DNA from: Pseudorhodobacter sp. MZDSW-24AT
GTDB lineage: Bacteria; Pseudomonadota; Alphaproteobacteria; Rhodobacterales; Rhodobacteraceae
DNA length: 64,000 nt
Assembly: GCF_002794355.1 (NCBI RefSeq)
Contig: NZ_PGOI01000007.1
Span: 372,001-436,000 of the forward strand
Direction: 5' to 3'
The notes under the pieces are model-generated. The model ran no database searches and had not been told where the DNA came from. It saw only the letters and a list, made by a program, of their open reading frames with translations. Positions 1 through 64,000 of the stretch are shown piece after piece (position 1 is the first letter of the stretch; each line of letters begins with the position of its first letter). The translations under genes were made by a program, and so were the position numbers.

Positions 1-2
1 CC

Positions 3-278
3 ATTCGCAAGATGCATTTCCTGATGCGGGCCAAGGCGATTTGCGTGTTTCCGGGCGGCTTTGGCACGCTGGACGAGATGTTCGAGGCGCTGACGCTGAT
101 CCAGACGCAGCGGATGAAGCCGATTCCGTTTTTGCTGTTTGGCCGGGCGTTCTGGGAAAAGATCATCAACTGGGAGGCCTTGGCCGAGGCCGGCACCATC
201 AGCCCGGAAGATCTGAAACTGTTCCGCTTTGTCGAGACGGCGGAAGAGGCGATTGCCGCGATTGACGGCTGGGCGTAA
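3..278 (+). CDS. LOG-family protein (TIGR00730 type), C-terminal part
   Basis: The reading frame is already open at the window edge (Ile-Arg-Lys before the first Met at 12), so the gene begins upstream and only about 91 C-terminal residues are visible. The motif PGGFGTLDE matches the PGGxGTxxE nucleotide-binding signature of the LOG / 'lysine decarboxylase-like' family. Characterised members hydrolyse cytokinin riboside 5'-monophosphates or other nucleoside monophosphates to the free base. The tail, with an FWEKIINW-like segment, is also typical of the family. The gene converges on tamB with only 14 bases between the stop codons. Family assignment is firm; the physiological substrate cannot be inferred. 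Confidence 0.85.
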   Translation: MRKMHFLMRAKAICVFPGGFGTLDEMFEALTLIQTQRMKPIPFLLFGRAFWEKIINWEALAEAGTISPEDLKLFRFVETAEEAIAAIDGWA

Positions 279-292
279 GCGCCCAGCCACCC

Positions 293-3200
293 TTAGTAAT
301 CGCGTTCGTAGAAGATGCCGATGCCGGTGTCGCCCTTGGCACCGACACGGCCCTTGAGCGTGACGTTATCGGTGATGTCGAGGTTCAGGTTGATCTGGCT
401 TTTGCCATCCTGATCGACGACGATTTCGGAATAGACGTTCTCGCTGAGGTATTTGCCCGCCGTCAGCTGCGTGGTGCCTTCGGCGGTGGTCTGCACATCC
501 AGATCGTCGAGGCCAAAGCCTTGGCGCAGGCGGCCGACGATGCCTTCGCCGCCGCGCCCGGCAAGGGTGGCCACCGCATTGGCCAGTTGCAGCGCTTGCA
601 GAGCCGAGAGGGATTCCAGCCTGCGGCCAAACAGGAGTTGCGACAGCACCTCTTCCTGCGGGAGTTGCGGGTTGGAGGTGAAGCGCACCTCTGGGTCGCG
701 GGCGGTGCCTTCGATGATGACGTTGCTGGTGATGTTTTCGTTGGTGCTGCTGGCGATGATGCTGAGGTTGGCGTCGAAATCGCCTTCGAGCGAAAGCGAG
801 GCTTCGGTCAGGGTGAGGCGGCGGCCGAGGATATCAAGGCGGCCCCGGATGAGGTTGAAGGCGCCCGAGGGGATGATGTCGTCGGTGGTGCCCATGAGGC
901 GGAGGGTGCCCCCCAGTTCGGCATCGAGCCCCCTGCCCCGGATGAAGAGCTGGTTGGGGGCCGAGATTTCCACATCCAGTTCAAAGGGCAGGCGGGGGGT
1001 TGAGGCTGTGGCGGCGGCCGGGTCGGCGATGAGGCCTGCGCGGCGGCGGGTTTCGCGGACGGCGGCGGGTTCGCCGATGTGCTGGAGGCCGTCGAGCATT
1101 TCCTGCCCGCTGAGGCCGGTGGCGGCGATGCGGATTTCGGTTTCCGGCAGCGCGATGCGCCCGGTGATGCGGGCGCCGCCGGTGAGCGGGCCGGTGATGC
1201 GCAACTGGCCATTGGCAAGGGCGCGGTAAAGCTGCGGATCGCGCAAGGTGACGCCCGAGACGGTGAGGCCAAGGTCGGCGCGGTAAGGCGCTGTCAGCGA
1301 GACCGGGCCGCTGAGCACGAGGCGGCCCCCGGTGGAGACGGCGGCGCTGGTGCTGATCTGGGCGGAGCCGGAGGCGAGACTCAAGCTGGCGTCGATCGAC
1401 TGAAGGCTGAAGGGCAAGGTCGGGTCGGCAAAGGTGCCGCCCGAGAGGTTGACGCGACCGGAGAGCGACGAAAGCGCAAGCGGGCCGTTCAGCGCGAGAT
1501 CGACGGAGAGCGGGCCCGAGACGACGCGGTTGCCAAGGAAGGGGTTGGCAAGGCCGGCCTGCGCGCTGCCGCGCAAGGTGAGGTTGGCGCTGGAGAAATT
1601 GGTGGCAAGCTGGCCCGCGATGCGCGCGTCGATGCTGCCCGGCCCGGTGCCGGTGAGCGCGATTGTATAGGCGTCGCCCCCTTCGACGGCGGTGCCCGAA
1701 AGGGTGACGGGGCCGGGGTATTCGGGCAGCAGCAGGCCAAGGTTGGCGAGGCGGGCGGTCAGGTCGATTTCGCGCCGCGTGTCGGTGGCGCGTCCGCTGG
1801 CCTGCACCGAAAGCTGCGGGTTGGTCAGCGACAGGGTGTCGATGCGGAGCTGGCCCTCTTCGACGCGCAGGGCGGTTGTGAGTTGCGAAGGGCCAGCGAG
1901 CAGACGGTCGGCATCGGGGTTGCCGAGGCGCAGGTTGGCGGTTTCGGCGCTTAGGGAGAGGGCGGCGGCCTGAGGCGTGCCGGTGAGTTGCGCGGTGGCG
2001 GTGACGCGGCCGCCGTATTCCGGGCGCAGGCGCGAAAGATCTTGCAGGGCAAGTTGGGCGGTGATGTCGCTGCCGGCGCTGGCCAAGCTGCCGCTGGCCG
2101 AGACGGTGGCGCCGGGGGTGGTGACGGTGAGTTGCTCGAGGGCGAGCGCGCTGTCGCGCAGGTCGGCGCGCAGGGTGACTTGCGAGGTGCCGTCGAGCAG
2201 GCGGTCGGCCTCGGGGACGCCGATGCGCAAGGCGGTGGCGGTGAGATCGGACTCGATCCGGGCGGTGCCTTCGGTGAGGGGGCCGGTGAGCCGCAGGCCG
2301 CCGGTGATGCGGCCGCCATAGTCGGGACCGAGGCGGGAGAGATCGGTCATCGCAAGGGTGAGCGTGAGGTCGGCAGCGGTGGAGGTGAGGGTGCCGGAGC
2401 CATCGGCGGAAAGCGAAGGCGCGCGCACGGCAAAGCTGCGCAAGACGGTGCCGCTGGTGTCGCGGCGGATGTCGAGCGCGATGCTGGACGGGCCGCGCAA
2501 GAGGTTGTCGGCCTGCGGGACGTCGAGGGTGAGGTTCTGACCGTCGATCCGGGCCTGCACGTCGAAATCTCCGGCGAGCGGGCTGCCTTGGCCCGAGGCG
2601 GTGACGGTGCCGCGCCCGGAGAGCGGGCGACCGGCGAGGCCGGAGAGCGGGGCAAGATCGGTGGCGTCGAGCGTGAGGCGGCCCCGGGTGCGGAAGCCTT
2701 CGGACAGGCCCGCGATTTCGCCGCCTGCCGAAAGGGTCAGCGGGCCTGCGGCAAGGTTGAGCGCGCCGATGCGGGTGACGCCGGAGCCTTCTTGCCAGAA
2801 CAGGCGGGCGCTGCCGATGACGCTGCTGCCCAAGGCCTGTGAGAGGGCCGGGTCTTGCAGCGCGATGCCATCGCCGGTCAGCGTGAAGCTGCCATCCACC
2901 ACATTGCCGCCCGGTGCCCGCGCGATGCGGCCCGCGCCGCGCAGCACCACGGCACCAAGGCGCGCCGAAGGCGTCTCGACCCCGGTGGCGTCGATCACCG
3001 CGCGCCAAGAGTCACTCGTGCCTGCGTTATAGCCGATCTCGACCGCGGCCGAGCGGACCGAGACGCCCGCATCAAAGCCGGGGATCAGCACCGGCGCATC
3101 CTCGGGATCGCGCAGCACACCGCTGAGCGCAATCACCTCGGGCAGGCCATCGGCGGCAAGGGTGGTCTGGCCTGTGAGATCAAGAGACCGCGCGCGCAAG

Positions 3201-4144
3201 GCAAGCTGCGACAGATCAAGCCGCCCGGTGTCGGAGCGTTCGCCCGTGACCGCCAGACTGACGGACTCGCCCAGAAAATCGGCGTATTCGGGGATGAAGA
3301 GCGGCGCCAGATCGCCCGACAGATCGGCGTTGAACCGCGTGCCGCCCGTATCGGTGCCCATCAGGGTGACGGTGCCCGCCAGACGTTCGGCCCCGTCGCT
3401 GCTGAGCGCGATGGTGGAGGTGAAGTTGGTGAGCGGGCCTGCCCCGCTGATCTGAAGCGCCACGGCGGGCTCCCCGGGCAGATCGAGCAGCGTGGCCGCG
3501 ATGCCGCCTGCGTCTTCCACCGCGTTCAGGTCGAGCGACAGTTCCGTGGTGTCATTGGCATAGGCGGCGACCAGCTCGACCCGGCCATCGGGGCCGGAAT
3601 CGGTGCGGTTGATGGTGAGCGCGGCGGTGCCATTGCCATCGGCCAGCGAGAGCGAGGCTTCGACCCGGCCTTCGACCGGCTGGCCCAGAAGGGACTCGCC
3701 CAGCACCACACGCTCGGCTGCGATGCGCGAGATGTTCACAGACACCGGCAGATCGGGCAGCGCAAAGCCCGAAGCCTCGGGCGCGGGGGCGGTGGAGTCA
3801 GACAGGGGCGCGCGCGCGACGATGATTTCGGCGGCGGTCAGTTCGGTGACCGAGACCCGCCCCGTCAGCAGCGCCGAGCGCGACCAATCGAGCACGATGT
3901 CATTCAGGGTGAGCCAGATGCCTTGTTCATCGGCGATGGTCAGTTGCGTGGCCGTTGCGCGCGAGGACAGCGCGCCTTGGAAGCCCCTCAAGGTGACTTG
4001 GCGGCCCGCGCTGGACAGATTGTCTTCGAGAAAGGCGACGATGGTGCCGCGATCGGTGCGTTCGGCTTCGGTTTCAGGTTCGGCCTGTTGGGCAAAGGCA
4101 ACAGACGGGGCGGCGATCAGGGCGAGAGGGAGGAGCCAGCGCAT
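293..4144 (-). CDS. tamB: TamB, translocation and assembly module inner-membrane-anchored protein
   Basis: A 1283-residue protein with an N-terminal hydrophobic signal/anchor (residues 1-18, ending AFA), then a long beta-rich repetitive region rich in Leu, Thr, Ser and Gly, and a C-terminal DUF490/TamB domain from about residue 950. The end reads GIGIFYERDY, as expected for the part that docks on TamA. TamB spans the periplasm and works with TamA in outer-membrane protein insertion and probably phospholipid transport. Three tandem repeats of about 99 residues begin near residues 541, 642 and 741, each opening with a PxADxLLxG motif. The start codon overlaps the tamA stop by one base (TGATG), so the two genes are translationally coupled. 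Length is within the family range. Confidence 0.93.
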   Translation of the reverse strand: MRWLLPLALIAAPSVAFAQQAEPETEAERTDRGTIVAFLEDNLSSAGRQVTLRGFQGALSSRATATQLTIADEQGIWLTLNDIVLDWSRSALLTGRVSVTELTAAEIIVARAPLSDSTAPAPEASGFALPDLPVSVNISRIAAERVVLGESLLGQPVEGRVEASLSLADGNGTAALTINRTDSGPDGRVELVAAYANDTTELSLDLNAVEDAGGIAATLLDLPGEPAVALQISGAGPLTNFTSTIALSSDGAERLAGTVTLMGTDTGGTRFNADLSGDLAPLFIPEYADFLGESVSLAVTGERSDTGRLDLSQLALRARSLDLTGQTTLAADGLPEVIALSGVLRDPEDAPVLIPGFDAGVSVRSAAVEIGYNAGTSDSWRAVIDATGVETPSARLGAVVLRGAGRIARAPGGNVVDGSFTLTGDGIALQDPALSQALGSSVIGSARLFWQEGSGVTRIGALNLAAGPLTLSAGGEIAGLSEGFRTRGRLTLDATDLAPLSGLAGRPLSGRGTVTASGQGSPLAGDFDVQARIDGQNLTLDVPQADNLLRGPSSIALDIRRDTSGTVLRSFAVRAPSLSADGSGTLTSTAADLTLTLAMTDLSRLGPDYGGRITGGLRLTGPLTEGTARIESDLTATALRIGVPEADRLLDGTSQVTLRADLRDSALALEQLTVTTPGATVSASGSLASAGSDITAQLALQDLSRLRPEYGGRVTATAQLTGTPQAAALSLSAETANLRLGNPDADRLLAGPSQLTTALRVEEGQLRIDTLSLTNPQLSVQASGRATDTRREIDLTARLANLGLLLPEYPGPVTLSGTAVEGGDAYTIALTGTGPGSIDARIAGQLATNFSSANLTLRGSAQAGLANPFLGNRVVSGPLSVDLALNGPLALSSLSGRVNLSGGTFADPTLPFSLQSIDASLSLASGSAQISTSAAVSTGGRLVLSGPVSLTAPYRADLGLTVSGVTLRDPQLYRALANGQLRITGPLTGGARITGRIALPETEIRIAATGLSGQEMLDGLQHIGEPAAVRETRRRAGLIADPAAATASTPRLPFELDVEISAPNQLFIRGRGLDAELGGTLRLMGTTDDIIPSGAFNLIRGRLDILGRRLTLTEASLSLEGDFDANLSIIASSTNENITSNVIIEGTARDPEVRFTSNPQLPQEEVLSQLLFGRRLESLSALQALQLANAVATLAGRGGEGIVGRLRQGFGLDDLDVQTTAEGTTQLTAGKYLSENVYSEIVVDQDGKSQINLNLDITDNVTLKGRVGAKGDTGIGIFYERDY

Positions 4145-5985
4145 CAGAAGGACTGCCCCAAGCCAACATAGATTTGCACGCCCCGGTCTTCGCTTTTGCG
4201 CCCGCCTGCGGGGGCGGCCACGTCAAGCCGGATCGGCCCGAAGCCAGTGGCATAGCGCAGGCCAAGACCTGCGCCCGCGTGCCAGTCGCCGGGGCCGTCG
4301 AAGAAACTGCCCACATCGACGCGGGCGGCATCAACAAAGCCGACGACGCCGATATTGCGGGTGACGCGGGTGCGCAGTTCCAAGGAGCCCGCGACAAAAT
4401 GGTTGCCGCCGATCTTGTAGCTGATCGGGCCGCGCAACACGTTGATTCCCAAGGATTGGAACGGCTGGCCACGCACGGTGCCGCCGCCCCCGGAGAAGAA
4501 CAGATCATCGCGCGGGGTTTCCAGCAGGGCGGAGCCGGTGATGATGCCCGCCTGCGCGCGCGCCGCGATGACAAAGCGATCATCGGCGCCAAAGCCACGA
4601 TAGCCGCGCAGATCGGCGGTGGCGCGCAGGCCCGAGCCGGTGGTGCCAAAGCCAAGGAAGGGCTTGACCTCGGCCTCGATGTAATAGCCGCGCTTGGCAT
4701 CGGCGCTGTCATCGCGGCGGTCCCAGACGGCGCCGATGGGCAAGGAGAGACTGCGGAACTGGAAATCGCGTGAGACGCTGCGGTCATCCGAGAATTCGGT
4801 GCCGTCGATGATGCTGTAGGCCAGATCAATGCGGCCGGTCAGGCTGTCGGAAAAGATATGGGTGAAGCCAATGCCAGCGCTGAAGGAATTGGCGCGGTAA
4901 TCGGGTTCGTCGAGATGGTCGATTTCGGTGGAAAAGCGGGCGGTGGTGTCGGGGGTCAGGGTGGCGGGACGGTCGATGTCGAGCCGGAGCCCGTAATCGA
5001 CGCCGTTGTTGCTCGCCCCGATGTTGCCGACGCGGCCTTCGATGCGCAGGCGTTCTGCCCCGCCCAAAAGGTTGCGGTGCAGCCATGCGGTGGACAGATC
5101 AAGCCCTTCGAGGCTGGAAACTTCGGCGCCGAAGCTGAGACGGCGGGTCTTTTCCTCGACCACGGTGATGGTGGTGCCCAGAAGATCGGGCGGGGTGATG
5201 CCTTCATCTTCGGTGATGGTGGCGGAGGCGAAGGTGCCGGTGCGGCGCAGGCGGTTTTCGGCGCGGTCGATTTCGGCCGGGTCAAAGACTTCGCCTTGGG
5301 GGATGCCCGCGATCTTGCGGATGCGGTTTTCGCGGGTGCGCTGCTGGCCCAGCACATCGACCGGGCCAAAGCGCAGGCGCGGGCCGGGGGTGATGGCAAC
5401 GCGGGCGGCAAGGGCGCGGTTGGGGTGGTCAGCCACCACGTCTTGCCCGGTGACGCGGGCCTTGGCATGGCCTTGGGCGCGCCAGCCATCGACGCCCGCG
5501 GTGACGGCTTGGCGGACAAGGCCGCTGAGCGCGGGTTCGCCGGGGGCAAAGCCATCGGGGAGTTCGGTTTCGGGCGCAAGCGGGGTGACGCTGGTTTGCG
5601 AAAAGCGGAACTGCGGGCCGGGATCGACCCGCACCTCGATGCGCGCCACGCGTTGAGGTGCGTCGAGGGGGGCGATGTTCGCGGCCTCACGCCCGTCGAG
5701 CAGGACAGAGACGACGGCGGAGTAATGGCCTTGGGCATAGAGCGCGCCCACAAGGCGGCCATATTCGGCGCGGGCGGCGGCGAGCACCTGATCGGGCTGA
5801 TCTTCGTCATTCGAGAGCGCAAGCAGCGCCGAGGCGGCGCGCAGGGCGCTGCCCAGATCTTCATCAGGGCTGGCGACGGTGAATTGAACCCGGTCGAGCG
5901 CGTGGCTGGTGTGGCCGACGGTCAGCGCAGCTGCGAGGCAGAGCACGAAGGGCAGGCGGGACAGGGCGTGTCTGCGCTGTGTCAC
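4144..5985 (-). CDS. tamA: TamA, Omp85-family outer-membrane assembly factor
   Basis: Periplasmic POTRA domains (roughly residues 35-270) are followed by a C-terminal Omp85 beta-barrel (roughly 270-613) ending in Phe, the usual outer-membrane protein C-terminus. I place the start at a GTG (5985) rather than the ATG at 6039. GAGG lies six bases before the GTG, and the product then begins with a clean signal peptide (basic TQRRH, hydrophobic core, cleavage near THSHA/LD). Segments such as FGPVDVLGQQRT (POTRA) and FFSGGGGTVRGQP (the barrel signature with the conserved RGxP-like loop) support the assignment. It is first in the tamA-tamB operon, and its partner follows immediately. Confidence 0.9.
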   Translation of the reverse strand: MTQRRHALSRLPFVLCLAAALTVGHTSHALDRVQFTVASPDEDLGSALRAASALLALSNDEDQPDQVLAAARAEYGRLVGALYAQGHYSAVVSVLLDGREAANIAPLDAPQRVARIEVRVDPGPQFRFSQTSVTPLAPETELPDGFAPGEPALSGLVRQAVTAGVDGWRAQGHAKARVTGQDVVADHPNRALAARVAITPGPRLRFGPVDVLGQQRTRENRIRKIAGIPQGEVFDPAEIDRAENRLRRTGTFASATITEDEGITPPDLLGTTITVVEEKTRRLSFGAEVSSLEGLDLSTAWLHRNLLGGAERLRIEGRVGNIGASNNGVDYGLRLDIDRPATLTPDTTARFSTEIDHLDEPDYRANSFSAGIGFTHIFSDSLTGRIDLAYSIIDGTEFSDDRSVSRDFQFRSLSLPIGAVWDRRDDSADAKRGYYIEAEVKPFLGFGTTGSGLRATADLRGYRGFGADDRFVIAARAQAGIITGSALLETPRDDLFFSGGGGTVRGQPFQSLGINVLRGPISYKIGGNHFVAGSLELRTRVTRNIGVVGFVDAARVDVGSFFDGPGDWHAGAGLGLRYATGFGPIRLDVAAPAGGRKSEDRGVQIYVGLGQSF

Positions 5986-6145
5986 AGGAACCTCACTTGC
6001 GATTGCGGCGAGTATCGCAACAGCCGAGACGATGTGCAATCAACAGCTTGCCGTCCGGGTGTGTTTGGCCATCACATTTCGCGTCTTTCCGCCATTATGG
6101 CGAAAGGAGCAGGAAATGCAGTGTCTTAGGACACTTCCACCGCGT

Positions 6146-7426
6146 CTATTGTGCGGCAATCTCGCGCCCGGGGGAGAGCTGGCTTTCGCTGATGGCCGCG
6201 AGCGCGAGGGCGGCGGCCCCATGCGCCCACATCCGCACGCCCCATGCGTGAATCTCGATCGGGGGGCGGGGGCGGCCGGTGTTGACCATCAGATTGTCCA
6301 TCTCGGCCAGCGTTTCGGCGGCATAGAGGTAGTCATAGCGCATCCGTTCGCCCGACAGGATGATGAGCGCCGGATCGAAGAGATTGACGACATTTGACAG
6401 GCCGACGGCAAGGTAGCGTCCGGCGCGGCGGAAGATGCTGCGCGCGGTGGCATTGCCGGCCTTGGCATGGTCATAGAGGCTTTCGAGCAGGACGGTCATG
6501 TTCTGCCCTTCCTTATGGCCCCAGTTGAGCGCGGTGGTGGCCTCGCGCGCAAGGGCATAGTCGGCGACGTAAGCCTCCAGACAGCCGCGCTGGCCGCAGC
6601 GGCAAAGCGCGCCGTCGAGTTGCACCTTGGTGTGGCCCAGTTCCAGCCCGACGCGCTGCGCGCCGCGATAGATGCGGTGGTTCATCACGAAGCCCATGCC
6701 GACGCCATGTTCGATGGTGACCACGGCGAAGTCGGACAGGCCGCGCCCGGCGCCGAACCAAAGCTCGGCCATGGCGACGAGGTTGGTGTCGTTGTCGACC
6801 CAGACCGGGAGGCCGACGCGCTGGCTGGTGAGCGCGGGGAGCGGGACGTTGCGGGTGTCGAGCAGCGGGGTCCAGAGGACAAGGCCTTCGGCATTGTCGA
6901 TGAAGCCGGGCAGGCCCATGCCGATGCCCGACAGATCCGCGCGGGTGAGCCCGGCCTTGGCGCAGACGCGGTCGAGCAGGGTTTCGATCACGGTGAGCAG
7001 TTCGGGCACCGTCATCGGGCCGTAGCGGCGCGGGATGCTGTCTTCGGCGATGAGGTTGCCGGCGAAATCGACGATGACGGCGGTTTCGCCGCGATCCGAG
7101 ATCTTCACCCCCACCACCCGATGCGCCGAGGCACGCACGCCAAGCGCCACGGCCGGACGGCCCCGCACGGTTTCGCCGTCGCGCGGGGGGGCGGCGACCT
7201 CTTCGATCAGGCCGGAGTCGAGCAGTTCGGAAGTGATCGTGGTGACCGATGCCGGGCTGACGCCCAGATCCTTGGCGACCTGAACGCGGGGAATCAGACC
7301 GGCCGCGCGCACGCGCTCGAACACCTGCTGACGCAGCGGGCGCTGTGTATCGGAGAGCGGCGGGATCAGGGGGCCGACGCCGCGCCGGGCCTCGTCAGGC
7401 CCTTGCGGCGTGTAATGGGTCAGCAT
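6146..7426 (-). CDS. xylR: ROK-family transcriptional regulator, probable xylose operon repressor
   Basis: A 426-residue ROK protein: N-terminal winged helix-turn-helix (about residues 28-95, including the VSPASVTTITSELL recognition region), then a ROK sugar-kinase-like domain. The zinc motif CRCGQRGCLEAY of the ROK family is intact, and the acidic and Gly-rich ligand-binding segments (WVDNDTNL, ELGHTKV) are present. It is divergent from xylF, with 213 bases between start codons that contain an AT-rich palindrome and a plausible promoter. By analogy with XylR/NagC-type ROK proteins it should bind that region and respond to xylose. The gene symbol is inferred from context, not from similarity to a characterised protein. 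Confidence 0.82.
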   Translation of the reverse strand: MLTHYTPQGPDEARRGVGPLIPPLSDTQRPLRQQVFERVRAAGLIPRVQVAKDLGVSPASVTTITSELLDSGLIEEVAAPPRDGETVRGRPAVALGVRASAHRVVGVKISDRGETAVIVDFAGNLIAEDSIPRRYGPMTVPELLTVIETLLDRVCAKAGLTRADLSGIGMGLPGFIDNAEGLVLWTPLLDTRNVPLPALTSQRVGLPVWVDNDTNLVAMAELWFGAGRGLSDFAVVTIEHGVGMGFVMNHRIYRGAQRVGLELGHTKVQLDGALCRCGQRGCLEAYVADYALAREATTALNWGHKEGQNMTVLLESLYDHAKAGNATARSIFRRAGRYLAVGLSNVVNLFDPALIILSGERMRYDYLYAAETLAEMDNLMVNTGRPRPPIEIHAWGVRMWAHGAAALALAAISESQLSPGREIAAQ

Positions 7427-7442
7427 TTCTTTGGTATCCTAA

Positions 7443-7450
7443 CTAATTAG
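7443..7450. promoter_or_regulatory. CTAATTAG palindrome, candidate ROK operator
   Basis: A perfect 8-base palindrome CTAATTAG lies 17 bases upstream of the ROK regulator start, in an AT-rich stretch between divergent genes. ROK repressors (XylR, NagC) recognise AT-rich dyads, so it is a candidate operator for autoregulation and for xyl control. The palindrome is short and no second copy was found, so confidence is low. Confidence 0.3.
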
Positions 7451-7546
7451 CACCGCTATTCTTCGCACACCGCCCAAAAATTGCTGCATGGCAGCGATTA
7501 CCGTAACGATCCTTACTCTCCTCTAGATTTCATCACAATTTTTATT

Positions 7547-7575
7547 TTGACAACTGAAATTAATACGGGCAATTT
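7547..7575 (+). promoter_or_regulatory. Candidate xylF promoter
   Basis: A consensus -35 hexamer TTGACA sits at 7547-7552. At 17 bases spacing the -10 position reads CAATTT (7570-7575), which is weak, as would suit a regulated promoter. It lies 65-90 bases before xylF. Only the -35 element is convincing. Confidence 0.4.
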
Positions 7576-7639
7576 TTGCCAGTCTCGGCGAATCTGCCGA
7601 ACCAGCCATACGCTGGCTGCATCCATAGGGAGGATACAC

Positions 7640-8665
7640 ATGCGTAACGCAATCGTGCTCGCCGTGATCGCGGCGACGGGGTTTTCTTCTGCCGCGCTGG
7701 CGGAAGGCAAGAAGATCGGCGTGTCTTGGGGGAGCTTTCAGGAAGAGCGCTGGAAAATCGACGAAGCCGCCGTCAAGGCCGCATTGGAAGCCGCGGGCAA
7801 CGAGTATGTTTCAGCCGATGCTGAATCGTCTTCGGCCAAGCAGCTGACCGACATCGAAGCGCTGATCGCGCAGGGTGTGGACGCGCTGATCATCAACGCT
7901 TGGGACAAGGACGCCATCGGGCCGGCCATCGAAGCCGCTGCGAACGAAGGCATTCCGGTCGTGGGCTATGACCGCCTGATCGAAGATGACCGCACCTTCT
8001 ATCTGACCTTCGACAACGTCGGCGTCGGCCGCATCATCGCTGAGTCGGTCTTCGCAGAAGCCCCCGAAGGCAATTATGCCATCGTGAAGGGTGACCCGGG
8101 CGACCCGAATACCGGTTTCCTGCTGCAAGGCATGATGTCGGTGATCCAGCCCGCGATTGACGCTGGCAAGATCACCATTGCAGGCGAAGCCTTCTCGGAT
8201 GGCTGGAAGCCGGAAAATGCTCAGAAGAACATGGAGCAGATCCTGACGTCGGCCAACAACGACATCGCTGCGGTTCTGAGCCAGAACGACGGCATGGCCG
8301 GTGGCGTGGTGGCTGCGCTGGGCGCTCAGGGCCTGACCATTCCGGTCGGCGGCCAAGACGGCGACCATGCCGCAATCAACCGTGTGGCACGCGGCACCCA
8401 GACCGTTTCGGTCTGGAAGGATGCACGCCAGCTGGGCAAGGCTGCGGGCGAAATCGCCTCGGCACTGGCCGACGGGGCTGCGCTTGACTCGATCGAAGGC
8501 GCGACCAAGTTCTCGGGCGGCGAGAAGGGCATTGAAATGAATGCCATCCTGCTGGCCCCGACCCCGCTGACCCGCGCGAACCTGAACGTGGCCATCGATG
8601 CAGGCCACATCACCAAAGAAGCTGCCTGCGAAGGCGCTGTGGCTGGCGTCGTCGGCTGCGAATAA
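7640..8665 (+). CDS. xylF: D-xylose ABC transporter, periplasmic xylose-binding protein
   Basis: A 341-residue type I periplasmic sugar-binding protein with a signal peptide (MRNAIVLAVIA..., cleavage after SAALA). An in-frame ATG-equivalent exists upstream (7481), but the ATG at 7640 follows a GGGAGGA ribosome-binding site by six bases and starts exactly at the signal peptide. Family hallmarks include VGYDRLIEDD and the AVLSQNDGMAGG segment seen in XylF. It is first in xylF-xylH-xylG-xylB-xylA, divergent from a ROK repressor. A strong terminator-like hairpin follows the stop, so the binding protein is probably made in excess. Xylose is assigned from similarity and from the downstream xylulokinase and xylose isomerase. 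Confidence 0.92.
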   Translation: MRNAIVLAVIAATGFSSAALAEGKKIGVSWGSFQEERWKIDEAAVKAALEAAGNEYVSADAESSSAKQLTDIEALIAQGVDALIINAWDKDAIGPAIEAAANEGIPVVGYDRLIEDDRTFYLTFDNVGVGRIIAESVFAEAPEGNYAIVKGDPGDPNTGFLLQGMMSVIQPAIDAGKITIAGEAFSDGWKPENAQKNMEQILTSANNDIAAVLSQNDGMAGGVVAALGAQGLTIPVGGQDGDHAAINRVARGTQTVSVWKDARQLGKAAGEIASALADGAALDSIEGATKFSGGEKGIEMNAILLAPTPLTRANLNVAIDAGHITKEAACEGAVAGVVGCE

Positions 8666-8673
8666 GACCCGGC

Positions 8674-8711
8674 GCGGCGCGGTGTGCGAAAGCCACCGCG
8701 CCGCCCTTTTT
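8674..8711 (+). terminator. Stem-loop with T-run after xylF (partial terminator or mRNA stabiliser)
   Basis: A perfect 11-bp stem (8674-8684 with 8694-8704, GCGGCGCGGTG and its complement) with a 9-base loop is followed by CC and five T (8707-8711). This is a textbook intrinsic terminator, yet xylH continues the operon 115 bases downstream. Partial read-through or protection of the upstream xylF message is the likely role. Confidence 0.8.
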
Positions 8712-8826
8712 GACCCATTCTAGACAGCGCGCCGAGTGCGCCTTTGACGGTGCCGCGCGCAGCCTTTGCGAAGCGCTTTGATACGTCGCGCCTGCTGTCC
8801 CTGTCCCCTTAGCGTTGGACGATGCC

Positions 8827-10140
8827 ATGACCAAAACACCTCTTACGGCCCCGCCGGTTGCCCCCGCCCAAGCTGGGGCTGGCGGTAACCCAGTGAAGCG
8901 CTTTCTGTCGGCGACCGAGATCGACACACGCCTGTTGGGCATGCTGGCCGCCTTGCTGCTGATCTGGGGCGGATTTCACCTTTACGGCGCCATCGTGAAC
9001 GGCAATGGCGCCTTCCTGACCCCGCGCAACCTGTGGAACCTGTCGGTGCAGACATCCAGCATCGGGATCATGGCGACGGGGATGGTGCTGGTCATCATCA
9101 CCCGCAACATCGATCTGTCGGTGGGGTCGCTGATCGGGGTCACCGGCATGACCATGGGGATCTTGCAGGTGGATATTCTGCCGCAGATCTTTGGTCTGGG
9201 GCATTGGTCGATCTGGATCATCACCTGCGTGGCCGGGATCGCCTTGGGCGCGCTGATCGGCGCCTTCCATGGCTGGCTGATCGCCTATCGTGGCATCCCG
9301 TCCTTTATCGTGACGCTGGGCGGGTTGATGGTGTGGCGCGGCATGGCCTTTATCGCCAATGGCGGCAAGACGATTTCGCCGGTGGACAGCACCTTCGCGC
9401 TGCTGGGCGGTGGTCCGGGCGGCAATGTGGGCGCCACCGGAAGCTGGATCGTCGGGCTGATCGCCTGCGCCGGGGTGGTGTGGCTGTTGGTCAACGGGCG
9501 TCGGCAGCGGATCAAGCATGAATTCCCGCTGCGCCCGATCTGGGCCGAGGTGACGCTGGGCGCGATTGGCTGTGGTGCCATCATCGGGTCGGTGTTGCTG
9601 ATGAACGCCTATCCGCTGCCGCGCGGCATTCTGCGCCAGATGGATCTGCCCGATGATGCCTTTGTCTCGCACGGGTTTGCCATTCCGGTGCTGATCATGA
9701 TCGCGGTGGGCATTGCGATGACCATTCTGATGACCCGCACCCGCTTTGGCCGCTATGTCTTTGCCATCGGCGGCAACCCCGAAGCGGCGGCGCTGGCTGG
9801 CATCAACACCCGCTGGATGACGCTGAAGATCTTTGCGCTGATGGGCGCCCTGAGCGGGCTGGCGGCGATCATCGCCTCGGCGCGTCTGAACAGCGCCACC
9901 AACGCCTTGGGCACGCTGGACGAGCTGTATGTGATCGCGGCGGCCGTGATCGGCGGCACCTCGCTGGCTGGCGGTGTGGGCACGATCTATGGGGCCATTC
10001 TGGGGGCGCTGGTGATGCAGAGCCTGCAATCGGGGATGGTGCTGATCGGCTTTGACGCGGCGATCCAGCGGATCGTGGTGGGCGTGGTTCTTGTGCTCGC
10101 CGTCTACCTTGACAACCTTTACCGCGCCCGCACGAAGTGA
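8827..10140 (+). CDS. xylH: D-xylose ABC transporter permease
   Basis: A 437-residue polytopic membrane protein of the BPD_transp_2/RbsC-XylH permease family. The glycine-rich family signature [13 protein letters not shown] occurs near residue 100, and the C-terminal [16 protein letters not shown] motif is also present. Its length exceeds RbsC (about 320) and fits XylH, with an insertion in the middle. I take ATG 8827 as the start; a TTG at 8815 in the same frame is an alternative with no better ribosome-binding site. It forms the inner-membrane channel for XylF-bound xylose and is followed, ten bases after its stop, by the ATPase gene. Confidence 0.9.
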
Positions 10141-10150
10141 GGAGGCAGAT

Positions 10151-10912
10151 ATGACCATGAACAAGGGAACCCCTCTGGTCGAGATGCGCGACATCTCGAT
10201 TTCCTTCGGCGGGATCAAGGCGGTGGATCATGTGAGCATCGATCTGCACCCGGGTGAGGTTGTGGGCCTTCTGGGCCACAATGGCGCCGGGAAATCCACG
10301 CTGATCAAGTGCCTGTCCGGCGCCTATCAAAAAGACACCGGCGAGATCTATGTGAACGGCGAGCGGGCCGAGATCAACAATCCGCGCGACGCCCGGAATT
10401 ACAACATCGAGACGATTTACCAGACGCTGGCCTTGGCCGACAATCTGGATGCGGCGTCGAACCTGTTTCTGGGGCGCGAGCTGGTGACGGCGGCGGGCTT
10501 TGTGGACGATGCGCAGATGGAGGCGGAGACGCGCAAGATCATGGCGCGGCTGAACCCCAACTTCCGCAAGTTCAACGTGCCGGTTTCTGCGCTTTCGGGC
10601 GGGCAGCGGCAGTCGGTCGCGATTGCGCGGGCGGTGTATTTCAACGCCAAGATCCTGATCATGGATGAACCCACCGCCGCGCTTGGCCCGCAGGAAACCC
10701 AGATGGTGGCCGAGCTGATCCAAGAGCTGAAGCGGCAGGGGTTGGGCATCTTCCTGATCGAGCATGACATTCATGCGGTGATGGATCTGTGCGACCGCGC
10801 GGTGGTGATGAAGAATGGCCAGCGGGTCGGCACGGTGAATGTGGACGAGGTCACCGATGACGACATTCTGGGCATGATCATCATGGGCAAGAAACCGGCA
10901 AAGGCCTATTGA
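10151..10912 (+). CDS. xylG: D-xylose ABC transporter ATP-binding protein (single NBD)
   Basis: A 253-residue ABC ATPase with Walker A GHNGAGKS, signature LSGGQRQ, Walker B ILIMDEPT and switch His in LIEHD. The start at 10151 is supported by GGAGG seven bases upstream. The classical E. coli XylG has two fused nucleotide-binding domains (about 513 residues). This protein has one, so the transporter must use a homodimer, as in FrcA-type systems of rhizobia. The gene sits between xylH and xylB, and its stop overlaps the xylB start by one base (TGATG). Confidence 0.9.
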
Positions 10913-12348
10913 TGTATATCGGGCTGGATCTGGGCACCTCGGGGCTGAAGGGCATCCTGATGACCGAGGCGCAGGAGGTGGTGGCGGAAGCCACCGCCCC
11001 GCTGACCGTGCAGCGCCCGCACGAAGGGTGGAGCGAGCAAGGCCCGAACACCTGGATCGCGGCGGCGGAAACGGTGCTGGACGCGCTGTCGGCGCATGGC
11101 CTGGGCGCGGTGCGGGGCATCGGGCTTTCGGGCCATATGCACGGGGCCACGCTGCTGGATGCCTCGGATCAGGTGCTGCGGCCCTGCATCTTGTGGAATG
11201 ACAGCCGCAGCCATGCCGAGGCGGCCGAGCTGGACGATGACCCGATGTTCCGGCGGCTGACGGGGAACATCGTGTTCCCCGGCTTTACCGCGCCCAAGCT
11301 GATGTGGCTGCGCACGCATGAGCCGCGCCTTTGGGAGAAGGTGGCCAAGATCCTGCTGCCCAAGGATTATCTGCGGCTGTGGCTGACGGGTGAGGCGGTC
11401 AGCGAGATGTCGGATGCGGCGGGCACCGCCTGGCTGGACACCGGCGCGCGGGATTGGTCGGAGGATCTGCTGGCGGCGACGGGGCTGTCGCGCGGGCATA
11501 TGCCGGCGCTGGTGGAAGGCTCGGCGGTGTCGGGGCACTTGCGCGCCGGGCTTGCGGCGCGCTGGGGCCTGCCTGCGGGTGTGGTGGTGGCGGGCGGCGG
11601 CGGCGACAATGCGGCCTCGGGCGTTGGTGTGGGTGTGGTGCGCGCCGGGGAGGCTTTTGTCAGCCTTGGCACCAGCGGCGTGTTGTTTGCCGCGAATGAC
11701 GGTTACCAGCCGGACCCGGCGACGGCGGTGCATACCTTCTGCCATGCCTTGCCGAACACATGGCATCAGATGGGGGTCATTCTGGCCTGCACCGATGCGC
11801 TGAACTGGTTTGCGCGGCTGACGGGCAGCGATGCCGCCAGCCTCACCGGCGATCTGGGGGCGTTGCAGGCCCCCGGAAAGACGCTGTTCCTGCCCTATCT
11901 GGGTGGCGAGCGCACGCCCTTGAACAGCGCATCGGTGCGCGGGGCCTTTGTCGGGCTGGAGCACGCGACCGACCGCGCGGCGGCGACGCGCGCGCTGCTG
12001 GAGGGCGTGACATTCGCGTTTCGCGATTGCCGCGATGCGCTGGCGGCCACCGGCACCCGGCTGGACCGCCTGCTGGCGGTGGGCGGCGGGTCGCGGTCGG
12101 ATTATTGGCTGCGGGCGATTGCCACCGCGCTGGATTGCCCGGTGCAGGTGCCGGTGGCGGGTGATTTCGGCGGGGCCTTTGGCGCGGCGCGGCTTGCGCT
12201 GATGGCCGCCACCGGGGCCGGAGCCGAGGTGGCGAGCCTGCCGCGCATCGCGCGGGTGATCGAACCGGACGCGGCGTTGAAAGACGCCTTCGACGCGGGC
12301 CATGCCCGCCATATTCAAGCACAATCTGCCATCAAGGGCCTGACATGA
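10912..12348 (+). CDS. xylB: Xylulokinase
   Basis: A 478-residue FGGY-family carbohydrate kinase that phosphorylates D-xylulose to xylulose 5-phosphate in the cytoplasm. The N-terminal phosphate-binding segment [12 protein letters not shown], the HMHGATLLD motif typical of xylulokinases and the C-terminal [11 protein letters not shown] adenosine-binding segment are all present. The GTSGVLF motif corresponds to the second phosphate loop. The ATG (10912) overlaps the xylG stop, and its own stop overlaps the xylA start by four bases (ATGA). Together with XylA it feeds xylose into the pentose phosphate pathway. Confidence 0.95.
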
Positions 12349-13646
12349 GCACGTTTTTCAAAGACATTCCGGCGATCAAATACGAAGGCCCGGAAAGCCA
12401 CAACGAATTTGCCTTTCGCCATTACAACCCCGATGAGGTGATCTTGGGCAAGCGGATGGAAGACCATCTGCGCTTTGCCGTGGCCTATTGGCACAGCTTT
12501 GCCTGGCCCGGCGGCGACCCGTTCGGCGGCCAGACCTTTGACCGCCCGTGGTTCGGCGACAGCATGGATCTGGCGCGGCTGAAGGCCGATGTGGCCTTCG
12601 AGATGTTCGATATTCTGGGCGCGCCGTTCTATTGCTTTCACGATGCCGACATGCGGCCCGAAGGTGCCACATTCGCCGAGAGCAAGCGCAATCTGGACGC
12701 GATGGTAGACTACCTTGGCCAGAAGCAGGCCGACCACAAGACGCAGCTTTTGTGGGGCACCGCCAACATGTTCTCTAACCGCCGCTGGATGAGCGGGGCC
12801 GCCACCAACCCGGACCCGGATGTTTACGCCTATGCCGCCGCGACGGTGAAGGCGAACATGGATGCCACCATGACGCTGGGCGGACAGAACTATGTGCTGT
12901 GGGGCGGGCGCGAAGGCTATGAGACGCTTTTGAACACCGACCTGAAGGCCGAGCGGGCGCATGCGGGGCGGTTCTTGCAGCAGGTGGTGGAGTATAAGCA
13001 CAAGATCGGTTTCAAGGGCGCGATCCTGATCGAGCCCAAGCCGCAAGAGCCGAGCAAGCATCAGTATGATTACGATGTGGCAACGGTTTATGGCTTCCTG
13101 AAGGACTTCGGGCTGGAAAAAGAGGTTCAGACCAATATCGAGCAAGGCCATGCCATTCTGGCCGGTCATTCCTTCGAGCATGAGATCGCGATGGCGGCGT
13201 CCTTGGGGATTTTCGGGTCGATCGACATGAACCGCAATGACTATCAGTCGGGCTGGGACACGGACCAATTCCCCAACAACCATGCCGAAAAGGCGCTGGC
13301 GTTTTACGAGATCCTGCGGGCGGGCGGCTATACCACCGGCGGCACCAACTTTGATGCCAAGATCCGTCGGCAATCCTTGGATGCCGAGGATCTGATTTTG
13401 GCGCATGTCGGCGGGATGGACACCTGCGCGCGGGCGCTGAAATGTGCCGCCGCGATGCTGGAGTCGGACGCGTTGGAGGCCAACCGCCGCGCGCGCTATG
13501 CCGGATGGGAAACCGATGCGGCCAAGGCCATGCTGGAGGGCGGGCTGGAAGCGGCGGCGGCGCGGGTGACCGCCGAAGGGCTGGAGCCGGAGCCGAAATC
13601 GGGCCGCCAAGAGCGGCTGGAGAACTTGTGGAACACCTATATCTGA
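12345..13646 (+). CDS. xylA: Xylose isomerase (class II)
   Basis: A 433-residue cytoplasmic, metal-dependent aldose-ketose isomerase converting D-xylose to D-xylulose. Motifs in order: catalytic FHD at residues 98-100, WGGREGYE at 186-193, metal and lysine segment IEPKPQEP at 229-236, FEHE at 277-280 and metal-binding DTDQFP at 305-310. The length and N-terminal extension identify a class II enzyme, usual in Proteobacteria. It is fifth in the xyl operon and translationally coupled to xylB. The next gene (haloperoxidase-like) starts only ten bases after the stop with its own GGAGG, so the transcript probably continues. Confidence 0.97.
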
Positions 13647-13656
13647 GGAGGCGCAG

Positions 13657-14964
13657 ATGCAGCGGCGCAGGTTTCTGACTTTGGGGGGGGCGGCGATGGC
13701 CGCCGCCCTGATCCCTGCGCGGGCGATGGCCGCTTCTGATCCGGTGCCGGTGCTGACGAACTGGTACAAGCTGACGCTGCAACTGGTGCGGCACACGGCG
13801 ACCTATTCGCCGCCCGTGGCCGCGCGGGCCTTTGGCTACTTGGGTGTCACTGCCTATGAGGCGGTGACGGCCTGCAATCCGGCGATGACCAGTCTGGCCG
13901 GGCAAGTGAACGGGCTGACGCCCCTGCCCCGCGCAGGGACAGGCGCGCATGACATGGCGGCGGTGTTGCAGGCGGCTTTGTCAGCGGCGGTGGCGCATTT
14001 CTTTGCCAACACGGGGCCTTCCGGGCAGCGCGCGCTGGCCACCATGACGCGCAAGCTGGATGCGCAGGTGGCCGAAGGCGTGGAGGCCGAGGTGCTGGCG
14101 CGCAGCCGTGATCTGGGTGCGGCGATTGCAGGGCATGTCTGCGCTTGGGCCGATGGCGACGGTGGCGCGGTGATTGCCAATATGGGCTTCCCCGAGGCCT
14201 ATGTGCCGCCCGCCAGTCCGGCGGCTTGGGTGCCAACCTCGCTGGTGCGGCAGCAACAGGCGCCGCTGTTGCCCGATTGGGGGAAGGTGCGGACCTTTGC
14301 GATGCCGGCGGGCGATACCTGCGGCCTGCCGCCGCCGCCCGCCTATAGCGAAGATCCGGGTTCGGCGTTTTATGCCGAGGCGATGGAAGTTTACACGGTG
14401 TCAAAGGCGCTGACGCCCGAGCAGAACCTGATCGCGCGGTTCTGGTCGGATGATCCGATGCTGTCCTCGACCCCGCCGGGGCATTGGATTTTTGTGGCCA
14501 ATGACCTGATCTCGCGCCGCGATCTGCCGCTTGAGGTCAGCGTCGACGTGATGGCGCGGCTGGGGGTGGCGATGGCGGATGCCTTCATCGGCTGCTGGCA
14601 TGAAAAGACCGAATACAACCTGCTGCGCCCGATCACCTATATCCGGCGGGTGATCGACAAGAGTTGGACGCCCTTGCTCAACACCCCGCCCTTTCCGGAA
14701 TATCCATCGGGCCATTCCACGGTGTCGGCGGCGGCGGCGACGGTGCTGACGGCGGCCTTGGGCGAGAATTATGCCTATGAGGATTTCACGCATGAGCGTG
14801 AAGGGCTGGAAGGGCGCGCCTATGGCAGTTTCTGGGAGGCGGCAGAAGAGGCCGGGATTTCAAGGCTGTATGGCGGTATCCATTTCCGCGCGGCGATTGA
14901 ACAAGGGTTGGCACAGGGGCGCTGCATCGCGGCGCATACGGTGGCATTGAGGACTTTGGCATGA
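13657..14964 (+). CDS. Vanadium-dependent haloperoxidase / PAP2-superfamily protein, Tat-exported
   Basis: A 435-residue protein with an N-terminal twin-arginine signal (RRRFLTLGG, hydrophobic stretch, cleavage near AMA/A). The C-terminal third carries the vanadate/phosphate signature shared by vanadium haloperoxidases and acid phosphatases: K317-x6-R324-P325, PSGH at 350-353 and SR at 402-403 with His409. The catalytic His353 and oxyanion ligands are intact. The Asp of the classical SRx5Hx3D element is replaced (HFRAA). The long helical N-terminal region resembles bacterial haloperoxidase homologues, not small PAP2 phosphatases. It follows xylA by ten bases and overlaps an FG-GAP/ASPIC gene by four. 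Whether it halogenates or dephosphorylates cannot be told from sequence. Confidence 0.82.
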   Translation: MQRRRFLTLGGAAMAAALIPARAMAASDPVPVLTNWYKLTLQLVRHTATYSPPVAARAFGYLGVTAYEAVTACNPAMTSLAGQVNGLTPLPRAGTGAHDMAAVLQAALSAAVAHFFANTGPSGQRALATMTRKLDAQVAEGVEAEVLARSRDLGAAIAGHVCAWADGDGGAVIANMGFPEAYVPPASPAAWVPTSLVRQQQAPLLPDWGKVRTFAMPAGDTCGLPPPPAYSEDPGSAFYAEAMEVYTVSKALTPEQNLIARFWSDDPMLSSTPPGHWIFVANDLISRRDLPLEVSVDVMARLGVAMADAFIGCWHEKTEYNLLRPITYIRRVIDKSWTPLLNTPPFPEYPSGHSTVSAAAATVLTAALGENYAYEDFTHEREGLEGRAYGSFWEAAEEAGISRLYGGIHFRAAIEQGLAQGRCIAAHTVALRTLA

Positions 14965-16499
14965 GGCTGATCTGGGTGGCGGCGCTGCTGGCGGGGCCAG
15001 TGGCGGGGCCTGTGGCGGCGCAAGAGGTGCCTCAATTTGTCGAGGAAACGGCGGCAGCGGGCTTGGCGCATCAGTTTTCCGGTGAATGGGAATATATGGT
15101 GGGCGGCGGCGTGGCGGCCTTTGATTGCAACGCCGATGCGCTGCCGGATCTGGCGCTTGCGGGGGGCACCGCGCCTGCGGCGTTGATGGTGAACCAAAGC
15201 ACGGCGGGCGCGCTGGGCTTTGCCCCGGTGGACAGCGGGATCGAGATGGAGGGGGTGACGGGCGCCTATCCGATCGACATCGACAGCGACGGGATCACCG
15301 ATCTGGTGCTGCTGCGCGTGGGCGAGAATGTGGTGATGCGCGGGCTTGGCGACTGCCGGTTCGAGCGCGCGAATGAGGCATGGGGCTTTGACGGGGGGGA
15401 TGCGTGGTCCACCGCCTTTGCCGCGATGTGGGAAGAAGGCGCGGCTTGGCCGACGCTGGCCATCGGGAATTACATCAACCAACGCGAGGAAGCCTATCCT
15501 TGGGGGTCGTGCACCGCGAACTGGCTGCACCGCCCCGAAGGCACGGGCTTTGGCGCGCCGGTCGAGCTGAAGCCCAGCCATTGCGCGCTGTCGATGCTGT
15601 TCACCGATTGGAACGGGTCGGGGAAGAAAGCGCTGCGGGTGTCGAATGACCGCGAATATTACGAGGGCGGGCAGGAACAGATGTGGCATCTGGAGCCCGG
15701 CCAGCCGCCAAGGCTCTATACGCCGGACGAAGGCTGGAAGCGGCTGCGCATCTGGGGGATGGGCATTGCCAGCACCGATCTGGATGCCGATGGCTACCCC
15801 GAGTTTTATCTGACCAGCATGGCGGACAACAAGTTGCAGCGGCTGGTGACCCCCGGCCCCGACGCCCTGCCCGATTACACCGATATCGCATGGGCGCGCG
15901 GGGTAACGGCGCATCGGCCCTTTATGGGCGAGGATCTGCGGCCTTCGACCGGGTGGCATGCGCAATTTGCCGATGTGAACAATGACGCGCGGGCCGATCT
16001 GTTCGTGGCCAAGGGCAATGTCTGGGAAATGCCGGATTTCGCCATGGCCGACCCGAACAACCTGCTGCTGCAAGGCGCGGATGGCGTGTTTGTCGAAAGC
16101 GCAGACAAGGCGGGCGTGGCCAGCACGCAGGCGTCACGCGGGGGGGCGGTGGTGGACCTGAACGGCGACGGCGCGCTGGATCTGGTGGTGGTGAACCGCA
16201 ACGGCCCCGTGCAGGTCTGGCGCAACACAGGGCCGGTCGGCAACTGGCTGGCGGTGGATCTGCGCCAGCCGGGGCCGAACCCCACCGGAATTGGTGCTTG
16301 GGTCGAGGTGCGGACCGGCGATCATCTGCAACGGCACGAGATCACCTCGGGCGGCGGGCATGTGAGCGGGATCTGGGGGCCGCAGCATTTCGGGCTGGGG
16401 GCGGCCACCGAGGCCGAAGTGCGGGTGATCTGGCCGGATGGGCGGGTGAGCGATTGGCAGCGCGTGGCTGCGAATGCGGTGGCGACGGTCACTCCCTGA
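14961..16499 (+). CDS. Exported FG-GAP/VCBS-repeat protein with ASPIC/UnbV C-terminal domain
   Basis: A 512-residue secreted or periplasmic protein: signal peptide (MRLIWVAALLAG..., cleavage near VAA/QE), then several Ca-binding FG-GAP-like blades with DxDxDG patterns (FDCNADALPDL, IDIDSDGITDL, TDLDADGYPEF, ADVNNDARADL, VDLNGDGALDL), predicting a beta-propeller. The last ~70 residues (WLAVDLRQ..., SGGGHVSGIWGPQHFGLG, VIWPDGRVSDWQ) form an ASPIC/UnbV domain, a module found in extracellular propeller proteins such as CRTAC1. The ATG overlaps the haloperoxidase stop by four bases, so the pair is made together. It converges on the BrkB gene with an 11-base overlap. No function is established; binding or scaffolding outside the cytoplasm is my inference. 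Confidence 0.82.
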   Translation: MRLIWVAALLAGPVAGPVAAQEVPQFVEETAAAGLAHQFSGEWEYMVGGGVAAFDCNADALPDLALAGGTAPAALMVNQSTAGALGFAPVDSGIEMEGVTGAYPIDIDSDGITDLVLLRVGENVVMRGLGDCRFERANEAWGFDGGDAWSTAFAAMWEEGAAWPTLAIGNYINQREEAYPWGSCTANWLHRPEGTGFGAPVELKPSHCALSMLFTDWNGSGKKALRVSNDREYYEGGQEQMWHLEPGQPPRLYTPDEGWKRLRIWGMGIASTDLDADGYPEFYLTSMADNKLQRLVTPGPDALPDYTDIAWARGVTAHRPFMGEDLRPSTGWHAQFADVNNDARADLFVAKGNVWEMPDFAMADPNNLLLQGADGVFVESADKAGVASTQASRGGAVVDLNGDGALDLVVVNRNGPVQVWRNTGPVGNWLAVDLRQPGPNPTGIGAWVEVRTGDHLQRHEITSGGGHVSGIWGPQHFGLGAATEAEVRVIWPDGRVSDWQRVAANAVATVTP

Positions 16500-17358
16500 C
16501 CGGGGGTTGGGGCAGGTTGGCCTCGTCAAACTTGGCCTTGGTCAGCTCGGCATTCACCGCGCCGCCCAGAAGCACGGCCAGCACCCCGAGATAAAGCCAC
16601 ATCAGAAGCGCCACCACCGCCCCGATGGAGCCATAGATCCGGTTGTAGCTGTCGAAATTCGCCAGATAGGCCGAAAAGGCAAAGCTGACCGCCGACCAGG
16701 TGACTGCCGCAACCAGCACGCCGATCGAAACACGCGGCCGCCCCGCGCCAGAGGGCAGATTGGGGCCGAAGTGATAGAGGATCGACAGGCAGCTGAGCAC
16801 CAGAACGAACATGGCAATCCAAGGCAGAACGCCCAGAAACCATTCCTCGGCCGGGCCAAGATCGATGAATTGCAGGATCAGCGGCACCAGCACGATGGTG
16901 GCAAGGCCGACAATGATGGCGAAGATCAGCGCAAGCGTCAGCGCGATATCGACCACCCATCCCCAGATCCAGCCGCGCGGCGTGGCGCGGTTGACGACAT
17001 CCAGCCCGGTGATCAAGGCCGAGACCCCGGCCCGCGCCGAATACAGCGCGATCATCAGCGAAACAAAGGTGGCCCAGCCCAAGGTGGCGCGCGGCGTGGC
17101 CAAAAGGCCCATCACCTGATCGTGGACCAGCAGTGCGGCATCGGCAGGCAGGAATTGCTCGCCCACCTCGAGATAGTCTTCAATCACCTTGGGGTCGGCC
17201 ATCAGGCTCCAGATGGCGACGCTGGCGGCAAGGCCGGGAAAGACGGCGAACATGGCATAAAAGGCCACGCCAGCCGCGATCAGGCCAAAGTGGCCATCAT
17301 TGATGCGCCCCCAGACTGCGCCGAAAAAGTGAAGAACTGAATGCACCTGAAGCCTCAT
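16489..17358 (-). CDS. YihY/virulence factor BrkB family inner-membrane protein
   Basis: A 289-residue polytopic protein with about six membrane segments and the family features FYAMFAVFPGLAA near the N-terminus and NRIYGSIGAVVALLMWLYLG near the C-terminus. The BrkB/YihY family (once called ribonuclease BN) has no settled biochemical role. The frame stays open to 17472, but the N-terminus there is not membrane-like. ATG 17358 or, with a better GAGG six bases upstream, GTG 17346 is the likely start. The 3' end overlaps the FG-GAP gene on the other strand. Divergent from the aldo/keto reductase. Confidence 0.87.
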   Translation of the reverse strand: MRLQVHSVLHFFGAVWGRINDGHFGLIAAGVAFYAMFAVFPGLAASVAIWSLMADPKVIEDYLEVGEQFLPADAALLVHDQVMGLLATPRATLGWATFVSLMIALYSARAGVSALITGLDVVNRATPRGWIWGWVVDIALTLALIFAIIVGLATIVLVPLILQFIDLGPAEEWFLGVLPWIAMFVLVLSCLSILYHFGPNLPSGAGRPRVSIGVLVAAVTWSAVSFAFSAYLANFDSYNRIYGSIGAVVALLMWLYLGVLAVLLGGAVNAELTKAKFDEANLPQPPVRE

Positions 17359-17470
17359 ACGCGCGTTTTGTCCGGATCGCCCCCTGCGCAGGTCGCACAG
17401 CCAAGCGCTGGGTGCAACTTGCACCGCCCGCCGTTCCGATGGAAAGGTAGCGCGAACAGGAGGATCGCCC

Positions 17471-18499
17471 ATGTCTTATACCGCCCATCCCGACCGTTAT
17501 TCGCGCATGACCTATCGGCGCTGCGGCGTCTCGGGGTTGAAGCTGCCTGCCATCAGCCTTGGGCTGTGGCACAATTTCGGCCATGACACGCCGCATCAGA
17601 CCAAGCGCGAGATTTGCCGCACGGCGTTTGACCATGGCATCACCCATTTCGATCTGGCCAACAATTACGGCCCGCCCCCCGGCAGCGCCGAAGAGGCCTT
17701 TGGCGAGATTCTGCGGACGGATTTTGCCGGGCACCGTGATGAGCTGATCATCAGCTCGAAAGCCGGGTATTTGATGTGGCAAGGGCCTTATGGCGAATGG
17801 GGGAGCCGCAAGAGCCTGATCGCGTCTTGCGACCAGAGCCTGAAGCGGATGGGTCTGGACTATGTCGATATTTTCTATTCGCACCGCTTTGACCCCAACA
17901 CGCCCTTGGAGGAAACCATGGGCGCGCTGGACCAGATCGTGCGTTCGGGGCGGGCGCTTTATGTGGGGATTTCCAGCTATTCCAGCGCCAAGACCCGTGA
18001 GGCGGCGGCAATTCTGAAAGATCTTGGCACGCCTTGTGTGATTCATCAGCCCAGCTACAACATCTTGAACCGCTGGGTGGAGAAGGATGGCCTGCGGGAG
18101 ACTTTGGCAGAGTTGGGAATCGGGTCCATCGCCTTTACGCCGCTGGCGCAGGGGATTTTGACCAAGAAGTATCTCGGCGGCATCCCCGACAGCAGCCGCG
18201 CCGCGCAAGGCAAGAGCCTGAACCCCGCCACCATCACCCCGCGCGCGATTGAAAGCGTGAAGGCTTTGGATGCCATCGCGCAGGCGCGCGGGCAAACCTT
18301 GGCGCAAATGGCGATTGCTTGGGTGCTGCGCGAGGAGAAGATCACCACGGCGCTGATCGGGGCCTCGAAACCCGAGCAGGTGGTCGATTGCGTGGGCGCC
18401 ATTGGCAATTTGGCGTTTTCGCCGGAAGAACTGGCCGAGATCGACCGGGTTTCGGCCGAAGAAGACATCAACCTGTGGGCGCGCTCTTCCGCCGAGTAA
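17471..18499 (+). CDS. Aldo/keto reductase, MgrA/YghZ (L-glyceraldehyde 3-phosphate reductase) type
   Basis: A 342-residue NADP-dependent TIM-barrel oxidoreductase. The catalytic tetrad is visible: Asp61 and Tyr66 (FDLANNYG), Lys97 (IISSKAG) and His138 (FYSHRFD). The NYGPPPGSAE sequence right after the Asp and the closing IGASKPEQV coenzyme segment are characteristic of the YghZ/MgrA (AKR14) group, which reduces L-glyceraldehyde 3-phosphate and methylglyoxal. GAACAGGAGG lies just before the start. The gene appears monocistronic, followed by a large inverted repeat that runs into the motB start. Confidence 0.87.
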   Translation: MSYTAHPDRYSRMTYRRCGVSGLKLPAISLGLWHNFGHDTPHQTKREICRTAFDHGITHFDLANNYGPPPGSAEEAFGEILRTDFAGHRDELIISSKAGYLMWQGPYGEWGSRKSLIASCDQSLKRMGLDYVDIFYSHRFDPNTPLEETMGALDQIVRSGRALYVGISSYSSAKTREAAAILKDLGTPCVIHQPSYNILNRWVEKDGLRETLAELGIGSIAFTPLAQGILTKKYLGGIPDSSRAAQGKSLNPATITPRAIESVKALDAIAQARGQTLAQMAIAWVLREEKITTALIGASKPEQVVDCVGAIGNLAFSPEELAEIDRVSAEEDINLWARSSAE

Positions 18500-18517
18500 G
18501 CGCCGGAAATGCCTAAA

Positions 18518-18572
18518 ACACCCGTCTTTAAGCCCCGGTTTACCGCGCGCAGGTAAACCGGGAGACGGGTGT
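18518..18572 (+). promoter_or_regulatory. Long two-part hairpin enclosing the motB ribosome-binding site
   Basis: Outer arms 18518-18527 and 18563-18572 are perfect 10-bp complements, and inner arms 18534-18544 and 18552-18562 are perfect 11-bp complements, with a 7-base loop and a single 6-base bulge (18528-18533). The structure starts 18 bases after the aldo/keto reductase stop. Its 3' arm contains GGGAG and reaches the first two bases of the GTG start of motB (18571). It has no T-run on the plus strand, so it is an unlikely simple terminator for the upstream gene. Translational control of motB, or a terminator acting on the minus strand (TTTTA follows there), is possible. Confidence 0.7.
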
Positions 18573-19428
18573 GAAACATGGGTGTGTGATGGCAGGGCAA
18601 TCAAATGCCGCGCCAGTCATCATCAAACGGAAGAAAAAGATCACGGGCGGTGGGCACCACGGGGGGGCGTGGAAGGTTGCCTATGCCGATTTCGTGACGG
18701 CCATGATGGCCTTCTTCATGCTGATGTGGCTGCTGAACGCGACAACGGAACAACAACGCAAGGGGATTTCGGATTATTTCAGCCCGACCATCCCGATCAA
18801 CCGCGTCTCGGGCGGCGGCGATGGCGCCTTTGGCGGCGATTCGGTGATGTCGGAAAACACCTTGGCGCAGAACGGCACCGGGGCTTCGGCCACGCGCCCC
18901 ACCGCCGAGCGGCAGGCGCGGGGCGATTCCCAGACGGAAGACGCCACCTCGGCCCAAGAAGAAGAGCGCTTGGCCGAGGTGCAAAAGGCGCTGTTGGCGC
19001 GCAGCGGGGAAAGCATGACGATGGAGCGTCTGCTGCGCCATGTGGTGACACGGGTCACCGATGAGGGGCTGGTGATCGAGCTTTTCGATCTGGAAGAGGC
19101 CCCGCTGTTCCAAGGCGAGACGGCGCGGCCCAGTCAGACCTTGCAGGATCTGGCCACGGTGCTGGCCGATGTGCTGCAGGCCACGCGCAACGATCTGGCC
19201 ATCGGCGGGCATGTGCGGAGCTACCCCTTGATCCGAAAAGACAATCCGGTTTGGCCCTTGTCGGCGGACCGGGCGCAGAGGGCGCGTGACCTGCTGCGGA
19301 GCAAGGGCCTGCCCGACAGCCGCTTTGCCCGCGTGACGGGCTTTGCCGATCGCAAACCGCTGACGCCGGACCCGGCGGTGATCCGCAACAACCGGGTGGA
19401 GGTGATCCTGCTGCGCCGCGACCGCTAG
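18571..19428 (+). CDS. motB: Flagellar motor stator protein MotB
   Basis: A 285-residue inner-membrane protein with one N-terminal transmembrane helix and a periplasmic OmpA-like peptidoglycan-binding domain (about residues 150-283, with ADRAQRARDLL and a closing NNRVEVILLR). The proton-binding Asp of the stator channel is Asp40 in the segment YADFVTAMMAFFMLMW. The basic cytoplasmic tail IIKRKKKITGGG precedes it. A GTG start at 18571 has GGGAG six bases upstream; ATG 18589 is the alternative and gives the more typical MAGQSN... beginning. It heads a flagellar block whose motA partner is not in the window. Confidence 0.92.
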   Translation: MKHGCVMAGQSNAAPVIIKRKKKITGGGHHGGAWKVAYADFVTAMMAFFMLMWLLNATTEQQRKGISDYFSPTIPINRVSGGGDGAFGGDSVMSENTLAQNGTGASATRPTAERQARGDSQTEDATSAQEEERLAEVQKALLARSGESMTMERLLRHVVTRVTDEGLVIELFDLEEAPLFQGETARPSQTLQDLATVLADVLQATRNDLAIGGHVRSYPLIRKDNPVWPLSADRAQRARDLLRSKGLPDSRFARVTGFADRKPLTPDPAVIRNNRVEVILLRRDR

Positions 19429-19450
19429 GGGCTGTGTCAAATTGTCGGAA

Positions 19451-19465
19451 TTAGCGGGCTGTTAA
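19451..19465 (+). promoter_or_regulatory. CtrA-like box upstream of flgE
   Basis: TTAG-N7-TTAA at 19451-19465 differs by one base from the alphaproteobacterial CtrA consensus TTAA-N7-TTAA. It lies 60 bases before flgE, in the 96-base gap after motB. CtrA controls motility genes in Rhodobacteraceae. A single near-match is weak evidence. Confidence 0.35.
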
Positions 19466-19524
19466 TCGGGATGCGGCAGGCTGCACGGCACATAGAGGCA
19501 TCGACCTGTAGAAAGGCGGCATTG

Positions 19525-20844
19525 ATGACCATTTCCTCCTCGCTGAACGCGGGTGTGGCAGGCCTGAACGCAAATGCGACGAAGCTCGCCACCATTTCCG
19601 ACAACATCGCCAACGCATCCACTTATGGCTACAAGCGGGCGGCCACTGATTTTGAAAGCATGGTGATCGGCAATTCCCGCGGCGCGGGAAAGTATTCGGC
19701 CGGGGGCGTGCGCGCCTCAAGCTCACGGTTGATCGATGAACGCGGCGCGATCGTTGGCACCGCGAATGCTTTGGATCTGGCGGTGTCGGGGCGTGGCATG
19801 TTGCCGGTGATTCCTTCCGTCAAGCTGTCGGATGGCGGGCTTGGCACGCAGCCCATCATGATGACGACGACCGGCTCTTTCCGGATAGATGCCGATGGCG
19901 TGGTGAAGACGGATTCGGGACTTGTGCTGTTGGGCTGGCCCGCCAATATCAGCGGCGACATCCCGATCCGGCCTCGGGACTCGGCCTCGGGGCTGGAGGC
20001 TGTGGTGATCCGTGCCAACCAGACTGCCGCCGATCCGACGACGCGGATCGGTCTGGGGATCAACCTGCCGGCAAGCGACACGGCAGTGGGGGCCTCGGGC
20101 GCGCCGATCCCGCTGTCGGTGCAATATTACAGCAACCTTGGCACCACGGAAACACTGACGCTCGATTTCACGCCGGGCGTGCCAGTGGCCCCGGCCACCT
20201 CGGCCACGAACAGCTGGACGATGGTGATCCGCGACAGCGCGTCGAACGGGGCGGTCGTCGGGGAATATGAGCTGACATTTGATGACACGCGCGGGGCGGG
20301 CGGCACCTTGGCCAGCGTCACCACCACCAGCGGAGGCGCCTATAGTGCCGCCGCCGGCACCATCGCGCTGTCCGTGGCAGGCGGGCCCATCGCCCTGTCG
20401 CTCGGGCGGCCCGGGCAGGCCGGCGGCGTCACCCAGCTGGCTGACAGTTTCCTGCCCACCGCCATCACCCGCGACGGCTCGCCCACCGGCAATCTGACAG
20501 CGGTTGAAGTCGACGAAAACGGCTATGTCAACGCCACCTATGACACCGGCTTTGTCCGGCGGCTTTACCAGATCCCTTTGGTCGATGTGCCCAATGTCAA
20601 CGGGTTGACGGCTCTGGGCAACCAGACCTTTGAAGTCTCGCCCGACTCCGGCAGCTTTCTTTTGTGGGACGCCGGCGACGGGCCGACGGGAAGTGTGATG
20701 GGCTTCGCGCGCGAAGGCTCTGCCACCGATGTCGCGGCGGAACTGACCGCGCTGATCACCACCCAGCGCGCCTATTCGTCGAATGCAAAGGTGATCCAGA
20801 CCGTCGATGAAATGCTGCAGGAAACCACCAACATCAAACGCTGA
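19525..20844 (+). CDS. flgE: Flagellar hook protein FlgE
   Basis: A 439-residue axial protein with the conserved N-terminal rod/hook motif (SSLNAGVAGLNANATKLA, then SDNIANASTYGYKR) and the C-terminal coiled-coil ending in ITTQRAYSSNAKVIQTVDEM, both typical of FlgE/FlgG/FlgF. The variable Ser/Thr/Gly-rich middle (about residues 80-330) matches a hook protein. The frame is open from 19471, but ATG 19525 begins at the family N-terminus and has AAAGG nine bases upstream. FlgE polymerises into the hook. flgK follows twelve bases after its stop, with a GGAGGG ribosome-binding site. Confidence 0.92.
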   Translation: MTISSSLNAGVAGLNANATKLATISDNIANASTYGYKRAATDFESMVIGNSRGAGKYSAGGVRASSSRLIDERGAIVGTANALDLAVSGRGMLPVIPSVKLSDGGLGTQPIMMTTTGSFRIDADGVVKTDSGLVLLGWPANISGDIPIRPRDSASGLEAVVIRANQTAADPTTRIGLGINLPASDTAVGASGAPIPLSVQYYSNLGTTETLTLDFTPGVPVAPATSATNSWTMVIRDSASNGAVVGEYELTFDDTRGAGGTLASVTTTSGGAYSAAAGTIALSVAGGPIALSLGRPGQAGGVTQLADSFLPTAITRDGSPTGNLTAVEVDENGYVNATYDTGFVRRLYQIPLVDVPNVNGLTALGNQTFEVSPDSGSFLLWDAGDGPTGSVMGFAREGSATDVAAELTALITTQRAYSSNAKVIQTVDEMLQETTNIKR

Positions 20845-20856
20845 GGAGGGTGAAGG

Positions 20857-22314
20857 ATGAGTATTTCCGGGGCTCTGTCTTCGGCCTTTTCCGGTCTGAC
20901 CGCCACATCACGTCTGGCAGAAGCGACGGCGGCCAATGTTTCAAACGCCTTGACCGAAGGTTTTGCCCGGCGCGAGGTGCAGCTGGCCTCGCGCAGCCTT
21001 GGGAAAACGGGGGTGGGCGTGGCCATCACCGGTGTCACCCGGCAGGTCGACGCGCTCTTGCTGCAGGATCTGCGGTTGGCCTCGTCGCATCAGGGCGGGC
21101 GCGCCCTGTTCTCAGAGGCGCTCACCCGGGTTGAGACGGCCCTCGGCACGGCCGATCAATCCGGATCTTTGGCCGCCCGCATCGCACGGCTGGAAAGCAC
21201 GGTCATCGAAGCGGCCGCCCGCCCCGAGGCGGAAGCGCGCCTGACCGCCGTGCTGGAGGCCGCCCGCAGCCTGACCGAAGGGCTGGCCCAGATCTCGACG
21301 GTGATCGCGACCGAACGCCAGACGGCCGACCGCCAGATCGCGGCGGAGGTGAAGCGGCTCAACGACTCGCTGGCGGGCGTGGCCGAGCTGAACCAGCGGA
21401 TTCGGGCCTTTGCCGCCGCCGGGCGCGACACCACCGCCCTGCTGGATCAGCGGCAAACTCTGGTCGACGTGATCGCACAGGCCGTCCCCGTGCGGGAGAT
21501 CAGCCGGGGGAATGATCAGATCGCGCTTTACACCAGCGCGGGCACTCTTTTGCTGGATGGCGAACCGGCACAGTTCGGCTTCACGGCCACCGGCATGATC
21601 ACCCCCGATATGACCCTCGCGGCGGGCAGTCTGTCGGGCCTGTCGGTGAACGGCCAGCCGCTGCGCACCGCGCCTTCCGGGGGGCGCCTTGGCGAAGGAC
21701 GGCTCGCGGCATTGTTCGCGCTGCGCGACGAAACCGCACCCGAAGCGCAGGCCAATCTGGATGCCCTCGCGCGCGACCTGATGGAACGGGTCAGCGCGCC
21801 CGCCGTCGATCCGACCCGCGCCCCCGGGGCACCGGGACTGTTCACTGATGCCGGCGCCGCTTTCGACCCGCTGACAGAGCCGGGTCTGGCAGGGCGCCTT
21901 GCCCTGAACGCGGCGGCAGACCCGGACCAAGGCGGCGCGCTCTGGCGCTTACGCGACGGGCTCGGCGCGACGACGCCCGGGCCTGCCGGCTTTGCCGGGC
22001 GGCTGACCGCACTGGCCGAGGCACTGGCCGCGCCCCGGGCGCAAGCCTCGGGCACGCTTTCCCCCGGATTGCGTAGCCTGTCGGCCTTGGCCGCGGAGAT
22101 CGGGTCCGCTCAATCGGCCGCGCGGCTCGGCGCCGAGGCGGAAACGGCCTTTGCCGCCGCCCGCAGCGACACTCTACGCAGTGCTTTTCTGCAAGGCGGG
22201 GTGGATACCGACCAAGAGATGCAGAATCTTCTGCTGATCGAACAGGCCTATGCTGCGAATGCCAAGGTGTTCAAAACAGCTGACGACATGATCCAGACCT
22301 TGCTGGGGATATAG
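20857..22314 (+). CDS. flgK: Flagellar hook-associated protein FlgK
   Basis: A 485-residue hook-filament junction protein. The N-terminus (SSAFSGLTATSRLAEATAANVSNA) and the C-terminus (GVDTDQEMQNLLLIEQAYAANAKVFKTADDM) are the conserved coiled-coil ends of FlgK. The segment DQRQTLVDVIAQ is a further family landmark. The centre is Ala-rich and variable. The start is preceded by GGAGGGTGAAGG. The next gene, flgL, begins after a single base. It caps the hook and joins it to the filament together with FlgL. Confidence 0.93.
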   Translation: MSISGALSSAFSGLTATSRLAEATAANVSNALTEGFARREVQLASRSLGKTGVGVAITGVTRQVDALLLQDLRLASSHQGGRALFSEALTRVETALGTADQSGSLAARIARLESTVIEAAARPEAEARLTAVLEAARSLTEGLAQISTVIATERQTADRQIAAEVKRLNDSLAGVAELNQRIRAFAAAGRDTTALLDQRQTLVDVIAQAVPVREISRGNDQIALYTSAGTLLLDGEPAQFGFTATGMITPDMTLAAGSLSGLSVNGQPLRTAPSGGRLGEGRLAALFALRDETAPEAQANLDALARDLMERVSAPAVDPTRAPGAPGLFTDAGAAFDPLTEPGLAGRLALNAAADPDQGGALWRLRDGLGATTPGPAGFAGRLTALAEALAAPRAQASGTLSPGLRSLSALAAEIGSAQSAARLGAEAETAFAAARSDTLRSAFLQGGVDTDQEMQNLLLIEQAYAANAKVFKTADDMIQTLLGI

Positions 22315-22315
22315 C

Positions 22316-23320
22316 ATGACCATGGTTTCCTTAGGCGATCTGGCACAATCCTTCTTGCTGAAATCGCAAGCCACCCGCCTTAAACGCGACGCAGACAGGA
22401 TCACGGGCGCGCTGGCTTCAGGCCGGGTCGCCGATGTGGGCGCGGCTTTGTCGGGCGATCTCTCTCGGCTCACCGCAGACTCCCGCGCCCGCGCAGTCAC
22501 CGCAGGCTATCAATCGGCTGCGCGTGAGGCCGCCGCGCAGGCGCGGGCCACACAAGCCGCGCTGGATCTGGTCGGGGGTGCGGCACAGGCCCTCGTATCC
22601 CCCCTGCTCAGGGCGTCCCAGTTGAACCTGGCCGATCAGGTCGCCCTCGCCGGAGAGGAGGCGCGCGGCCGGCTACAAACGGCGCTGGCCGCACTGAACA
22701 CGGCATCCGGCGGGCGGTCGCTCTTTGCCGGTCAAGCGATCAACCGCCCCGCCGTGGCAGAGTCCGGCGTGCTTCTGGCGGCGCTGCGGGCCGAGCTGGC
22801 CGGGGCAACGACGGCCGATGCGGCGATGGCGCGGCTCTCGGCCTGGTTCGACGCCCCCACAGGATTTGCAGCCATGGCGTATCAGGGCGGCATTGCGCTA
22901 GAGGATGTGGCGGTCTCGGCGACAGACCGGGTTTGGCTGGGCGTCACCGCGGCCGACCCGGCGCTGCGCGCTGTTCTCAAAGGTCTGACCGCAGCCGCCT
23001 TGATCGAAGACCCTGCCCTGCCCTTGCCCTTGGACGAATCAAAAACCTTGGCACGCCTCGCGGCCGAGGCGCTGCTGACAGGAGGAGAGCGGGTAACCGA
23101 TCTCGCGGCCCGTCTCGGGATCAGCGAAGAACGGATCGACGCGGCGCAAAGCCGCAACGCAGCAGATCTCTTGACCCTTGAACTGGCACAAGCAGAGGCG
23201 ATCCGAAGCGACCCGGAACGGCTCGCGGTCGAGTTGGAAGCCGTGCAGACCAGTCTTGAAACGGTATTTGCCATCACGGCCCGGCTGTCGCGGCTGAATT
23301 TAACGGATTTCCTGCGATGA
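22316..23320 (+). CDS. flgL: Flagellar hook-filament junction protein, FlgL-like
   Basis: A 334-residue flagellin-like axial protein. The N-terminal helix (SLGDLAQSFLLKSQATRLKRD) and C-terminal helix (LEAVQTSLETVFAITARLSRLNLTDFLR) pair as in flagellins and FlgL. The asymmetric position after flgK and the internal GGRSLFAG motif (flagellin-like) support FlgL over a flagellin. Family members in Rhodobacterales are divergent, so assignment leans on context. It starts one base after flgK and overlaps flgI by four bases. Confidence 0.85.
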   Translation: MTMVSLGDLAQSFLLKSQATRLKRDADRITGALASGRVADVGAALSGDLSRLTADSRARAVTAGYQSAAREAAAQARATQAALDLVGGAAQALVSPLLRASQLNLADQVALAGEEARGRLQTALAALNTASGGRSLFAGQAINRPAVAESGVLLAALRAELAGATTADAAMARLSAWFDAPTGFAAMAYQGGIALEDVAVSATDRVWLGVTAADPALRAVLKGLTAAALIEDPALPLPLDESKTLARLAAEALLTGGERVTDLAARLGISEERIDAAQSRNAADLLTLELAQAEAIRSDPERLAVELEAVQTSLETVFAITARLSRLNLTDFLR

Positions 23321-24417
23321 TGGCGCGGCTGGTTTTGCTGCTGTCACTGCTGCTCTGCCCCCCGGCGCTTGCAGATGCGGTGCGACTCAAGGATCTGGTG
23401 GAATTCGACGGAGTCCGCGGCAACGATCTGGTGGGCTATGGGCTTGTCGTGGGCCTGAACGGCACTGGCGATGGCATCCGCAACGCACCTTTCACCGAAG
23501 AGATCATGTCGAATCTGCTGGAACGGCTGGGCGTGAACGTGGCCGGAGAGGCTTATCGGCCCCGCAATGTGGCAGCCGTGTTCGTGACCGCCAGCCTGCC
23601 CCCTTTTGCCCGCGCCGGGGGGCGCATCGATGTGACCGTTTCGGCAATCGGCGATTCGCAAAGTCTTTTGGGCGGCACGCTGGTGATGACGCCGCTGAAC
23701 GGCGCGGACGGGCAGATCTATGCCGTTGCGCAAGGCACGATCATTGCCGGTGGGATCGAGGCTGAAGGTCAGGCGGCACGGGTGGTGCAGGGGGTCCCCA
23801 CCGCCGGGGTGATCCCGTCCGGCGCGCGGGTGGAGCGTGAGATTGACTTTGATTTCACCACTTTGCAATCCGTGCGTCTGGCCTTGCGCAACCCCGATTT
23901 CAGCACCGCCACGCGGATCGAATCTGTGCTGAACCGAGAATTTGGCCGACGGATCGCTTTGATGCTGGATGCCGGAACGGTCGAACTGGATGTGGCAGCC
24001 GCAGGCATGCGCTCTCCCGCCCATGTGATCGGTCGCATCGAGAATCTGACCCTCTCCCCCGAAACGCGTGCGCGGGTGGTGGTGGATCAGCGGTCAGGCA
24101 CCATTGTCATCGGGCAGGACGTGCGGATCAGCCGGGTCGCGGTGGCGCAAGGCAACCTGACCTTGCGAATTGAGGAGGCGCCTTTGGTGGTGCAGCCCAA
24201 TCCCTTTGCCGAAGGCGAAACTGTGGTGGTGCCGCGCACCAACGCCAACATCAATCGCGATCCGGGGACCGGGCTGGCCGAAGTCTCAGGCGGGACGTCG
24301 CTTTCCGAGCTCGTCGCCGGGCTGAATGCCTTGGGGGTCGCACCGCATGACATGATCGACATTCTCAAAAGCATCAAGGCCGCGGGCGCGCTCCATGCGG
24401 ATTTCGTGGTGAACTGA
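23317..24417 (+). CDS. flgI: Flagellar basal-body P-ring protein FlgI
   Basis: A 366-residue periplasmic protein with a signal peptide (residues 1-20, cleavage near ALA/DAVRLKDLV). The family core is unmistakable: VGYGLVVGLNGTGDG, NVAAVFVTASLPPFARAG, RIDVTVSAIGDSQSLLGGTL, and the end LNALGVAPHDMIDILKSIKAAGALHADF. FlgI forms the P-ring bushing around the rod in the peptidoglycan layer. It is last in motB-flgE-flgK-flgL-flgI and overlaps flgL by four bases. FlgA and FlgH, which work with it, are not in the window. Confidence 0.96.
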   Translation: MMARLVLLLSLLLCPPALADAVRLKDLVEFDGVRGNDLVGYGLVVGLNGTGDGIRNAPFTEEIMSNLLERLGVNVAGEAYRPRNVAAVFVTASLPPFARAGGRIDVTVSAIGDSQSLLGGTLVMTPLNGADGQIYAVAQGTIIAGGIEAEGQAARVVQGVPTAGVIPSGARVEREIDFDFTTLQSVRLALRNPDFSTATRIESVLNREFGRRIALMLDAGTVELDVAAAGMRSPAHVIGRIENLTLSPETRARVVVDQRSGTIVIGQDVRISRVAVAQGNLTLRIEEAPLVVQPNPFAEGETVVVPRTNANINRDPGTGLAEVSGGTSLSELVAGLNALGVAPHDMIDILKSIKAAGALHADFVVN

Positions 24418-24500
24418 CGATGTGGCCGCGGAGATCCTGCCAAGTTCTTGTGACATTGCGCGCCGTTGGGCGCTGGCTGTCCCGACACATCGGCCTGCGG

Positions 24501-25310
24501 TTAACCCCAAGTGGGATGAAAGCGACCGGCGGGCGAAAGCGTGAAGATCTCACATCCAGTCGCGGTGACGCCCACCGAATGCTCGAACTGCGCCGAGAGC
24601 GATTTGTCGCGGGTCACCGCTGTCCAGTCATCGGCGAGGACCTTGGTTTCCGGACGGCCAAGGTTCACCATCGGCTCGATGGTGAAAATCATGCCTTCCT
24701 CAAGAACGGGGCCGCTTCCGGCGCGGCCATAGTGCAGCACATTCGGGGGCGCGTGAAACACACGGCCCAGCCCGTGGCCACAAAAATCCCGCACCACCGA
24801 CATGCGCTGCGCCTCGACATAGCTTTGGATCGCGTGGCCGATGTCGCCGAAGGTGTTGCCCGGGCGCACGGCCGCGATGCCGCGCATCAGCCCTTCGTGG
24901 GTGACATCGATCAGGCGTTCGGCCTTGCGCGACAGGTTTCCGGCCACATACATCCGACTGGTGTCGCCAAACCAGCCATCCACGATCACCGTTACATCGA
25001 TGTTGAGGATATCGCCATCCGCGAGCACCTTGGCCCCCGGAATGCCATGGCAGACCACATGGTTGACCGAGATGCAGGAGGCGTGCTGATAGCCTTTGTA
25101 CCCAATGGTGGCCGAGGTGACGCCGCGGCGGACGATCTCTTCCCGGATGAAATCGTCGAGTTGGGCTGTGGTGGCCCCTGGCGTGACCAGCGGCGCCACC
25201 GCATCCAGAATCTCGGCCGCGACCCGCCCGGCGGCGCGCATGCCAGCAAAATCCGCCTCTTGATAGATGCGAATTCCATCTTTGGTGACGCGTCCCAGGG
25301 TGTCATTCAT
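24501..25310 (-). CDS. map: Methionine aminopeptidase, type I
   Basis: A 269-residue cytoplasmic enzyme that removes N-terminal Met from nascent proteins. The metal-binding Asp/His/Glu residues occur in GDILNIDVTVIVDGWFGDTSRMY, CGHGLGRVFHAPP, FTIEPMVN and QFEHSVGVT, and the substrate His is in HVVCHGIPG. The frame runs up to 25469, but ATG 25310 starts at MNDTLGRV with AGGA eight bases upstream, and the extension has no family similarity. It converges on flgI with an 83-base gap that holds nothing I recognise. Divergent from the CinA-like gene. Confidence 0.95.
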   Translation of the reverse strand: MNDTLGRVTKDGIRIYQEADFAGMRAAGRVAAEILDAVAPLVTPGATTAQLDDFIREEIVRRGVTSATIGYKGYQHASCISVNHVVCHGIPGAKVLADGDILNIDVTVIVDGWFGDTSRMYVAGNLSRKAERLIDVTHEGLMRGIAAVRPGNTFGDIGHAIQSYVEAQRMSVVRDFCGHGLGRVFHAPPNVLHYGRAGSGPVLEEGMIFTIEPMVNLGRPETKVLADDWTAVTRDKSLSAQFEHSVGVTATGCEIFTLSPAGRFHPTWG

Positions 25311-25447
25311 AGCAGATATCCTTTGTCTGTTGCCTGAATAGGCAAAACGGCCCCGCTTGACCAGAGGGGCGCAAGAACGCACAGCGCGGATTGAAAGCCT
25401 GCGGGGGCGGGCTATACCCGGGCTTGGCACAGAACAGGAGCGCGACA

Positions 25448-26167
25448 ATGGCAAATCCAACAGCGGCAATGCTGGTGATCGGGGATGAAATCCTGTCAGG
25501 GCGGACCCGGGATTCGAACATGCATTACCTTGCGGGCGAACTGACGCGGCACGGCATCCGTCTCTTGGAAGCGCGGGTGGTGGCGGATGAGGCCCCGGCG
25601 ATCATCGCGGCGGTCAACGCCTTGCGGGCGACTTATGACCATGTGTTCACCAGCGGCGGCATCGGTCCCACGCATGATGACATCACCGCCGAGGCCATTG
25701 CGGCGGCTTTTGAGGTGGGGATCAGCCAGCGGCCCGATGCCTTGGCGCTTTTGGCGGCGCATTACGAACGGGCGGGGCTGGAGTTCAACGCGGCGCGGCG
25801 GCAGATGGCACGCATCCCTGATGGTGCCATGTTGATCGACAACCCGGTGAGCACAGCGCCGGGCTTCACCCTTGGCAATGTGCATGTGATGGCGGGGGTG
25901 CCCAATATCTTTCAGGCCATGGTCGCCAGCGTGATGCCGACCCTGACCGGGGGCGCGCCGCTGCTCAGCCAATCCTTGCGGGTGAACCGGGGCGAAGGCG
26001 AGGTGGCGGGGCCTTTTGGCGCCTTGGCGGCGGAATACCCCGAGCTGAGCATGGGCTCCTACCCCTTTTTGCAAAATGGCGCCCATGGCACCAATCTGGT
26101 CATCCGCGGCACGGATGCGGCGCAGATCGACGCGGCGATGACGCGGCTGGCGGCGCTGTTCGGATGA
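25448..26167 (+). CDS. CinA-like molybdopterin-binding (MoCF) domain protein
   Basis: A 239-residue protein containing only the MoaB/MogA-like domain that forms the N-terminal half of CinA. Family motifs are LVIGDEILSGRTRDSN near the start, FTSGGIGPTHDDITAEA in the middle and PGFTLGNVHVMAGVP. The C-terminal nicotinamide-nucleotide amidase domain of full CinA is absent. ATG 25448 has AGGAG eight bases upstream. The gene overlaps the following acetyltransferase gene by four bases. Standalone MoCF proteins of this type are common in alphaproteobacteria, often annotated competence/damage-inducible protein A; their reaction is not settled. Confidence 0.87.
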   Translation: MANPTAAMLVIGDEILSGRTRDSNMHYLAGELTRHGIRLLEARVVADEAPAIIAAVNALRATYDHVFTSGGIGPTHDDITAEAIAAAFEVGISQRPDALALLAAHYERAGLEFNAARRQMARIPDGAMLIDNPVSTAPGFTLGNVHVMAGVPNIFQAMVASVMPTLTGGAPLLSQSLRVNRGEGEVAGPFGALAAEYPELSMGSYPFLQNGAHGTNLVIRGTDAAQIDAAMTRLAALFG

Positions 26168-26874
26168 CACCAGAGGCGCTGGCCGAGGCGATGGAACAGA
26201 CCTGGCCGCCGGCGCGCAGCTTTGAAGCGGGGCCTTGGTGCCTGCGCGATGGGCAAGGCGGTGGCAAGCGGGTTTCGGCGGCCACGGCCCGGCCGGGTTG
26301 GCGCGATGAGGACATCCCCGCGGCCGAAGCCGCCATGGCCGCGATGGGTCAGCCGCCGCTGTTCTGCATAAGGGCAGGGGACGATCTGCTGGATCAGGCC
26401 TTGCAAGCGCGCGGCTACCGGGTGGTGGACCCGGTGCTTGCCTATGGCGCAGCTTGCGCCGATCTGGCTTTGCCGCCGGCCCCGCCGATGGCGGCCTTCG
26501 CGCATTGGCCGCCCTTGGCGATCTGTGCCGAAATCTGGGAGGAGGGCGGCATCAGCCCGGCGCGTCTGGCGGTGATGCAGCGCGCCACAGGCCCGAAATG
26601 CGCGGTGCTGGGGCGCGTCGCCGACCGCCCAGCGGGGGTGGCCTTTGTGGCGATCCACCAAGACATCGCGCTGCTGCACGCTTTGGAGGTGCGGCCCCAG
26701 ATGCGTCGGCAGGGTTCCGCGCACAACATCTTGCGGGCGGCAGCGGGTTGGGCGCAACAGAACGGCGCAACACAGCTTTGTCTTGCGGTCACGGTGGCCA
26801 ACACCGGCGCGCGCAAGCTCTATGCTTCCCTCAACATGCAAATTGTGGGAGAGTATCACTATCGGCAGAGATAA
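26164..26874 (+). CDS. GNAT-family N-acetyltransferase
   Basis: A 236-residue protein with a C-terminal GNAT fold. The acetyl-CoA pyrophosphate loop is seen in LEVRPQMRRQGSAHNILRAA (RxxGxA variant), followed by LAVTVANTGARKLYASLNM, the usual strand-helix end of GNATs, and a final GEYHYRQR. The N-terminal half is a degenerate repeat of the same fold. The start overlaps the MoCF gene stop by four bases (ATGA). Substrate unknown; nothing in the neighbourhood identifies it. Confidence 0.8.
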   Translation: MTPEALAEAMEQTWPPARSFEAGPWCLRDGQGGGKRVSAATARPGWRDEDIPAAEAAMAAMGQPPLFCIRAGDDLLDQALQARGYRVVDPVLAYGAACADLALPPAPPMAAFAHWPPLAICAEIWEEGGISPARLAVMQRATGPKCAVLGRVADRPAGVAFVAIHQDIALLHALEVRPQMRRQGSAHNILRAAAGWAQQNGATQLCLAVTVANTGARKLYASLNMQIVGEYHYRQR

Positions 26875-26886
26875 GCCCAAAGAGGC

Positions 26887-27882
26887 ATGCGGCAGGTGAC
26901 CCAGAGCAGAACGATCCTTTGCGCCATGCTTGCGCTGACGTGGACGGCTTCGCCAGCGCTGTCTCTTGCGCTGGAAATGCCGTTTGATGCGGTGCCAAGC
27001 GCGGACAAGGCCGAAAGCCTAACCTCTTATGCGCTTCCGGTGGGCGCCTATGCCAATGGCGCGGTGCCAAGCCGGATGATCGAAGGACCGCTGATCGAGA
27101 CCGCTTGGCGCATCGATGCCCCGGGCGTCACGACGCTGGAACTGCTGCAACCGCTGCGCCAGCAAGTGCTGGATGCGGGTTTCACGCCGGTTTTTGAATG
27201 CGAGGCGGCGCGCTGCGGCGGCTTTGACTTTCGCTACGGCACCCGCATCCTGCCGGAACCGGAAATGCATGTCGATCTGGGGGATTACCGCTATTTCGCG
27301 GCTGAGCGCGGGACAGAGGTGGTGAGCCTGATCGTGAGCCGGACGGCAGCCGCGGGTTTCGTGCAGGTGATCCATGTGGGAGGCGCGGCGCGGACGGTGC
27401 CGCTGCTGAGCGCCTCGACCATGGCGCGCCCGGCGGTGGCGGCCCCGCCGCCGCAAACAACCGCGCCAGCGCCCATGTCGGCCCCTGCGACGGCGGAACC
27501 GCTGGGCGCGCGCTTGCTGCGGGGCGGCGCGGTGGCGCTGGAGGACTTGGTCTTTGCCTCGGGCGCGGCGGCGCTGGCGGCGGGAGAGTATGGCTCGTTG
27601 CGCGATCTGGCCGCGTGGCTGCGCGAAAATCCCGGAATGACGGTGGCCTTGGTGGGGCACACCGATGCATCGGGCGGGCTGGAGGGGAACATCGCCCTGT
27701 CGCGCAAACGCGCCGATGCAGTGCGGCAATATCTGATCGGGCAGGAAGGCATTCCGGCGGCACAGGTGGAGGCGCAGGGGGTGGGCTATTTGTCACCGCG
27801 CGCCAGCAATCTGGATGAGGCGGGGCGCGAGAAAAACAGACGGGTCGAGGTCATGGTGACCTCGACCCAAGTTGCACCCTGA
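26887..27882 (+). CDS. OmpA-family outer-membrane/periplasmic protein
   Basis: A 331-residue exported protein: signal peptide (hydrophobic ILCAMLALTW, cleavage near LSLA), an N-terminal domain of unknown function with two Cys (ECEAARCGGF), a Pro/Ala-rich linker (about residues 175-205) and a C-terminal OmpA-like peptidoglycan-binding domain (about 210-325) with VALVGHTDASGG and the ALSRKRADAVRQYL helix. The AGAGG ribosome-binding site is too close to ATG 26887; GTG 26896 would be better spaced and leaves the signal peptide intact. It follows the GNAT gene by 12 bases. Tethering of the envelope to peptidoglycan is the likely role. Confidence 0.85.
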   Translation: MRQVTQSRTILCAMLALTWTASPALSLALEMPFDAVPSADKAESLTSYALPVGAYANGAVPSRMIEGPLIETAWRIDAPGVTTLELLQPLRQQVLDAGFTPVFECEAARCGGFDFRYGTRILPEPEMHVDLGDYRYFAAERGTEVVSLIVSRTAAAGFVQVIHVGGAARTVPLLSASTMARPAVAAPPPQTTAPAPMSAPATAEPLGARLLRGGAVALEDLVFASGAAALAAGEYGSLRDLAAWLRENPGMTVALVGHTDASGGLEGNIALSRKRADAVRQYLIGQEGIPAAQVEAQGVGYLSPRASNLDEAGREKNRRVEVMVTSTQVAP

Positions 27883-27898
27883 GGACGGCGGGCGGGGA

Positions 27899-28804
27899 TT
27901 ACCAGGCGTCGGGGCCTTTGTCGGCATAACGCCGGGCCAGAAAATCGATGAAAGCCCGCACCTTGGGCTGGGTAAAGCGGCCCGGCGGGTAAACGGCATA
28001 AATGCCCAGCACTTCCGTGGGCAAGCCGGGCAGCGCCTCTTCCACCAGACCCTGTTTCATCGCATCGGCATAAAGGAAGCTGGGGAGATACGCGATTCCG
28101 AGGCCGGAAATGGCGGCGTTGAGCAAGGACTGCCCGTCATTCACCGTCAGCCATCCGGCGGTGCGCACCTGCCGTTTTTCCCCCGAGGGCGCGGTGATCT
28201 TCCACACATTGCCATTGGCTTGGTTGGAATAGTGCAGGAGCTTGTGTTCGTTCAGGTCATCAATCTTGAGAGGCCGCCCATAGCGCTGAAAATAGCTGGG
28301 GGATGCGATCATCCGCTTGGTGGTGTCGGTGAGTTTGCGGGCGCGCAAGGAGCTGTCTTCGAGATCCCCCACGCGAATGGCCATATCAAAGCCTTCGCTG
28401 ATCAGTTCGACATAGCGGTTGTTCAGCACCATGTTCACGGTGATGTCGGGATATTCGAGCAGGAAGTCACCGAGAATCGGGGAAAGCAGGTTCACGCCAA
28501 AATCCGTGGCAACGGAAATGCGCAAGAGCCCGGACGGCGCCGATTGCATCGAGGTGACAAGGGCATCGGCCTCGCCCGCGTCATTCAGCACCCGGCGGGC
28601 GCGATCATAGTAAGCAAGGCCGATTTCGGTGGGCGAGACGCGGCGCGTGGTCCGGTTCAGAAGACGCGCCCCCAAGCGCGCTTCAAGGGCCGAGACATGC
28701 TTGGAGACGGCAGATTTTGAAATACCCATCTTCTTGGCAGCGTCGGTGAAGCCGCCTTGGTCTACGACCGTGGCGAAAGCTTCCATTTCAGTCAGTCGAT
28801 CCAT
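27899..28804 (-). CDS. LysR-family transcriptional regulator
   Basis: A 301-residue LysR regulator. The N-terminal winged helix-turn-helix (residues about 3-60) reads MEAFATVVDQGGFTDAAKKMG and ISKSAVSKHVSALEARLG, followed by RTTRRVSPTEIG. The rest is the periplasmic-binding-like effector domain. The sequence is closest in style to the CrgA/AaeR-type group. ATG 28804 is preferred; a GTG directly upstream (28807) is possible. It converges on the OmpA-family gene and is divergent from the transglutaminase cluster, 287 bases away, making that cluster a candidate target. No effector can be inferred. Confidence 0.87.
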   Translation of the reverse strand: MDRLTEMEAFATVVDQGGFTDAAKKMGISKSAVSKHVSALEARLGARLLNRTTRRVSPTEIGLAYYDRARRVLNDAGEADALVTSMQSAPSGLLRISVATDFGVNLLSPILGDFLLEYPDITVNMVLNNRYVELISEGFDMAIRVGDLEDSSLRARKLTDTTKRMIASPSYFQRYGRPLKIDDLNEHKLLHYSNQANGNVWKITAPSGEKRQVRTAGWLTVNDGQSLLNAAISGLGIAYLPSFLYADAMKQGLVEEALPGLPTEVLGIYAVYPPGRFTQPKVRAFIDFLARRYADKGPDAW

Positions 28805-28826
28805 CACTTTTCCCCAGCAGGCAGCT

Positions 28827-28847
28827 ATACGGGTTATTTATCTGTAT
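28827..28847. promoter_or_regulatory. ATAC-N13-GTAT dyad near the LysR start
   Basis: A short interrupted dyad, ATAC (28827-28830) and GTAT (28844-28847), lies 23 bases upstream of the LysR gene in AT-rich DNA. LysR proteins bind such T-N11-A-type dyads close to their own promoter. The arms are only four bases, so this is tentative. Confidence 0.25.
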
Positions 28848-29028
28848 TGATCCTGAAATCGGGCAGGAACGCGGCACTCCTGCGTTCTATCCGGGGAATT
28901 CCGGCGGATCGTTTAGAAAAGAGAAACGTGAGCAGCGGGCGTTTGTTCCCGATTTGCTTAAAGATTGCACAGTGTTAACCTAGTGGCGTGGGTTTTGGGC
29001 GACATTGTGGCAACAATCGTGCAATACA

Positions 29029-29044
29029 GGTCTGGGACCAGACC
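29029..29044. promoter_or_regulatory. Palindrome GGTCTGG-GA-CCAGACC upstream of the transglutaminase cluster
   Basis: A perfect 7+7 palindrome with a 2-base centre at 29029-29044, 51 bases before the start of the first transglutaminase gene. A third half-site CCAGACC recurs at 29071-29077. The spacing and symmetry suit a dimeric regulator. No known family consensus is matched. Confidence 0.45.
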
Positions 29045-29094
29045 CGTGCGGCGCCTGATGTTATTCAGGGCCAGACCTTACGAGAAGTAAAAGC

Positions 29095-32000
29095 ATGTCG
29101 ATCAAGGCCGCGATTCACCACCTGACGCATTACAAATACGACCGGCCCGTGGTGCTGGGGCCGCAGGTCATCCGCTTGCGCCCTGCCCCACACAGCCGCA
29201 CGCGGGTGATTTCGCATGCGCTCAAGGTCAGTCCCGGCGGGCATTTCGTGAACCATCAGCAGGACCCGTTCGGCAACTGGCTGGCGCGGTTCGTGTTTCC
29301 TGAACCCGTGACCGAGTTCAAGATCGAGGTCGATCTTGTGGCCGACATGACGGTCTATAACCCGTTCGATTTCTTTGTAGAGGAATCGGCAGAGCATTGG
29401 CCGTTCGAATATCCAGTGGATCTGGTCGAGGATCTGGAGATCTATCGCCGCAAGGACCCGGCGGGTCCGCTGTTGCAGGCGTTTCTGGAAACAGTACCCA
29501 AAGACCGGGTGCGCAGCGTGGATTTCGTGGTGAACCTGAACGCGCAGGTGGCAAATACGCTGCGCTACACCATTCGGATGGAGCCGGGGGTGCAGACGCC
29601 CGAGGAAACACTGGGGGTGCAAAGCGGGTCGTGCCGGGATTCCAGCTGGCTGTTGGTGCAGGCGCTGCGGCACTTCGGCTTCGCGGCGCGGTTTGTGTCG
29701 GGCTATCTGATCCAGCTGAAACCGGATCTGAAGGCGCTGGACGGGCCTTCGGGCACCGAGGTGGATTTCACAGATTTGCATGCGTGGTGCGAGGTCTATC
29801 TGCCGGGCGCGGGCTGGGTGGGGCTTGATCCGACCAGTGGGCTGCTGGCGGGGGAGAGCCATATTCCGCTGGCCGCCACCCCGCATTACCGCAATGCGGC
29901 GCCGATTTCGGGCATGGCGAGCTTTGCCGAGGTGGATTTCGCCTTTGACATGACGGTGGCGCGGGTGGCGGAGCATCCGCGGATCACCAAGCCGTTCAGC
30001 GATGCCGCATGGGATGAGTTGAACGCGCTGGGGCAGAAGGTGGATGCCGCGCTGGAGGCGGGCGATGTGCGGCTGACCATGGGCGGTGAGCCAACCTTTG
30101 TGTCCATCGACGACTTTGAGGCGGATGAGTGGAACACCGCTGCCGTGGGGCCGACGAAGCGGGTGCTGGCCGACAGGCTGATCCGCCGCTTGCGCGACCG
30201 TTTCGCGCCGGGGGGGTTTTTGCATTATGGGCAGGGCAAGTGGTATCCGGGCGAGACGCTGCCGCGTTGGACGTTCTCGCTCTATTGGCGGGCCGACGGG
30301 CATCCGATCTGGCAGGACCCAAGTCTGATTGCCGAAGAAGGGGCCAAGACCGGCGCCACGACCGAGGATGCCGAACGTCTGTTGCAGCAGATGGCGCAGG
30401 ATCTGGCGCTGGAGCCGGAGTGCATTTTGCCCGCCTATGAAGACCCGGCGCAGTGGCTGGTGAAAGAGGCCAACCTGCCCGACAATGTGACGCCCGCCAA
30501 TTCCAAGCTGAAAGACCCGGAAGAGCGGCATCGTCTGGCCACCGTGTTCAATCGCGGGCTGACCCATCCTTCGGGCTTTGTCCTGCCGGTGCAAAGCTGG
30601 CAAAGCCGCGCGTCGGGGCGGAAGTGGCGCACGGAAAAGTGGCGGCTGCGGCGGGGGCATATGTTCCTTGTGCCCGGGGACAGCCCGGTGGGCTATCGCT
30701 TGCCGCTGGAAAGCCTGCCATGGCTGCCTGCGTCGCAATATCCCTATATCAACCCGGTGGACCCGACAGTGGAGCGCCCGCCCCTGCCGGTGCCGGAAGC
30801 AGGGCCTTTGAGCCCGGAGGTGACGGAGTCGCGCCCCCAAGGGTCGGCCAGTTTCACGGCCAGCGGGGCGCAGGGCGCGCAGGTGGAACAGGGCTCGCCC
30901 GTGTTCGAGGTGGATGGCCATATCCGCACCGCCCTGTCGGTGGAACCGCGCGATGGGCGGCTGTGCGTGTTCATGCCGCCGGTGGTGTCGGTGGAGGATT
31001 ACCTTGATCTGGTGCGCGCGGCAGAGGATGCCGCCCGGAAACTGGGGTTGCAGGTGCATATCGAAGGCTATGCGCCGCCGCATGACCCGCGCCTGAACGT
31101 GATCCGCGTGGCCCCCGATCCGGGGGTGATCGAGGTGAACGTGCATCCGGCGCAGAATTGGCAGGACTGCGTGGATATCACGAGCGCGGTCTATGAGGAG
31201 GCGCGCTTGTGCCGCCTTGGGGCCGACAAGTTCATGATCGACGGCACGCACGCCGGCACGGGGGGCGGCAACCATGTGGTGGTTGGCGGCGCGACCCCGA
31301 ATGACAGCCCCTTCCTGCGGCGGCCAGACCTTTTGCGCAGTCTGATTTTGCATTGGAACCGGCACCCGTCGCTGTCTTACCTGTTTTCGGGGCTGTTCAT
31401 CGGGCCAACCTCGCAAGCGCCCCGGATCGATGAGGCGCGGCATGATGCGCTGTATGAGATGGAGATCGCGCTGGCGCAGATCCCGGCCCCCGGCGAAGGC
31501 ACCCCGCCGATGCCATGGCTGGTGGACCGGTTGCTGCGCAACATGCTGACCGATGTGACGGGCAACACCCACCGGGCCGAGATCTGCATCGACAAGCTGT
31601 ATTCCCCCGACGGGCCGACGGGGCGGTTGGGCTTGGTGGAGTTCCGCGGGTTCGAGATGCCGCCGGATGCGCGGATGAGCCTGTCGCAGCAATTGCTGAT
31701 CCGGGCGCTGATCGCGCGATTCTGGGCCAACCCGGCCAAGGGCGAGTTGACGCGCTGGGGCACGGCTTTGCATGACCGTTTCATGCTGCCGCATCACGTC
31801 TGGCAGGATTTCCGCGATGTGCTGGCCGATCTGGCGCAGCACGGCTTCCCCTTGCGCGAGGAGTGGTTCGAGGCACAGGCCGAGTTCCGGTTCCCGTTCT
31901 GCGGTGAGGTGGCCTATGAGGGCGTGCATCTGGAGCTGCGTCAGGCGCTGGAGCCGTGGCATGTGCTGGGCGAGACGGGGGCGATTGGCGGCACGGTGCG

Positions 32001-32439
32001 CTATACCGACAGTTCCACCGAACGCTTGCAGGTGAAGCTGACAGCCGCCGATCCGTCGCGCTATCAGGTGCTGTGCAACGGGCGCGTTGCGCCGCTGACG
32101 GCGGTGGGCGGCGGTGAGGCGGTGGCGGGCGTGCGCTACAAGGCGTGGCAGCCGTCTTCGGCGATGCACCCGGTGTTGCCGGTGGATGCGCCGCTGACCT
32201 TTGACATTTTCGACACATGGTCGGGGCGGCCCTTGGGCGGCTGTGTGTATCATGTGGCCCATCCGGGCGGGCGGAATTACGACACCTTCCCGGTGAACGG
32301 CAACGAGGCCGAGGCGCGGCGGCTGGCGCGGTTTGAACCCAACGGACACCGTCCGGGGCATATGATGCGGCCCATGGCCGAACGCCCGCACCGGGAGTTT
32401 CCGCTGACGCTTGACCTGCGGCGGCCCATCGGGCTCTAG
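29095..32439 (+). CDS. Transglutaminase-like domain fused to DUF2126 (putative amidoligase)
   Basis: A 1114-residue, probably cytoplasmic protein with no signal peptide. Residues 1-290 are a bacterial transglutaminase-like domain (N-terminal beta region then the papain-like core) with the complete triad: Cys180 (SGSCRDSSW), His229 ([11 protein letters not shown]) and Asp245 (GLDPTSG). From about residue 300 to the end is DUF2126, a family classed as a putative amidoligase (COOH-NH2 ligase), seen in [20 protein letters not shown], the [17 protein letters not shown] core and [19 protein letters not shown]. It is first of three genes with a circularly permuted ATP-grasp/alpha-E fusion and a second transglutaminase. 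Such neighbourhoods are predicted to make or modify peptides. Product and substrate are unknown. Confidence 0.88.
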
Positions 32440-32445
32440 TCCCCC

Positions 32446-34854
32446 ATGGACAGCACAGCCGGAGCACAGGGCGCAGCCGACGGACCCGGCAAACCGCGGG
32501 ATCGCGGGCTGTCGGCCTATCGCGCCTTGCCGGGGGTGCCGGATGAGCTGGTCACGCCCGAGGGGCGGCTGCGCCCCCTGTGGGACCCGCTGATCGCGCA
32601 TCTGCAAGGGCTGTCGGATGATGCGTTGACCCGCGCCACCGGGCGGGCCGACCAATACCTGCGCGATTCCGGGGTGTTTTACCGCCAGTATGGGTCGGGC
32701 CAGTCGGTCGAGCGGCCTTGGCCGCTGAGCCATGTGCCGGTGCTGATCGACGAGGCCGATTGGGCCGAGCTGACCCCGGCGCTGATCCAGCGGGCCGATC
32801 TGCTGGAAGCGGTGATGGCCGATCTGTATGGCGAGAACCGGCTGGTGGCCGAAGGGCATTTGCCGCCATCGCTGGTGGCGGGCAACCCCGAGTGGCTGCG
32901 GCCTTTGGTGGGGGTGCGCCCGGCATCGGGGCATTTCCTGCATTTTCTGGCCTTTGAGATCGGGCGCGGGCCGGATGGCCGCTGGTGGGTGCTGGCCGAC
33001 CGCACGCAAGCGCCTTCGGGCGCGGGCTATGCGCTGGAAAACCGGGTGGCCACGTCGCGCGCCTATGCCGAGGTGTTTGACGGGCTGAACGTGCATCGGC
33101 TGGCCGGGTTCTTCCGCGATTTCCGCGATGGCCTGCTGGGCCTGCGCGATCCGCGCGATGGGCGGGTGGCCATTCTGACGCCGGGGCCGCTGAACGAGAC
33201 CTATTTCGAACAGGCGTGGATCGCGCGCTATCTGGGTGTCAGCCTTGTGCAAGGCGAAGATCTGACCGTTTCCGACGGGCGGTTGATGGTGCGCACGATT
33301 TCGGGGCTGCGCCCCTTGGATGTGCTGTGGCGGCGGTTGGATGGCAGCTATGCCGACCCGCTGGAGCTGAACCCCGCATCGCGGATCGGCACGCCGGGGC
33401 TGGTGTCGGTGCTGCGCCAAGGCGGGCTGACCATGGTGAACTCGTTGGGGTCGGGTGTGCTGGAGACGCGGGCGCTGATGGCGTTCTTGCCGAACCTCGC
33501 ACGGCATCTGACGGGGGCTGCGCTGGCGATGCCCAATATTGCGACATGGTGGTGTGGCGGCGCGGCTGAACGGGCGCAGGTGATGGCGGCGCAGGACAGG
33601 CTGGTGCTGTCGCCCGCGCTGGGCACCGGTCTGCCCTTTGATCGCCAAGGCGAAAGCACCGCCACCGCCACGCTGACACCGGCGGCGCTGGCAGCACGGC
33701 TGGCCGCCGATGGCGCAGATCTGGTCGCGCAAGAGGCGGTAACGCTGTCAACGACGCCCGCGCTGATCGACGGGCAGATCGTGCCACGTCCGATGAGCCT
33801 GCGGGTGTTCCTTGCGCGCACGCCGGGCGGCTGGCAGGTGATGCAGGGCGGTTTCGCGCGGATCGGCGCGTCGGAAGATCCGACCGCACTGGCGATGCAG
33901 CGCGGCGGCAGCGCGGCGGATGTGTGGATCGTCAGCAAGGACGAGGTGCCCGCCGTCAGCATGGTGGCCGCCAGTGGACCCTATCGCCGGGCCACTCCCG
34001 GAGCGCTTCCGGCGCGGGCGGCGGACAACCTGTTCTGGCTGGGCCGCTATGTCGAGCGCACAGAAGGGCTAATCCGGCTTTTGCGCGCGCGTCACATCCG
34101 GCTGGCCGAAGGCGGGCGCGCGGCCTTGCCGCTGCAAAAGCAGATGGATGCGCTGCTGGCCAGTTATGATGTGGATGGCGCGGTGGGCCTGTCGCCGGGG
34201 CTTCTCGACACGCTGGGCGCGGCGGTGGCGACGGCGGGTCAGGTGCGCGACCGGTTCTCGCCCGATGGCTGGTCGGCGCTGAACGATCTGGACAAGAGCG
34301 CGCGGCGGCTGGCGGGCAAGGTGGCCCCCGGCGATGATGCCGCCCGGGCGCTTTCGGCGCTGCTGCGCAAGCTGGCGGGGTTTTCCGGGCTGGTGCATGA
34401 AAACATGTATCGCTTTTTCGGCTGGCGGTTCCTGTCCATCGGGCGTCAGTTGGAACGCGGGTCAGCCATGTCGGGGGTGCTGGCGGCTTTTGCCGATGCC
34501 AAGGCTCCGGCGGGGAGTCTGGACCTTTGCATCGAGCTGGGCGACAGCGTGCTGACGCATCGCCGCCGCTTCAGCGTGGGGTCGTCGCGCGAAACGGTGA
34601 TCGACCTTTTGGCGCTGGACCCGATGAACCCGCGGTCGCTGCGGCATCTGATCGACGCGCTGAGCGAACAGGTGCAGGCGCTGCCGGGCGCGGCCACGCA
34701 TGGGCAGCTGTCGGATCTGGGGCGCGCGATGCTGCGCACGCAGGTGGAGATTGCCACCGCCACACCCGAGTCTCTGACGACCCAAGGCTTGCAGGATCTG
34801 CGCGGGGCCTTGGCCGGGATTTCCGACCTGCTGACCGAGGCCTATCTGCGGTGA
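32446..34854 (+). CDS. Circularly permuted ATP-grasp protein fused to an alpha-E domain
   Basis: An 802-residue protein joining two families usually encoded separately. Residues about 15-500 are a circularly permuted ATP-grasp type 2 ligase (DUF404/DUF407), with DSGVFYRQYGSGQSVERPWPL, ANPEWLRPLVG-like and LWRRLDGSYADPLEL segments. From about residue 515 to the end is an alpha-E (DUF403) helical domain opening with RAADNLFWLGRYVERTEGL. The ATP-grasp part should form an amide or peptide bond using ATP; alpha-E is thought to be an accessory domain. The start follows the DUF2126 gene by six bases, and the stop overlaps the next transglutaminase GTG by four. The fusion itself supports a physical partnership. 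Confidence 0.87.
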   Translation: MDSTAGAQGAADGPGKPRDRGLSAYRALPGVPDELVTPEGRLRPLWDPLIAHLQGLSDDALTRATGRADQYLRDSGVFYRQYGSGQSVERPWPLSHVPVLIDEADWAELTPALIQRADLLEAVMADLYGENRLVAEGHLPPSLVAGNPEWLRPLVGVRPASGHFLHFLAFEIGRGPDGRWWVLADRTQAPSGAGYALENRVATSRAYAEVFDGLNVHRLAGFFRDFRDGLLGLRDPRDGRVAILTPGPLNETYFEQAWIARYLGVSLVQGEDLTVSDGRLMVRTISGLRPLDVLWRRLDGSYADPLELNPASRIGTPGLVSVLRQGGLTMVNSLGSGVLETRALMAFLPNLARHLTGAALAMPNIATWWCGGAAERAQVMAAQDRLVLSPALGTGLPFDRQGESTATATLTPAALAARLAADGADLVAQEAVTLSTTPALIDGQIVPRPMSLRVFLARTPGGWQVMQGGFARIGASEDPTALAMQRGGSAADVWIVSKDEVPAVSMVAASGPYRRATPGALPARAADNLFWLGRYVERTEGLIRLLRARHIRLAEGGRAALPLQKQMDALLASYDVDGAVGLSPGLLDTLGAAVATAGQVRDRFSPDGWSALNDLDKSARRLAGKVAPGDDAARALSALLRKLAGFSGLVHENMYRFFGWRFLSIGRQLERGSAMSGVLAAFADAKAPAGSLDLCIELGDSVLTHRRRFSVGSSRETVIDLLALDPMNPRSLRHLIDALSEQVQALPGAATHGQLSDLGRAMLRTQVEIATATPESLTTQGLQDLRGALAGISDLLTEAYLR

Positions 34855-35735
34855 CCCTTTACGCGCTGCGCCAGACCATCCGCTACACGTTCAACCGGCC
34901 CAGCGGGGCGGGGCGGCAGCTGTTTCGCGTGCTTCCGGCCGATCTTCCGGGGCGGCAAACGGTGCGCGAGGCCCGCTATGCCTTTGCGCCGGACATGGCC
35001 GAACATGGCGCTTTCACGGATTTCTTCGGCACACGGGTGATCGAGGCGGCGATGTCGCCGGGGCTGACCCGGCTGGACCTGACGCTGGAGGCGGTGGTGG
35101 AGCGGTTGGCGGACAGCGAAGGGCCGGACCTGTCGCCCCCTTTGGAGCGGCTGGGGGCCGCGCTCGCGGCGCAGCGCGATGTGGGGCCGCGCGCGCCGCA
35201 TCATTTCACGCGGGCGTCGCGCCGGATTGCCGCCGCGCCTGCGATTGCCGCCTTTGCCCGGGCGCAAACCGCGCCGGGCCAGACGGTGCGCAGCTGCGTT
35301 CAGGCGCTGGGGCAGGCCTTGCATGCGCGGATGGTGTTTGACGCCAAGGCCACGCAGGTGGACACCGCGCCCGAGGCGGCCTTTGCGCTGGGGCGCGGGG
35401 TCTGTCAGGATTTCGCGCAGATCATGGTGGGCGGATTGCGCAGCCTAGGGGTGCCCGCGGCCTATGTTGCGGGCTATCTGCGCACCTTGCCGCCGCCGGG
35501 CAAACCCCGGCTGGTGGGGGCGGATGCCATGCATGCTTGGGTGCGGGCTTGGGCGGGGGAAGAGATGGGCTGGGTCGATTACGACCCGACCAACGCCTGT
35601 TTTGCCGGGACGGACCACATCGACGTCGGCTTTGGCCGCGATTATGACGATGTGGCCCCGGTGACCGGCTGGCTGCGGCTGGACGGACAACAGTCCGGCA
35701 GCCACAGCGTCGATATCCAATCAATCGGCCCTTAG
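34851..35735 (+). CDS. Transglutaminase-like cysteine protease-fold protein
   Basis: A 294-residue protein with an N-terminal transglutaminase-associated beta domain (residues 1-85, opening TLYALRQTIRYTF) and a papain-like core. The catalytic triad is Cys185 (GRGVCQDFAQIM), His228 (MHAWVRAW) and Asp245 (WVDYDPTNAC). It starts at a GTG (34851) whose bases overlap the stop of the ATP-grasp gene (GTGA). No signal peptide is seen, so it acts in the cytoplasm with the two upstream products. A peptidase or amide-transfer role on the ligase product is the usual prediction for this trio. It converges on the aldehyde dehydrogenase gene with a 4-base overlap. Confidence 0.88.
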   Translation: MTLYALRQTIRYTFNRPSGAGRQLFRVLPADLPGRQTVREARYAFAPDMAEHGAFTDFFGTRVIEAAMSPGLTRLDLTLEAVVERLADSEGPDLSPPLERLGAALAAQRDVGPRAPHHFTRASRRIAAAPAIAAFARAQTAPGQTVRSCVQALGQALHARMVFDAKATQVDTAPEAAFALGRGVCQDFAQIMVGGLRSLGVPAAYVAGYLRTLPPPGKPRLVGADAMHAWVRAWAGEEMGWVDYDPTNACFAGTDHIDVGFGRDYDDVAPVTGWLRLDGQQSGSHSVDIQSIGP

Positions 35736-37237
35736 CGGAGGTCTGCTGGCAGCAGGGCTTCGGGGAGGTTCTGGTAGCAGACGGGGCGGAGCCAGCGGCG
35801 GATCGACAGGGTGCCGACGGAGGTGGCGCCGAAGTTGGTGCTGGCGGGGTATGGGCCGCCGTGGACCATGCTGTCGGCGACCTCGACGCCCGTGGGGAAG
35901 CCATTGGCGAGGATGCGGCCTGCCTTGCGCTCGAGGATCGGCAAGAGCGTCTGGCCGAGGGCGGTGTCGGCGTCATCAAGATGCAGGGTGCAGGTGAGCT
36001 GGCCTTGCAGGCTTTCGGCGATGGCCTGCATCTCAGCCGCATCGCGGACACGCAGGATCAGGCCGAGGGGGCCAAAGACCTCTTCCGCGAGCCTATGGTC
36101 GGCCAGCCAGTCGGCGGCATCGACCTCGAACAGGTTGGGGGTGGCGCTGCGCCCATCGCAATGGGTGGTGAGGAGCGCGCGCACGCCCGCCCCCGCCGCC
36201 ATGCGGTCGCGTCCCGCGCGATAGGCGCTGGCCATGCCATCGGTCAGCATGGTTTGTGCGACGGCGGGCTCAAGTGCGGTGCGGGCGGCGGCGGCAAAGG
36301 CCTCGGCGTCGGGCCCGTCGATCACCACGGCGATGCCGGGGTTGGTGCAGAACTGGCCCGCGCCCATGGTGAGGCTGGCGGCCCAGCCTTTGGCGAGCGC
36401 CTCGGTCCGGGCGGCGAGCGCGGCTGGGAGCAGGAACATCGGGTTGACGCTGCCCAATTCGCCAAAGAAGGGGATCGGGTCAGGGCGCGCGGCGCAGAGG
36501 TCAAAGAGCGCGCGCCCGCCGCCGAGCGAGCCGGTGAAGCCCACCGCGCGGATCGCCGGGTGCTGCACGAGGGCTTCGCCCACGTCGCGCTTGCCGCCCT
36601 GCACAAGGCTGAAGATCCCGGCGGGCAGGTTGCAGGACTGTATCGCGGCGACAATGGCTTGCGCCACGATCTCACCGGTGCCGGGGTGGGCGGAGTGGCC
36701 CTTGACCACCACCGGGCAGCCCGCGGCGAGGGCCGAGGCGGTGTCACCGCCCGCGACCGAGAAGGCGAGCGGGAAGTTGGAGGCGCCAAAGACGGCGACC
36801 GGGCCGATGGGGCGCTGGATCATGCGCAGATCGGGGCGCGGCAGCGGCTGACGGTCGGGCAGGGCGGCGTCATGGCGGCGGTCGAGGTAATCGCCCGCGC
36901 GGATATGGGCGGCAAAGAGGCGGAGCTGGCCGGTGGTGCGGCCGCGCTCGCCCTGAAGCCGGGCGGCGGGCAGGCCGGTCTCGCGGCTGCCGATTTCGGT
37001 GATGGCCTCGGCCCGGGCCTCGATCTCATCGGCGATGGCGTCGAGGAAATCGGCGCGGGTGTCGCGCGAGGTGGCGGCGAAAGCGGGGAAGGCCGCCGCG
37101 GCGGCGCGGCAGGCCTGATCCACCAAGGCAGGCGTGCCGACGGCGAAATCCTGAGCGGGGCCATGGGCCGGGGTGGAGGCGAAAGTGGTCGCCCCGGCGA
37201 CCCAGTCGCCCGCGATGAGATGTTTGCCTGTCAGCAT
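35732..37237 (-). CDS. Alpha-ketoglutaric semialdehyde dehydrogenase (NADP-type aldehyde dehydrogenase)
   Basis: A 501-residue aldehyde dehydrogenase. Catalytic residues are Asn154 (GASNFPLAFS), Glu260 (FFGELGSVNP) and Cys297 (GAGQFCTNPG). The SVAGGDTASALAAGCPVVVKGH segment and MTMGAGQFCTNPG core are the style of the KGSADH group, which oxidises 2,5-dioxopentanoate to 2-oxoglutarate as the last step of oxidative pentose pathways. The position after L-arabinonate dehydratase and L-arabinose dehydrogenase genes fits this. It ends the minus-strand operon starting at chvE. An 86-base gap containing an intergenic repeat separates it from the upstream gene. Confidence 0.87.
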   Translation of the reverse strand: MLTGKHLIAGDWVAGATTFASTPAHGPAQDFAVGTPALVDQACRAAAAAFPAFAATSRDTRADFLDAIADEIEARAEAITEIGSRETGLPAARLQGERGRTTGQLRLFAAHIRAGDYLDRRHDAALPDRQPLPRPDLRMIQRPIGPVAVFGASNFPLAFSVAGGDTASALAAGCPVVVKGHSAHPGTGEIVAQAIVAAIQSCNLPAGIFSLVQGGKRDVGEALVQHPAIRAVGFTGSLGGGRALFDLCAARPDPIPFFGELGSVNPMFLLPAALAARTEALAKGWAASLTMGAGQFCTNPGIAVVIDGPDAEAFAAAARTALEPAVAQTMLTDGMASAYRAGRDRMAAGAGVRALLTTHCDGRSATPNLFEVDAADWLADHRLAEEVFGPLGLILRVRDAAEMQAIAESLQGQLTCTLHLDDADTALGQTLLPILERKAGRILANGFPTGVEVADSMVHGGPYPASTNFGATSVGTLSIRRWLRPVCYQNLPEALLPADLR

Positions 37238-37263
37238 GGTGGTCTCCGGATTTTGGCGGCGGA

Positions 37264-37316
37264 CCGGGGGGTTTCACACCCCCCCGGACCCCCAGTGGGA
37301 TATTTATGAACAGATG
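37264..37316. repeat. Intergenic hairpin-plus-tail repeat of Rhodobacterales type
   Basis: The 8-bp stem CCGGGGGG (37264-37271) with CCCCCCGG (37280-37287) is followed on the plus strand by ACCCCCAGTGGGATATTTAT and an A-rich tail. I recall hairpins followed by GGATATTT plus an AGATGAA-like tail as very common intergenic sequences in this bacterial family. It sits inside the arabinose operon between two co-directional genes. The number of copies genome-wide cannot be judged here. Confidence 0.55.
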
Positions 37317-37323
37317 AACGGGG

Positions 37324-38247
37324 TCAGAAGTGGAAATCGTCCGTGACGATGCGCTTGCCAAGGGTCATCGCATCGGCGACGTGCACCATGGGGGCGAGAT
37401 CGACTTCGGACTGGCTCGCTGCGACCAGTTCGGCCATACGGGCATAGAGAGCGGGGTATTCATCCATGATGGTGTTTTCGCCGCGGGCGGGCGCGCCGTC
37501 AATCTCGAGCACATTGCCGCCCATGCGCAAGGCCATCGGGCCTGCGGTGGTGTCGATCTCGATATCCCAGGTTTGCGGGCCGGTTTGCCGCCAGTCGAAA
37601 TCGGCGGTGACATGGCCCGAGAAGCGCAGACGCGCCGCGATGGGGGTGTGGCGGTTGGCGGGAAACTCAAGCTCGGCCGATTGCAGATGCACCGGGGCGG
37701 GCAGGATTTCCGTCAGGATCGACAGCGCGTTGATGCCCGGATCGAAGACGCCCATGCCACCCGGTTCGAACACCCAGTCCTGACCGGGGTGCCATTTGCG
37801 CACATCCTCGCGCCAGATGATCTGGGCGCGGGTGATGGTTTTATCCGCGAGCCAAGCCTTTGCAGGCGCGACCGCATGGGCCATGCGGCTGTGCCAGGTG
37901 GTGTAGAGCGTGACGCCCTGTTCGGCGGCGAGCGCCTGAAGCGCATGGATTTCCGCCAGCGTGGCGCCGGGGGGCTTTTCCAGCATGACGTGACGCCCGG
38001 CGCGCAGGGCCGCCTGTGCATAGGCAAAGCGCGGCACGGGGGGGATGGCGAGCGAGACGGTGGTGATGTCGGGGCGTTCGGCCAGCATGGTGTCCAGACT
38101 GGTGAAGGCCTGCACCCCCTCGACCGTGCCCGCGCGGGACACGGTGGCGGCAAGCTGCCAATCGGGGCTGGCGGCAAGGGCGGGGACGTGTTGGTCCACC
38201 GCGATCTTGCCGATGCCCACGAGGGCGAGGGTCTGACGGCCTGCCAT
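37324..38247 (-). CDS. L-arabinose / D-galactose 1-dehydrogenase (Gfo/Idh/MocA family)
   Basis: A 307-residue NAD(P)-dependent dehydrogenase oxidising the sugar C1 to the aldonolactone. The Rossmann motif is GIGKIA at residues 11-16, the catalytic Lys is in MLEKPPGATL (Lys91), and the segments TWHSRMA and REDVRKWHPGQDWVFEPGGMGVFDPGINALSI are split among the conserved blocks. The whole protein resembles the Azospirillum brasilense L-arabinose 1-dehydrogenase as I know that sequence, not other MocA enzymes. The ATG overlaps the stop of the arabinonate dehydratase by one base. Galactose is a plausible second substrate, since ChvE-type uptake systems carry both sugars. Confidence 0.88.
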   Translation of the reverse strand: MAGRQTLALVGIGKIAVDQHVPALAASPDWQLAATVSRAGTVEGVQAFTSLDTMLAERPDITTVSLAIPPVPRFAYAQAALRAGRHVMLEKPPGATLAEIHALQALAAEQGVTLYTTWHSRMAHAVAPAKAWLADKTITRAQIIWREDVRKWHPGQDWVFEPGGMGVFDPGINALSILTEILPAPVHLQSAELEFPANRHTPIAARLRFSGHVTADFDWRQTGPQTWDIEIDTTAGPMALRMGGNVLEIDGAPARGENTIMDEYPALYARMAELVAASQSEVDLAPMVHVADAMTLGKRIVTDDFHF

Positions 38248-39989
38248 CAGTGCGAATCCCGGCCCACGGGGGCGCCGCGGCAGCCTTTGAGGAAGGCGAG
38301 ATCGGCCCCGGTGTCGGCGCCTTCGACATGCTGCTGGTGCAGCCAGCCATAGCCAGACTCATAGGTCTGATGCGTCGGGGTCCAGGCGGCCAGACGGGCG
38401 GCGAGTTCTTCTTCGGGAATGTCGAGGTGCAGGCGGCGGTTGGGCACATCGAGTTCGATGAAGTCACCCGTGCGCACCACGGCGAGCGGGCCACCTGCTG
38501 CCGCCTCGGGCGAGGTGTGCAGGCAAACGGTGCCATAGGCGGTGCCGGACATGCGGGCATCCGAGATGCGCACCATATCGGTGATGCCTTTTTTCAGCAC
38601 CTTGGGCGGCAGGCCCATGTTGCCGACCTCGGCCATGCCGGGATAGCCCTTTGGCCCGCAGTGTTTCAGCACCATGACGCAGGTTTCGTCGATATCGAGA
38701 TCGGGATCGTTGATCTTGGCCTTGTAGTCGTCAATGTCCTCGAAGACCACGGCGCGGCCGCGGTGCACCATCAGATGCGGGCTGGCGGCGGAGGGTTTCA
38801 GCACCGCGCCCTTGGGCGCAAGGTTGCCCTTGAGCACGACCACACCGCCCGATTGCGTCAGCGCCTTGTCGGTGGGCAGGATCACGTCTTCGTTGTGGTT
38901 GCGCACATCCTTGACCTGATCCCACATCGAGGCGCCGGACACGGTGAGCGCGTCCTTGTGCAACAGGCCCGCTTCGCCAAGGCGCTTGATCACGACGGGC
39001 AAGCCGCCTGCATAGAAGAACTCTTCCATCAGGTATTTGCCCGACGGCATCAGGTTCACGATGGTGGGCACGTCGCGGCCGCAGCGGTCCCAGTCATCCA
39101 GCGTGAGGTCGATGCCGACGCGGCCTGCGATGGCCAGAAGATGGATCACGGCATTGGTGGAGCCCCCGATGGCGGCGTTGGTGCGAATGGCGTTTTCAAA
39201 CGCTTCTTTCTTCAGGATGTCGGACGGTTTCAGGTCATCCTTGACCATCTGCACGATGCGCCGCCCGGTCAGCTGCGCCATTACGCGGCGGCGGCTGTCG
39301 ACCGCCGGGATCGCGGCATTGCCCGACAGCGCCATACCAAGCGCCTCGGCCATGGAGGCCATGGTGCTGGCGGTGCCCATGGTGTTGCACGACCCCGGAG
39401 AGCGGGACATCCCGGCCTCGGCTTCGGCGAATTCTTCCTGCGTCATCTCGCCCGCCTTCACGGCTTCGGAGAATTTCCACAGATGCGTGCCCGAGCCCAC
39501 GCGTTCGTTGCGATAGTAGCCGTTCAGCATCGGCCCGCCGGTGACGACGATAGAGGGCAGGTCGGTGGAGGCGGCGGCCATCAGCAGCGAGGGCGTGGTC
39601 TTGTCGCAGCCGACCAGCAGCACGCAGCCATCCATGGGCTGACCGCGCATCGCCTCTTCCACGGCCATGGCGGCAAGGTTGCGGAACATCATCGCGGTGG
39701 GGCGGAAGGCGGATTCCGAAGCCGAGAAGACGGGCACTTCGACCGGGAAGCCGCCAGCCTCATAGATCCCGTGTTTCACCCGCTGCGCAAGGTCGTTCAG
39801 ATGCGCGTTGCAGGGCGTCAGCTCTGACCATGTGTTGAGGATGCCGATGACCGGGCGGCCATCGAACAGGTCATGCGGCAGGCCCTGATTCTTCATCCAG
39901 CCCCGGTGATAGATCTGGTCGCGGCCGGTGCCGCCGAACCATTCCTGAGAGCGCAGGGGACGGGGCCATTGGGCGGGTTTGAAGGTCAT
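38247..39989 (-). CDS. L-arabinonate dehydratase (IlvD/Edd family)
   Basis: A 580-residue Fe-S dehydratase converting L-arabinonate to 2-keto-3-deoxy-L-arabinonate. The three cluster Cys are in ELTPCNAH (Cys60), LVGCDKTTP (Cys128) and SPGSCNTMG (Cys201); the catalytic Ser region SDARMSGTAYG is near the C-terminus. The N-terminus FKPAQWPRPLRSQEWFGG is diagnostic of the sugar-acid dehydratase branch, distinct from IlvD and Edd. The start at ATG 39989 is chosen over the open frame to 40043 because GAGG precedes it by five bases. The gene lies between gguC and the 1-dehydrogenase. D-xylonate or D-fuconate may also be accepted. Confidence 0.9.
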   Translation of the reverse strand: MTFKPAQWPRPLRSQEWFGGTGRDQIYHRGWMKNQGLPHDLFDGRPVIGILNTWSELTPCNAHLNDLAQRVKHGIYEAGGFPVEVPVFSASESAFRPTAMMFRNLAAMAVEEAMRGQPMDGCVLLVGCDKTTPSLLMAAASTDLPSIVVTGGPMLNGYYRNERVGSGTHLWKFSEAVKAGEMTQEEFAEAEAGMSRSPGSCNTMGTASTMASMAEALGMALSGNAAIPAVDSRRRVMAQLTGRRIVQMVKDDLKPSDILKKEAFENAIRTNAAIGGSTNAVIHLLAIAGRVGIDLTLDDWDRCGRDVPTIVNLMPSGKYLMEEFFYAGGLPVVIKRLGEAGLLHKDALTVSGASMWDQVKDVRNHNEDVILPTDKALTQSGGVVVLKGNLAPKGAVLKPSAASPHLMVHRGRAVVFEDIDDYKAKINDPDLDIDETCVMVLKHCGPKGYPGMAEVGNMGLPPKVLKKGITDMVRISDARMSGTAYGTVCLHTSPEAAAGGPLAVVRTGDFIELDVPNRRLHLDIPEEELAARLAAWTPTHQTYESGYGWLHQQHVEGADTGADLAFLKGCRGAPVGRDSH

Positions 39990-39996
39990 CAGATCC

Positions 39997-40977
39997 TCAC
40001 AGAGTATGAACGGTTTGCAGCCCGGCATCAGCGGCCACGGCAAGCGGATTGGTCAGCGGCAGGCCGAAGGCCGCCACTTCGATTTCAAAGATATCACCGG
40101 GTTCGGGGCGGATGCCATCGGCGAATGACAAGGTGGCGGTGCCGAACATATGCACATGCAGATCGCCGGGTTGGCGGAACAGATCGTATTTGAAGTGATG
40201 GTGTTCCAGATTGGCAAAGCTGTGCGACATGTTCGCCTCGCCCGAGAGGAAGGGTTTTTCCCAGATCACCGTGCCTGCGCGGCGGATGCGGCTGCTGCCG
40301 CGCACGTCTTGGGGCAATTCGCCCACAAGGATTTCCGGGCCGATGGCGGCTTGGCGCAGTTTGGAATGGGCCAGATACAGGTAGTTGATCCGCTCGGTCA
40401 CATGATCGGAAAACTCGTTGGCCAGTGCCCAGCCGACGCGGCAGGGGGTGCCGTTGGCGGCGATCACATAGATGCCTGCAAGTTCCGGCTCTTCGCCGCC
40501 ATCCAGCGCAAAGCCCGGCGAGGTGAGCGGCGCGCCGGGGGCGACCAGATGCACGCCATTGCCTTTGTAGAACCATTCGGGCTGCACGCCGGGACCGGAG
40601 GCAGGCTTGCCGCCTTCCAGACCCATGCGGAACATCTTCATGCTGTCGGTGGCATCTTCGGCACTGGCCTTGGTGTGCATCGCATCGCGGGTGGCGGCGC
40701 TGCCCAGATGGGTCAGGCCGGTGCCTGTGAGGTGCAGGTGTGCCGGATCGGGATGGGTGATGGGGGACAGCATCCGGCCTTCGGCGGCGGCACGCAACAG
40801 ATCGACCGCCGGGCCAAGGCCTTGCGCTGCGATCACGCTGGCCAAGCTGCGCCCGGAATTGGCGGCCTCGAGCGCCAGCGCATAGGTGCTGCTGGCACCT
40901 TGCACGATGGCGGCCTCGGACCCTTCGCGGGCCACCACGGCGATGCCGTTTTCTGTCTGGATCTGCGACAACAGCAT
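39997..40977 (-). CDS. gguC: GguC / AraD1-family FAH-fold protein, candidate 2-keto-3-deoxy-L-arabinonate dehydratase
   Basis: A 326-residue protein of the GguC/AraD1 family with a C-terminal FAH-like domain (GPEILVGELP, RRAGTVIWEKPFLSGE, LFRQPGDLHVHMFGT, GDIFEIEV). The ATG at 40989 overlaps the gguB stop, but ATG 40977 has GAGGG five bases upstream and is the better start. The gene name follows Agrobacterium chvE-gguABC. The operon contains every arabinose-oxidation enzyme except a DapA-type 2-keto-3-deoxy-arabinonate dehydratase. FAH-fold enzymes such as Caulobacter XylX do this chemistry, so this protein is the likely substitute. The reaction is my inference. Confidence 0.82.
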   Translation of the reverse strand: MLLSQIQTENGIAVVAREGSEAAIVQGASSTYALALEAANSGRSLASVIAAQGLGPAVDLLRAAAEGRMLSPITHPDPAHLHLTGTGLTHLGSAATRDAMHTKASAEDATDSMKMFRMGLEGGKPASGPGVQPEWFYKGNGVHLVAPGAPLTSPGFALDGGEEPELAGIYVIAANGTPCRVGWALANEFSDHVTERINYLYLAHSKLRQAAIGPEILVGELPQDVRGSSRIRRAGTVIWEKPFLSGEANMSHSFANLEHHHFKYDLFRQPGDLHVHMFGTATLSFADGIRPEPGDIFEIEVAAFGLPLTNPLAVAADAGLQTVHTL

Positions 40978-40985
40978 CGGAACCC

Positions 40986-42176
40986 TCATTTGTTCTTGTT
41001 GTAAACGTCGAAGATGACAGCGGCGAGCAGCACCAGCCCCTTGATCACCTGTTGATAGTCGATGCCGATGCCAAGGATCGACATGCCGTTGTTCATCACA
41101 CCCATGATCAGCGCGCCGACGACCACGCCGATGATCTTGCCCGAGCCCCCGGCCATCGAGGCGCCCCCGATGAAGACGGCGGCGATCACGTCAAGCTCGA
41201 ACCCGGCACCGGCCTTGGGGGTAGAGGAGTTGAGGCGCGCGGCGACGATCATGCCCGCCAATGCGGCCAGAACGCCCATGTTGACAAAGCAGAAGAAGAC
41301 CAGCCGTTCGGTCTTGATGCCCGAGAGCTTGGCGGCCTTTTCGTTGCCCCCCAGCGCATAGATGCGGCGGCCACTGGTGGTTTTCTCGGTGAAGAAGGCG
41401 TAGATCACCGTCAGCACCGCCAGCACCATCACCACATTGGGCAGGCCCCGGAAGATGGCAAGCTTGTAGCCGACAAATACCAGCGCGCCGCAGACGATCG
41501 CATTGCGAATCCAGAACACCGCCGCAGGTTCGGGGCTGATGCCAAAGGCGGCGTCCTGTCCGCGCTTGCGCAGGCCCAGAAGCACGACCACAAGCGCCAC
41601 GGCCACCACGATCAGGAGTGCGGTGCCGTTCAGGCGGTCCAGCCCCAGAAGCGCCTGATCGGCATCGCCGAACAGATCTGGCAGGAATCCGGTCGACAGC
41701 GACTGGAAGGAGCGCGGGAAGGGCCCGATGTTCTGCCCGTTCAACAGCCACAGCGTCAGGCCGCGGAACACGAGCATCCCCGCCAGCGTCACGATGAAGG
41801 ACGGGATTTTCCAATAGGCGACCCAATAGCCTTGGGCCGCGCCGATCAGGCCCCCCACGATCAGGCAGGCCGGGATCACCGCCAGCACCGGCCAGCCCAA
41901 GTTGACCGTCAGCACCGCCGCCACCGCGCCGGTAAAGCCCACGACCGAGCCGACCGACAGGTCGATATGGCCCGCCACGATCACCAGAAGCATCCCCAGC
42001 GCCATGATGATGACGTAAGAGTTCTGCAAGAACAGGTTGGTGATGTTCTGAGCCGACAGGAAATCGACGTCGATCGAGGCGCGCACGATCACCGTGAAGA
42101 AGAAGACGATGGCGACAAGCGCCATGATCATTCCATATTCGCGCAGATGGCTGCCCATGTAAGACTTTTCCGACAT
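40986..42176 (-). CDS. gguB: Multiple-monosaccharide ABC transporter permease GguB
   Basis: A 396-residue polytopic permease of the RbsC/XylH family with the motif HIDLSVGSVVGFTGAVAAV near residue 70, a central long loop and a closing FIGGASMAGGSGKIIGVVVGA block. The length and the opening HLREYGMIMALVAI match GguB/MmsB proteins, which are longer than RbsC. It lies four bases after gguA and overlaps the ATG at 40989 of gguC. It provides the membrane channel for arabinose, galactose, glucose and similar sugars bound by ChvE. Confidence 0.9.
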   Translation of the reverse strand: MSEKSYMGSHLREYGMIMALVAIVFFFTVIVRASIDVDFLSAQNITNLFLQNSYVIIMALGMLLVIVAGHIDLSVGSVVGFTGAVAAVLTVNLGWPVLAVIPACLIVGGLIGAAQGYWVAYWKIPSFIVTLAGMLVFRGLTLWLLNGQNIGPFPRSFQSLSTGFLPDLFGDADQALLGLDRLNGTALLIVVAVALVVVLLGLRKRGQDAAFGISPEPAAVFWIRNAIVCGALVFVGYKLAIFRGLPNVVMVLAVLTVIYAFFTEKTTSGRRIYALGGNEKAAKLSGIKTERLVFFCFVNMGVLAALAGMIVAARLNSSTPKAGAGFELDVIAAVFIGGASMAGGSGKIIGVVVGALIMGVMNNGMSILGIGIDYQQVIKGLVLLAAVIFDVYNKNK

Positions 42177-42180
42177 TGTA

Positions 42181-43710
42181 TTACGCCGCCTTCCCAGCAG
42201 AGTTCAGGATCATGGCCATGATGCGTTCCTGCGAGGCCTCGGCGCGGGAGAGTTCCCCCACGATGCGGCCTTCGTTCATCACATAGATGCGGTCGCACAT
42301 GCCCAGAAGCTCGGGCATTTCCGAGCTGATCATCAGGATGCCCCGGCCATCGGCGGCCAGTTGGTTCATGATGTTGTAGATTTCAAATTTCGCGCCCACG
42401 TCGATGCCGCGCGTGGGTTCATCCAGAATCAGAACCTGCGGATCGGTGAAGAGCCATTTCGACAGCACCACCTTTTGCTGGTTGCCGCCCGAAAGGTTGA
42501 CCACCTTTTGCTGCACATTGGGGGTGCGGATGTTCATGGCGCGGCGGTAATCCTCGGCCACCTGCGCCTCACGCCGGGGGTTGAGCACGCCGCGCAGGGC
42601 AATGCCCGCCAGATTGGCAAGGCTGATGTTGCGCAGGATCGGCTCGTCCAGCACAAGGCCAAGGGCCTTGCGGTCTTCGGTGACATAGGCAAGGCCCGCG
42701 TCCACCGCCTTTGTGACGGTGGAAGTGTCGACCGGCTTGCCGCCCATGCTCACACTGCCGGTGATGCCCCGGCCATAGCTGTGGCCAAAGAGGCTCATGG
42801 CCAATTCGGTGCGCCCTGCCCCCATCAGGCCTGCGATGCCGACGATTTCGCCCTTGCGCACGGTGAATCCGGCGTTGCGGATCATCTGGCGGTCTTTCTG
42901 ATCGGGGTGATAGACGTTCCAGTCTTTCACCTCGAGCAAGATCTCGCCCGGGTTTGGCGTGCGGGCGGGGTAGCGGTGTGCCATGTCGCGGCCCACCATA
43001 TCGCGGATGATGCGGTCTTCGGTGATTTCGTCCCGGTTCAGGGTCGATACCGTGGTGCCGTCGCGGATGATGGTGGTGCGGTCGGCGACCCGGCCGATTT
43101 CGTTCAGCTTGTGGCTGATGATGATTTGCGTGACCCCTTGCGCCTTGAGCTCCAACATCAGGTCCAAGAGCTTTTGGCTGTCGTTTTCCTGAAGCGCGGC
43201 GGTGGGTTCGTCCAAGATGAGCAGGCGCACATCCTTGGCCAGCGCCTTGGCGATCTCGATCAGCTGTTGCTTGCCGACGCCCAGCTTGCCGACGATGCTG
43301 GTGGGGGCTTCGTTCAGCCCAACCTTTTTCAGCAGTTCAGTGGTTTTCTGAAAAGCCAGCGGCCAGTTGATGACCCCCGCCTTGGCGACCTCGTTGCCCA
43401 GAAACAGGTTCTCGGCAATCGACAGCAGCGGCACCAGCGCCAGTTCCTGATGGATGATGATGATGCCGCGCGCTTCGGAATCCGTGATGGATTTCATCGC
43501 CAGCGGCGCGCCGTCATAGATGATTTCGCCTTCATAGCTGCCATGGGGATAGACGCCCGACAGCACTTTCATCAGCGTGGATTTTCCGGCGCCATTCTCG
43601 CCGCAGATCGCGTGAATCTCGCCTGCCTTGACTGTCAGGTTCACCTGATCGAGCGCGCGCACGCCGGGGAACAGTTTGCTGATCCCGCGCATTTCCAGAA
43701 GCGTTGTCAT
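42181..43710 (-). CDS. gguA: Multiple-monosaccharide ABC transporter ATP-binding protein GguA (two NBDs)
   Basis: A 509-residue protein with two ABC ATPase domains. The first has Walker A GENGAGKS and Walker B LLILDEPT; the second has the degenerate Walker A region [11 protein letters not shown] usual in the second domain of RbsA-type proteins, the signature [15 protein letters not shown] and Walker [23 protein letters not shown] ribosome-binding site is just upstream of the start. It follows chvE after a 67-base gap holding a strong hairpin, and it energises import with GguB. Confidence 0.93.
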
Positions 43711-43729
43711 GATCCCCTCCCCGAGGAAC

Positions 43730-43764
43730 GGGCCTGCCTGCCGGGAGCAAGGGCAGGCAGGCCC
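43730..43764 (-). terminator. Strong stem-loop between chvE and gguA
   Basis: Perfect 13-bp arms, 43730-43742 (GGGCCTGCCTGCC) and 43752-43764, with a 9-base loop, starting 13 bases after the chvE stop. There is no T-run, so it probably protects chvE mRNA from 3' decay or causes partial attenuation. It is the counterpart of the hairpins after the other three binding-protein genes. Confidence 0.8.
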
Positions 43765-43777
43765 GGAAGGCTTGGTC

Positions 43778-44848
43778 TTACTTCAGCTGGTCGGCGGTGT
43801 AGTAGCCCGAGCCCACAAGCACTTCTTCGTAGTTCGAGGCATCAACCGACACCGGCTCCAGCAGGTAGGACGGAACCACCTTCACACCGTTGTCATAGGT
43901 TTCGGTGTCGTTGATTTCCGGCTCGGACCCGGTCAGCAGCGCGTCGACCATCTTGACGGTAACGCCAGCCAGCGCGCGGGTGTCTTTGAACACGGTCGAA
44001 TACTGTTCACCCGCGATCATGGATTTCACCGACGGGATTTCGGCGTCCTGACCGGTGACGATCGGCATGGCCAGATCGCCGGAACCGTAGCCGACGCCTT
44101 TCAGCGAGGACAGGATGCCGATCGACAGGCCGTCATAGGGCGACAGCGCGCCGTGCAGCACCTTGTCGCCGTAGTTGGCCGACAGCAGGTTGTCCATGCG
44201 GGCCTGCGCCACGGCGCCATCCCAACGCAGGGTGCCGACCACATCCATGCCCATCTGGCCGGACGGAATGGCAATATCGCCCGAGTCGATCAGCGGTTGC
44301 AGGACCGACATCGCGCCATTGTAGAAGAAGAAGGCGTTGTTGTCGTCGGGCGAGCCGCCAAACAGTTCCACATTGTGCGGTTTCACATCGGGGAACCGCT
44401 CTTTCAGGCCTTTGACCAGCGATTCCGCCTGCTGCACGCCCACCTTGAAGTTGTCGAAGGTGGCGTAATAGCTGACATCGCCGCTTTCGCGGATCAGGCG
44501 GTCATAGGCGATGACCTTGATGCCGCTGGCAGCGGCGTTTTCCAGCGCGTTCGACAGGGTGGTGCCGTCGATGGCGGCGATCACCAGAACATTCACCCCC
44601 TTGGTGATCATGTTCTCGATCTGGTTCAACTGGTTCGGAATGTCGTCTTCGGCATATTGCAGATCGGTGGCATAGCCGGCTTCGGTGAATTGTTTCACCA
44701 TCGACTCGCCGTCGGAAATCCAGCGGGCCGAAGATTTGGTGGGCATCGAAATGCCGACGGTGCCTTTATCCTGTGCAAAGGCAGCGGGGGCGCCGAGGAA
44801 CGTGGCGGCGACCGCCAATTTCAAAATGGCGCGTTTTGTGAAGTGCAT
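43778..44848 (-). CDS. chvE: ChvE-type multiple-monosaccharide-binding periplasmic protein
   Basis: A 356-residue periplasmic sugar-binding protein with signal peptide ([21 protein letters not shown], cleavage before QDKG). The start is ATG 44848, with GGAGGAG eight bases upstream. Segments [44 protein letters not shown] and [12 protein letters not shown] are typical of ChvE/MmsE. In Agrobacterium, ChvE binds arabinose, galactose, glucose and related sugars. It is first in a minus-strand operon running to 35732 and is divergent from a gbpR-like LysR gene with a dyad in between. Confidence 0.93.
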
Positions 44849-44988
44849 CTGGTTCTCCTCCCATGTGCCGCGAAACACGGCAATGTCGCGGCGGTTTGTC
44901 CGTTCCCAAGGCGCTTTGCGCATTGGAACCGCGATCAGGCGGCAGATTGACGCCGCAACACATCCGCGTCAAATGAGATTGCGTGAAA

Positions 44989-45010
44989 CATATACTGCAA
45001 TTTTGATATG
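44989..45010. promoter_or_regulatory. CATAT-N12-ATATG dyad, candidate GbpR operator
   Basis: A perfect interrupted palindrome, CATAT (44989-44993) and ATATG (45006-45010), lies in the 172-base divergent region, ten bases before the LysR-gene start. The AT-rich arms and ~22-base span suit a LysR-type tetramer site that both represses the regulator and controls chvE. Confidence 0.45.
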
Positions 45011-45020
45011 GATTTGACGG

Positions 45021-45944
45021 ATGACCCTGCCCTTGCATCACCTGAAGATGACGCATCTGCGGCTGCTGGCGCATCTGGCAGAAACGCGGCGGATCACCGC
45101 TGCGGCGGATCTGGTCGGGGTGTCACAGCCCACGGCCTCGCGCCTGATCGTGGAGATCGAAGAGATTCTGGGCCAGCCGGTGCATGAACGCTCGGGCCGG
45201 GGGATCGCGCTGACGGTGGTGGGAGAGGCCTTGGCGCGGCGGGCGCGGCGCATCCTGACCGAGTTGCAAGAGGCCACGGTCGAGGTGACGGGGCTTGCCT
45301 CGGGGGCGGCGGGGCATCTGCGGATCGGCGCAGTCACCGCGCCTGCGCTGGGGCTGATGCTGCCCGCGCTGCGCACGCTGCGGCTGACGCATCCCAACAT
45401 CACCGCCGATGTGTCGGTCGCGCAATCGGCGCAGCTGTGCCAAGAGCTGCGGGCGGGGCGGCTGGATGTGGTGCTGGGCCGCCCGACCGAGCCACGCGAC
45501 CGCGATGAATTCGAGGTGCTGCCGCTGGACACCGAGCCGGTGGAGCTTCTGGTGCGTCAGGGCCACCCTCTGGCCGGGCGCGGCGATATCTCGCTGGCCG
45601 ATCTGGTGCGGTTCGATTGGGTGATGCCGTCGGAAAGCTCTCCCTTGGGCCATGCGGTGAACATGGCGTTTCGCGAACACGGGATGCCGCCGCCCCGGCA
45701 GACGCTGACCACCGGCTCTTTCCTGCTGACGCTGACGGTGGTGCGGCAGACCAATGCGATTGCGCCGCTGGCCCGCGCGGTGACGGATGTGTTTGCCGGG
45801 CCGGAGGGCGGCTATGTGATGCTGGAGGCGCCCTTGCAGGTGGATGTGGGGGAATATGGGCTGCTCACGCGCAAGGGTCAGGCGCGGACGCCTGCCCTGC
45901 AACGGCTCATCACCCAAATCCTTGGGCAGCTTCCGCTTAGTTGA
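45021..45944 (+). CDS. gbpR: GbpR-type LysR regulator of the chvE operon
   Basis: A 307-residue LysR regulator. The winged helix-turn-helix spans about residues 8-65 (LRLLAHLAETRRITAAADLVGVSQPTASRLIVEI is split around the recognition helix SQPTASRLI). The effector domain continues with RIGAVTAPALGLMLPALR. In rhizobia, GbpR (galactose-binding-protein regulator) is encoded divergently from chvE and activates it in response to arabinose and galactose. The divergent position here is identical. The 3' end overlaps the 2-hydroxyacid dehydrogenase gene by eight bases on the other strand. Confidence 0.85.
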   Translation: MTLPLHHLKMTHLRLLAHLAETRRITAAADLVGVSQPTASRLIVEIEEILGQPVHERSGRGIALTVVGEALARRARRILTELQEATVEVTGLASGAAGHLRIGAVTAPALGLMLPALRTLRLTHPNITADVSVAQSAQLCQELRAGRLDVVLGRPTEPRDRDEFEVLPLDTEPVELLVRQGHPLAGRGDISLADLVRFDWVMPSESSPLGHAVNMAFREHGMPPPRQTLTTGSFLLTLTVVRQTNAIAPLARAVTDVFAGPEGGYVMLEAPLQVDVGEYGLLTRKGQARTPALQRLITQILGQLPLS

Positions 45945-46884
45945 CGCGCGACAGCAGCGGCTGGCCGCTGAAATGCGCGTCCAGATTGGCAACCGCCAGC
46001 TCTGACATTGCGGTGCGCGATTCCCGGGTGCCGCTGGCGTGGTGCGGGTAAAGCGTGACATTGGGCAGCGCGGTCAGCACCGGATCGGGGTTGGGTTCGT
46101 TCCAGAACACATCCAGCGCGGCATGGCCCAGCGTGCCATCCTGCAAGGCGGCGATCAGCGCGGTTTCATCCACCACCGACCCCCGGCTGACGTTGACCAG
46201 CGTCCCTTGCGGGCCAAGGGCGCGCAGCACATCGGCGTTGATCAGGTTCATCGTGCCCTTGCCGCCCGAGACGATCACCACAAGGATATCGGCCCAAGCG
46301 GCCAGCGCCAACAGATCGGGTTGGAACGGGCGGCCCACCCCCGGCTTTTCGCTGCGGCTGAAATAGGCGACCTGCATCCCCGAGGCTTCGGCGCGCGGGA
46401 TGATCGCCTGCCCGATCTTGCCCATGCCCACGATGCCCATCTTCTTGCCCCGCACCGAGGATTGCAGCGGGAACATCCCCTGCCGCCCCCAATCGCCCGA
46501 GGCGACATAGGCATGGCCCGGCACCATCCCGCGCCGCGCCGCAAGCGTCAGCATCAGGGCGGTGTCGGCCACATCATCGGCCAGCGCATCAGAGGTGTTG
46601 GTGAGCGGGATGCCCCGCGCGGTCAGCGCGGGCACATCGATGGTGTCATAGCCCGCCGAGCCACAGGACACGATTTCCAGCGCGGGCAGCGCGGCCAGCA
46701 TCGGCGCCGTCAAGGGCTCGTGCCCGTTGGTGATGATGCCCCGCACCCGTGGCCCCACCTCGGCGAGCAAGGCCGCCTTGCCTGCAGCATCGGCAAGATC
46801 ATGGCGGTGCAGGGTATAGCGCGCGGCAAGAGCGTCGAGCGACGGTTGCAGCGGCGGGGCGATCACCAGCAGGTCGGGTTTCAT
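45937..46884 (-). CDS. D-2-hydroxyacid dehydrogenase (glyoxylate/hydroxypyruvate reductase type)
   Basis: A 315-residue NAD(P)-dependent dehydrogenase. The Rossmann motif is GIVGMGKIGQAI. The catalytic Arg is in NVSRGSVVDE, the Glu in DVFWNEPNPDP and the His in YPHHASGT; all are intact. ATG 46890 lies directly against AGGAG, whereas ATG 46884 has the ribosome-binding site six bases upstream and is preferred. The gene follows 6-phosphogluconate dehydrogenase by 27 bases and is probably co-transcribed with it. Glyoxylate, hydroxypyruvate or 2-keto-gluconate are possible substrates. Confidence 0.87.
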   Translation of the reverse strand: MKPDLLVIAPPLQPSLDALAARYTLHRHDLADAAGKAALLAEVGPRVRGIITNGHEPLTAPMLAALPALEIVSCGSAGYDTIDVPALTARGIPLTNTSDALADDVADTALMLTLAARRGMVPGHAYVASGDWGRQGMFPLQSSVRGKKMGIVGMGKIGQAIIPRAEASGMQVAYFSRSEKPGVGRPFQPDLLALAAWADILVVIVSGGKGTMNLINADVLRALGPQGTLVNVSRGSVVDETALIAALQDGTLGHAALDVFWNEPNPDPVLTALPNVTLYPHHASGTRESRTAMSELAVANLDAHFSGQPLLSRVN

Positions 46885-46911
46885 GGGCATCTCCTTGCAA
46901 AAGGGCTGGGG

Positions 46912-48312
46912 TCAGGCCGGATTGCCCCAAGGGCCGTGGTGGGAGTCCTTGCCATCCAACCGGTCAAAGCCATGGGCGCCAAAGAAATCGCGCTGGCCTT
47001 GGATCATGTTGGCGGTGCCGCGCGCCTGACGCATCAGATCGAACCAAGCAAGCCCCGCTGACAGCGCGGGCAAGGGCAGGCCTTGCAGCGCGCCTTCGGC
47101 GACCACGCGGCGCAGCGCAGGCAGGCCCTGATCCAGCAGATCGGCAAAGAAGGGCGCAAGGATCAGGTTGCGGGCCGGATCTTCGGCCAGCGCCTCTGCC
47201 ATGTCATTGAGCATGGAAGACCGGATGATGCAGCCCGCGCGCCAGACCCGCGCGATGGCGGGCATGTCCAGCGCCCAGCCGAATTCCTTGGCCGCTGCCG
47301 TCATCATCGCAAAGCCTTGGGCATAGCACAGGATCTTGCCCGCGATCATCGCCTGTTCCAGATCCTCGATCGGCAGGGCGATCTTGGCCTGCGCCGCGCC
47401 AAAACGCGCCTGCCCGGCTGCGCGCTCGTCCCGGCGGGCCGAGACGTTGCGCGCCATCACGGCGGCCTCGATCACCGGAACGGGTGCGGCCAGATGCTGC
47501 GCCTCGACCGCCGTCCAGCGACCGGTGCCTTTCTGGCCGGCGGCATCCACGATCATGTCAAGGATCGGCCCGCCTGCGATCGGGTCGGCGGCGGCGGCGA
47601 CCTGCGCCGAAATCTCGATCAGGTAAGAGTGCAGCACGCCCGCATTCCACTGGTCAAACACCGGGGCGATCTGATCGGCAGACAGCGCCATGCCATCGCG
47701 CATCACGCCGTAGACTTCGGAAATCATCTGCATATCGGCATATTCGATGCCGTTGTGGACCGCCTTGACGAAATGCCCGGCGCCCGAAGGCCCCATGTGA
47801 TCGGCGCAAGGCGTGCCATCCTCGGCCCGCGCCGCGATGGCTTGCAGCAAGGGTTTCATCTGCGCCCAAGCGGCATCCGGCCCCCCGGCCATGATCGCGG
47901 GGCCGTGGCGTGCCCCCTCTTCGCCGCCCGAGACGCCGATACCCATAAAGCGGAAGGGCAGATCGGCCCCATCGCGGCGGTTGGTGTCGCGGAAATTGGC
48001 GTTGCCCGCGTCGATCACCAGATCATCGGCCCCGAGCAGGGGCGCAAGTGCTGCCAGTTGGTCATCCACCGCCTGCCCGGCGGGCACCATCAGGATGATG
48101 GCGCGCGGCGGCGTGATGGCCTGCACGAGCGCCTCCAGCGTGTCGGTGGGCGTGATGTTGGCGGCAAGATCGCCCGCATCGGCATGAAACTTCTGCGTGA
48201 CGGAAGCCGTCCGGTTCCACACCGCGATCGGGAAGCCTTTTTCGGCAATGTTCAGCGCCAATGCGGCACCCATCGTGCCAAGGCCGATCAGGCCGGTGTG
48301 TGTTGCGGTCAT
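46912..48312 (-). CDS. gnd: 6-phosphogluconate dehydrogenase, decarboxylating
   Basis: A 466-residue NADP-dependent enzyme making ribulose 5-phosphate and CO2 from 6-phosphogluconate. Rossmann GLGTMGAALALNIAEKG is at the N-terminus, the substrate-binding GVSGGEEGARHGP and the catalytic KAVHNGIEYADMQMISEVY (Lys, His, Asn, Glu) follow, and the C-terminus has QRDFFGAHGFDRLDG. The open frame reaches 48558, but ATG 48312 begins at the family N-terminus. It supplies pentose phosphates together with the XylAB route. The upstream 232-base gap holds its promoter and the terminator of the opposite operon end. Confidence 0.95.
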   Translation of the reverse strand: MTATHTGLIGLGTMGAALALNIAEKGFPIAVWNRTASVTQKFHADAGDLAANITPTDTLEALVQAITPPRAIILMVPAGQAVDDQLAALAPLLGADDLVIDAGNANFRDTNRRDGADLPFRFMGIGVSGGEEGARHGPAIMAGGPDAAWAQMKPLLQAIAARAEDGTPCADHMGPSGAGHFVKAVHNGIEYADMQMISEVYGVMRDGMALSADQIAPVFDQWNAGVLHSYLIEISAQVAAAADPIAGGPILDMIVDAAGQKGTGRWTAVEAQHLAAPVPVIEAAVMARNVSARRDERAAGQARFGAAQAKIALPIEDLEQAMIAGKILCYAQGFAMMTAAAKEFGWALDMPAIARVWRAGCIIRSSMLNDMAEALAEDPARNLILAPFFADLLDQGLPALRRVVAEGALQGLPLPALSAGLAWFDLMRQARGTANMIQGQRDFFGAHGFDRLDGKDSHHGPWGNPA

Positions 48313-48493
48313 CGCGTAAAGTCCTTTGCAGTTCGGGATCACAGAATAGTCCAGCACGGCGGCAGGGGTAAGGGGGCTTGCCCACAGGAAAGTTTCGCCC
48401 CCGCCTCTCACGCCGCGCCTCGGATAAAGCGATCCGGGCGGAAATGCTATCGTTAACATGAAGCGCGCGCCGCACAAGACCGCCCGCGCATGG

Positions 48494-48524
48494 AAAAGAC
48501 CCAAAGGCGGTTGGCCCTTGGGTC
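48494..48524 (-). terminator. Intrinsic terminator of the fucose-type operon
   Basis: On the minus strand, a 10-bp stem with one G-U pair (48515-48524 with 48498-48507) and a 7-base loop is followed by four T (48497-48494). It begins 21 bases after the stop of the FAH-type gene and ends the eight-gene operon. Confidence 0.75.
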
Positions 48525-48544
48525 CCAGCGGTGCTGCGCCCGCC

Positions 48545-49390
48545 TCAGATGTCGGCAATCACGTCTTGGCGCTGGCTGCCAAGGCCTTGGATTCCCAGCT
48601 CCACCACATCCCCCGCCTTGAGGTAACGCGGCGGCTTTTGCCCCATGCCCACGCCGGGCGGGGTGCCGGTGGAAATCACGTCGCCGGGATGCAGCGTCAT
48701 GAATTGCGATAGATAGCTGATCACATGGGCCACGCCGTAGACCATGGTCTTGGTCGAGCCGTCCTGCATGGTCTGGCCGTTCACCTTCAGCCACATCGAC
48801 AGGTTCTGCGGATCTTCCACCTCGTCCCGGGTCACCAGCCATGGGCCGATCTGGCCGTAGTTGTCGCAGCTTTTGCCCTTGGTCCACTGACCCGCGCGTT
48901 CGGTCTGAAAGGCCCGCTCGCTCACGTCATTGGTGATGGCATAGCCCGCGACATGGGTCAGCGCATCCGCCTCGGAGACGTATTTCGCCTTGGTGCCGAT
49001 GATGACCGCCAGTTCCACCTCCCAGTCGGTTTTCTCGGAGGTGCGGGGGATGATGATGGGATCGTTCGGGCCACAGATGGCGCTGGTGGCCTTCATGAAG
49101 ATCACCGGTTCGGGCGGCACGGCCAACCCGGATTCGGCGGCGTGATCGGCGTAGTTCAGGCCGATGCAGATGAACTTGCCGGTGCCCGCGACACAAGGGC
49201 CAAGGCGGCTGCCCGCATCCACCACCGGCAGCTTGGCCGCATCGATGCCACGCAGCGCTGACAGGCCCACATCCGACAGCACCGCCCCGGCGATATCGGG
49301 CACGATGCCGGTCAGATCGCGGATGCTGCCATCCGAATGCAGCAGTCCGGGGCGTTCGGCACCGGGGGCGCCATGACGAAGCAATTTCAT
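48545..49390 (-). CDS. FAH-family hydrolase, probable 2,4-diketo-3-deoxy-L-fuconate hydrolase
   Basis: A 281-residue fumarylacetoacetate-hydrolase-fold enzyme. Metal-binding Glu/Asp are in KTDWEVELAVIIG and YAITNDVSERAFQ; GKSCDNYGQIGPWLVT and GDVISTGTPPGVGMGQKP complete the signature. The opening MKLLRHGAPGAERPGLL resembles proteins often labelled ureidoglycolate lyase that are in fact acyl-pyruvate hydrolases of L-fucose and L-rhamnose oxidation. The gene follows a sugar-acid SDR and a UxaA-type dehydratase, so cleavage of 2,4-diketo-3-deoxy-L-fuconate to pyruvate and L-lactate is the best hypothesis. AAAGGA precedes the start by eight bases. It is last in its operon. Confidence 0.83.
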   Translation of the reverse strand: MKLLRHGAPGAERPGLLHSDGSIRDLTGIVPDIAGAVLSDVGLSALRGIDAAKLPVVDAGSRLGPCVAGTGKFICIGLNYADHAAESGLAVPPEPVIFMKATSAICGPNDPIIIPRTSEKTDWEVELAVIIGTKAKYVSEADALTHVAGYAITNDVSERAFQTERAGQWTKGKSCDNYGQIGPWLVTRDEVEDPQNLSMWLKVNGQTMQDGSTKTMVYGVAHVISYLSQFMTLHPGDVISTGTPPGVGMGQKPPRYLKAGDVVELGIQGLGSQRQDVIADI

Positions 49391-49403
49391 ATGTCAGATC
49401 CTT

Positions 49404-50141
49404 TCAGGTATTCGACCAGCCGCCGTCGATGACATGGGCTGTGCCGGTGACGAAGGCCGCTTCGTCCGAGGCGAGGAAAACAACAAGCGCCGCGATATCT
49501 TCGGCCTGTGCGAGCTTGCCAGAGGGTTGCCGGGCCAGAAACGTCTTGCGCCCGGCTTCGTAATCGCCGGTGGCGGCCATACGGTCTTGCAGCGAGGGCG
49601 TGTCGACGGTGCCGGGGCAGACGGCGTTGCAGCGGATGCCCTTGGTGATGAAATCGGCGGCAATCGCCTTGGACATGCCGATCACCGCCGCCTTGGTGGC
49701 GCCATAGGCAAAGCGGTTGGGCGCCGCGATGATGGTGGAGGCCACCGAGGCCATGTTGATGATGGACCCGCCGCCGCCGTCGATCATGGCGGGCAGAAAG
49801 GCGCGGCACATGCGATACATGGCGGTGACGTTCAGATCAAAGCTGAAGGCCCATTGCTCTTCGTCGCAGTCCAGAATGCTGCCATTGGCCACGAATCCCG
49901 CGCAGTTGAACAGCACATCCACCCGCCCCAGATCGGCTGCCAGCGCCGTGATGGCGGCAGGGTCGCGCACATTCAGCACCCGCGTTTCAATCCCCTGCCC
50001 CGCCAGATCGGCCAAGGTGGTTTCGTTGATATCGGTGGCAATCACCCGCGCGCCTTCACGCGCCATCGCCAGTGCCGAGGCCCGGCCGATGCCCTGCCCT
50101 GCTGCGGTGATCAACGCGGTCTTTCCGTTCAGCCGTCCCAT
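49404..50141 (-). CDS. SDR dehydrogenase, BDH2/DHRS6-like; probable 2-keto-3-deoxy-L-fuconate dehydrogenase
   Basis: A 245-residue classical short-chain dehydrogenase: nucleotide motif TAAGQGIG at 12-19, FNCAGF, catalytic Ser in NMASVAS, and Tyr146-x3-Lys150 (YGATK). The sequence is strikingly similar throughout to human DHRS6/BDH2 (same length; TDINE, CPGTVDTPSLQ and VTG...IDGGW). Bacterial members of this subgroup oxidise 2-keto-3-deoxy-L-fuconate at C4. ATG 50141 has AGGA seven bases upstream and gives the family N-terminus MGRL; ATG 50168 is the alternative. It stands between the UxaA-family and FAH genes, as the pathway order predicts. Confidence 0.82.
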   Translation of the reverse strand: MGRLNGKTALITAAGQGIGRASALAMAREGARVIATDINETTLADLAGQGIETRVLNVRDPAAITALAADLGRVDVLFNCAGFVANGSILDCDEEQWAFSFDLNVTAMYRMCRAFLPAMIDGGGGSIINMASVASTIIAAPNRFAYGATKAAVIGMSKAIAADFITKGIRCNAVCPGTVDTPSLQDRMAATGDYEAGRKTFLARQPSGKLAQAEDIAALVVFLASDEAAFVTGTAHVIDGGWSNT

Positions 50142-50210
50142 GCGGTTGTCCTGTCTGCTCTCACTCATTGCCGTGCCGCCCTTCGGGCGCAGTCCGCGCG
50201 TGTTCAGGTG

Positions 50211-51719
50211 TTACATCACCGCGCCGATCTGCCAAGGCACGAATTCCGCGCCGCCAAAGCCCAAGGCTTCGGATTTCGTCACCTCGCCGCTGGCGACCTT
50301 GATGAACAGCTCGAACATCTCGGCGCCTTTGTCGGCCAAGGACACCCCGCCGTCGATGATGTCGCCGGTGTTCAGGTCCATGTCCTCTTCCATATGCCGG
50401 AACATCTCGGAATTGGTGGCGACCTTGATGCAAGGCACGGGTTTATAGCCGGAAACCGATCCGCGCCCGGTGGTGAAGACGATCAGATTGGCGCCCGAGG
50501 CGATTTGCCCGGTGACGGAACAGGGATCATAGCCGGGGCTGTCCATGAAGACGAAACCCTTCTTGGTGATGGGTTCGGCAAAGAGGTAAACGTCCTCCAT
50601 CGGGGCGGTGCCGCCCTTGGCCACCGCGCCCAGCGATTTTTCCAAAATGGTGGTCAGCCCGCCGCGCTTGTTGCCGGGGCTGGGGTTGTTGTTCATCTCG
50701 CCCTTGTTGCGGGCGGTGTAATCCTCCCACCAGCGGATGCGCTCGATCAGCTTTTCGCCCACCTCCACGCTGACCGCGCGGCGGGTCAGCAGATGTTCGG
50801 CCCCGTAGATTTCCGAGGTTTCTGACAGAATCGTGGTGCCGCCATGCTGCACCAGAAGGTCAGAGGCCACGCCCAGCGCGGGGTTCGCGGTGATGCCGGA
50901 ATAGCCATCGGACCCGCCGCATTGCATGCCGATCACCAGTTCCGACACCGGGATCGGCTCGCGCGCATAGGCGTTGGCGATTTTCGCCATCTCGCGCAGG
51001 GCCTCGACTCCGCGTTCCACGGTTTTGCGGGTGCCGCCGACCTGTTGGATGGTCATGTGGCGAAAGTTGTTGTCGGCGCGCATCCGGCCGCGCCCCACGA
51101 GATCGGGGATCTGCAACACTTCGCAGCCCAGCCCCACCAGAAGGATGCCGCCAAAGTTGGGGTTCTGCGCATAGCCCTGAAGCGTGCGCATCAGGGTGGC
51201 ATAGCCCTCATCCGACCCCGACATCCCGCAGCCGGAGGCATGGGCGATGGGCACGATGCCATCGACATTGCCAAGCGCCTTGAACCAATCGGATTTCTCA
51301 GCCTCTTCCGCGATAAAACGGGCGACCGAGCCCGAGCAGTTCACGCTTGTCAGCACGCCCAGATAATTGCGCGTGCCCGCCTTGCCATCGGGGCGGCGAA
51401 AGCCCATGAAGGTCCGCTGCTGCGGGGCCGGGGCCAAGGGCCGCGCCTCGGCGGCAAAGGCGTAATCCTGCGCGTGGTCCGACATGGCGATGTTGTGCAC
51501 ATGCACATGCGCGCCTGCCGGAATCTCTTGCGTCGCGGCCCCGATGATCTGGCCATAGCGGCGGATATTCTCGCCCGGCGCGATGGCGCGATTGGCAATC
51601 TTGTGGCCGCGCGCGATGGCGGTGGTGATCGTCACGCCCAGCGACTCTGCCCCCGGCAGAAGATCGGTCAGGGCGATGTCGACATTGTCATCGGGATTCA
51701 AGCGGATGCTGATGGGCAT
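50211..51719 (-). CDS. UxaA/GarD-family dehydratase, probable L-fuconate (sugar-acid) dehydratase
   Basis: A 502-residue protein: N-terminal SAF domain (about residues 1-95, ending HVHVHNIA), then the UxaA/altronate-galactarate dehydratase body, with TSVNCSGSVARFI, the ASGCGMSG and QCGGSDGYSGITANPALG motifs, and NNNPSPGNKRGGLTTILEKSLG. Family members are iron-dependent dehydratases of altronate or galactarate. In this operon it sits between two SDRs and an acyl-pyruvate hydrolase. No enolase-type fuconate dehydratase is nearby, so L-fuconate is the likely substrate (inference). ATG 51719 has GAGG five bases upstream. Confidence 0.82.
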   Translation of the reverse strand: MPISIRLNPDDNVDIALTDLLPGAESLGVTITTAIARGHKIANRAIAPGENIRRYGQIIGAATQEIPAGAHVHVHNIAMSDHAQDYAFAAEARPLAPAPQQRTFMGFRRPDGKAGTRNYLGVLTSVNCSGSVARFIAEEAEKSDWFKALGNVDGIVPIAHASGCGMSGSDEGYATLMRTLQGYAQNPNFGGILLVGLGCEVLQIPDLVGRGRMRADNNFRHMTIQQVGGTRKTVERGVEALREMAKIANAYAREPIPVSELVIGMQCGGSDGYSGITANPALGVASDLLVQHGGTTILSETSEIYGAEHLLTRRAVSVEVGEKLIERIRWWEDYTARNKGEMNNNPSPGNKRGGLTTILEKSLGAVAKGGTAPMEDVYLFAEPITKKGFVFMDSPGYDPCSVTGQIASGANLIVFTTGRGSVSGYKPVPCIKVATNSEMFRHMEEDMDLNTGDIIDGGVSLADKGAEMFELFIKVASGEVTKSEALGFGGAEFVPWQIGAVM

Positions 51720-51726
51720 AGGGGCC

Positions 51727-52536
<810 letters not shown>

Positions 52537-52542
52537 TCAGAT

Positions 52543-52571
52543 GGGTGGCCCCGCCTGTCGCAGGGCCACCC
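52543..52571 (-). terminator. Stem-loop after the RbsB-type binding-protein gene
   Basis: Perfect 9-bp arms GGGTGGCCC (52543-52551) and GGGCCACCC (52563-52571) with an 11-base loop, 24 bases after the binding-protein stop. No T-run. It is likely an mRNA stabiliser or attenuator within the operon. Confidence 0.7.
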
Positions 52572-52595
52572 GGGGTTCATCCCACAGCGGCGGGA

Positions 52596-53543
52596 TCAGT
52601 CGTAAAGCACGGCGGCGATTTCCGGCGCGTCCATGTTGCTTGCGTCATACCAGGCGAAGCCGGAGTCGATGGTTTTTGGCAAGGTTTCGCCCTTGGTCGC
52701 GGCAAGCGCGGCCTTGACCGTTTCATAGCCCATGCCCACCGGGCTTTGGGTGATCGCACCTGCCATCAGGCCTTCCTTGATCGCCGCCTTTTGCGCGGCA
52801 CCCGAGTCATAGCCGATCACGGTCACGCCTTGGGTGTTGGTTTCGCGGATCGCGTTGATCACCCCCAGCGCCGAGCCTTCGTTGGCCCCGAAGATGCCCT
52901 TCATGTCGGGATGCGCGGTCAGCATCGCCTTGGTGATCTCGGTCGATTGCAGCTGATCGCCCGCGCCATACTGGATATCGACGATCTCGATGTTGGGATG
53001 CGCTTCCTTGATGCGGTTCACAAAGCCGTCGCGGCGGTCAATCCCGGTGCGCGAGGTCTGGTCATGCACCACAAGCGCCACCTTGCCCGCACCACCGATC
53101 AGTTCCGCCATCTTGTCGGCGGCCAGTGCTGCGGCGGCGACGTTGTTGGTGGTCACGGTGGTGGCCGGAATGTCGCTGTCGACCCCTGAGTCAAAGGCGA
53201 TGACCGGGATGCCCGCCTCTTGCGCCTGACGCAAAAGCGGGGTGGCGGCCTGACTGTCCAGCGCGGCAAAACCAAGCGCGGCGGGTTTCTTGGCCAGCGC
53301 GGCAGAAAGCATGTCCATCTGCTTGTCGACCTGCGCTTCGGTATCGGGGCCTTCGAACGTGACCTCGACCCCCAGTTCGGCGGCAGCCTGATCGGCCCCG
53401 GCCTTCACGGCCTGCCAGAACTGGTGCTGAAAGCCCTTTGAGACGAGCGGAATGTAAATCTTGTCCTGCGCGCTGGCGAGGCTGGCAGAGAGCATGAGCG
53501 CAGTGGCAGAGGCGGCGGCAAGCAAGGTGCGTCTGGTGAACAT
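52596..53543 (-). CDS. RbsB-type sugar-binding periplasmic protein (fucose-type operon)
   Basis: A 315-residue periplasmic binding protein with an N-terminal signal (MFTRRTLLAAASATALML..., cleavage near LASA/QDK). Family features: PLVSKGFQHQFWQAVKAGADQAA, VIAFDSGVDSD, FGANEGSALGVINAI and VIGYDSGAAQ. The open frame reaches 53693, but ATG 53543 has GGAGG eight bases upstream and starts at the signal peptide. The order in the operon is ADH-ATPase-permease-binding protein-enzymes. The ligand is presumably the sugar oxidised by the enzymes that follow (L-fucose suggested). Confidence 0.88.
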   Translation of the reverse strand: MFTRRTLLAAASATALMLSASLASAQDKIYIPLVSKGFQHQFWQAVKAGADQAAAELGVEVTFEGPDTEAQVDKQMDMLSAALAKKPAALGFAALDSQAATPLLRQAQEAGIPVIAFDSGVDSDIPATTVTTNNVAAAALAADKMAELIGGAGKVALVVHDQTSRTGIDRRDGFVNRIKEAHPNIEIVDIQYGAGDQLQSTEITKAMLTAHPDMKGIFGANEGSALGVINAIRETNTQGVTVIGYDSGAAQKAAIKEGLMAGAITQSPVGMGYETVKAALAATKGETLPKTIDSGFAWYDASNMDAPEIAAVLYD

Positions 53544-53611
53544 CGGGTTTTCCTCCCATGGTGTCGATGTTGGTGGGTTCCGGGGCGTTTGCCGCCCTCT
53601 GGTTGGTGTTC

Positions 53612-54610
53612 TTAACTGGCGGCGCGGCGGCGGCGCAGCATGTCGGCATAGACGGCGGCGATGATGATGGCCCCGGTCACAACTGTTTGCCATTCCTGCG
53701 CAACCGACATCACGCGCAACCCGTTGAGCAGCACCGCCATGATCAGCGCGCCGATCATGGTGCCAAGGATGGACCCGCGCCCCCCGGCAAGCGAGGTGCC
53801 GCCGATCACCACCGCGGCGATGGCGTCCAGTTCATACCCCAGCCCAAGCGCGGGCTGGGCAGAGTTGAGGCGCGAGGCGATGATCAGCCCCGCGATTCCG
53901 CAGATGCTGCCCGCCAGCGCATAGATCGCGATTTTCCACGCATCGGTGTTCACCCCCGACAGCCGCACGGCCTCTTCATTCGAGCCAAGGGCAAAGCAAT
54001 AGCGGCCCAGCACGGTGCGGTTCAGCACATAGCCGATGACCAGCGCCAGAAGGAACAGGATCAGCACCCCATTGGGCACCGGCACGGCGGGAAAGATCCG
54101 GCCGATCAGCGACCCGGTGGAGATTTCCGAGAATCCGGGCGTGTCGTTGAAATAGATCGGCTTGGTGCCCGAGATGATCAGCGACAGGCCCTTGAGGATC
54201 AGCATCATGCCCAGCGTGGCGATGAAGGGCGGGATCTTCATTTTCGCCACCAGCGCGCCGGAAATGGTGCCGCAGATCGCCCCCACCGCAATCGCGCCGA
54301 TCACGCCAAGCGGCAGCGGCATCCCCGCATTGGTCAGGATCACCCCGGCCATCACCGCGCAAAACGTCATCAGCGTGCCCACCGACAGATCGATCCCCCC
54401 GGTGATGATCACCAGCGTCGCGGCAATCGCCAGCACCCCGTTCACCGAGGTGGCTTGCAGGATCGCCAGAATGTTCGACGTTTGCAGGAAATTCGGCGAG
54501 GCCAGCGAAAAGAACACCAGAAGCGCGATCAGGCTGGCAAAGGCCAACAGCTTTTGCTGCGCGCCCGAGGCAGGTTTGCGGGCCGGAGCGGCGGCGGGCA
54601 GGGTCGTCAT
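53612..54610 (-). CDS. RbsC-type sugar ABC transporter permease
   Basis: A 332-residue polytopic permease with the [21 protein letters not shown] core motif and the closing [22 protein letters not shown]. The start overlaps the ATPase stop by four bases (ATGA). The frame extends to 54718, but residues upstream of ATG 54610 are a shadow of the ATPase C-terminus. It pairs with the adjacent two-domain ATPase and RbsB-type protein for sugar uptake. Confidence 0.92.
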
Positions 54611-56127
54611 GCGGTGGCCTCCTCGATGGCGCCATGCCGGGCGGTGGCAAGGCGCATGATTGCTTCCTGAGTGGTGGCGGCGCCGCCGGGCAGGATGCCG
54701 GTCAGACGGCCTTCGCACATCACGGCGATCCGGTGCGACAGGCGGAGCACCTCGGGCAGTTCAGAACTGATGACGATGATCGCCTTGCCCTGCGCCGCAA
54801 GCGCCTGCATCAGCCGGTAGATTTCCGCCTTGGCACCCACATCGATGCCGCGCGTGGGTTCGTCAAAGATCAGCACATCGCAATCGCGCAGCAGCCATTT
54901 CGCAATGACGATCTTTTGCTGATTGCCGCCGGACAGCAATCGCACCTCTTGCCGGTCGGATGGCGTGCGGATCGCCAGTTGCGCGATGTAGTCGCGCGCG
55001 GTTTTTTCCAGCGCGGGTTCATTCAGCACGCCCAAGCCATTGGCAAAACGGCCAAGGCTGGTCATGCCCACATTGGCCCGCACGTCCAGCCCAAGGGCAA
55101 GGCCAAAATGCTTGCGGTCTTCGGACAGATAGCCAATCCCTGCGGCCACCGCATCCTTGGGGGTGTGGATGCGGGCGGGCTTGCCATGCACGAAAATCTC
55201 GCCACTGTCGCGCGGATCGGCACCAAAGATGGCGCGCGCCACTTCGGTGCGCCCGGCCCCCATCAAGCCGGCAAAGCCCAGAATCTCGCCCCGCCTGACG
55301 CTGAAACCCACATCCCGGATCGCGCGGCCCCGGTTCAGCCCCCGCACCTCGAGCGCGACCGGCGCGGCGGAGAGATCGGGAATATCGACCGGCACGCTTT
55401 CCAGATCGCGGCCCACCATCATGCTGATGATCGTCTCGATCGGCGTGTCGGCGGCATGAACCGTGCCCACATAGGCCCCGTCACGCATGATCGTCACCCG
55501 GTCGGAAATGCGGCGGATCTCGTCCATCTTGTGGCTGATATAGACCACGCCCACGCCTTCGGCCTTGAGCCCCCGGATGATCGCAAACAGCTCGTTCGTC
55601 TCGGCCTCGTTCAGCGCGGCGGTGGGTTCGTCCATGATCAGGATGCGCGACCGGAACGACAGCGCCTTGGCGATTTCCACCATCTGCTGGCGGGCCACCG
55701 AAAGCGTGCGCACCTCGGCCTGCGGGTCGATCTGCACCTTCATCTGGGCAAAGATCGCGGCGGCATCGGCGTTCAGCTGCGGCTCGTTCAGGCGGCCAAA
55801 GCTGCGGCGGGGTTCGCGCCCGATAAAGATGTTCTGCGCCACCGTCAGATCGTTCATCAGCGCCAGTTCCTGATGGATGATCCCGATGCCAAGCGCCTGT
55901 GCCGCGCGCGGGCCGGCGATGGTGACGGCCTCTCCGCGCACCTGAACCGTGCCGCCATCGGGCTGATAGATCCCCGACAGCACCTTCATCAGCGTGGATT
56001 TGCCCGCGCCATTTTCTCCCATCAGCGCATGAACCTCGCCCGGGATCAGGTCGAACTGCGCGCTGCGCAGGGCGTGCACGCCGGGGAAATGCTTGTCGAT
56101 GCCGGTCATCCGCACCAAGGGCGTCAT
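54607..56127 (-). CDS. RbsA-type sugar ABC transporter ATP-binding protein (two NBDs)
   Basis: A 506-residue tandem ABC ATPase. The first domain has GENGAGKS, the second the [11 protein letters not shown] pseudo-Walker A and [15 protein letters not shown] signature; Walker B motifs are RILIMDEPT and [12 protein letters not shown]. The ATG at 56127 overlaps the stop of the alcohol dehydrogenase by four bases. The open frame reaching 56388 is a shadow of that gene. Very similar in build to gguA at 42-43.7 kb, so the two are likely paralogues with different ligands. Confidence 0.92.
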
Positions 56128-57140
56128 GGCTGCCCCCCGATCTGCACCACCACCTTGATCAGCGCCTCGCGGTTGGCGACCAGCGCGGGAAAGCGCGCGG
56201 GCAGATCGGCCAGCGCCAGCGTTTCCGAGGTGATGCGGGCGGCATCGATCTGGCCATCGCGCAGCGCCTGCATCACGGTCGCAAAATCCTCGGCCGTGGC
56301 ATTGCGGCTGCCCATCAGCGTCATCTCGCGCTTGTGGAACTCGGGGTCGGAAAAGGTGATGTCGTCCTTGACGACCGAGACAAGACAATAGGTGCCGCCA
56401 TGCGCGACATGGGCAAAGCCATCCTGAATGGCGCGGGCATTGCCGGTGGCATCAAACACTACGTCAAAGCCGCCGTCGGGGAGCGGGTCGGTCACGCCAT
56501 GCAGATCGGCAAAGCCAAAGCCCGCCGCCGCCTGCAAACGCGCGGCACTTGCATCGCGCAGATGCACCTGCGCCCCGCGCATCCGCGCAAACAGCGCCAC
56601 CCCAAGGCCAATCGGCCCCGCCCCGGTAACCAGCACCCGGTCCCCCGGCTGTGGCGCGGCGCGGCGCACGGCATGGGCGCCGATGGCCAGAAACTCGGTC
56701 AGCACCGCCGCACCCTTGGGCAGGCCCGAGGCATCATAAAGATTGCCCGCAGGCACCGCGATCCGGGCGCACATGCCGCCATCGCGGTGGACCCCCAGAA
56801 CGGCGATATCGGTGCAGCAATTGGGCTTGCCCTTGCGACAGGCGATGCAGGTGCCGCAGGACAGGTAAGGGTTGATGACCACCGGCACACCCTTGGGCCA
56901 GTCCCCCGTGGCTTGCGCCACATGGCCCGAAAGCTCGTGCCCGATCACGCGCGGATAGGCCAGAAACGGGTGCTTGCCTTCAAAGATGTGGAAATCGGTG
57001 CCGCACAACCCCACCGCATCGATGTTCACCAGCACCCAGCCTTCGGGGGCCGCATCGGGCAGCGGGCGCGGCTCCAGCGTGAAAGTGCCGGGCGCGGCGC
57101 AGGTGCCACACAGCATGGTCTGGGCGACCGAGCCATCCAT
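56124..57140 (-). CDS. Zinc-dependent alcohol/polyol dehydrogenase (MDR family)
   Basis: A 338-residue medium-chain dehydrogenase. Catalytic zinc ligands are in GLCGTDFH and IGHELSGH; the four structural-zinc Cys are in [15 protein letters not shown]; the Rossmann segment is [13 protein letters not shown]. It belongs to the L-threonine/sorbitol/L-idonate-like branch. The start at ATG 57140 has GGGAGGGG about ten bases upstream; ATG 57119 is an alternative. It is first in the fucose-type operon, divergent from the GntR gene. It may oxidise a sugar acid such as L-galactonate (LgoD/LgaD type), so the operon may also handle that compound. Confidence 0.85.
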
Positions 57141-57240
57141 GATCCAGAACCCCTCCCAAGGCCGCTGATCGCACCCCCGACTCAAGCGGTGGTTTTTATC
57201 ATTAAAGACACCATGGCGCGGCGATTTCGGCTTGCCAACT

Positions 57241-57262
57241 GTTTTTAATTTTTTAATTCATA
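57241..57262. promoter_or_regulatory. AT-rich block in the divergent GntR/operon region
   Basis: This 22-base stretch (TTTTTAATT repeated with TTAA-N4-TTAA symmetry) is the only AT-rich block in the 150 bases between the divergent alcohol dehydrogenase and GntR genes. It is the natural place for promoters and a GntR operator. No FadR-type TGGT-ACCA consensus is met at correct spacing. Confidence 0.3.
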
Positions 57263-57290
57263 GAAACAGGGGCCGCAAAGGACTCATGCC

Positions 57291-58193
57291 ATGGCACGCA
57301 CCGACACCCGCTTTCGCCAGTCACACAATGCGATGCTGGACATGCTGTCGGGCATGGCCCCCGGCGCGGGCCTGCCGTCCGAGGTGCAATTGGCGGCGCA
57401 GTTTGGCGTGTCGCGCACGGTGATCCGGGCGGTGGTGCAAAAACTGGGCGCGGATGGCATCCTGCAGGGCAGCGGGCGCGGCAAGCGGCTCTTGCGCGTG
57501 CCAAAGCCCAAGGACCACTTGCCCTTGCGCGAAGACTATATCGGCCGCGACGAGCTTGAAGCGCGCTTTCTGGACTGGGTCTTGCGCTTTGACGTGCCCG
57601 CAGGCACCGCGCTGAACATCACGCAACTGGCGCGGCAATTCATGGTGCCGCCGCATGCGCTGCAAGAATTTCTGGCCAGTCTGGGCCAGTCCGGCCTGAT
57701 CGAGCGGCGGCCGCGTGGCGGCTGGCGGCTTTTGGGATTTACCGCCGATTATGCGGTGGAACTGTCAGAATTCCGGCAGGTGCTGGAGTTGAACGCGATT
57801 CGCGTGTTCACAACGCTGCCCGATGATCACCCGGCTTGGGCCGCGCTGGCGAGCATCCGCGAGGAGCATCTGGACCTGTTGCAGCGCATCGAGCAGGATT
57901 TCCACGATTTCTCACGGCTGGACGGGCGCTTTCATGCGCTGCTGAATTCGGTCGTGCGCAACCGCTTTGTGGCCGAATTCCAGAAGGTGATCTCGCTCAT
58001 CTTTCACTACCATTACCAATGGGACAAGACGATGGAGCGCTTCCGCAACGAGGCCGCCATCCGCGAGCATCTGACAATCATCGCCGCCCTTCAGGCCCGC
58101 GACACCGGTGAGGCCAAGGCCCGCGCCCGCGCGCATCTGGCCACCTCCAAGGAAACCCTGCTCACCTCGATGCGCGGGCATCAGTTGGCCTAG
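57291..58193 (+). CDS. GntR/FadR-family regulator with two winged-helix domains
   Basis: A 300-residue regulator. Residues about 12-68 are a GntR winged helix-turn-helix (LPSEVQLAAQFGVSRTVIR). Residues about 88-149 form a second winged-helix-like unit (LNITQLARQFMVPPHALQEF, then a wing RRPRGGWRLL). From about 154 is an FCD effector domain with candidate metal ligands in DGRFHALLN, IREHLTIIAAL and ARAHL. The start follows AAAGGA by eight bases. It is divergent from the fucose-type operon, which it presumably represses until a pathway intermediate binds. Confidence 0.83.
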   Translation: MARTDTRFRQSHNAMLDMLSGMAPGAGLPSEVQLAAQFGVSRTVIRAVVQKLGADGILQGSGRGKRLLRVPKPKDHLPLREDYIGRDELEARFLDWVLRFDVPAGTALNITQLARQFMVPPHALQEFLASLGQSGLIERRPRGGWRLLGFTADYAVELSEFRQVLELNAIRVFTTLPDDHPAWAALASIREEHLDLLQRIEQDFHDFSRLDGRFHALLNSVVRNRFVAEFQKVISLIFHYHYQWDKTMERFRNEAAIREHLTIIAALQARDTGEAKARARAHLATSKETLLTSMRGHQLA

Positions 58194-58494
58194 GCCCGCG
58201 GCTTGGCCCTGTGCTGCGCTGTGACCTTAAAACCGCGGCAGCTTTGCGCTTTGTTGCACAACCCTCAGGCATTTATCGCGGCTCACGCGCAGCCATGCGG
58301 AGAGAAACGTCGATATAATTGTTTCAGCCTGATGAGTTGTGAAGAAATCGTCACAAGACCGCGATAGAGCGCTTGTCTGACTCGCTCGCCCGCCCTTAAC
58401 CTTGCCCGATAAACCGCGAATCCATTCCGGTCGGTCGGGCAGCCGGATCTTGGGTGACAAGCGGGACAGACATGATCAACCGGGAGAGACTGTG
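58194..58494. other. 301-base intergenic region before the AfuA-type transporter operon
   Basis: The region holds no gene I can support. It contains a consensus -10 hexamer and a TTGTGA/TCACAA dyad, listed separately. The first 100 bases after the GntR gene hold no evident terminator. Confidence 0.6.
58314..58356 (+). promoter_or_regulatory. Candidate promoter with downstream operator dyad
   Basis: A perfect -10 hexamer TATAAT (58314-58319) has no recognisable -35. Eighteen bases downstream is the perfect dyad TTGTGA-N8-TCACAA (58337-58356), where a repressor would block transcription. The arms resemble a CRP/FNR site, but the spacer is two bases too long. The gene starts at 58495. Confidence 0.45.
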
Positions 58495-59598
58495 ATGATG
58501 ACGAAGAAACTGCTTGGACTGACCACCAGCCTTGCGCTGGTGCTCAGCGCACAGGTGGCCTCGGCCCAGACGATGGCCGAACTGGAAGCCGCGGCCAAGG
58601 CCGAAGGGATGCTGACCACCATCGCTCTGCCGCATGACTGGTGTGGCTATGGCGACGTGATCGCCGGGTTCAAGGCAAAGTATCCGGAAATCACCGTGAA
58701 CGAGCTGAACCCCGATGCAGGTTCGGCCGATGAGATCGAGGCCGTGAAGGCCAACAAAGACAACAAGGGCCCGCAAGCGCCCGACGTGCTGGACATCGGT
58801 CTGTCCTTCGGCCCGGCGGCGCAGGCCGAAGGCCTGCTGGCGCCCTACAAGGTCTCGACCTGGGACACGATCCCCGCCGATGCCAAGGATCCCGATGGCC
58901 ATTGGTATGGCGACTATTACGGCGTGATGTCCTTTGCGGTGAACACCGATCTGGTGCCGAACCCGCCGACGTCCTTTGCTGATCTGCTGAAGCCGGAATA
59001 TGCGGGCCAAGTGGCACTTGCAGGCGATCCGCGCGCGTCGAACCAAGCCATCCTCGCGGTTCTGGCCGCAGGCATGGCACGCGGTGCCGAACCGGGTGCC
59101 GCCGCTGCCGAAGCCGGTCTGGCCTTCTTCAAAGAGCTGAACGATGCGGGCAACTTCGTTCCTGTGATCGGCAAGGCCGGCACGCTGGCCCAAGGCACCA
59201 CGCCCATCGTGATCCAGTGGGACTACAACGCCCTGTCGGCCCGCGACTCGCTGGAAGGCAACCCCCCGGTCGAGGTGATCGTGCCGTCCGACGTGACGCT
59301 GGCCGGGGTTTACGTGCAGGCGATCAGCGCCTATGCGCCGCAGCCCAACGCCGCCAAGCTGTGGATGGAGTATCTGTATTCGGACGAAGGCCAACTCGGC
59401 TGGCTGGCCGGCTACTGCCACCCGATCCGCTTCAACGATCTGGTCGCCCGCGGTGTTGTCCCGCAAGAGCTGATGGATGCCCTGCCCCCGGCAGAGGCCT
59501 ATGAGCGCGCGGTGTTCCCGTCGATCGAAGCCGTGAACGCGAACTCGGATGCCGTCAAGGCAGGCTGGGACACCGTGGTCGGCGCCAACGTTCAGTAA
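58495..59598 (+). CDS. ABC transporter solute-binding protein, AfuA/PotD type, substrate unknown
   Basis: A 367-residue type II periplasmic binding protein with signal peptide (TKKLLGLTTSLALVLSAQVASA, cleavage before QTMAE). ATG 58495 has GGGAG eight bases upstream; the frame is open back to 58402. The body (LPHDWCGYGDVIAGFKAKYP, GDYYGVMSFAVNTDLV, SFADLLKPEYAGQVAL) belongs to the COG1840-like group covering ferric iron, 2-aminoethylphosphonate and polyamine binders. It heads an operon with two permeases and an ATPase. The tyrosine pattern for ferric iron is not evident. The neighbouring Fe-ADH and aldehyde dehydrogenase suggest an alcohol or amino-alcohol derivative. Confidence 0.82.
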   Translation: MMTKKLLGLTTSLALVLSAQVASAQTMAELEAAAKAEGMLTTIALPHDWCGYGDVIAGFKAKYPEITVNELNPDAGSADEIEAVKANKDNKGPQAPDVLDIGLSFGPAAQAEGLLAPYKVSTWDTIPADAKDPDGHWYGDYYGVMSFAVNTDLVPNPPTSFADLLKPEYAGQVALAGDPRASNQAILAVLAAGMARGAEPGAAAAEAGLAFFKELNDAGNFVPVIGKAGTLAQGTTPIVIQWDYNALSARDSLEGNPPVEVIVPSDVTLAGVYVQAISAYAPQPNAAKLWMEYLYSDEGQLGWLAGYCHPIRFNDLVARGVVPQELMDALPPAEAYERAVFPSIEAVNANSDAVKAGWDTVVGANVQ

Positions 59599-59607
59599 CA
59601 TCTGAAC

Positions 59608-59638
59608 GGGCCTGCCCGGCATCGCGCCGGGCAGGCCC
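59608..59638 (+). terminator. Strong stem-loop after the solute-binding-protein gene
   Basis: Perfect 13-bp arms GGGCCTGCCCGGC (59608-59620) and complement (59626-59638) with a 5-base loop, nine bases after the stop. No T-run. Its first seven bases match those of the hairpin after chvE. Confidence 0.8.
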
Positions 59639-59683
59639 ATTCCAGACAAAGGGGCCGCAAAGTGCCCCGAGCCACAGGGGACC

Positions 59684-60559
59684 ATGATGCCAAAGCAACC
59701 GGGGGGCCAGCGCCTTCGCCTGCCGCTTGAATGGTTGGGCATTCTGCCCTTTGTCGTTTTCGCCGTGCTGTTCCTGATCCTGCCCACCATGAAGATCGTG
59801 GTCGGCGCCTTTCAGACCGCCGACGGCAGCTTCACCTTTCAAAACCTGATCGATCTGAACACCGACTCCATCCGCTCGGCCTATTGGACCTCGATCAAAC
59901 TCTCTTTCGTGACCGCCCTGCTGGGCTGCGCCATCGGCTTTGCCATGGCGGCGGCGGTGGTGTTCGGCGGGATGCCCAAGGGCGTGCGCAACCCGCTTGT
60001 CACCTTTTCCGGCGTGGCCTCGAACTTTGCCGGGGTGCCTTTGGCCTTTGCCTTCATCGCGACGCTGGGTCCGGTCGGGCTGGTGACCGTCTGGCTGCGC
60101 ACCGAATTTGGCATCAACCTGCGCGCGCTGGGGTTCAACCTTCTGTCCTTCTGGGGGCTGGTCGTCACCTATCTGTTCTTCCAGATCCCGCTGATGATCC
60201 TGATCATCATCCCCGCGCTGGACGGGCTCAAACGCGAATGGCGCGAGGCGGCAGCGGTGCTGGGGGCAACGGGCCTGCAATACTGGCGCATGGTGGCGCT
60301 GCCGATCCTGTTCCCGTCGCTCTTGGGCACCTTTGCGCTGCTCTTTGCCAATGCCTTCGGTGCGGTGGCCACCGCCTTTGCGCTGACCGGGCCGCAGCTG
60401 AACATCGTGCCGATCAAGCTGTTCGCGCAGATCCGCGGCGATGTGCTGGGCAATCCGAACCTTGGCTATGCGCTGGCCTTCGGGATGATCGTGATCACCG
60501 CGCTGGCGAATTTCCTGTATATCTGGCTGCGCGTGCGGTCGGAAAGGTGGCTGAAATGA
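59684..60559 (+). CDS. ABC transporter permease (first), PotB/ThiP type
   Basis: A 291-residue membrane protein with six predicted helices and the EAA loop typical of type I importers (REAAAVLGATGLQYWRMVALPIL near residue 190). The N-terminus is preceded by a 85-base gap containing the binding-protein hairpin. Its stop overlaps the second permease start by four bases. The protein forms half of the translocation pore. Confidence 0.88.
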   Translation: MMPKQPGGQRLRLPLEWLGILPFVVFAVLFLILPTMKIVVGAFQTADGSFTFQNLIDLNTDSIRSAYWTSIKLSFVTALLGCAIGFAMAAAVVFGGMPKGVRNPLVTFSGVASNFAGVPLAFAFIATLGPVGLVTVWLRTEFGINLRALGFNLLSFWGLVVTYLFFQIPLMILIIIPALDGLKREWREAAAVLGATGLQYWRMVALPILFPSLLGTFALLFANAFGAVATAFALTGPQLNIVPIKLFAQIRGDVLGNPNLGYALAFGMIVITALANFLYIWLRVRSERWLK

Positions 60560-61338
60560 CCCGCTTTTTCGCTTGGGGCACCTTCCTTCTGGGCTGTTTG
60601 TTCTTTGCTCTGCCGCTGATCGGGATGACCGAATTCAGCCTGAAGATGCGGCGCGGCGAATATTCCTTTGACGCCTATGCCCGCGTCTTTGCCGATCAGC
60701 GTTTCTGGGACACCTTCAGCTATTCGCTGACACTCGCGGCGGCGACCATCGTGGTCGGCGTGGTTCTGGTGGTGCCCACCGCCTATTGGGTGCGGCTGAA
60801 ACTGCCACAGGCCCGCCCGGTGATCGAATTCATCACGCTGCTGCCGCTGGTGATCCCGGCCATCGTGATCGTCTTTGGCTATATCCGGCTCTATAACACC
60901 TCAAGCTTCCTGCCGCTGACCGGATCGGCGCTTGGCACCGATATCCTGCTGACCATGGGCTATACCACGCTGGCGCTGCCTTACATGTATCGGTCCGTCG
61001 ATACTGGCCTGCGCACCATCGACGTGGCCACCCTGACCGAGGCCGCGCAAAGCCTTGGCGCGGGCTGGATCACCATTCTGGCGCGCATCATCCTGCCCAA
61101 CGTGATGGTCGCGGTGCTGTCGGGGGCGTTCCTGACGCTGGCCATCGTCTTGGGCGAATTCACCATGGCGGCCCTGCTGAACCGTCCGGCCTTTGGCCCG
61201 TTCATGCAGCTTCTGGGCGCCAACCGCGCCTATGAACCGCCCGCGCTGGCCGTGATCGCCTTTGCCATTACTTGGGGCTGCATGGGCTTGATGCAGCTTG
61301 TCACCCGGCTCTCCAAACATGAAAGGGCGAAAGCCTGA
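60556..61338 (+). CDS. ABC transporter permease (second), PotC/ThiP type
   Basis: A 260-residue membrane protein with an EAA-type loop (TEAAQSLGAGWITILARIILPN). ATG 60556 has AAAGG eight bases upstream and overlaps the stop of the first permease (ATGA). The frame is open much further upstream (to 59731), but that part is an out-of-frame shadow of the first permease. Its stop overlaps the ATPase start by one base (TGATG). Confidence 0.88.
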   Translation: MTRFFAWGTFLLGCLFFALPLIGMTEFSLKMRRGEYSFDAYARVFADQRFWDTFSYSLTLAAATIVVGVVLVVPTAYWVRLKLPQARPVIEFITLLPLVIPAIVIVFGYIRLYNTSSFLPLTGSALGTDILLTMGYTTLALPYMYRSVDTGLRTIDVATLTEAAQSLGAGWITILARIILPNVMVAVLSGAFLTLAIVLGEFTMAALLNRPAFGPFMQLLGANRAYEPPALAVIAFAITWGCMGLMQLVTRLSKHERAKA

Positions 61339-62399
61339 TGTCTTTCCTGACCCTGTCCCATCTTGAAAAAACCTTCGGCCAGAACCGCGTGGTCAAGGAT
61401 TTCAACCTTTCGGTCGAAAAGGGCGAGTTCATCTCCTTGCTGGGGCCATCGGGCTGCGGCAAGACCACGGTGCTGCGCATGGTGGCGGGGTTCGAGGTGC
61501 CAACCTCGGGGCGCATCACGATTGACGGCAAGGATGTCACCGGGCTCAAGGCGAATTCGCGCAACATCGGGATGATGTTTCAGGCCTATGCGCTGTTTCC
61601 CAACATGACCGTGGCCGATAACGTGGCCTTTGGCCTGCGGGTCAAAGGGGTGCCGCGCGCCGAACGCGATGCCCGCGTGGCCGAGATGCTGGCGCTGATT
61701 GGCCTTTCGGAGATGGGCGGGCGCTTCCCGTTTCAGCTTTCGGGCGGACAGCAACAGCGCGTGGCGCTGGCGCGCGCGCTGGCCCCGCGACCTTCGGTGC
61801 TGTTGCTCGATGAACCGCTGTCGGCGCTGGATGCCAAGGTGCGGGTGTCCTTGCGCAACCAGATCCGGCAGATCCAGCAGGAGCTGGGCATCACCACCAT
61901 CTTCGTGACCCATGACCAAGAAGAGGCGATGAGCATTTCCGACCGCATCGTGGTGATGAACGGCGGCGTGGCCGATCAGGTCGGCGCGCCGTTTGAAATC
62001 TACAACCGTCCGCGCACCCGCTTTGTGGCGAACTTCGTGGGCACCTTGAACACCTTCGAAGTGCGGGTCACCGATCCGGCCACCGGCCGCGTCACGCTGG
62101 CCGGGCAAGACCTGACCCTGCCGGGCGTGCCCTTGGCCGCCAGAGCCGGGCAGACGCTTTCGGTCGCGCTGCGCCCCGAAGCGCTGCGGCTGGGACGACT
62201 GGCCGAGGCCGAGGCGCTGCTGCCCGCCAAGGTCACGGATGTGCATTTCATGGGCTCGGTGATCCGGCTGAAAGCCGATCTGGCGGGCAGCGAAGTCTCG
62301 CTCGACACGTTCAACCGCCCGGATACCCCGCCCCCTGTGGTGGGCAGCATGGTCGAGGTCAGCCTGTCGGGCCGCGATTTCATCCAGTTGCAGGCCTGA
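61338..62399 (+). CDS. ABC transporter ATP-binding protein, PotA/FbpC type
   Basis: A 353-residue ABC ATPase with Walker A GPSGCGKT, signature LSGGQQQRVALARAL, Walker B VLLLDEPLSALD and switch His in VTHDQEEAM. The C-terminal ~110 residues form a TOBE/MOP-like regulatory domain (VALRPEALRLG, LPAKVTDVHFMGSVIRL) as in polyamine, iron and molybdate importers. It is last in the operon, followed nine bases later by an intrinsic terminator. Confidence 0.92.
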   Translation: MSFLTLSHLEKTFGQNRVVKDFNLSVEKGEFISLLGPSGCGKTTVLRMVAGFEVPTSGRITIDGKDVTGLKANSRNIGMMFQAYALFPNMTVADNVAFGLRVKGVPRAERDARVAEMLALIGLSEMGGRFPFQLSGGQQQRVALARALAPRPSVLLLDEPLSALDAKVRVSLRNQIRQIQQELGITTIFVTHDQEEAMSISDRIVVMNGGVADQVGAPFEIYNRPRTRFVANFVGTLNTFEVRVTDPATGRVTLAGQDLTLPGVPLAARAGQTLSVALRPEALRLGRLAEAEALLPAKVTDVHFMGSVIRLKADLAGSEVSLDTFNRPDTPPPVVGSMVEVSLSGRDFIQLQA

Positions 62400-62407
62400 A
62401 AGGACAA

Positions 62408-62429
62408 AGGGCGGGGGGAACCCCGCCCT
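62408..62429 (+). terminator. Terminator of the AfuA-type transporter operon
   Basis: Perfect 9-bp stem AGGGCGGGG / CCCCGCCCT with a GGAA tetraloop, nine bases after the ATPase stop and followed by ACATTTTC. The right arm is part of a larger inverted repeat with 62459-62469. Confidence 0.7.
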
Positions 62430-62480
62430 ACATTTTCATGGGCACCTGATGCGCGCGGGTAGGGCGGGGTGCGCCCCGCC
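62421..62480. repeat. REP-like inverted repeat between convergent operons
   Basis: CCCCGCCCTAC (62421-62431) is perfectly complementary to GTAGGGCGGGG (62459-62469). The latter also pairs with CCCCGCC at 62474-62480 across a TGCG loop. The unit GTAGGGCGGGG with a nearby complementary arm looks like a dispersed palindromic element, here serving both convergent operons. Confidence 0.5.
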
Positions 62481-62489
62481 GCCCCGTCT

Positions 62490-63650
62490 TCACATGCAGG
62501 CGTCGAACAGCGCGCGGGTGTTTTCGCGCGTCATCGCCACCGGGTTGCCGCCACAGGACGGATCTTCCAGCGCCATATCGGTCAGCCTGTCCAGATCCTC
62601 GGGCTTCACGCCCATCGCCGTCAGGTTGGCCGGAATCGCCAGCGTCTCGCGCAGTTCCATCACCTTGGCGCGGAAGCCATCGAACCCGCCCGCGATGCCC
62701 AGATAGGCGGCAGCAGCGGTGATCCGGTCTTCGATCGCATCGCGGTTGAAATCCAGCACCATCGGCATCACCACCGCATTGGTGGTGCCGTGATGGGTGC
62801 CATAGACCGCCCCCACCGGATGCGACAGCGAATGGATCGCGCCCAGACCTTTCTGGAACGCCACCGCCCCCATCGCAGCGGCAGACATCATATGCCCGCG
62901 CGCCATCAGGTTGTTGGGGTCCGTGTAGACAACGGGCAGGTTTTCAAACACCAGCCGCATGCCTTCCAGCGCGATGCCTTGGCTCATCGGGTGGTAGAAC
63001 GGGCTGCAATAGGCCTCAAGGCAATGCGCCAGCGCATCCATCCCGGTGCCAGCGGTGATGAACTTCGGCATCCCCACCGTCAGCGCGGGGTCACACAAGG
63101 TGATGGCGGGCATCAGCTTGGGGTGGAAGATGATCTTTTTCTTATGCGTTTCCGAATTGGTCAGCACGCCTGCGCGGCCAACCTCGGACCCGGTTCCGGC
63201 CGTTGTCGGCACCGCAAGGATCGGCGCGATCTTGTCGGCGTCCGCGCGGGTATACCAGTCGTCGATATCCTCCAGATCCCAGACGCTCAGATCGGCCCGC
63301 TGATGCGCCATCAGAGCGATCATCTTGCCAAGGTCCAGCGCCGACCCGCCGCCAAAGCAGATCACGCCATCATGGCCCCCGGCGAGGTAAACCTTGATCC
63401 CGTCGGCCATATTGGTCTCGTTCGGGTTCGGGTCCACGTCGGAAAACACCGCGCGGCCAAGGCCTGCGGCATCCAGCACCGACAGTGCCTCGGCCGTGAT
63501 CGGCAGGCTGGCCAGCGCCTTGTCGGTCACCAGAAGTGGCTTTTTCAGGCCGATGCTCTTGGCATGGTCGGCCAGCTCGGAAATCCGGCCAACGCCGAAC
63601 TTGATGGCGGTCGGATAAGACCAGTTGCGGTGGGGCACGCCGTGCGACAT
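62490..63650 (-). CDS. Iron-containing alcohol dehydrogenase
   Basis: A 386-residue group III (Fe-ADH) enzyme. NAD-binding FGGGSALDLGK, TTAGTGSEVG, and the iron-ligand region GTGMDALAHCLEAYCSPFYHP with IHSLSHPVGAVYGTHHG hold the conserved Asp and three His. ATG 63650 is chosen as the start because it begins the conserved region (WSYPTAIKFG); the frame upstream is a shadow of the aldehyde dehydrogenase gene. It follows that gene by five bases, so alcohol and aldehyde oxidation are coupled. Substrate unknown. Confidence 0.9.
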   Translation of the reverse strand: MSHGVPHRNWSYPTAIKFGVGRISELADHAKSIGLKKPLLVTDKALASLPITAEALSVLDAAGLGRAVFSDVDPNPNETNMADGIKVYLAGGHDGVICFGGGSALDLGKMIALMAHQRADLSVWDLEDIDDWYTRADADKIAPILAVPTTAGTGSEVGRAGVLTNSETHKKKIIFHPKLMPAITLCDPALTVGMPKFITAGTGMDALAHCLEAYCSPFYHPMSQGIALEGMRLVFENLPVVYTDPNNLMARGHMMSAAAMGAVAFQKGLGAIHSLSHPVGAVYGTHHGTTNAVVMPMVLDFNRDAIEDRITAAAAYLGIAGGFDGFRAKVMELRETLAIPANLTAMGVKPEDLDRLTDMALEDPSCGGNPVAMTRENTRALFDACM

Positions 63651-63655
63651 GAGGA

Positions 63656-64000
63656 TCAGACTTTCTTCAGGTGATAGGATTTCGGCCGGGTCACCGAATG
63701 GAAACCCAGATAAGACAGCGAATTGCCGCGCCCGGTGTTCTTGCAGCCGGTCCAGCACAGCGCCGGGTCCAGATAATCGGCGCGGTTCATGAACACGGTG
63801 CCGGTCTCGATCTGCGCGCCGATTTCGGCGGCGGTGTCGTAGTCTTCGGTCCAGATGCTGGCGGTCAGCCCGTATTGGCTGTCATTCATCAAGGCGATGG
63901 CTTCGGCATCATCCTTGACCTTCATGATGCCCACCACCGGGCCAAAGGATTCCTCGGTCATGACCCGCATGGAATGATCGACATTCACAAGGATCTGCGG
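63656..64000 (-). CDS. Aldehyde dehydrogenase, C-terminal part
   Basis: The last 114 residues of an NAD(P)-dependent aldehyde dehydrogenase; the frame is open through the window edge. The conserved EESFGPVVGIM segment, YGLTASIWTED, FMNRADYLDPALCWTG and the closing GRGNSLSYLGFHSVTRPKSYHLKK are present. The catalytic Cys and Glu lie outside the window. The gene is transcribed ahead of the Fe-ADH with a five-base gap and most likely oxidises the aldehyde that the Fe-ADH makes. Confidence 0.9.
   Translation of the reverse strand, partial: PQILVNVDHSMRVMTEESFGPVVGIMKVKDDAEAIALMNDSQYGLTASIWTEDYDTAAEIGAQIETGTVFMNRADYLDPALCWTGCKNTGRGNSLSYLGFHSVTRPKSYHLKKV

Follow-up and report, generated by a model that had tools for sequence, protein, structure and literature searches.

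We consider it somewhat probable that the three genes located at positions 29095-35735 of the window (i.e. the 64,000-nucleotide stretch of Pseudorhodobacter sp. MZDSW-24AT analysed here), which encode a transglutaminase-DUF2126 protein, an alpha-E fusion with a permuted ATP-grasp and another transglutaminase, constitute the DUF2126 module of the amide-ligase system predicted around Anbu and alpha-E, operating within a two-amide route that we propose below. As judged by sequence, the locus would hold one ligase candidate (DUF2126), and the existence of two is not supported, since the ATP-grasp of gene 2 is devoid of the Mg-binding Asn and of the phosphate loop.

Genes and gene order of the locus

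All three genes are encoded on the forward (+) strand. Gene 1 (29095..32439, 1114 aa; Pfam Bact_transglu_N, Transglut_core and DUF2126) comprises a Transglut_core domain (PF01841, residues 143-246, 29521..29832) with the triad C180/H229/D245, and the DUF2126 domain (PF09899, 1327.5 bits, residues 278-1109, 29926..32421), a candidate ligase of glutamine-synthetase (GS) fold. Gene 2 (32446..34854, 802 aa; CP_ATPgrasp_2 428.7 bits, CP_ATPgrasp_1 256, Alpha-E 176.2) encodes a degenerate circularly permuted (CP) ATP-grasp domain (residues 98-473, 32737..33864), predicted to be catalytically dead, which is fused to an alpha-E domain (residues 521-801, 34006..34848) that keeps both of its Glu-Arg motifs (E537-R538 and E670-R671). 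Gene 3 (34851..35735, 294 aa; Transglut_core and Bact_transglu_N) is the second transglutaminase (triad C185/H228/D245); the ORF listing holds a longer alternative with a TTG start at 34527, and the start was set at the GTG of 34851 because it agrees with the start of the domain. An antisense ORF (29065-33732, 1555 aa) overlying genes 1 and 2 was taken as a shadow frame. The three-gene cluster claimed by the original prediction was thus recovered with its six-base and overlapping junctions (6-bp gap between genes 1 and 2, 4-bp overlap between genes 2 and 3). Among the 80 loci retrieved from named genomes, 70 keep the order 1-2-3 on one strand (as does L070 of Sinorhizobium fredii, which carries the trio), more than chance would give; the exceptions are five loci in which the end of the contig was reached (L077, L080, L083, L105 and L110) and five in which gene 1 lacks adjoining genes 2 and 3 (L071, L084, L100, L118 and L122).

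The two papain-fold enzymes that had been postulated, together with their triads, withstood comparison with relatives, among which the catalytic residues are almost invariant: C180, H229 and D245 of gene 1 are found in 119/120, 120/120 and 119/120 sequences (window included), while C185, H228 and D245 of gene 3 are present in 109/109, 109/109 and 108/109 (the remaining row being a gap). We are aware of neither an enzymatic activity nor a product of DUF2126, of alpha-E or of the transglutaminases in question and, in agreement with the earlier statement, no product turned up in the literature searched.

Apparent loss of the ATP-grasp active site in gene 2

The ATP-grasp of gene 2 has a solved homologue (3n6x, E 4e-66) and seems, from its residues, to have kept the shape of a ligase and to have lost the ATP/Mg active site: A184/R186 occupy the place of the expected Glu-x-Asn, S389 that of the expected Lys, and the GGYG loop is gapped. 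This erosion extends to the fused copies in general (n=106 distinct, the window plus 105), in which Asn158 is never found (0/106), an acid at 156 occurs in 5/106 and Lys/Arg at 364 in 18/106, with no copy holding Glu, Asn and Lys all together (0/106); the phosphate-loop Tyr is likewise missing (0/106) and the loop is gapped in 101/106. By contrast, the 24 stand-alone ATP-grasp copies examined have Glu and Asn in 23/24 (one row gapped) and Lys and the loop in 24/24, and the tree splits fused from stand-alone copies cleanly (support 1.0). One of the alignments (A2) took 98 of the 134 filtered locus sequences. The original prediction had assumed two distinct amide-bond ligases within the cluster, a view that finds no support as the ATP/Mg site of gene 2 is missing in 106/106 fused copies.

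It could be argued that gene 2 is alive by means of a rearranged ATP site, both ligases being active, given that Glu230 and Asp279 are invariant (106/106 fused copies) and that a Glu absent from the stand-alone copies stands at column 282 in 104/106. We regard this as very unlikely, as the glycine loop and the Mg-pair Asn have disappeared together from the fused copies, and the Lys from 88/106. The degenerate ATP-grasp, along with the lack of a conserved small ORF for a precursor peptide near the 121 loci screened, also speaks against a graspetide (RiPP) cluster.

DUF2126 and the glutamine-synthetase fold

The structural model of DUF2126 (residues 281-1114, pLDDT 82.9, pTM 0.87; an earlier gene-1 model built from 13 sequences, pLDDT 56.2, was discarded) weakly resembles the glutamine-synthetase fold. 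Of the 418 PDB matches at E up to 10, the 50 listed belong without exception to the GS fold, although they are weak (best E 1.3e-3, target TM-score <=0.37 among the matches listed), and several phage 'amidoligase' models figure among the best matches to viral structures. The likeness to GS, GmaS, YbdK and Dop thus resides in the fold of the listed matches, whereas no sequence or profile similarity of these enzymes to DUF2126 was found: a profile search of PDB sequences with DUF2126 returned no match at E up to 10, and hhalign against glutamine synthetase (profile of 22 sequences out of 30 fetched loci) gave a probability of 0.24%, a null result that is weak either way because both alignments are shallow (Neff 2.5 and 2.1). 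The modelled stretch also differs in size (834 residues vs 352-477 for the named GS-fold chains listed). H727 and E849 are invariant within the DUF2126 domain. The fold match of this model supports the more general proposal that the locus forms amide bonds and includes a ligase candidate. DUF2126, COG4307 and PF15887 were not found to be mentioned in the literature searched, in which the name Peptidase_Mx occurs in one paper.

Relation to the Anbu operon and the stand-alone ATP-grasp

A peptide-synthesis system made up of Anbu, alpha-E, CP ATP-grasp and transglutaminase, and including a permuted GS-like ligase (which we take to be DUF2126), was reportedly predicted by Iyer et al. 2009. The relation of the trio to such neighbourhoods holds, as both share the same domain families (CP ATP-grasp, alpha-E and transglutaminase) and the same genome holds, on a different contig, a complete operon of ATP-grasp, alpha-E, transglutaminase and Anbu. 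The window locus departs from that system by being without Anbu, by having DUF2126 and two transglutaminases, and by the fusion of its alpha-E to an ATP-grasp without active site. The predicted Anbu/alpha-E system is cited in PMC5666114 and PMC6376114. The ATP-grasp of the Anbu operon in this genome (CP_ATPgrasp_2 553.8 bits) has its residues in place, and its Anbu contains T1/D17/K32 (counted on the sequence; residues named per PMC6376114). As the genome-wide search for Anbu yielded one match, located in that operon, and none was obtained within the 26.6-kb window slice surrounding the trio, the earlier claim of an absent Anbu is true of the locus and false of the genome. According to PMC6376114, the ATP-grasp from the Y. 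bercovieri Anbu operon frees phosphate from ATP, and the tests recorded there saw neither a complex among the Anbu-operon proteins nor Anbu peptidase activity.

Within the Pseudomonadota sampled, DUF2126 was detected in 84/299 genomes (split matches included) and alpha-E in 156/299. Every DUF2126-bearing genome (84/84) also has a match of the stand-alone ATP-grasp type (E <= 1.3e-140), as compared to 4.3e-100 (331.6 bits) for the best of the fused copies (n=106, local phmmer, on another E scale); the joint presence of DUF2126 and alpha-E in 84/84 is partly trivial, since gene 2 itself carries alpha-E. Anbu is present in only 51 of the 84, and among alpha-E-bearing genomes DUF2126 and Anbu are unassociated (51/33/50/22, p = 0.31, kinship ignored), from which it follows that Anbu is dispensable to the trio. 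In 40 loci picked non-randomly from these 84 genomes (for diversity and size of contig; 12 in the class of the window), the stand-alone ATP-grasp shares a stretch of ~20 kb with gene 1 in 22, i.e. in 21/28 outside the class of the window and in 1/12 inside it. An entire Anbu operon adjoins the trio in L060 and L172; of the 80 loci from named genomes (flanks of 10 kb at most), only 1 shows this arrangement.

The intact triads of both transglutaminases would also suit a hydrolytic nitrogen salvage, in which these enzymes deamidate protein Gln/Asn, freeing ammonia, and DUF2126 acts as a hydrolase; ammonia release by transglutaminase has already been suggested (PMC6376114), and isopeptides are hydrolysed by Dop, itself of GS fold (PMC8223512). 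We rate such a purely hydrolytic role as decidedly unlikely, given that the ATP site is intact in the stand-alone ATP-grasp and that a relative consumes ATP (PMC6376114), which would be superfluous for it.

Nitrogen control

In Burkholderia, a cluster of DUF404-407, DUF403, a transglutaminase and a large transglutaminase protein is NtrC- and sigma54-dependent (PMC5491218). This B. cenocepacia cluster (I35_5080-83) resembles the trio in its DUF404/DUF407 (ATP-grasp), DUF403 (alpha-E), transglutaminase and large transglutaminase-domain protein, and differs from it in that ATP-grasp and alpha-E are separate genes, which the trio fuses (PMC5491218). The expression of P. putida PP_2685-2688 is up when nitrogen supply is poor (PMC8050072, PMC7801951); as a reporter the PP_2685 promoter was nitrogen-agnostic (PMC8050072), and PP_2685 itself was barely up (1.12) in one wild-type data set of PMC7801951. 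Among our loci, sigma54-like sites were found upstream of the stand-alone ATP-grasp in 9/22 (vs 0.04 expected from single-base shuffles), while 116/121 gene-1 upstream regions have none. Neither operon of this genome is preceded by such a site, and NtrC/sigma54 control of the window trio was rejected, no sigma54-type site being found in the upstream region (28808..29094, + strand) and ten aligned regions showing no clear motif by eye.

Neighbouring genes and small ORFs

The families clustered near 81 loci revealed Peptidase_Mx (a zinc metallopeptidase) as a recurrent further partner of the system, which we retain because it is close to the trio in 10 loci, in several genera and on either side; the count in 41 relatives includes G001, which matches only the zinc-ribbon part, and that of the phylum search includes the partial matches G239, G256 and G326. 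In 14 loci, which are of Rhizobium type only as judged by titles, the trio is followed by a Tad/VWA protein; an acyl-CoA dehydrogenase recurs in 9 loci and a solute-binding protein of the peptide type in 6, both in mixed positions. The LysR gene upstream of the window trio has a similar counterpart (C-terminal residues compared) only in L067. Anti-phage defence was rejected, as PADLOC gave one stray match on six proteins (12.9 bits, E 0.007).

The system might alternatively yield a small diffusible compound, either a peptide or a gamma-glutamyl metabolite, that is not destined for a protein and serves e.g. to store or scavenge nitrogen, a possibility that we hold as tentative. Its relatives are controlled by nitrogen limitation and accompanied by urea genes (PMC5491218, PMC3597751), several hydrolases would be able to recycle the product, the solute-binding protein mentioned above (SBP_bac_5) occurs in the fetched stretch of 6/81 loci, and a metagenome clone with ATP-grasp, alpha-E, transglutaminase and protease is listed as antinematode in a table row of PMC7764037. 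A transporter or export gene widely conserved close by is, however, missing: ABC ATPases are present in 38/81 loci, with only 6/58 of their ORFs within 1.5 kb.

The small substrate protein whose search had been advised was looked for near 121 loci: among 2702 small ORFs none was conserved, the clusters obtained (<=11 loci each) resemble shadow frames or synteny between close relatives, and GG[QE] ends were confined to two isolated ORFs, neither of them in the window. These results weigh upon the idea of protein tagging, whereby a short non-ribosomal peptide or isopeptide tag would be attached to targets that Anbu or Mx degrades or detags. We know of no tagged protein, and Anbu is lacking in many of the DUF2126-bearing genomes, as given above. 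On the other hand, tagging would find in the trio a candidate GS-fold ligase (the depupylase Dop being among the listed fold matches) and in the same genome the proteasome-like Anbu; moreover, relatives are expressed under nitrogen limitation, during which Mycobacterium smegmatis relies on pupylation (PMC8223512). On balance we consider tagging unlikely. One version of it, a Gram-negative counterpart of pupylation during nitrogen starvation (the stand-alone ATP-grasp/alpha-E pair building a short non-ribosomal tag, the GS-fold DUF2126 enzyme attaching it under a dead partner of the gene-2 type, Anbu/Mx removing or degrading it), appears to us highly doubtful: it has in common with actinobacterial pupylation the candidate GS-fold ligase, the proteasome-like peptidase in the genome and the nitrogen-limitation link of relatives, and differs from it by the lack of a Pup-like ORF near the loci and by having Anbu instead of the 20S proteasome.

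Proposed two-amide route

Returning to the DUF2126 module of the Anbu/alpha-E system, we propose that, when nitrogen is limiting, a carboxylate would be activated and a first amide formed by the ATP-grasp/alpha-E pair of the stand-alone type, and that DUF2126 would add a second one (gamma-glutamyl-type) through the acyl-phosphate route of glutamine synthetase. Gene 2 may serve as a non-catalytic partner that holds the substrate or docks both modules, the papain-fold enzymes could hydrolyse or transfer the acyl group via a Cys thioester, and Anbu and the zinc peptidase Mx (where present) might break the product down again.

The system is widespread in the Pseudomonadota sampled, its relatives respond to nitrogen, and the literature searched does not assign a product to it. 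The apparently dead ligase, the pairing of the trio with a stand-alone ATP-grasp and the metallopeptidase found with both turn what was a vague prediction into a testable one.

Organization and conservation of the trio

By open reading frame calls and coordinates, the trio is a compact plus-strand unit of three genes on contig C24 of a fragmented assembly (3.86 Mb in 26 contigs): gene 1 (29095-32439; Pfam transglutaminase and DUF2126), gene 2 (32446-34854; circularly permuted (CP) ATP-grasp and alpha-E) and gene 3 (34851-35735; transglutaminase). Since a LysR gene diverges from it upstream and a convergent aldehyde dehydrogenase gene downstream overlaps the final 4 bases of gene 3, these flanking gene directions suggest that the trio is probably its own transcription unit. 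A 1555-aa antisense open frame (29065-33732, minus strand), spanning genes 1 and 2 and longer than either, was read as a high-GC shadow frame.

A scan of genome contigs confirmed at least 593 relatives of gene 1, of which the best 80 (nearly all titled Alphaproteobacteria) were taken; the nearest named loci among them, at 79-80% identity to gene 1, were titled Rhodobacteraceae, Paracoccus, Rhodobacter and Tabrizicola. Within these best 80 of at least 593, the order 1-2-3 on a single strand recurred in 70 loci, a contig end was reached in five, and gene 1 lacked adjoining genes 2 and 3 in five (L071, L084, L100, L118 and L122), which constitute natural tests of the need for gene 2. Peptidase_Mx adjoins gene 1 in L084, L118 and L122. 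A further 40 loci, which we picked from DUF2126-bearing genomes and which divide between the window's own class (12) and other classes in the phylum (28), again contained the trio genes, with order and strand differing in some. Gene 2 was a single open frame including alpha-E in 106 of the 108 loci (window counted) having such a frame, the exceptions being L080 (contig end) and L126. A solute-binding protein cluster was seen in six stretches (L060, L093, L108, L109, L111 and L112, the member in L112 being SBP_bac_5), near gene 1 in some. Furthermore, at G036:C1:2106072-2106953, in a genome where DUF2126 has no match, an open frame of 833 aa includes alpha-E and adjoins a transglutaminase, so that the fused protein may also occur without gene 1.

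Active-site residues of the predicted ligases

In ATP-grasp enzymes generally, a Glu-x-Asn motif binds magnesium, a lysine binds phosphate and a loop covers ATP. One solved homologue of the gene 2 ATP-grasp was found (3n6x). We aligned 106 copies fused to alpha-E (window and 105 others) with 24 stand-alone copies (own and 23 others), and the two kinds formed two clean groups (support 1.0). The stand-alone signature (LEDN with Glu156 and Asn158, Lys364, GGYG loop) was nearly complete, with Glu and Asn kept in 23/24 (the remaining row being gapped there) and Lys and loop in 24/24. In contrast, no fused copy kept Asn158, 5/106 had an acid at position 156, 18/106 had Lys or Arg at 364, and the loop Tyr was present in none and gapped in 101; the window's gene 2 has A184, R186 and S389 at these positions. 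The position of the loop gap is sensitive to the alignment, whereas conserved flanks make the loss of Glu-x-Asn independent of it. We consider that the gene 2 ATP-grasp is degenerate and, by its residues, predicted to be catalytically dead. The original prediction had named loss of catalytic residues in homologues as evidence against it: such loss was found for the ATP-grasp (Glu, Asn and Lys jointly in 0/106 fused copies) and not for the two transglutaminases (genes 1 and 3), whose catalytic triads were retained nearly everywhere in the alignments. Its two distinct amide-bond ligases at the locus are thereby reduced to one candidate, DUF2126. Both Glu-Arg motifs of alpha-E are kept in fused and stand-alone kinds, and the fused alpha-E has lost several further positions nearly invariant in the stand-alone one. 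In gene 2 (alpha-E at 34006-34848) the surroundings of the two motifs resemble each other (residues 531-544 and 666-671), a hint that alpha-E may have arisen by internal duplication.

A model of DUF2126 built from 99 sequences (pLDDT 82.9, pTM 0.87) matched, among the 50 PDB entries listed of 418 (E up to 10), proteins titled as glutamine synthetases, GmaS, YbdK and Dop, all of which we take to be members of the glutamine synthetase (GS) fold. These listed matches were modest (best E 1.3e-3, low TM-scores), as a permuted or split fold would produce; several phage amidoligases were among the best viral matches. Sequence and profile searches between DUF2126 and known GS-fold enzymes gave no link. 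The invariant Glu, His and Arg residues of the domain alignment (e.g. E52, E400, H447, E569 and R571, domain numbering) would suit a GS-type site and are compatible with an active enzyme.

A second locus with Anbu, and a putative metallopeptidase partner

The proteasome-like peptidase Anbu, originally noted as absent here, is missing from the locus only: on a separate contig (C3) one operon combines CP ATP-grasp (553.8 bits) and alpha-E (305.1 bits) with a transglutaminase, a Pfam-less open frame and Anbu (PF00227, 29.8 bits against a cut-off of 22.4). By our count, this Anbu has all of T1, D17 and K32, the candidate catalytic residues named in PMC6376114. The Pfam-less 240-aa frame between transglutaminase and Anbu (L032:7040-7762, minus strand) ends in a hydrophobic stretch and may be an additional component or serve as a membrane tether.

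Across 299 sampled Pseudomonadota genomes, in counts that ignore kinship, the tallies were 84 for DUF2126, 156 for alpha-E, 102 for Anbu and 46 for Peptidase_Mx (Mx; a zinc ribbon and putative metallopeptidase). DUF2126 never occurred without alpha-E (0/84), which is partly trivial since gene 2 itself carries alpha-E, and Anbu did so once (1/102). All 84 DUF2126-bearing genomes had a stand-alone ATP-grasp match at E <= 1.3e-140 (active-site residues being compared in 24 stand-alone copies), the top fused copy of 106 reaching 4.3e-100 against the stand-alone query in a local run with a different E scale. Anbu was found in only 51/84 of these genomes and, within the alpha-E-bearing set, was not enriched in those with DUF2126 (p = 0.31), so the trio can do without it. 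Of the 40 picked loci, 22 had the stand-alone ATP-grasp and gene 1 in one stretch (21/28 outside the window's class, 1/12 inside), and five of these additionally held Anbu; in Pseudooceanicola pacificus (L060), the sole such case in the best 80 of at least 593, the trio and the entire Anbu operon point away from each other.

In 10/81 loci (best 80 and window), at most 1.5 kb separated Mx from gene 1 or the trio, and 7 of the 40 picked loci had Mx along the same stretch. Among 41 relatives, Mx was present in 15 (one, G001, a zinc-ribbon match alone), all within the 22 that bear DUF2126. In the 299-genome sample, alpha-E accompanied 45 of 46 Mx-bearing genomes (three being partial matches) versus 111/253 others (p = 2e-13), and at genus level 25/26 versus 65/128 (p = 5e-6). 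Mx adjoins Anbu operons in DUF2126-free genomes (L212, L213, L214) and a stand-alone ATP-grasp/alpha-E pair in L215; by our reading of coordinates, 13/46 genomes had it no more than 5 kb from a system gene (0.35 expected by rough estimate). Our genome has Mx on contig C25, HEVGH included.

Nitrogen control in relatives and overall reading

In PMC5491218, PMC8050072 and PMC7801951, relatives are NtrC/sigma54-dependent or raised under poor nitrogen supply; by contrast, the Pseudomonas putida PP_2685 promoter was nitrogen-agnostic in a reporter (PMC8050072), and PP_2685 was barely raised in one wild-type data set (PMC7801951). A computed sigma54-regulon survey names Anbu's COG (PMC12316311), and a marine metagenome study links the abundances of these domains with urea genes (PMC3597751). 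We found sigma54-like sites ahead of the stand-alone ATP-grasp in 9/22 loci (0.04 expected), ahead of gene 1 in only 5/121 (0.33 expected) and ahead of Mx in 0/17; our own trio and Anbu operon both lack one upstream. Taken together, the published data and site counts support nitrogen control for the relatives, and for our genome we only infer it.

Iyer et al. 2009 reportedly already put the system forward as a prediction. The predicted system of 2009 is cited in PMC5666114 and PMC6376114, and as a prediction it is already known; the open-licence literature searched yielded no mention of a dead ATP-grasp in the fused protein, of DUF2126 going together with the stand-alone ATP-grasp, or of the Mx link. 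One table row of PMC7764037 credits an antinematode metagenome clone (jj117) to ATP-grasp/alpha-E/transglutaminase/protease genes. A small metabolite and a protein tag are both possible product classes, and salvage is a possible role. Our chosen reading is an amide-bond system that is built of two modules and belongs to nitrogen limitation. The module in the window would combine DUF2126 as its one ligase candidate, the gene 2 ATP-grasp/alpha-E as a non-catalytic partner and two transglutaminases as acyl-transfer or hydrolase enzymes, and the other locus would contribute Anbu and an ATP-grasp that keeps its active site, along with a second alpha-E and a third transglutaminase.
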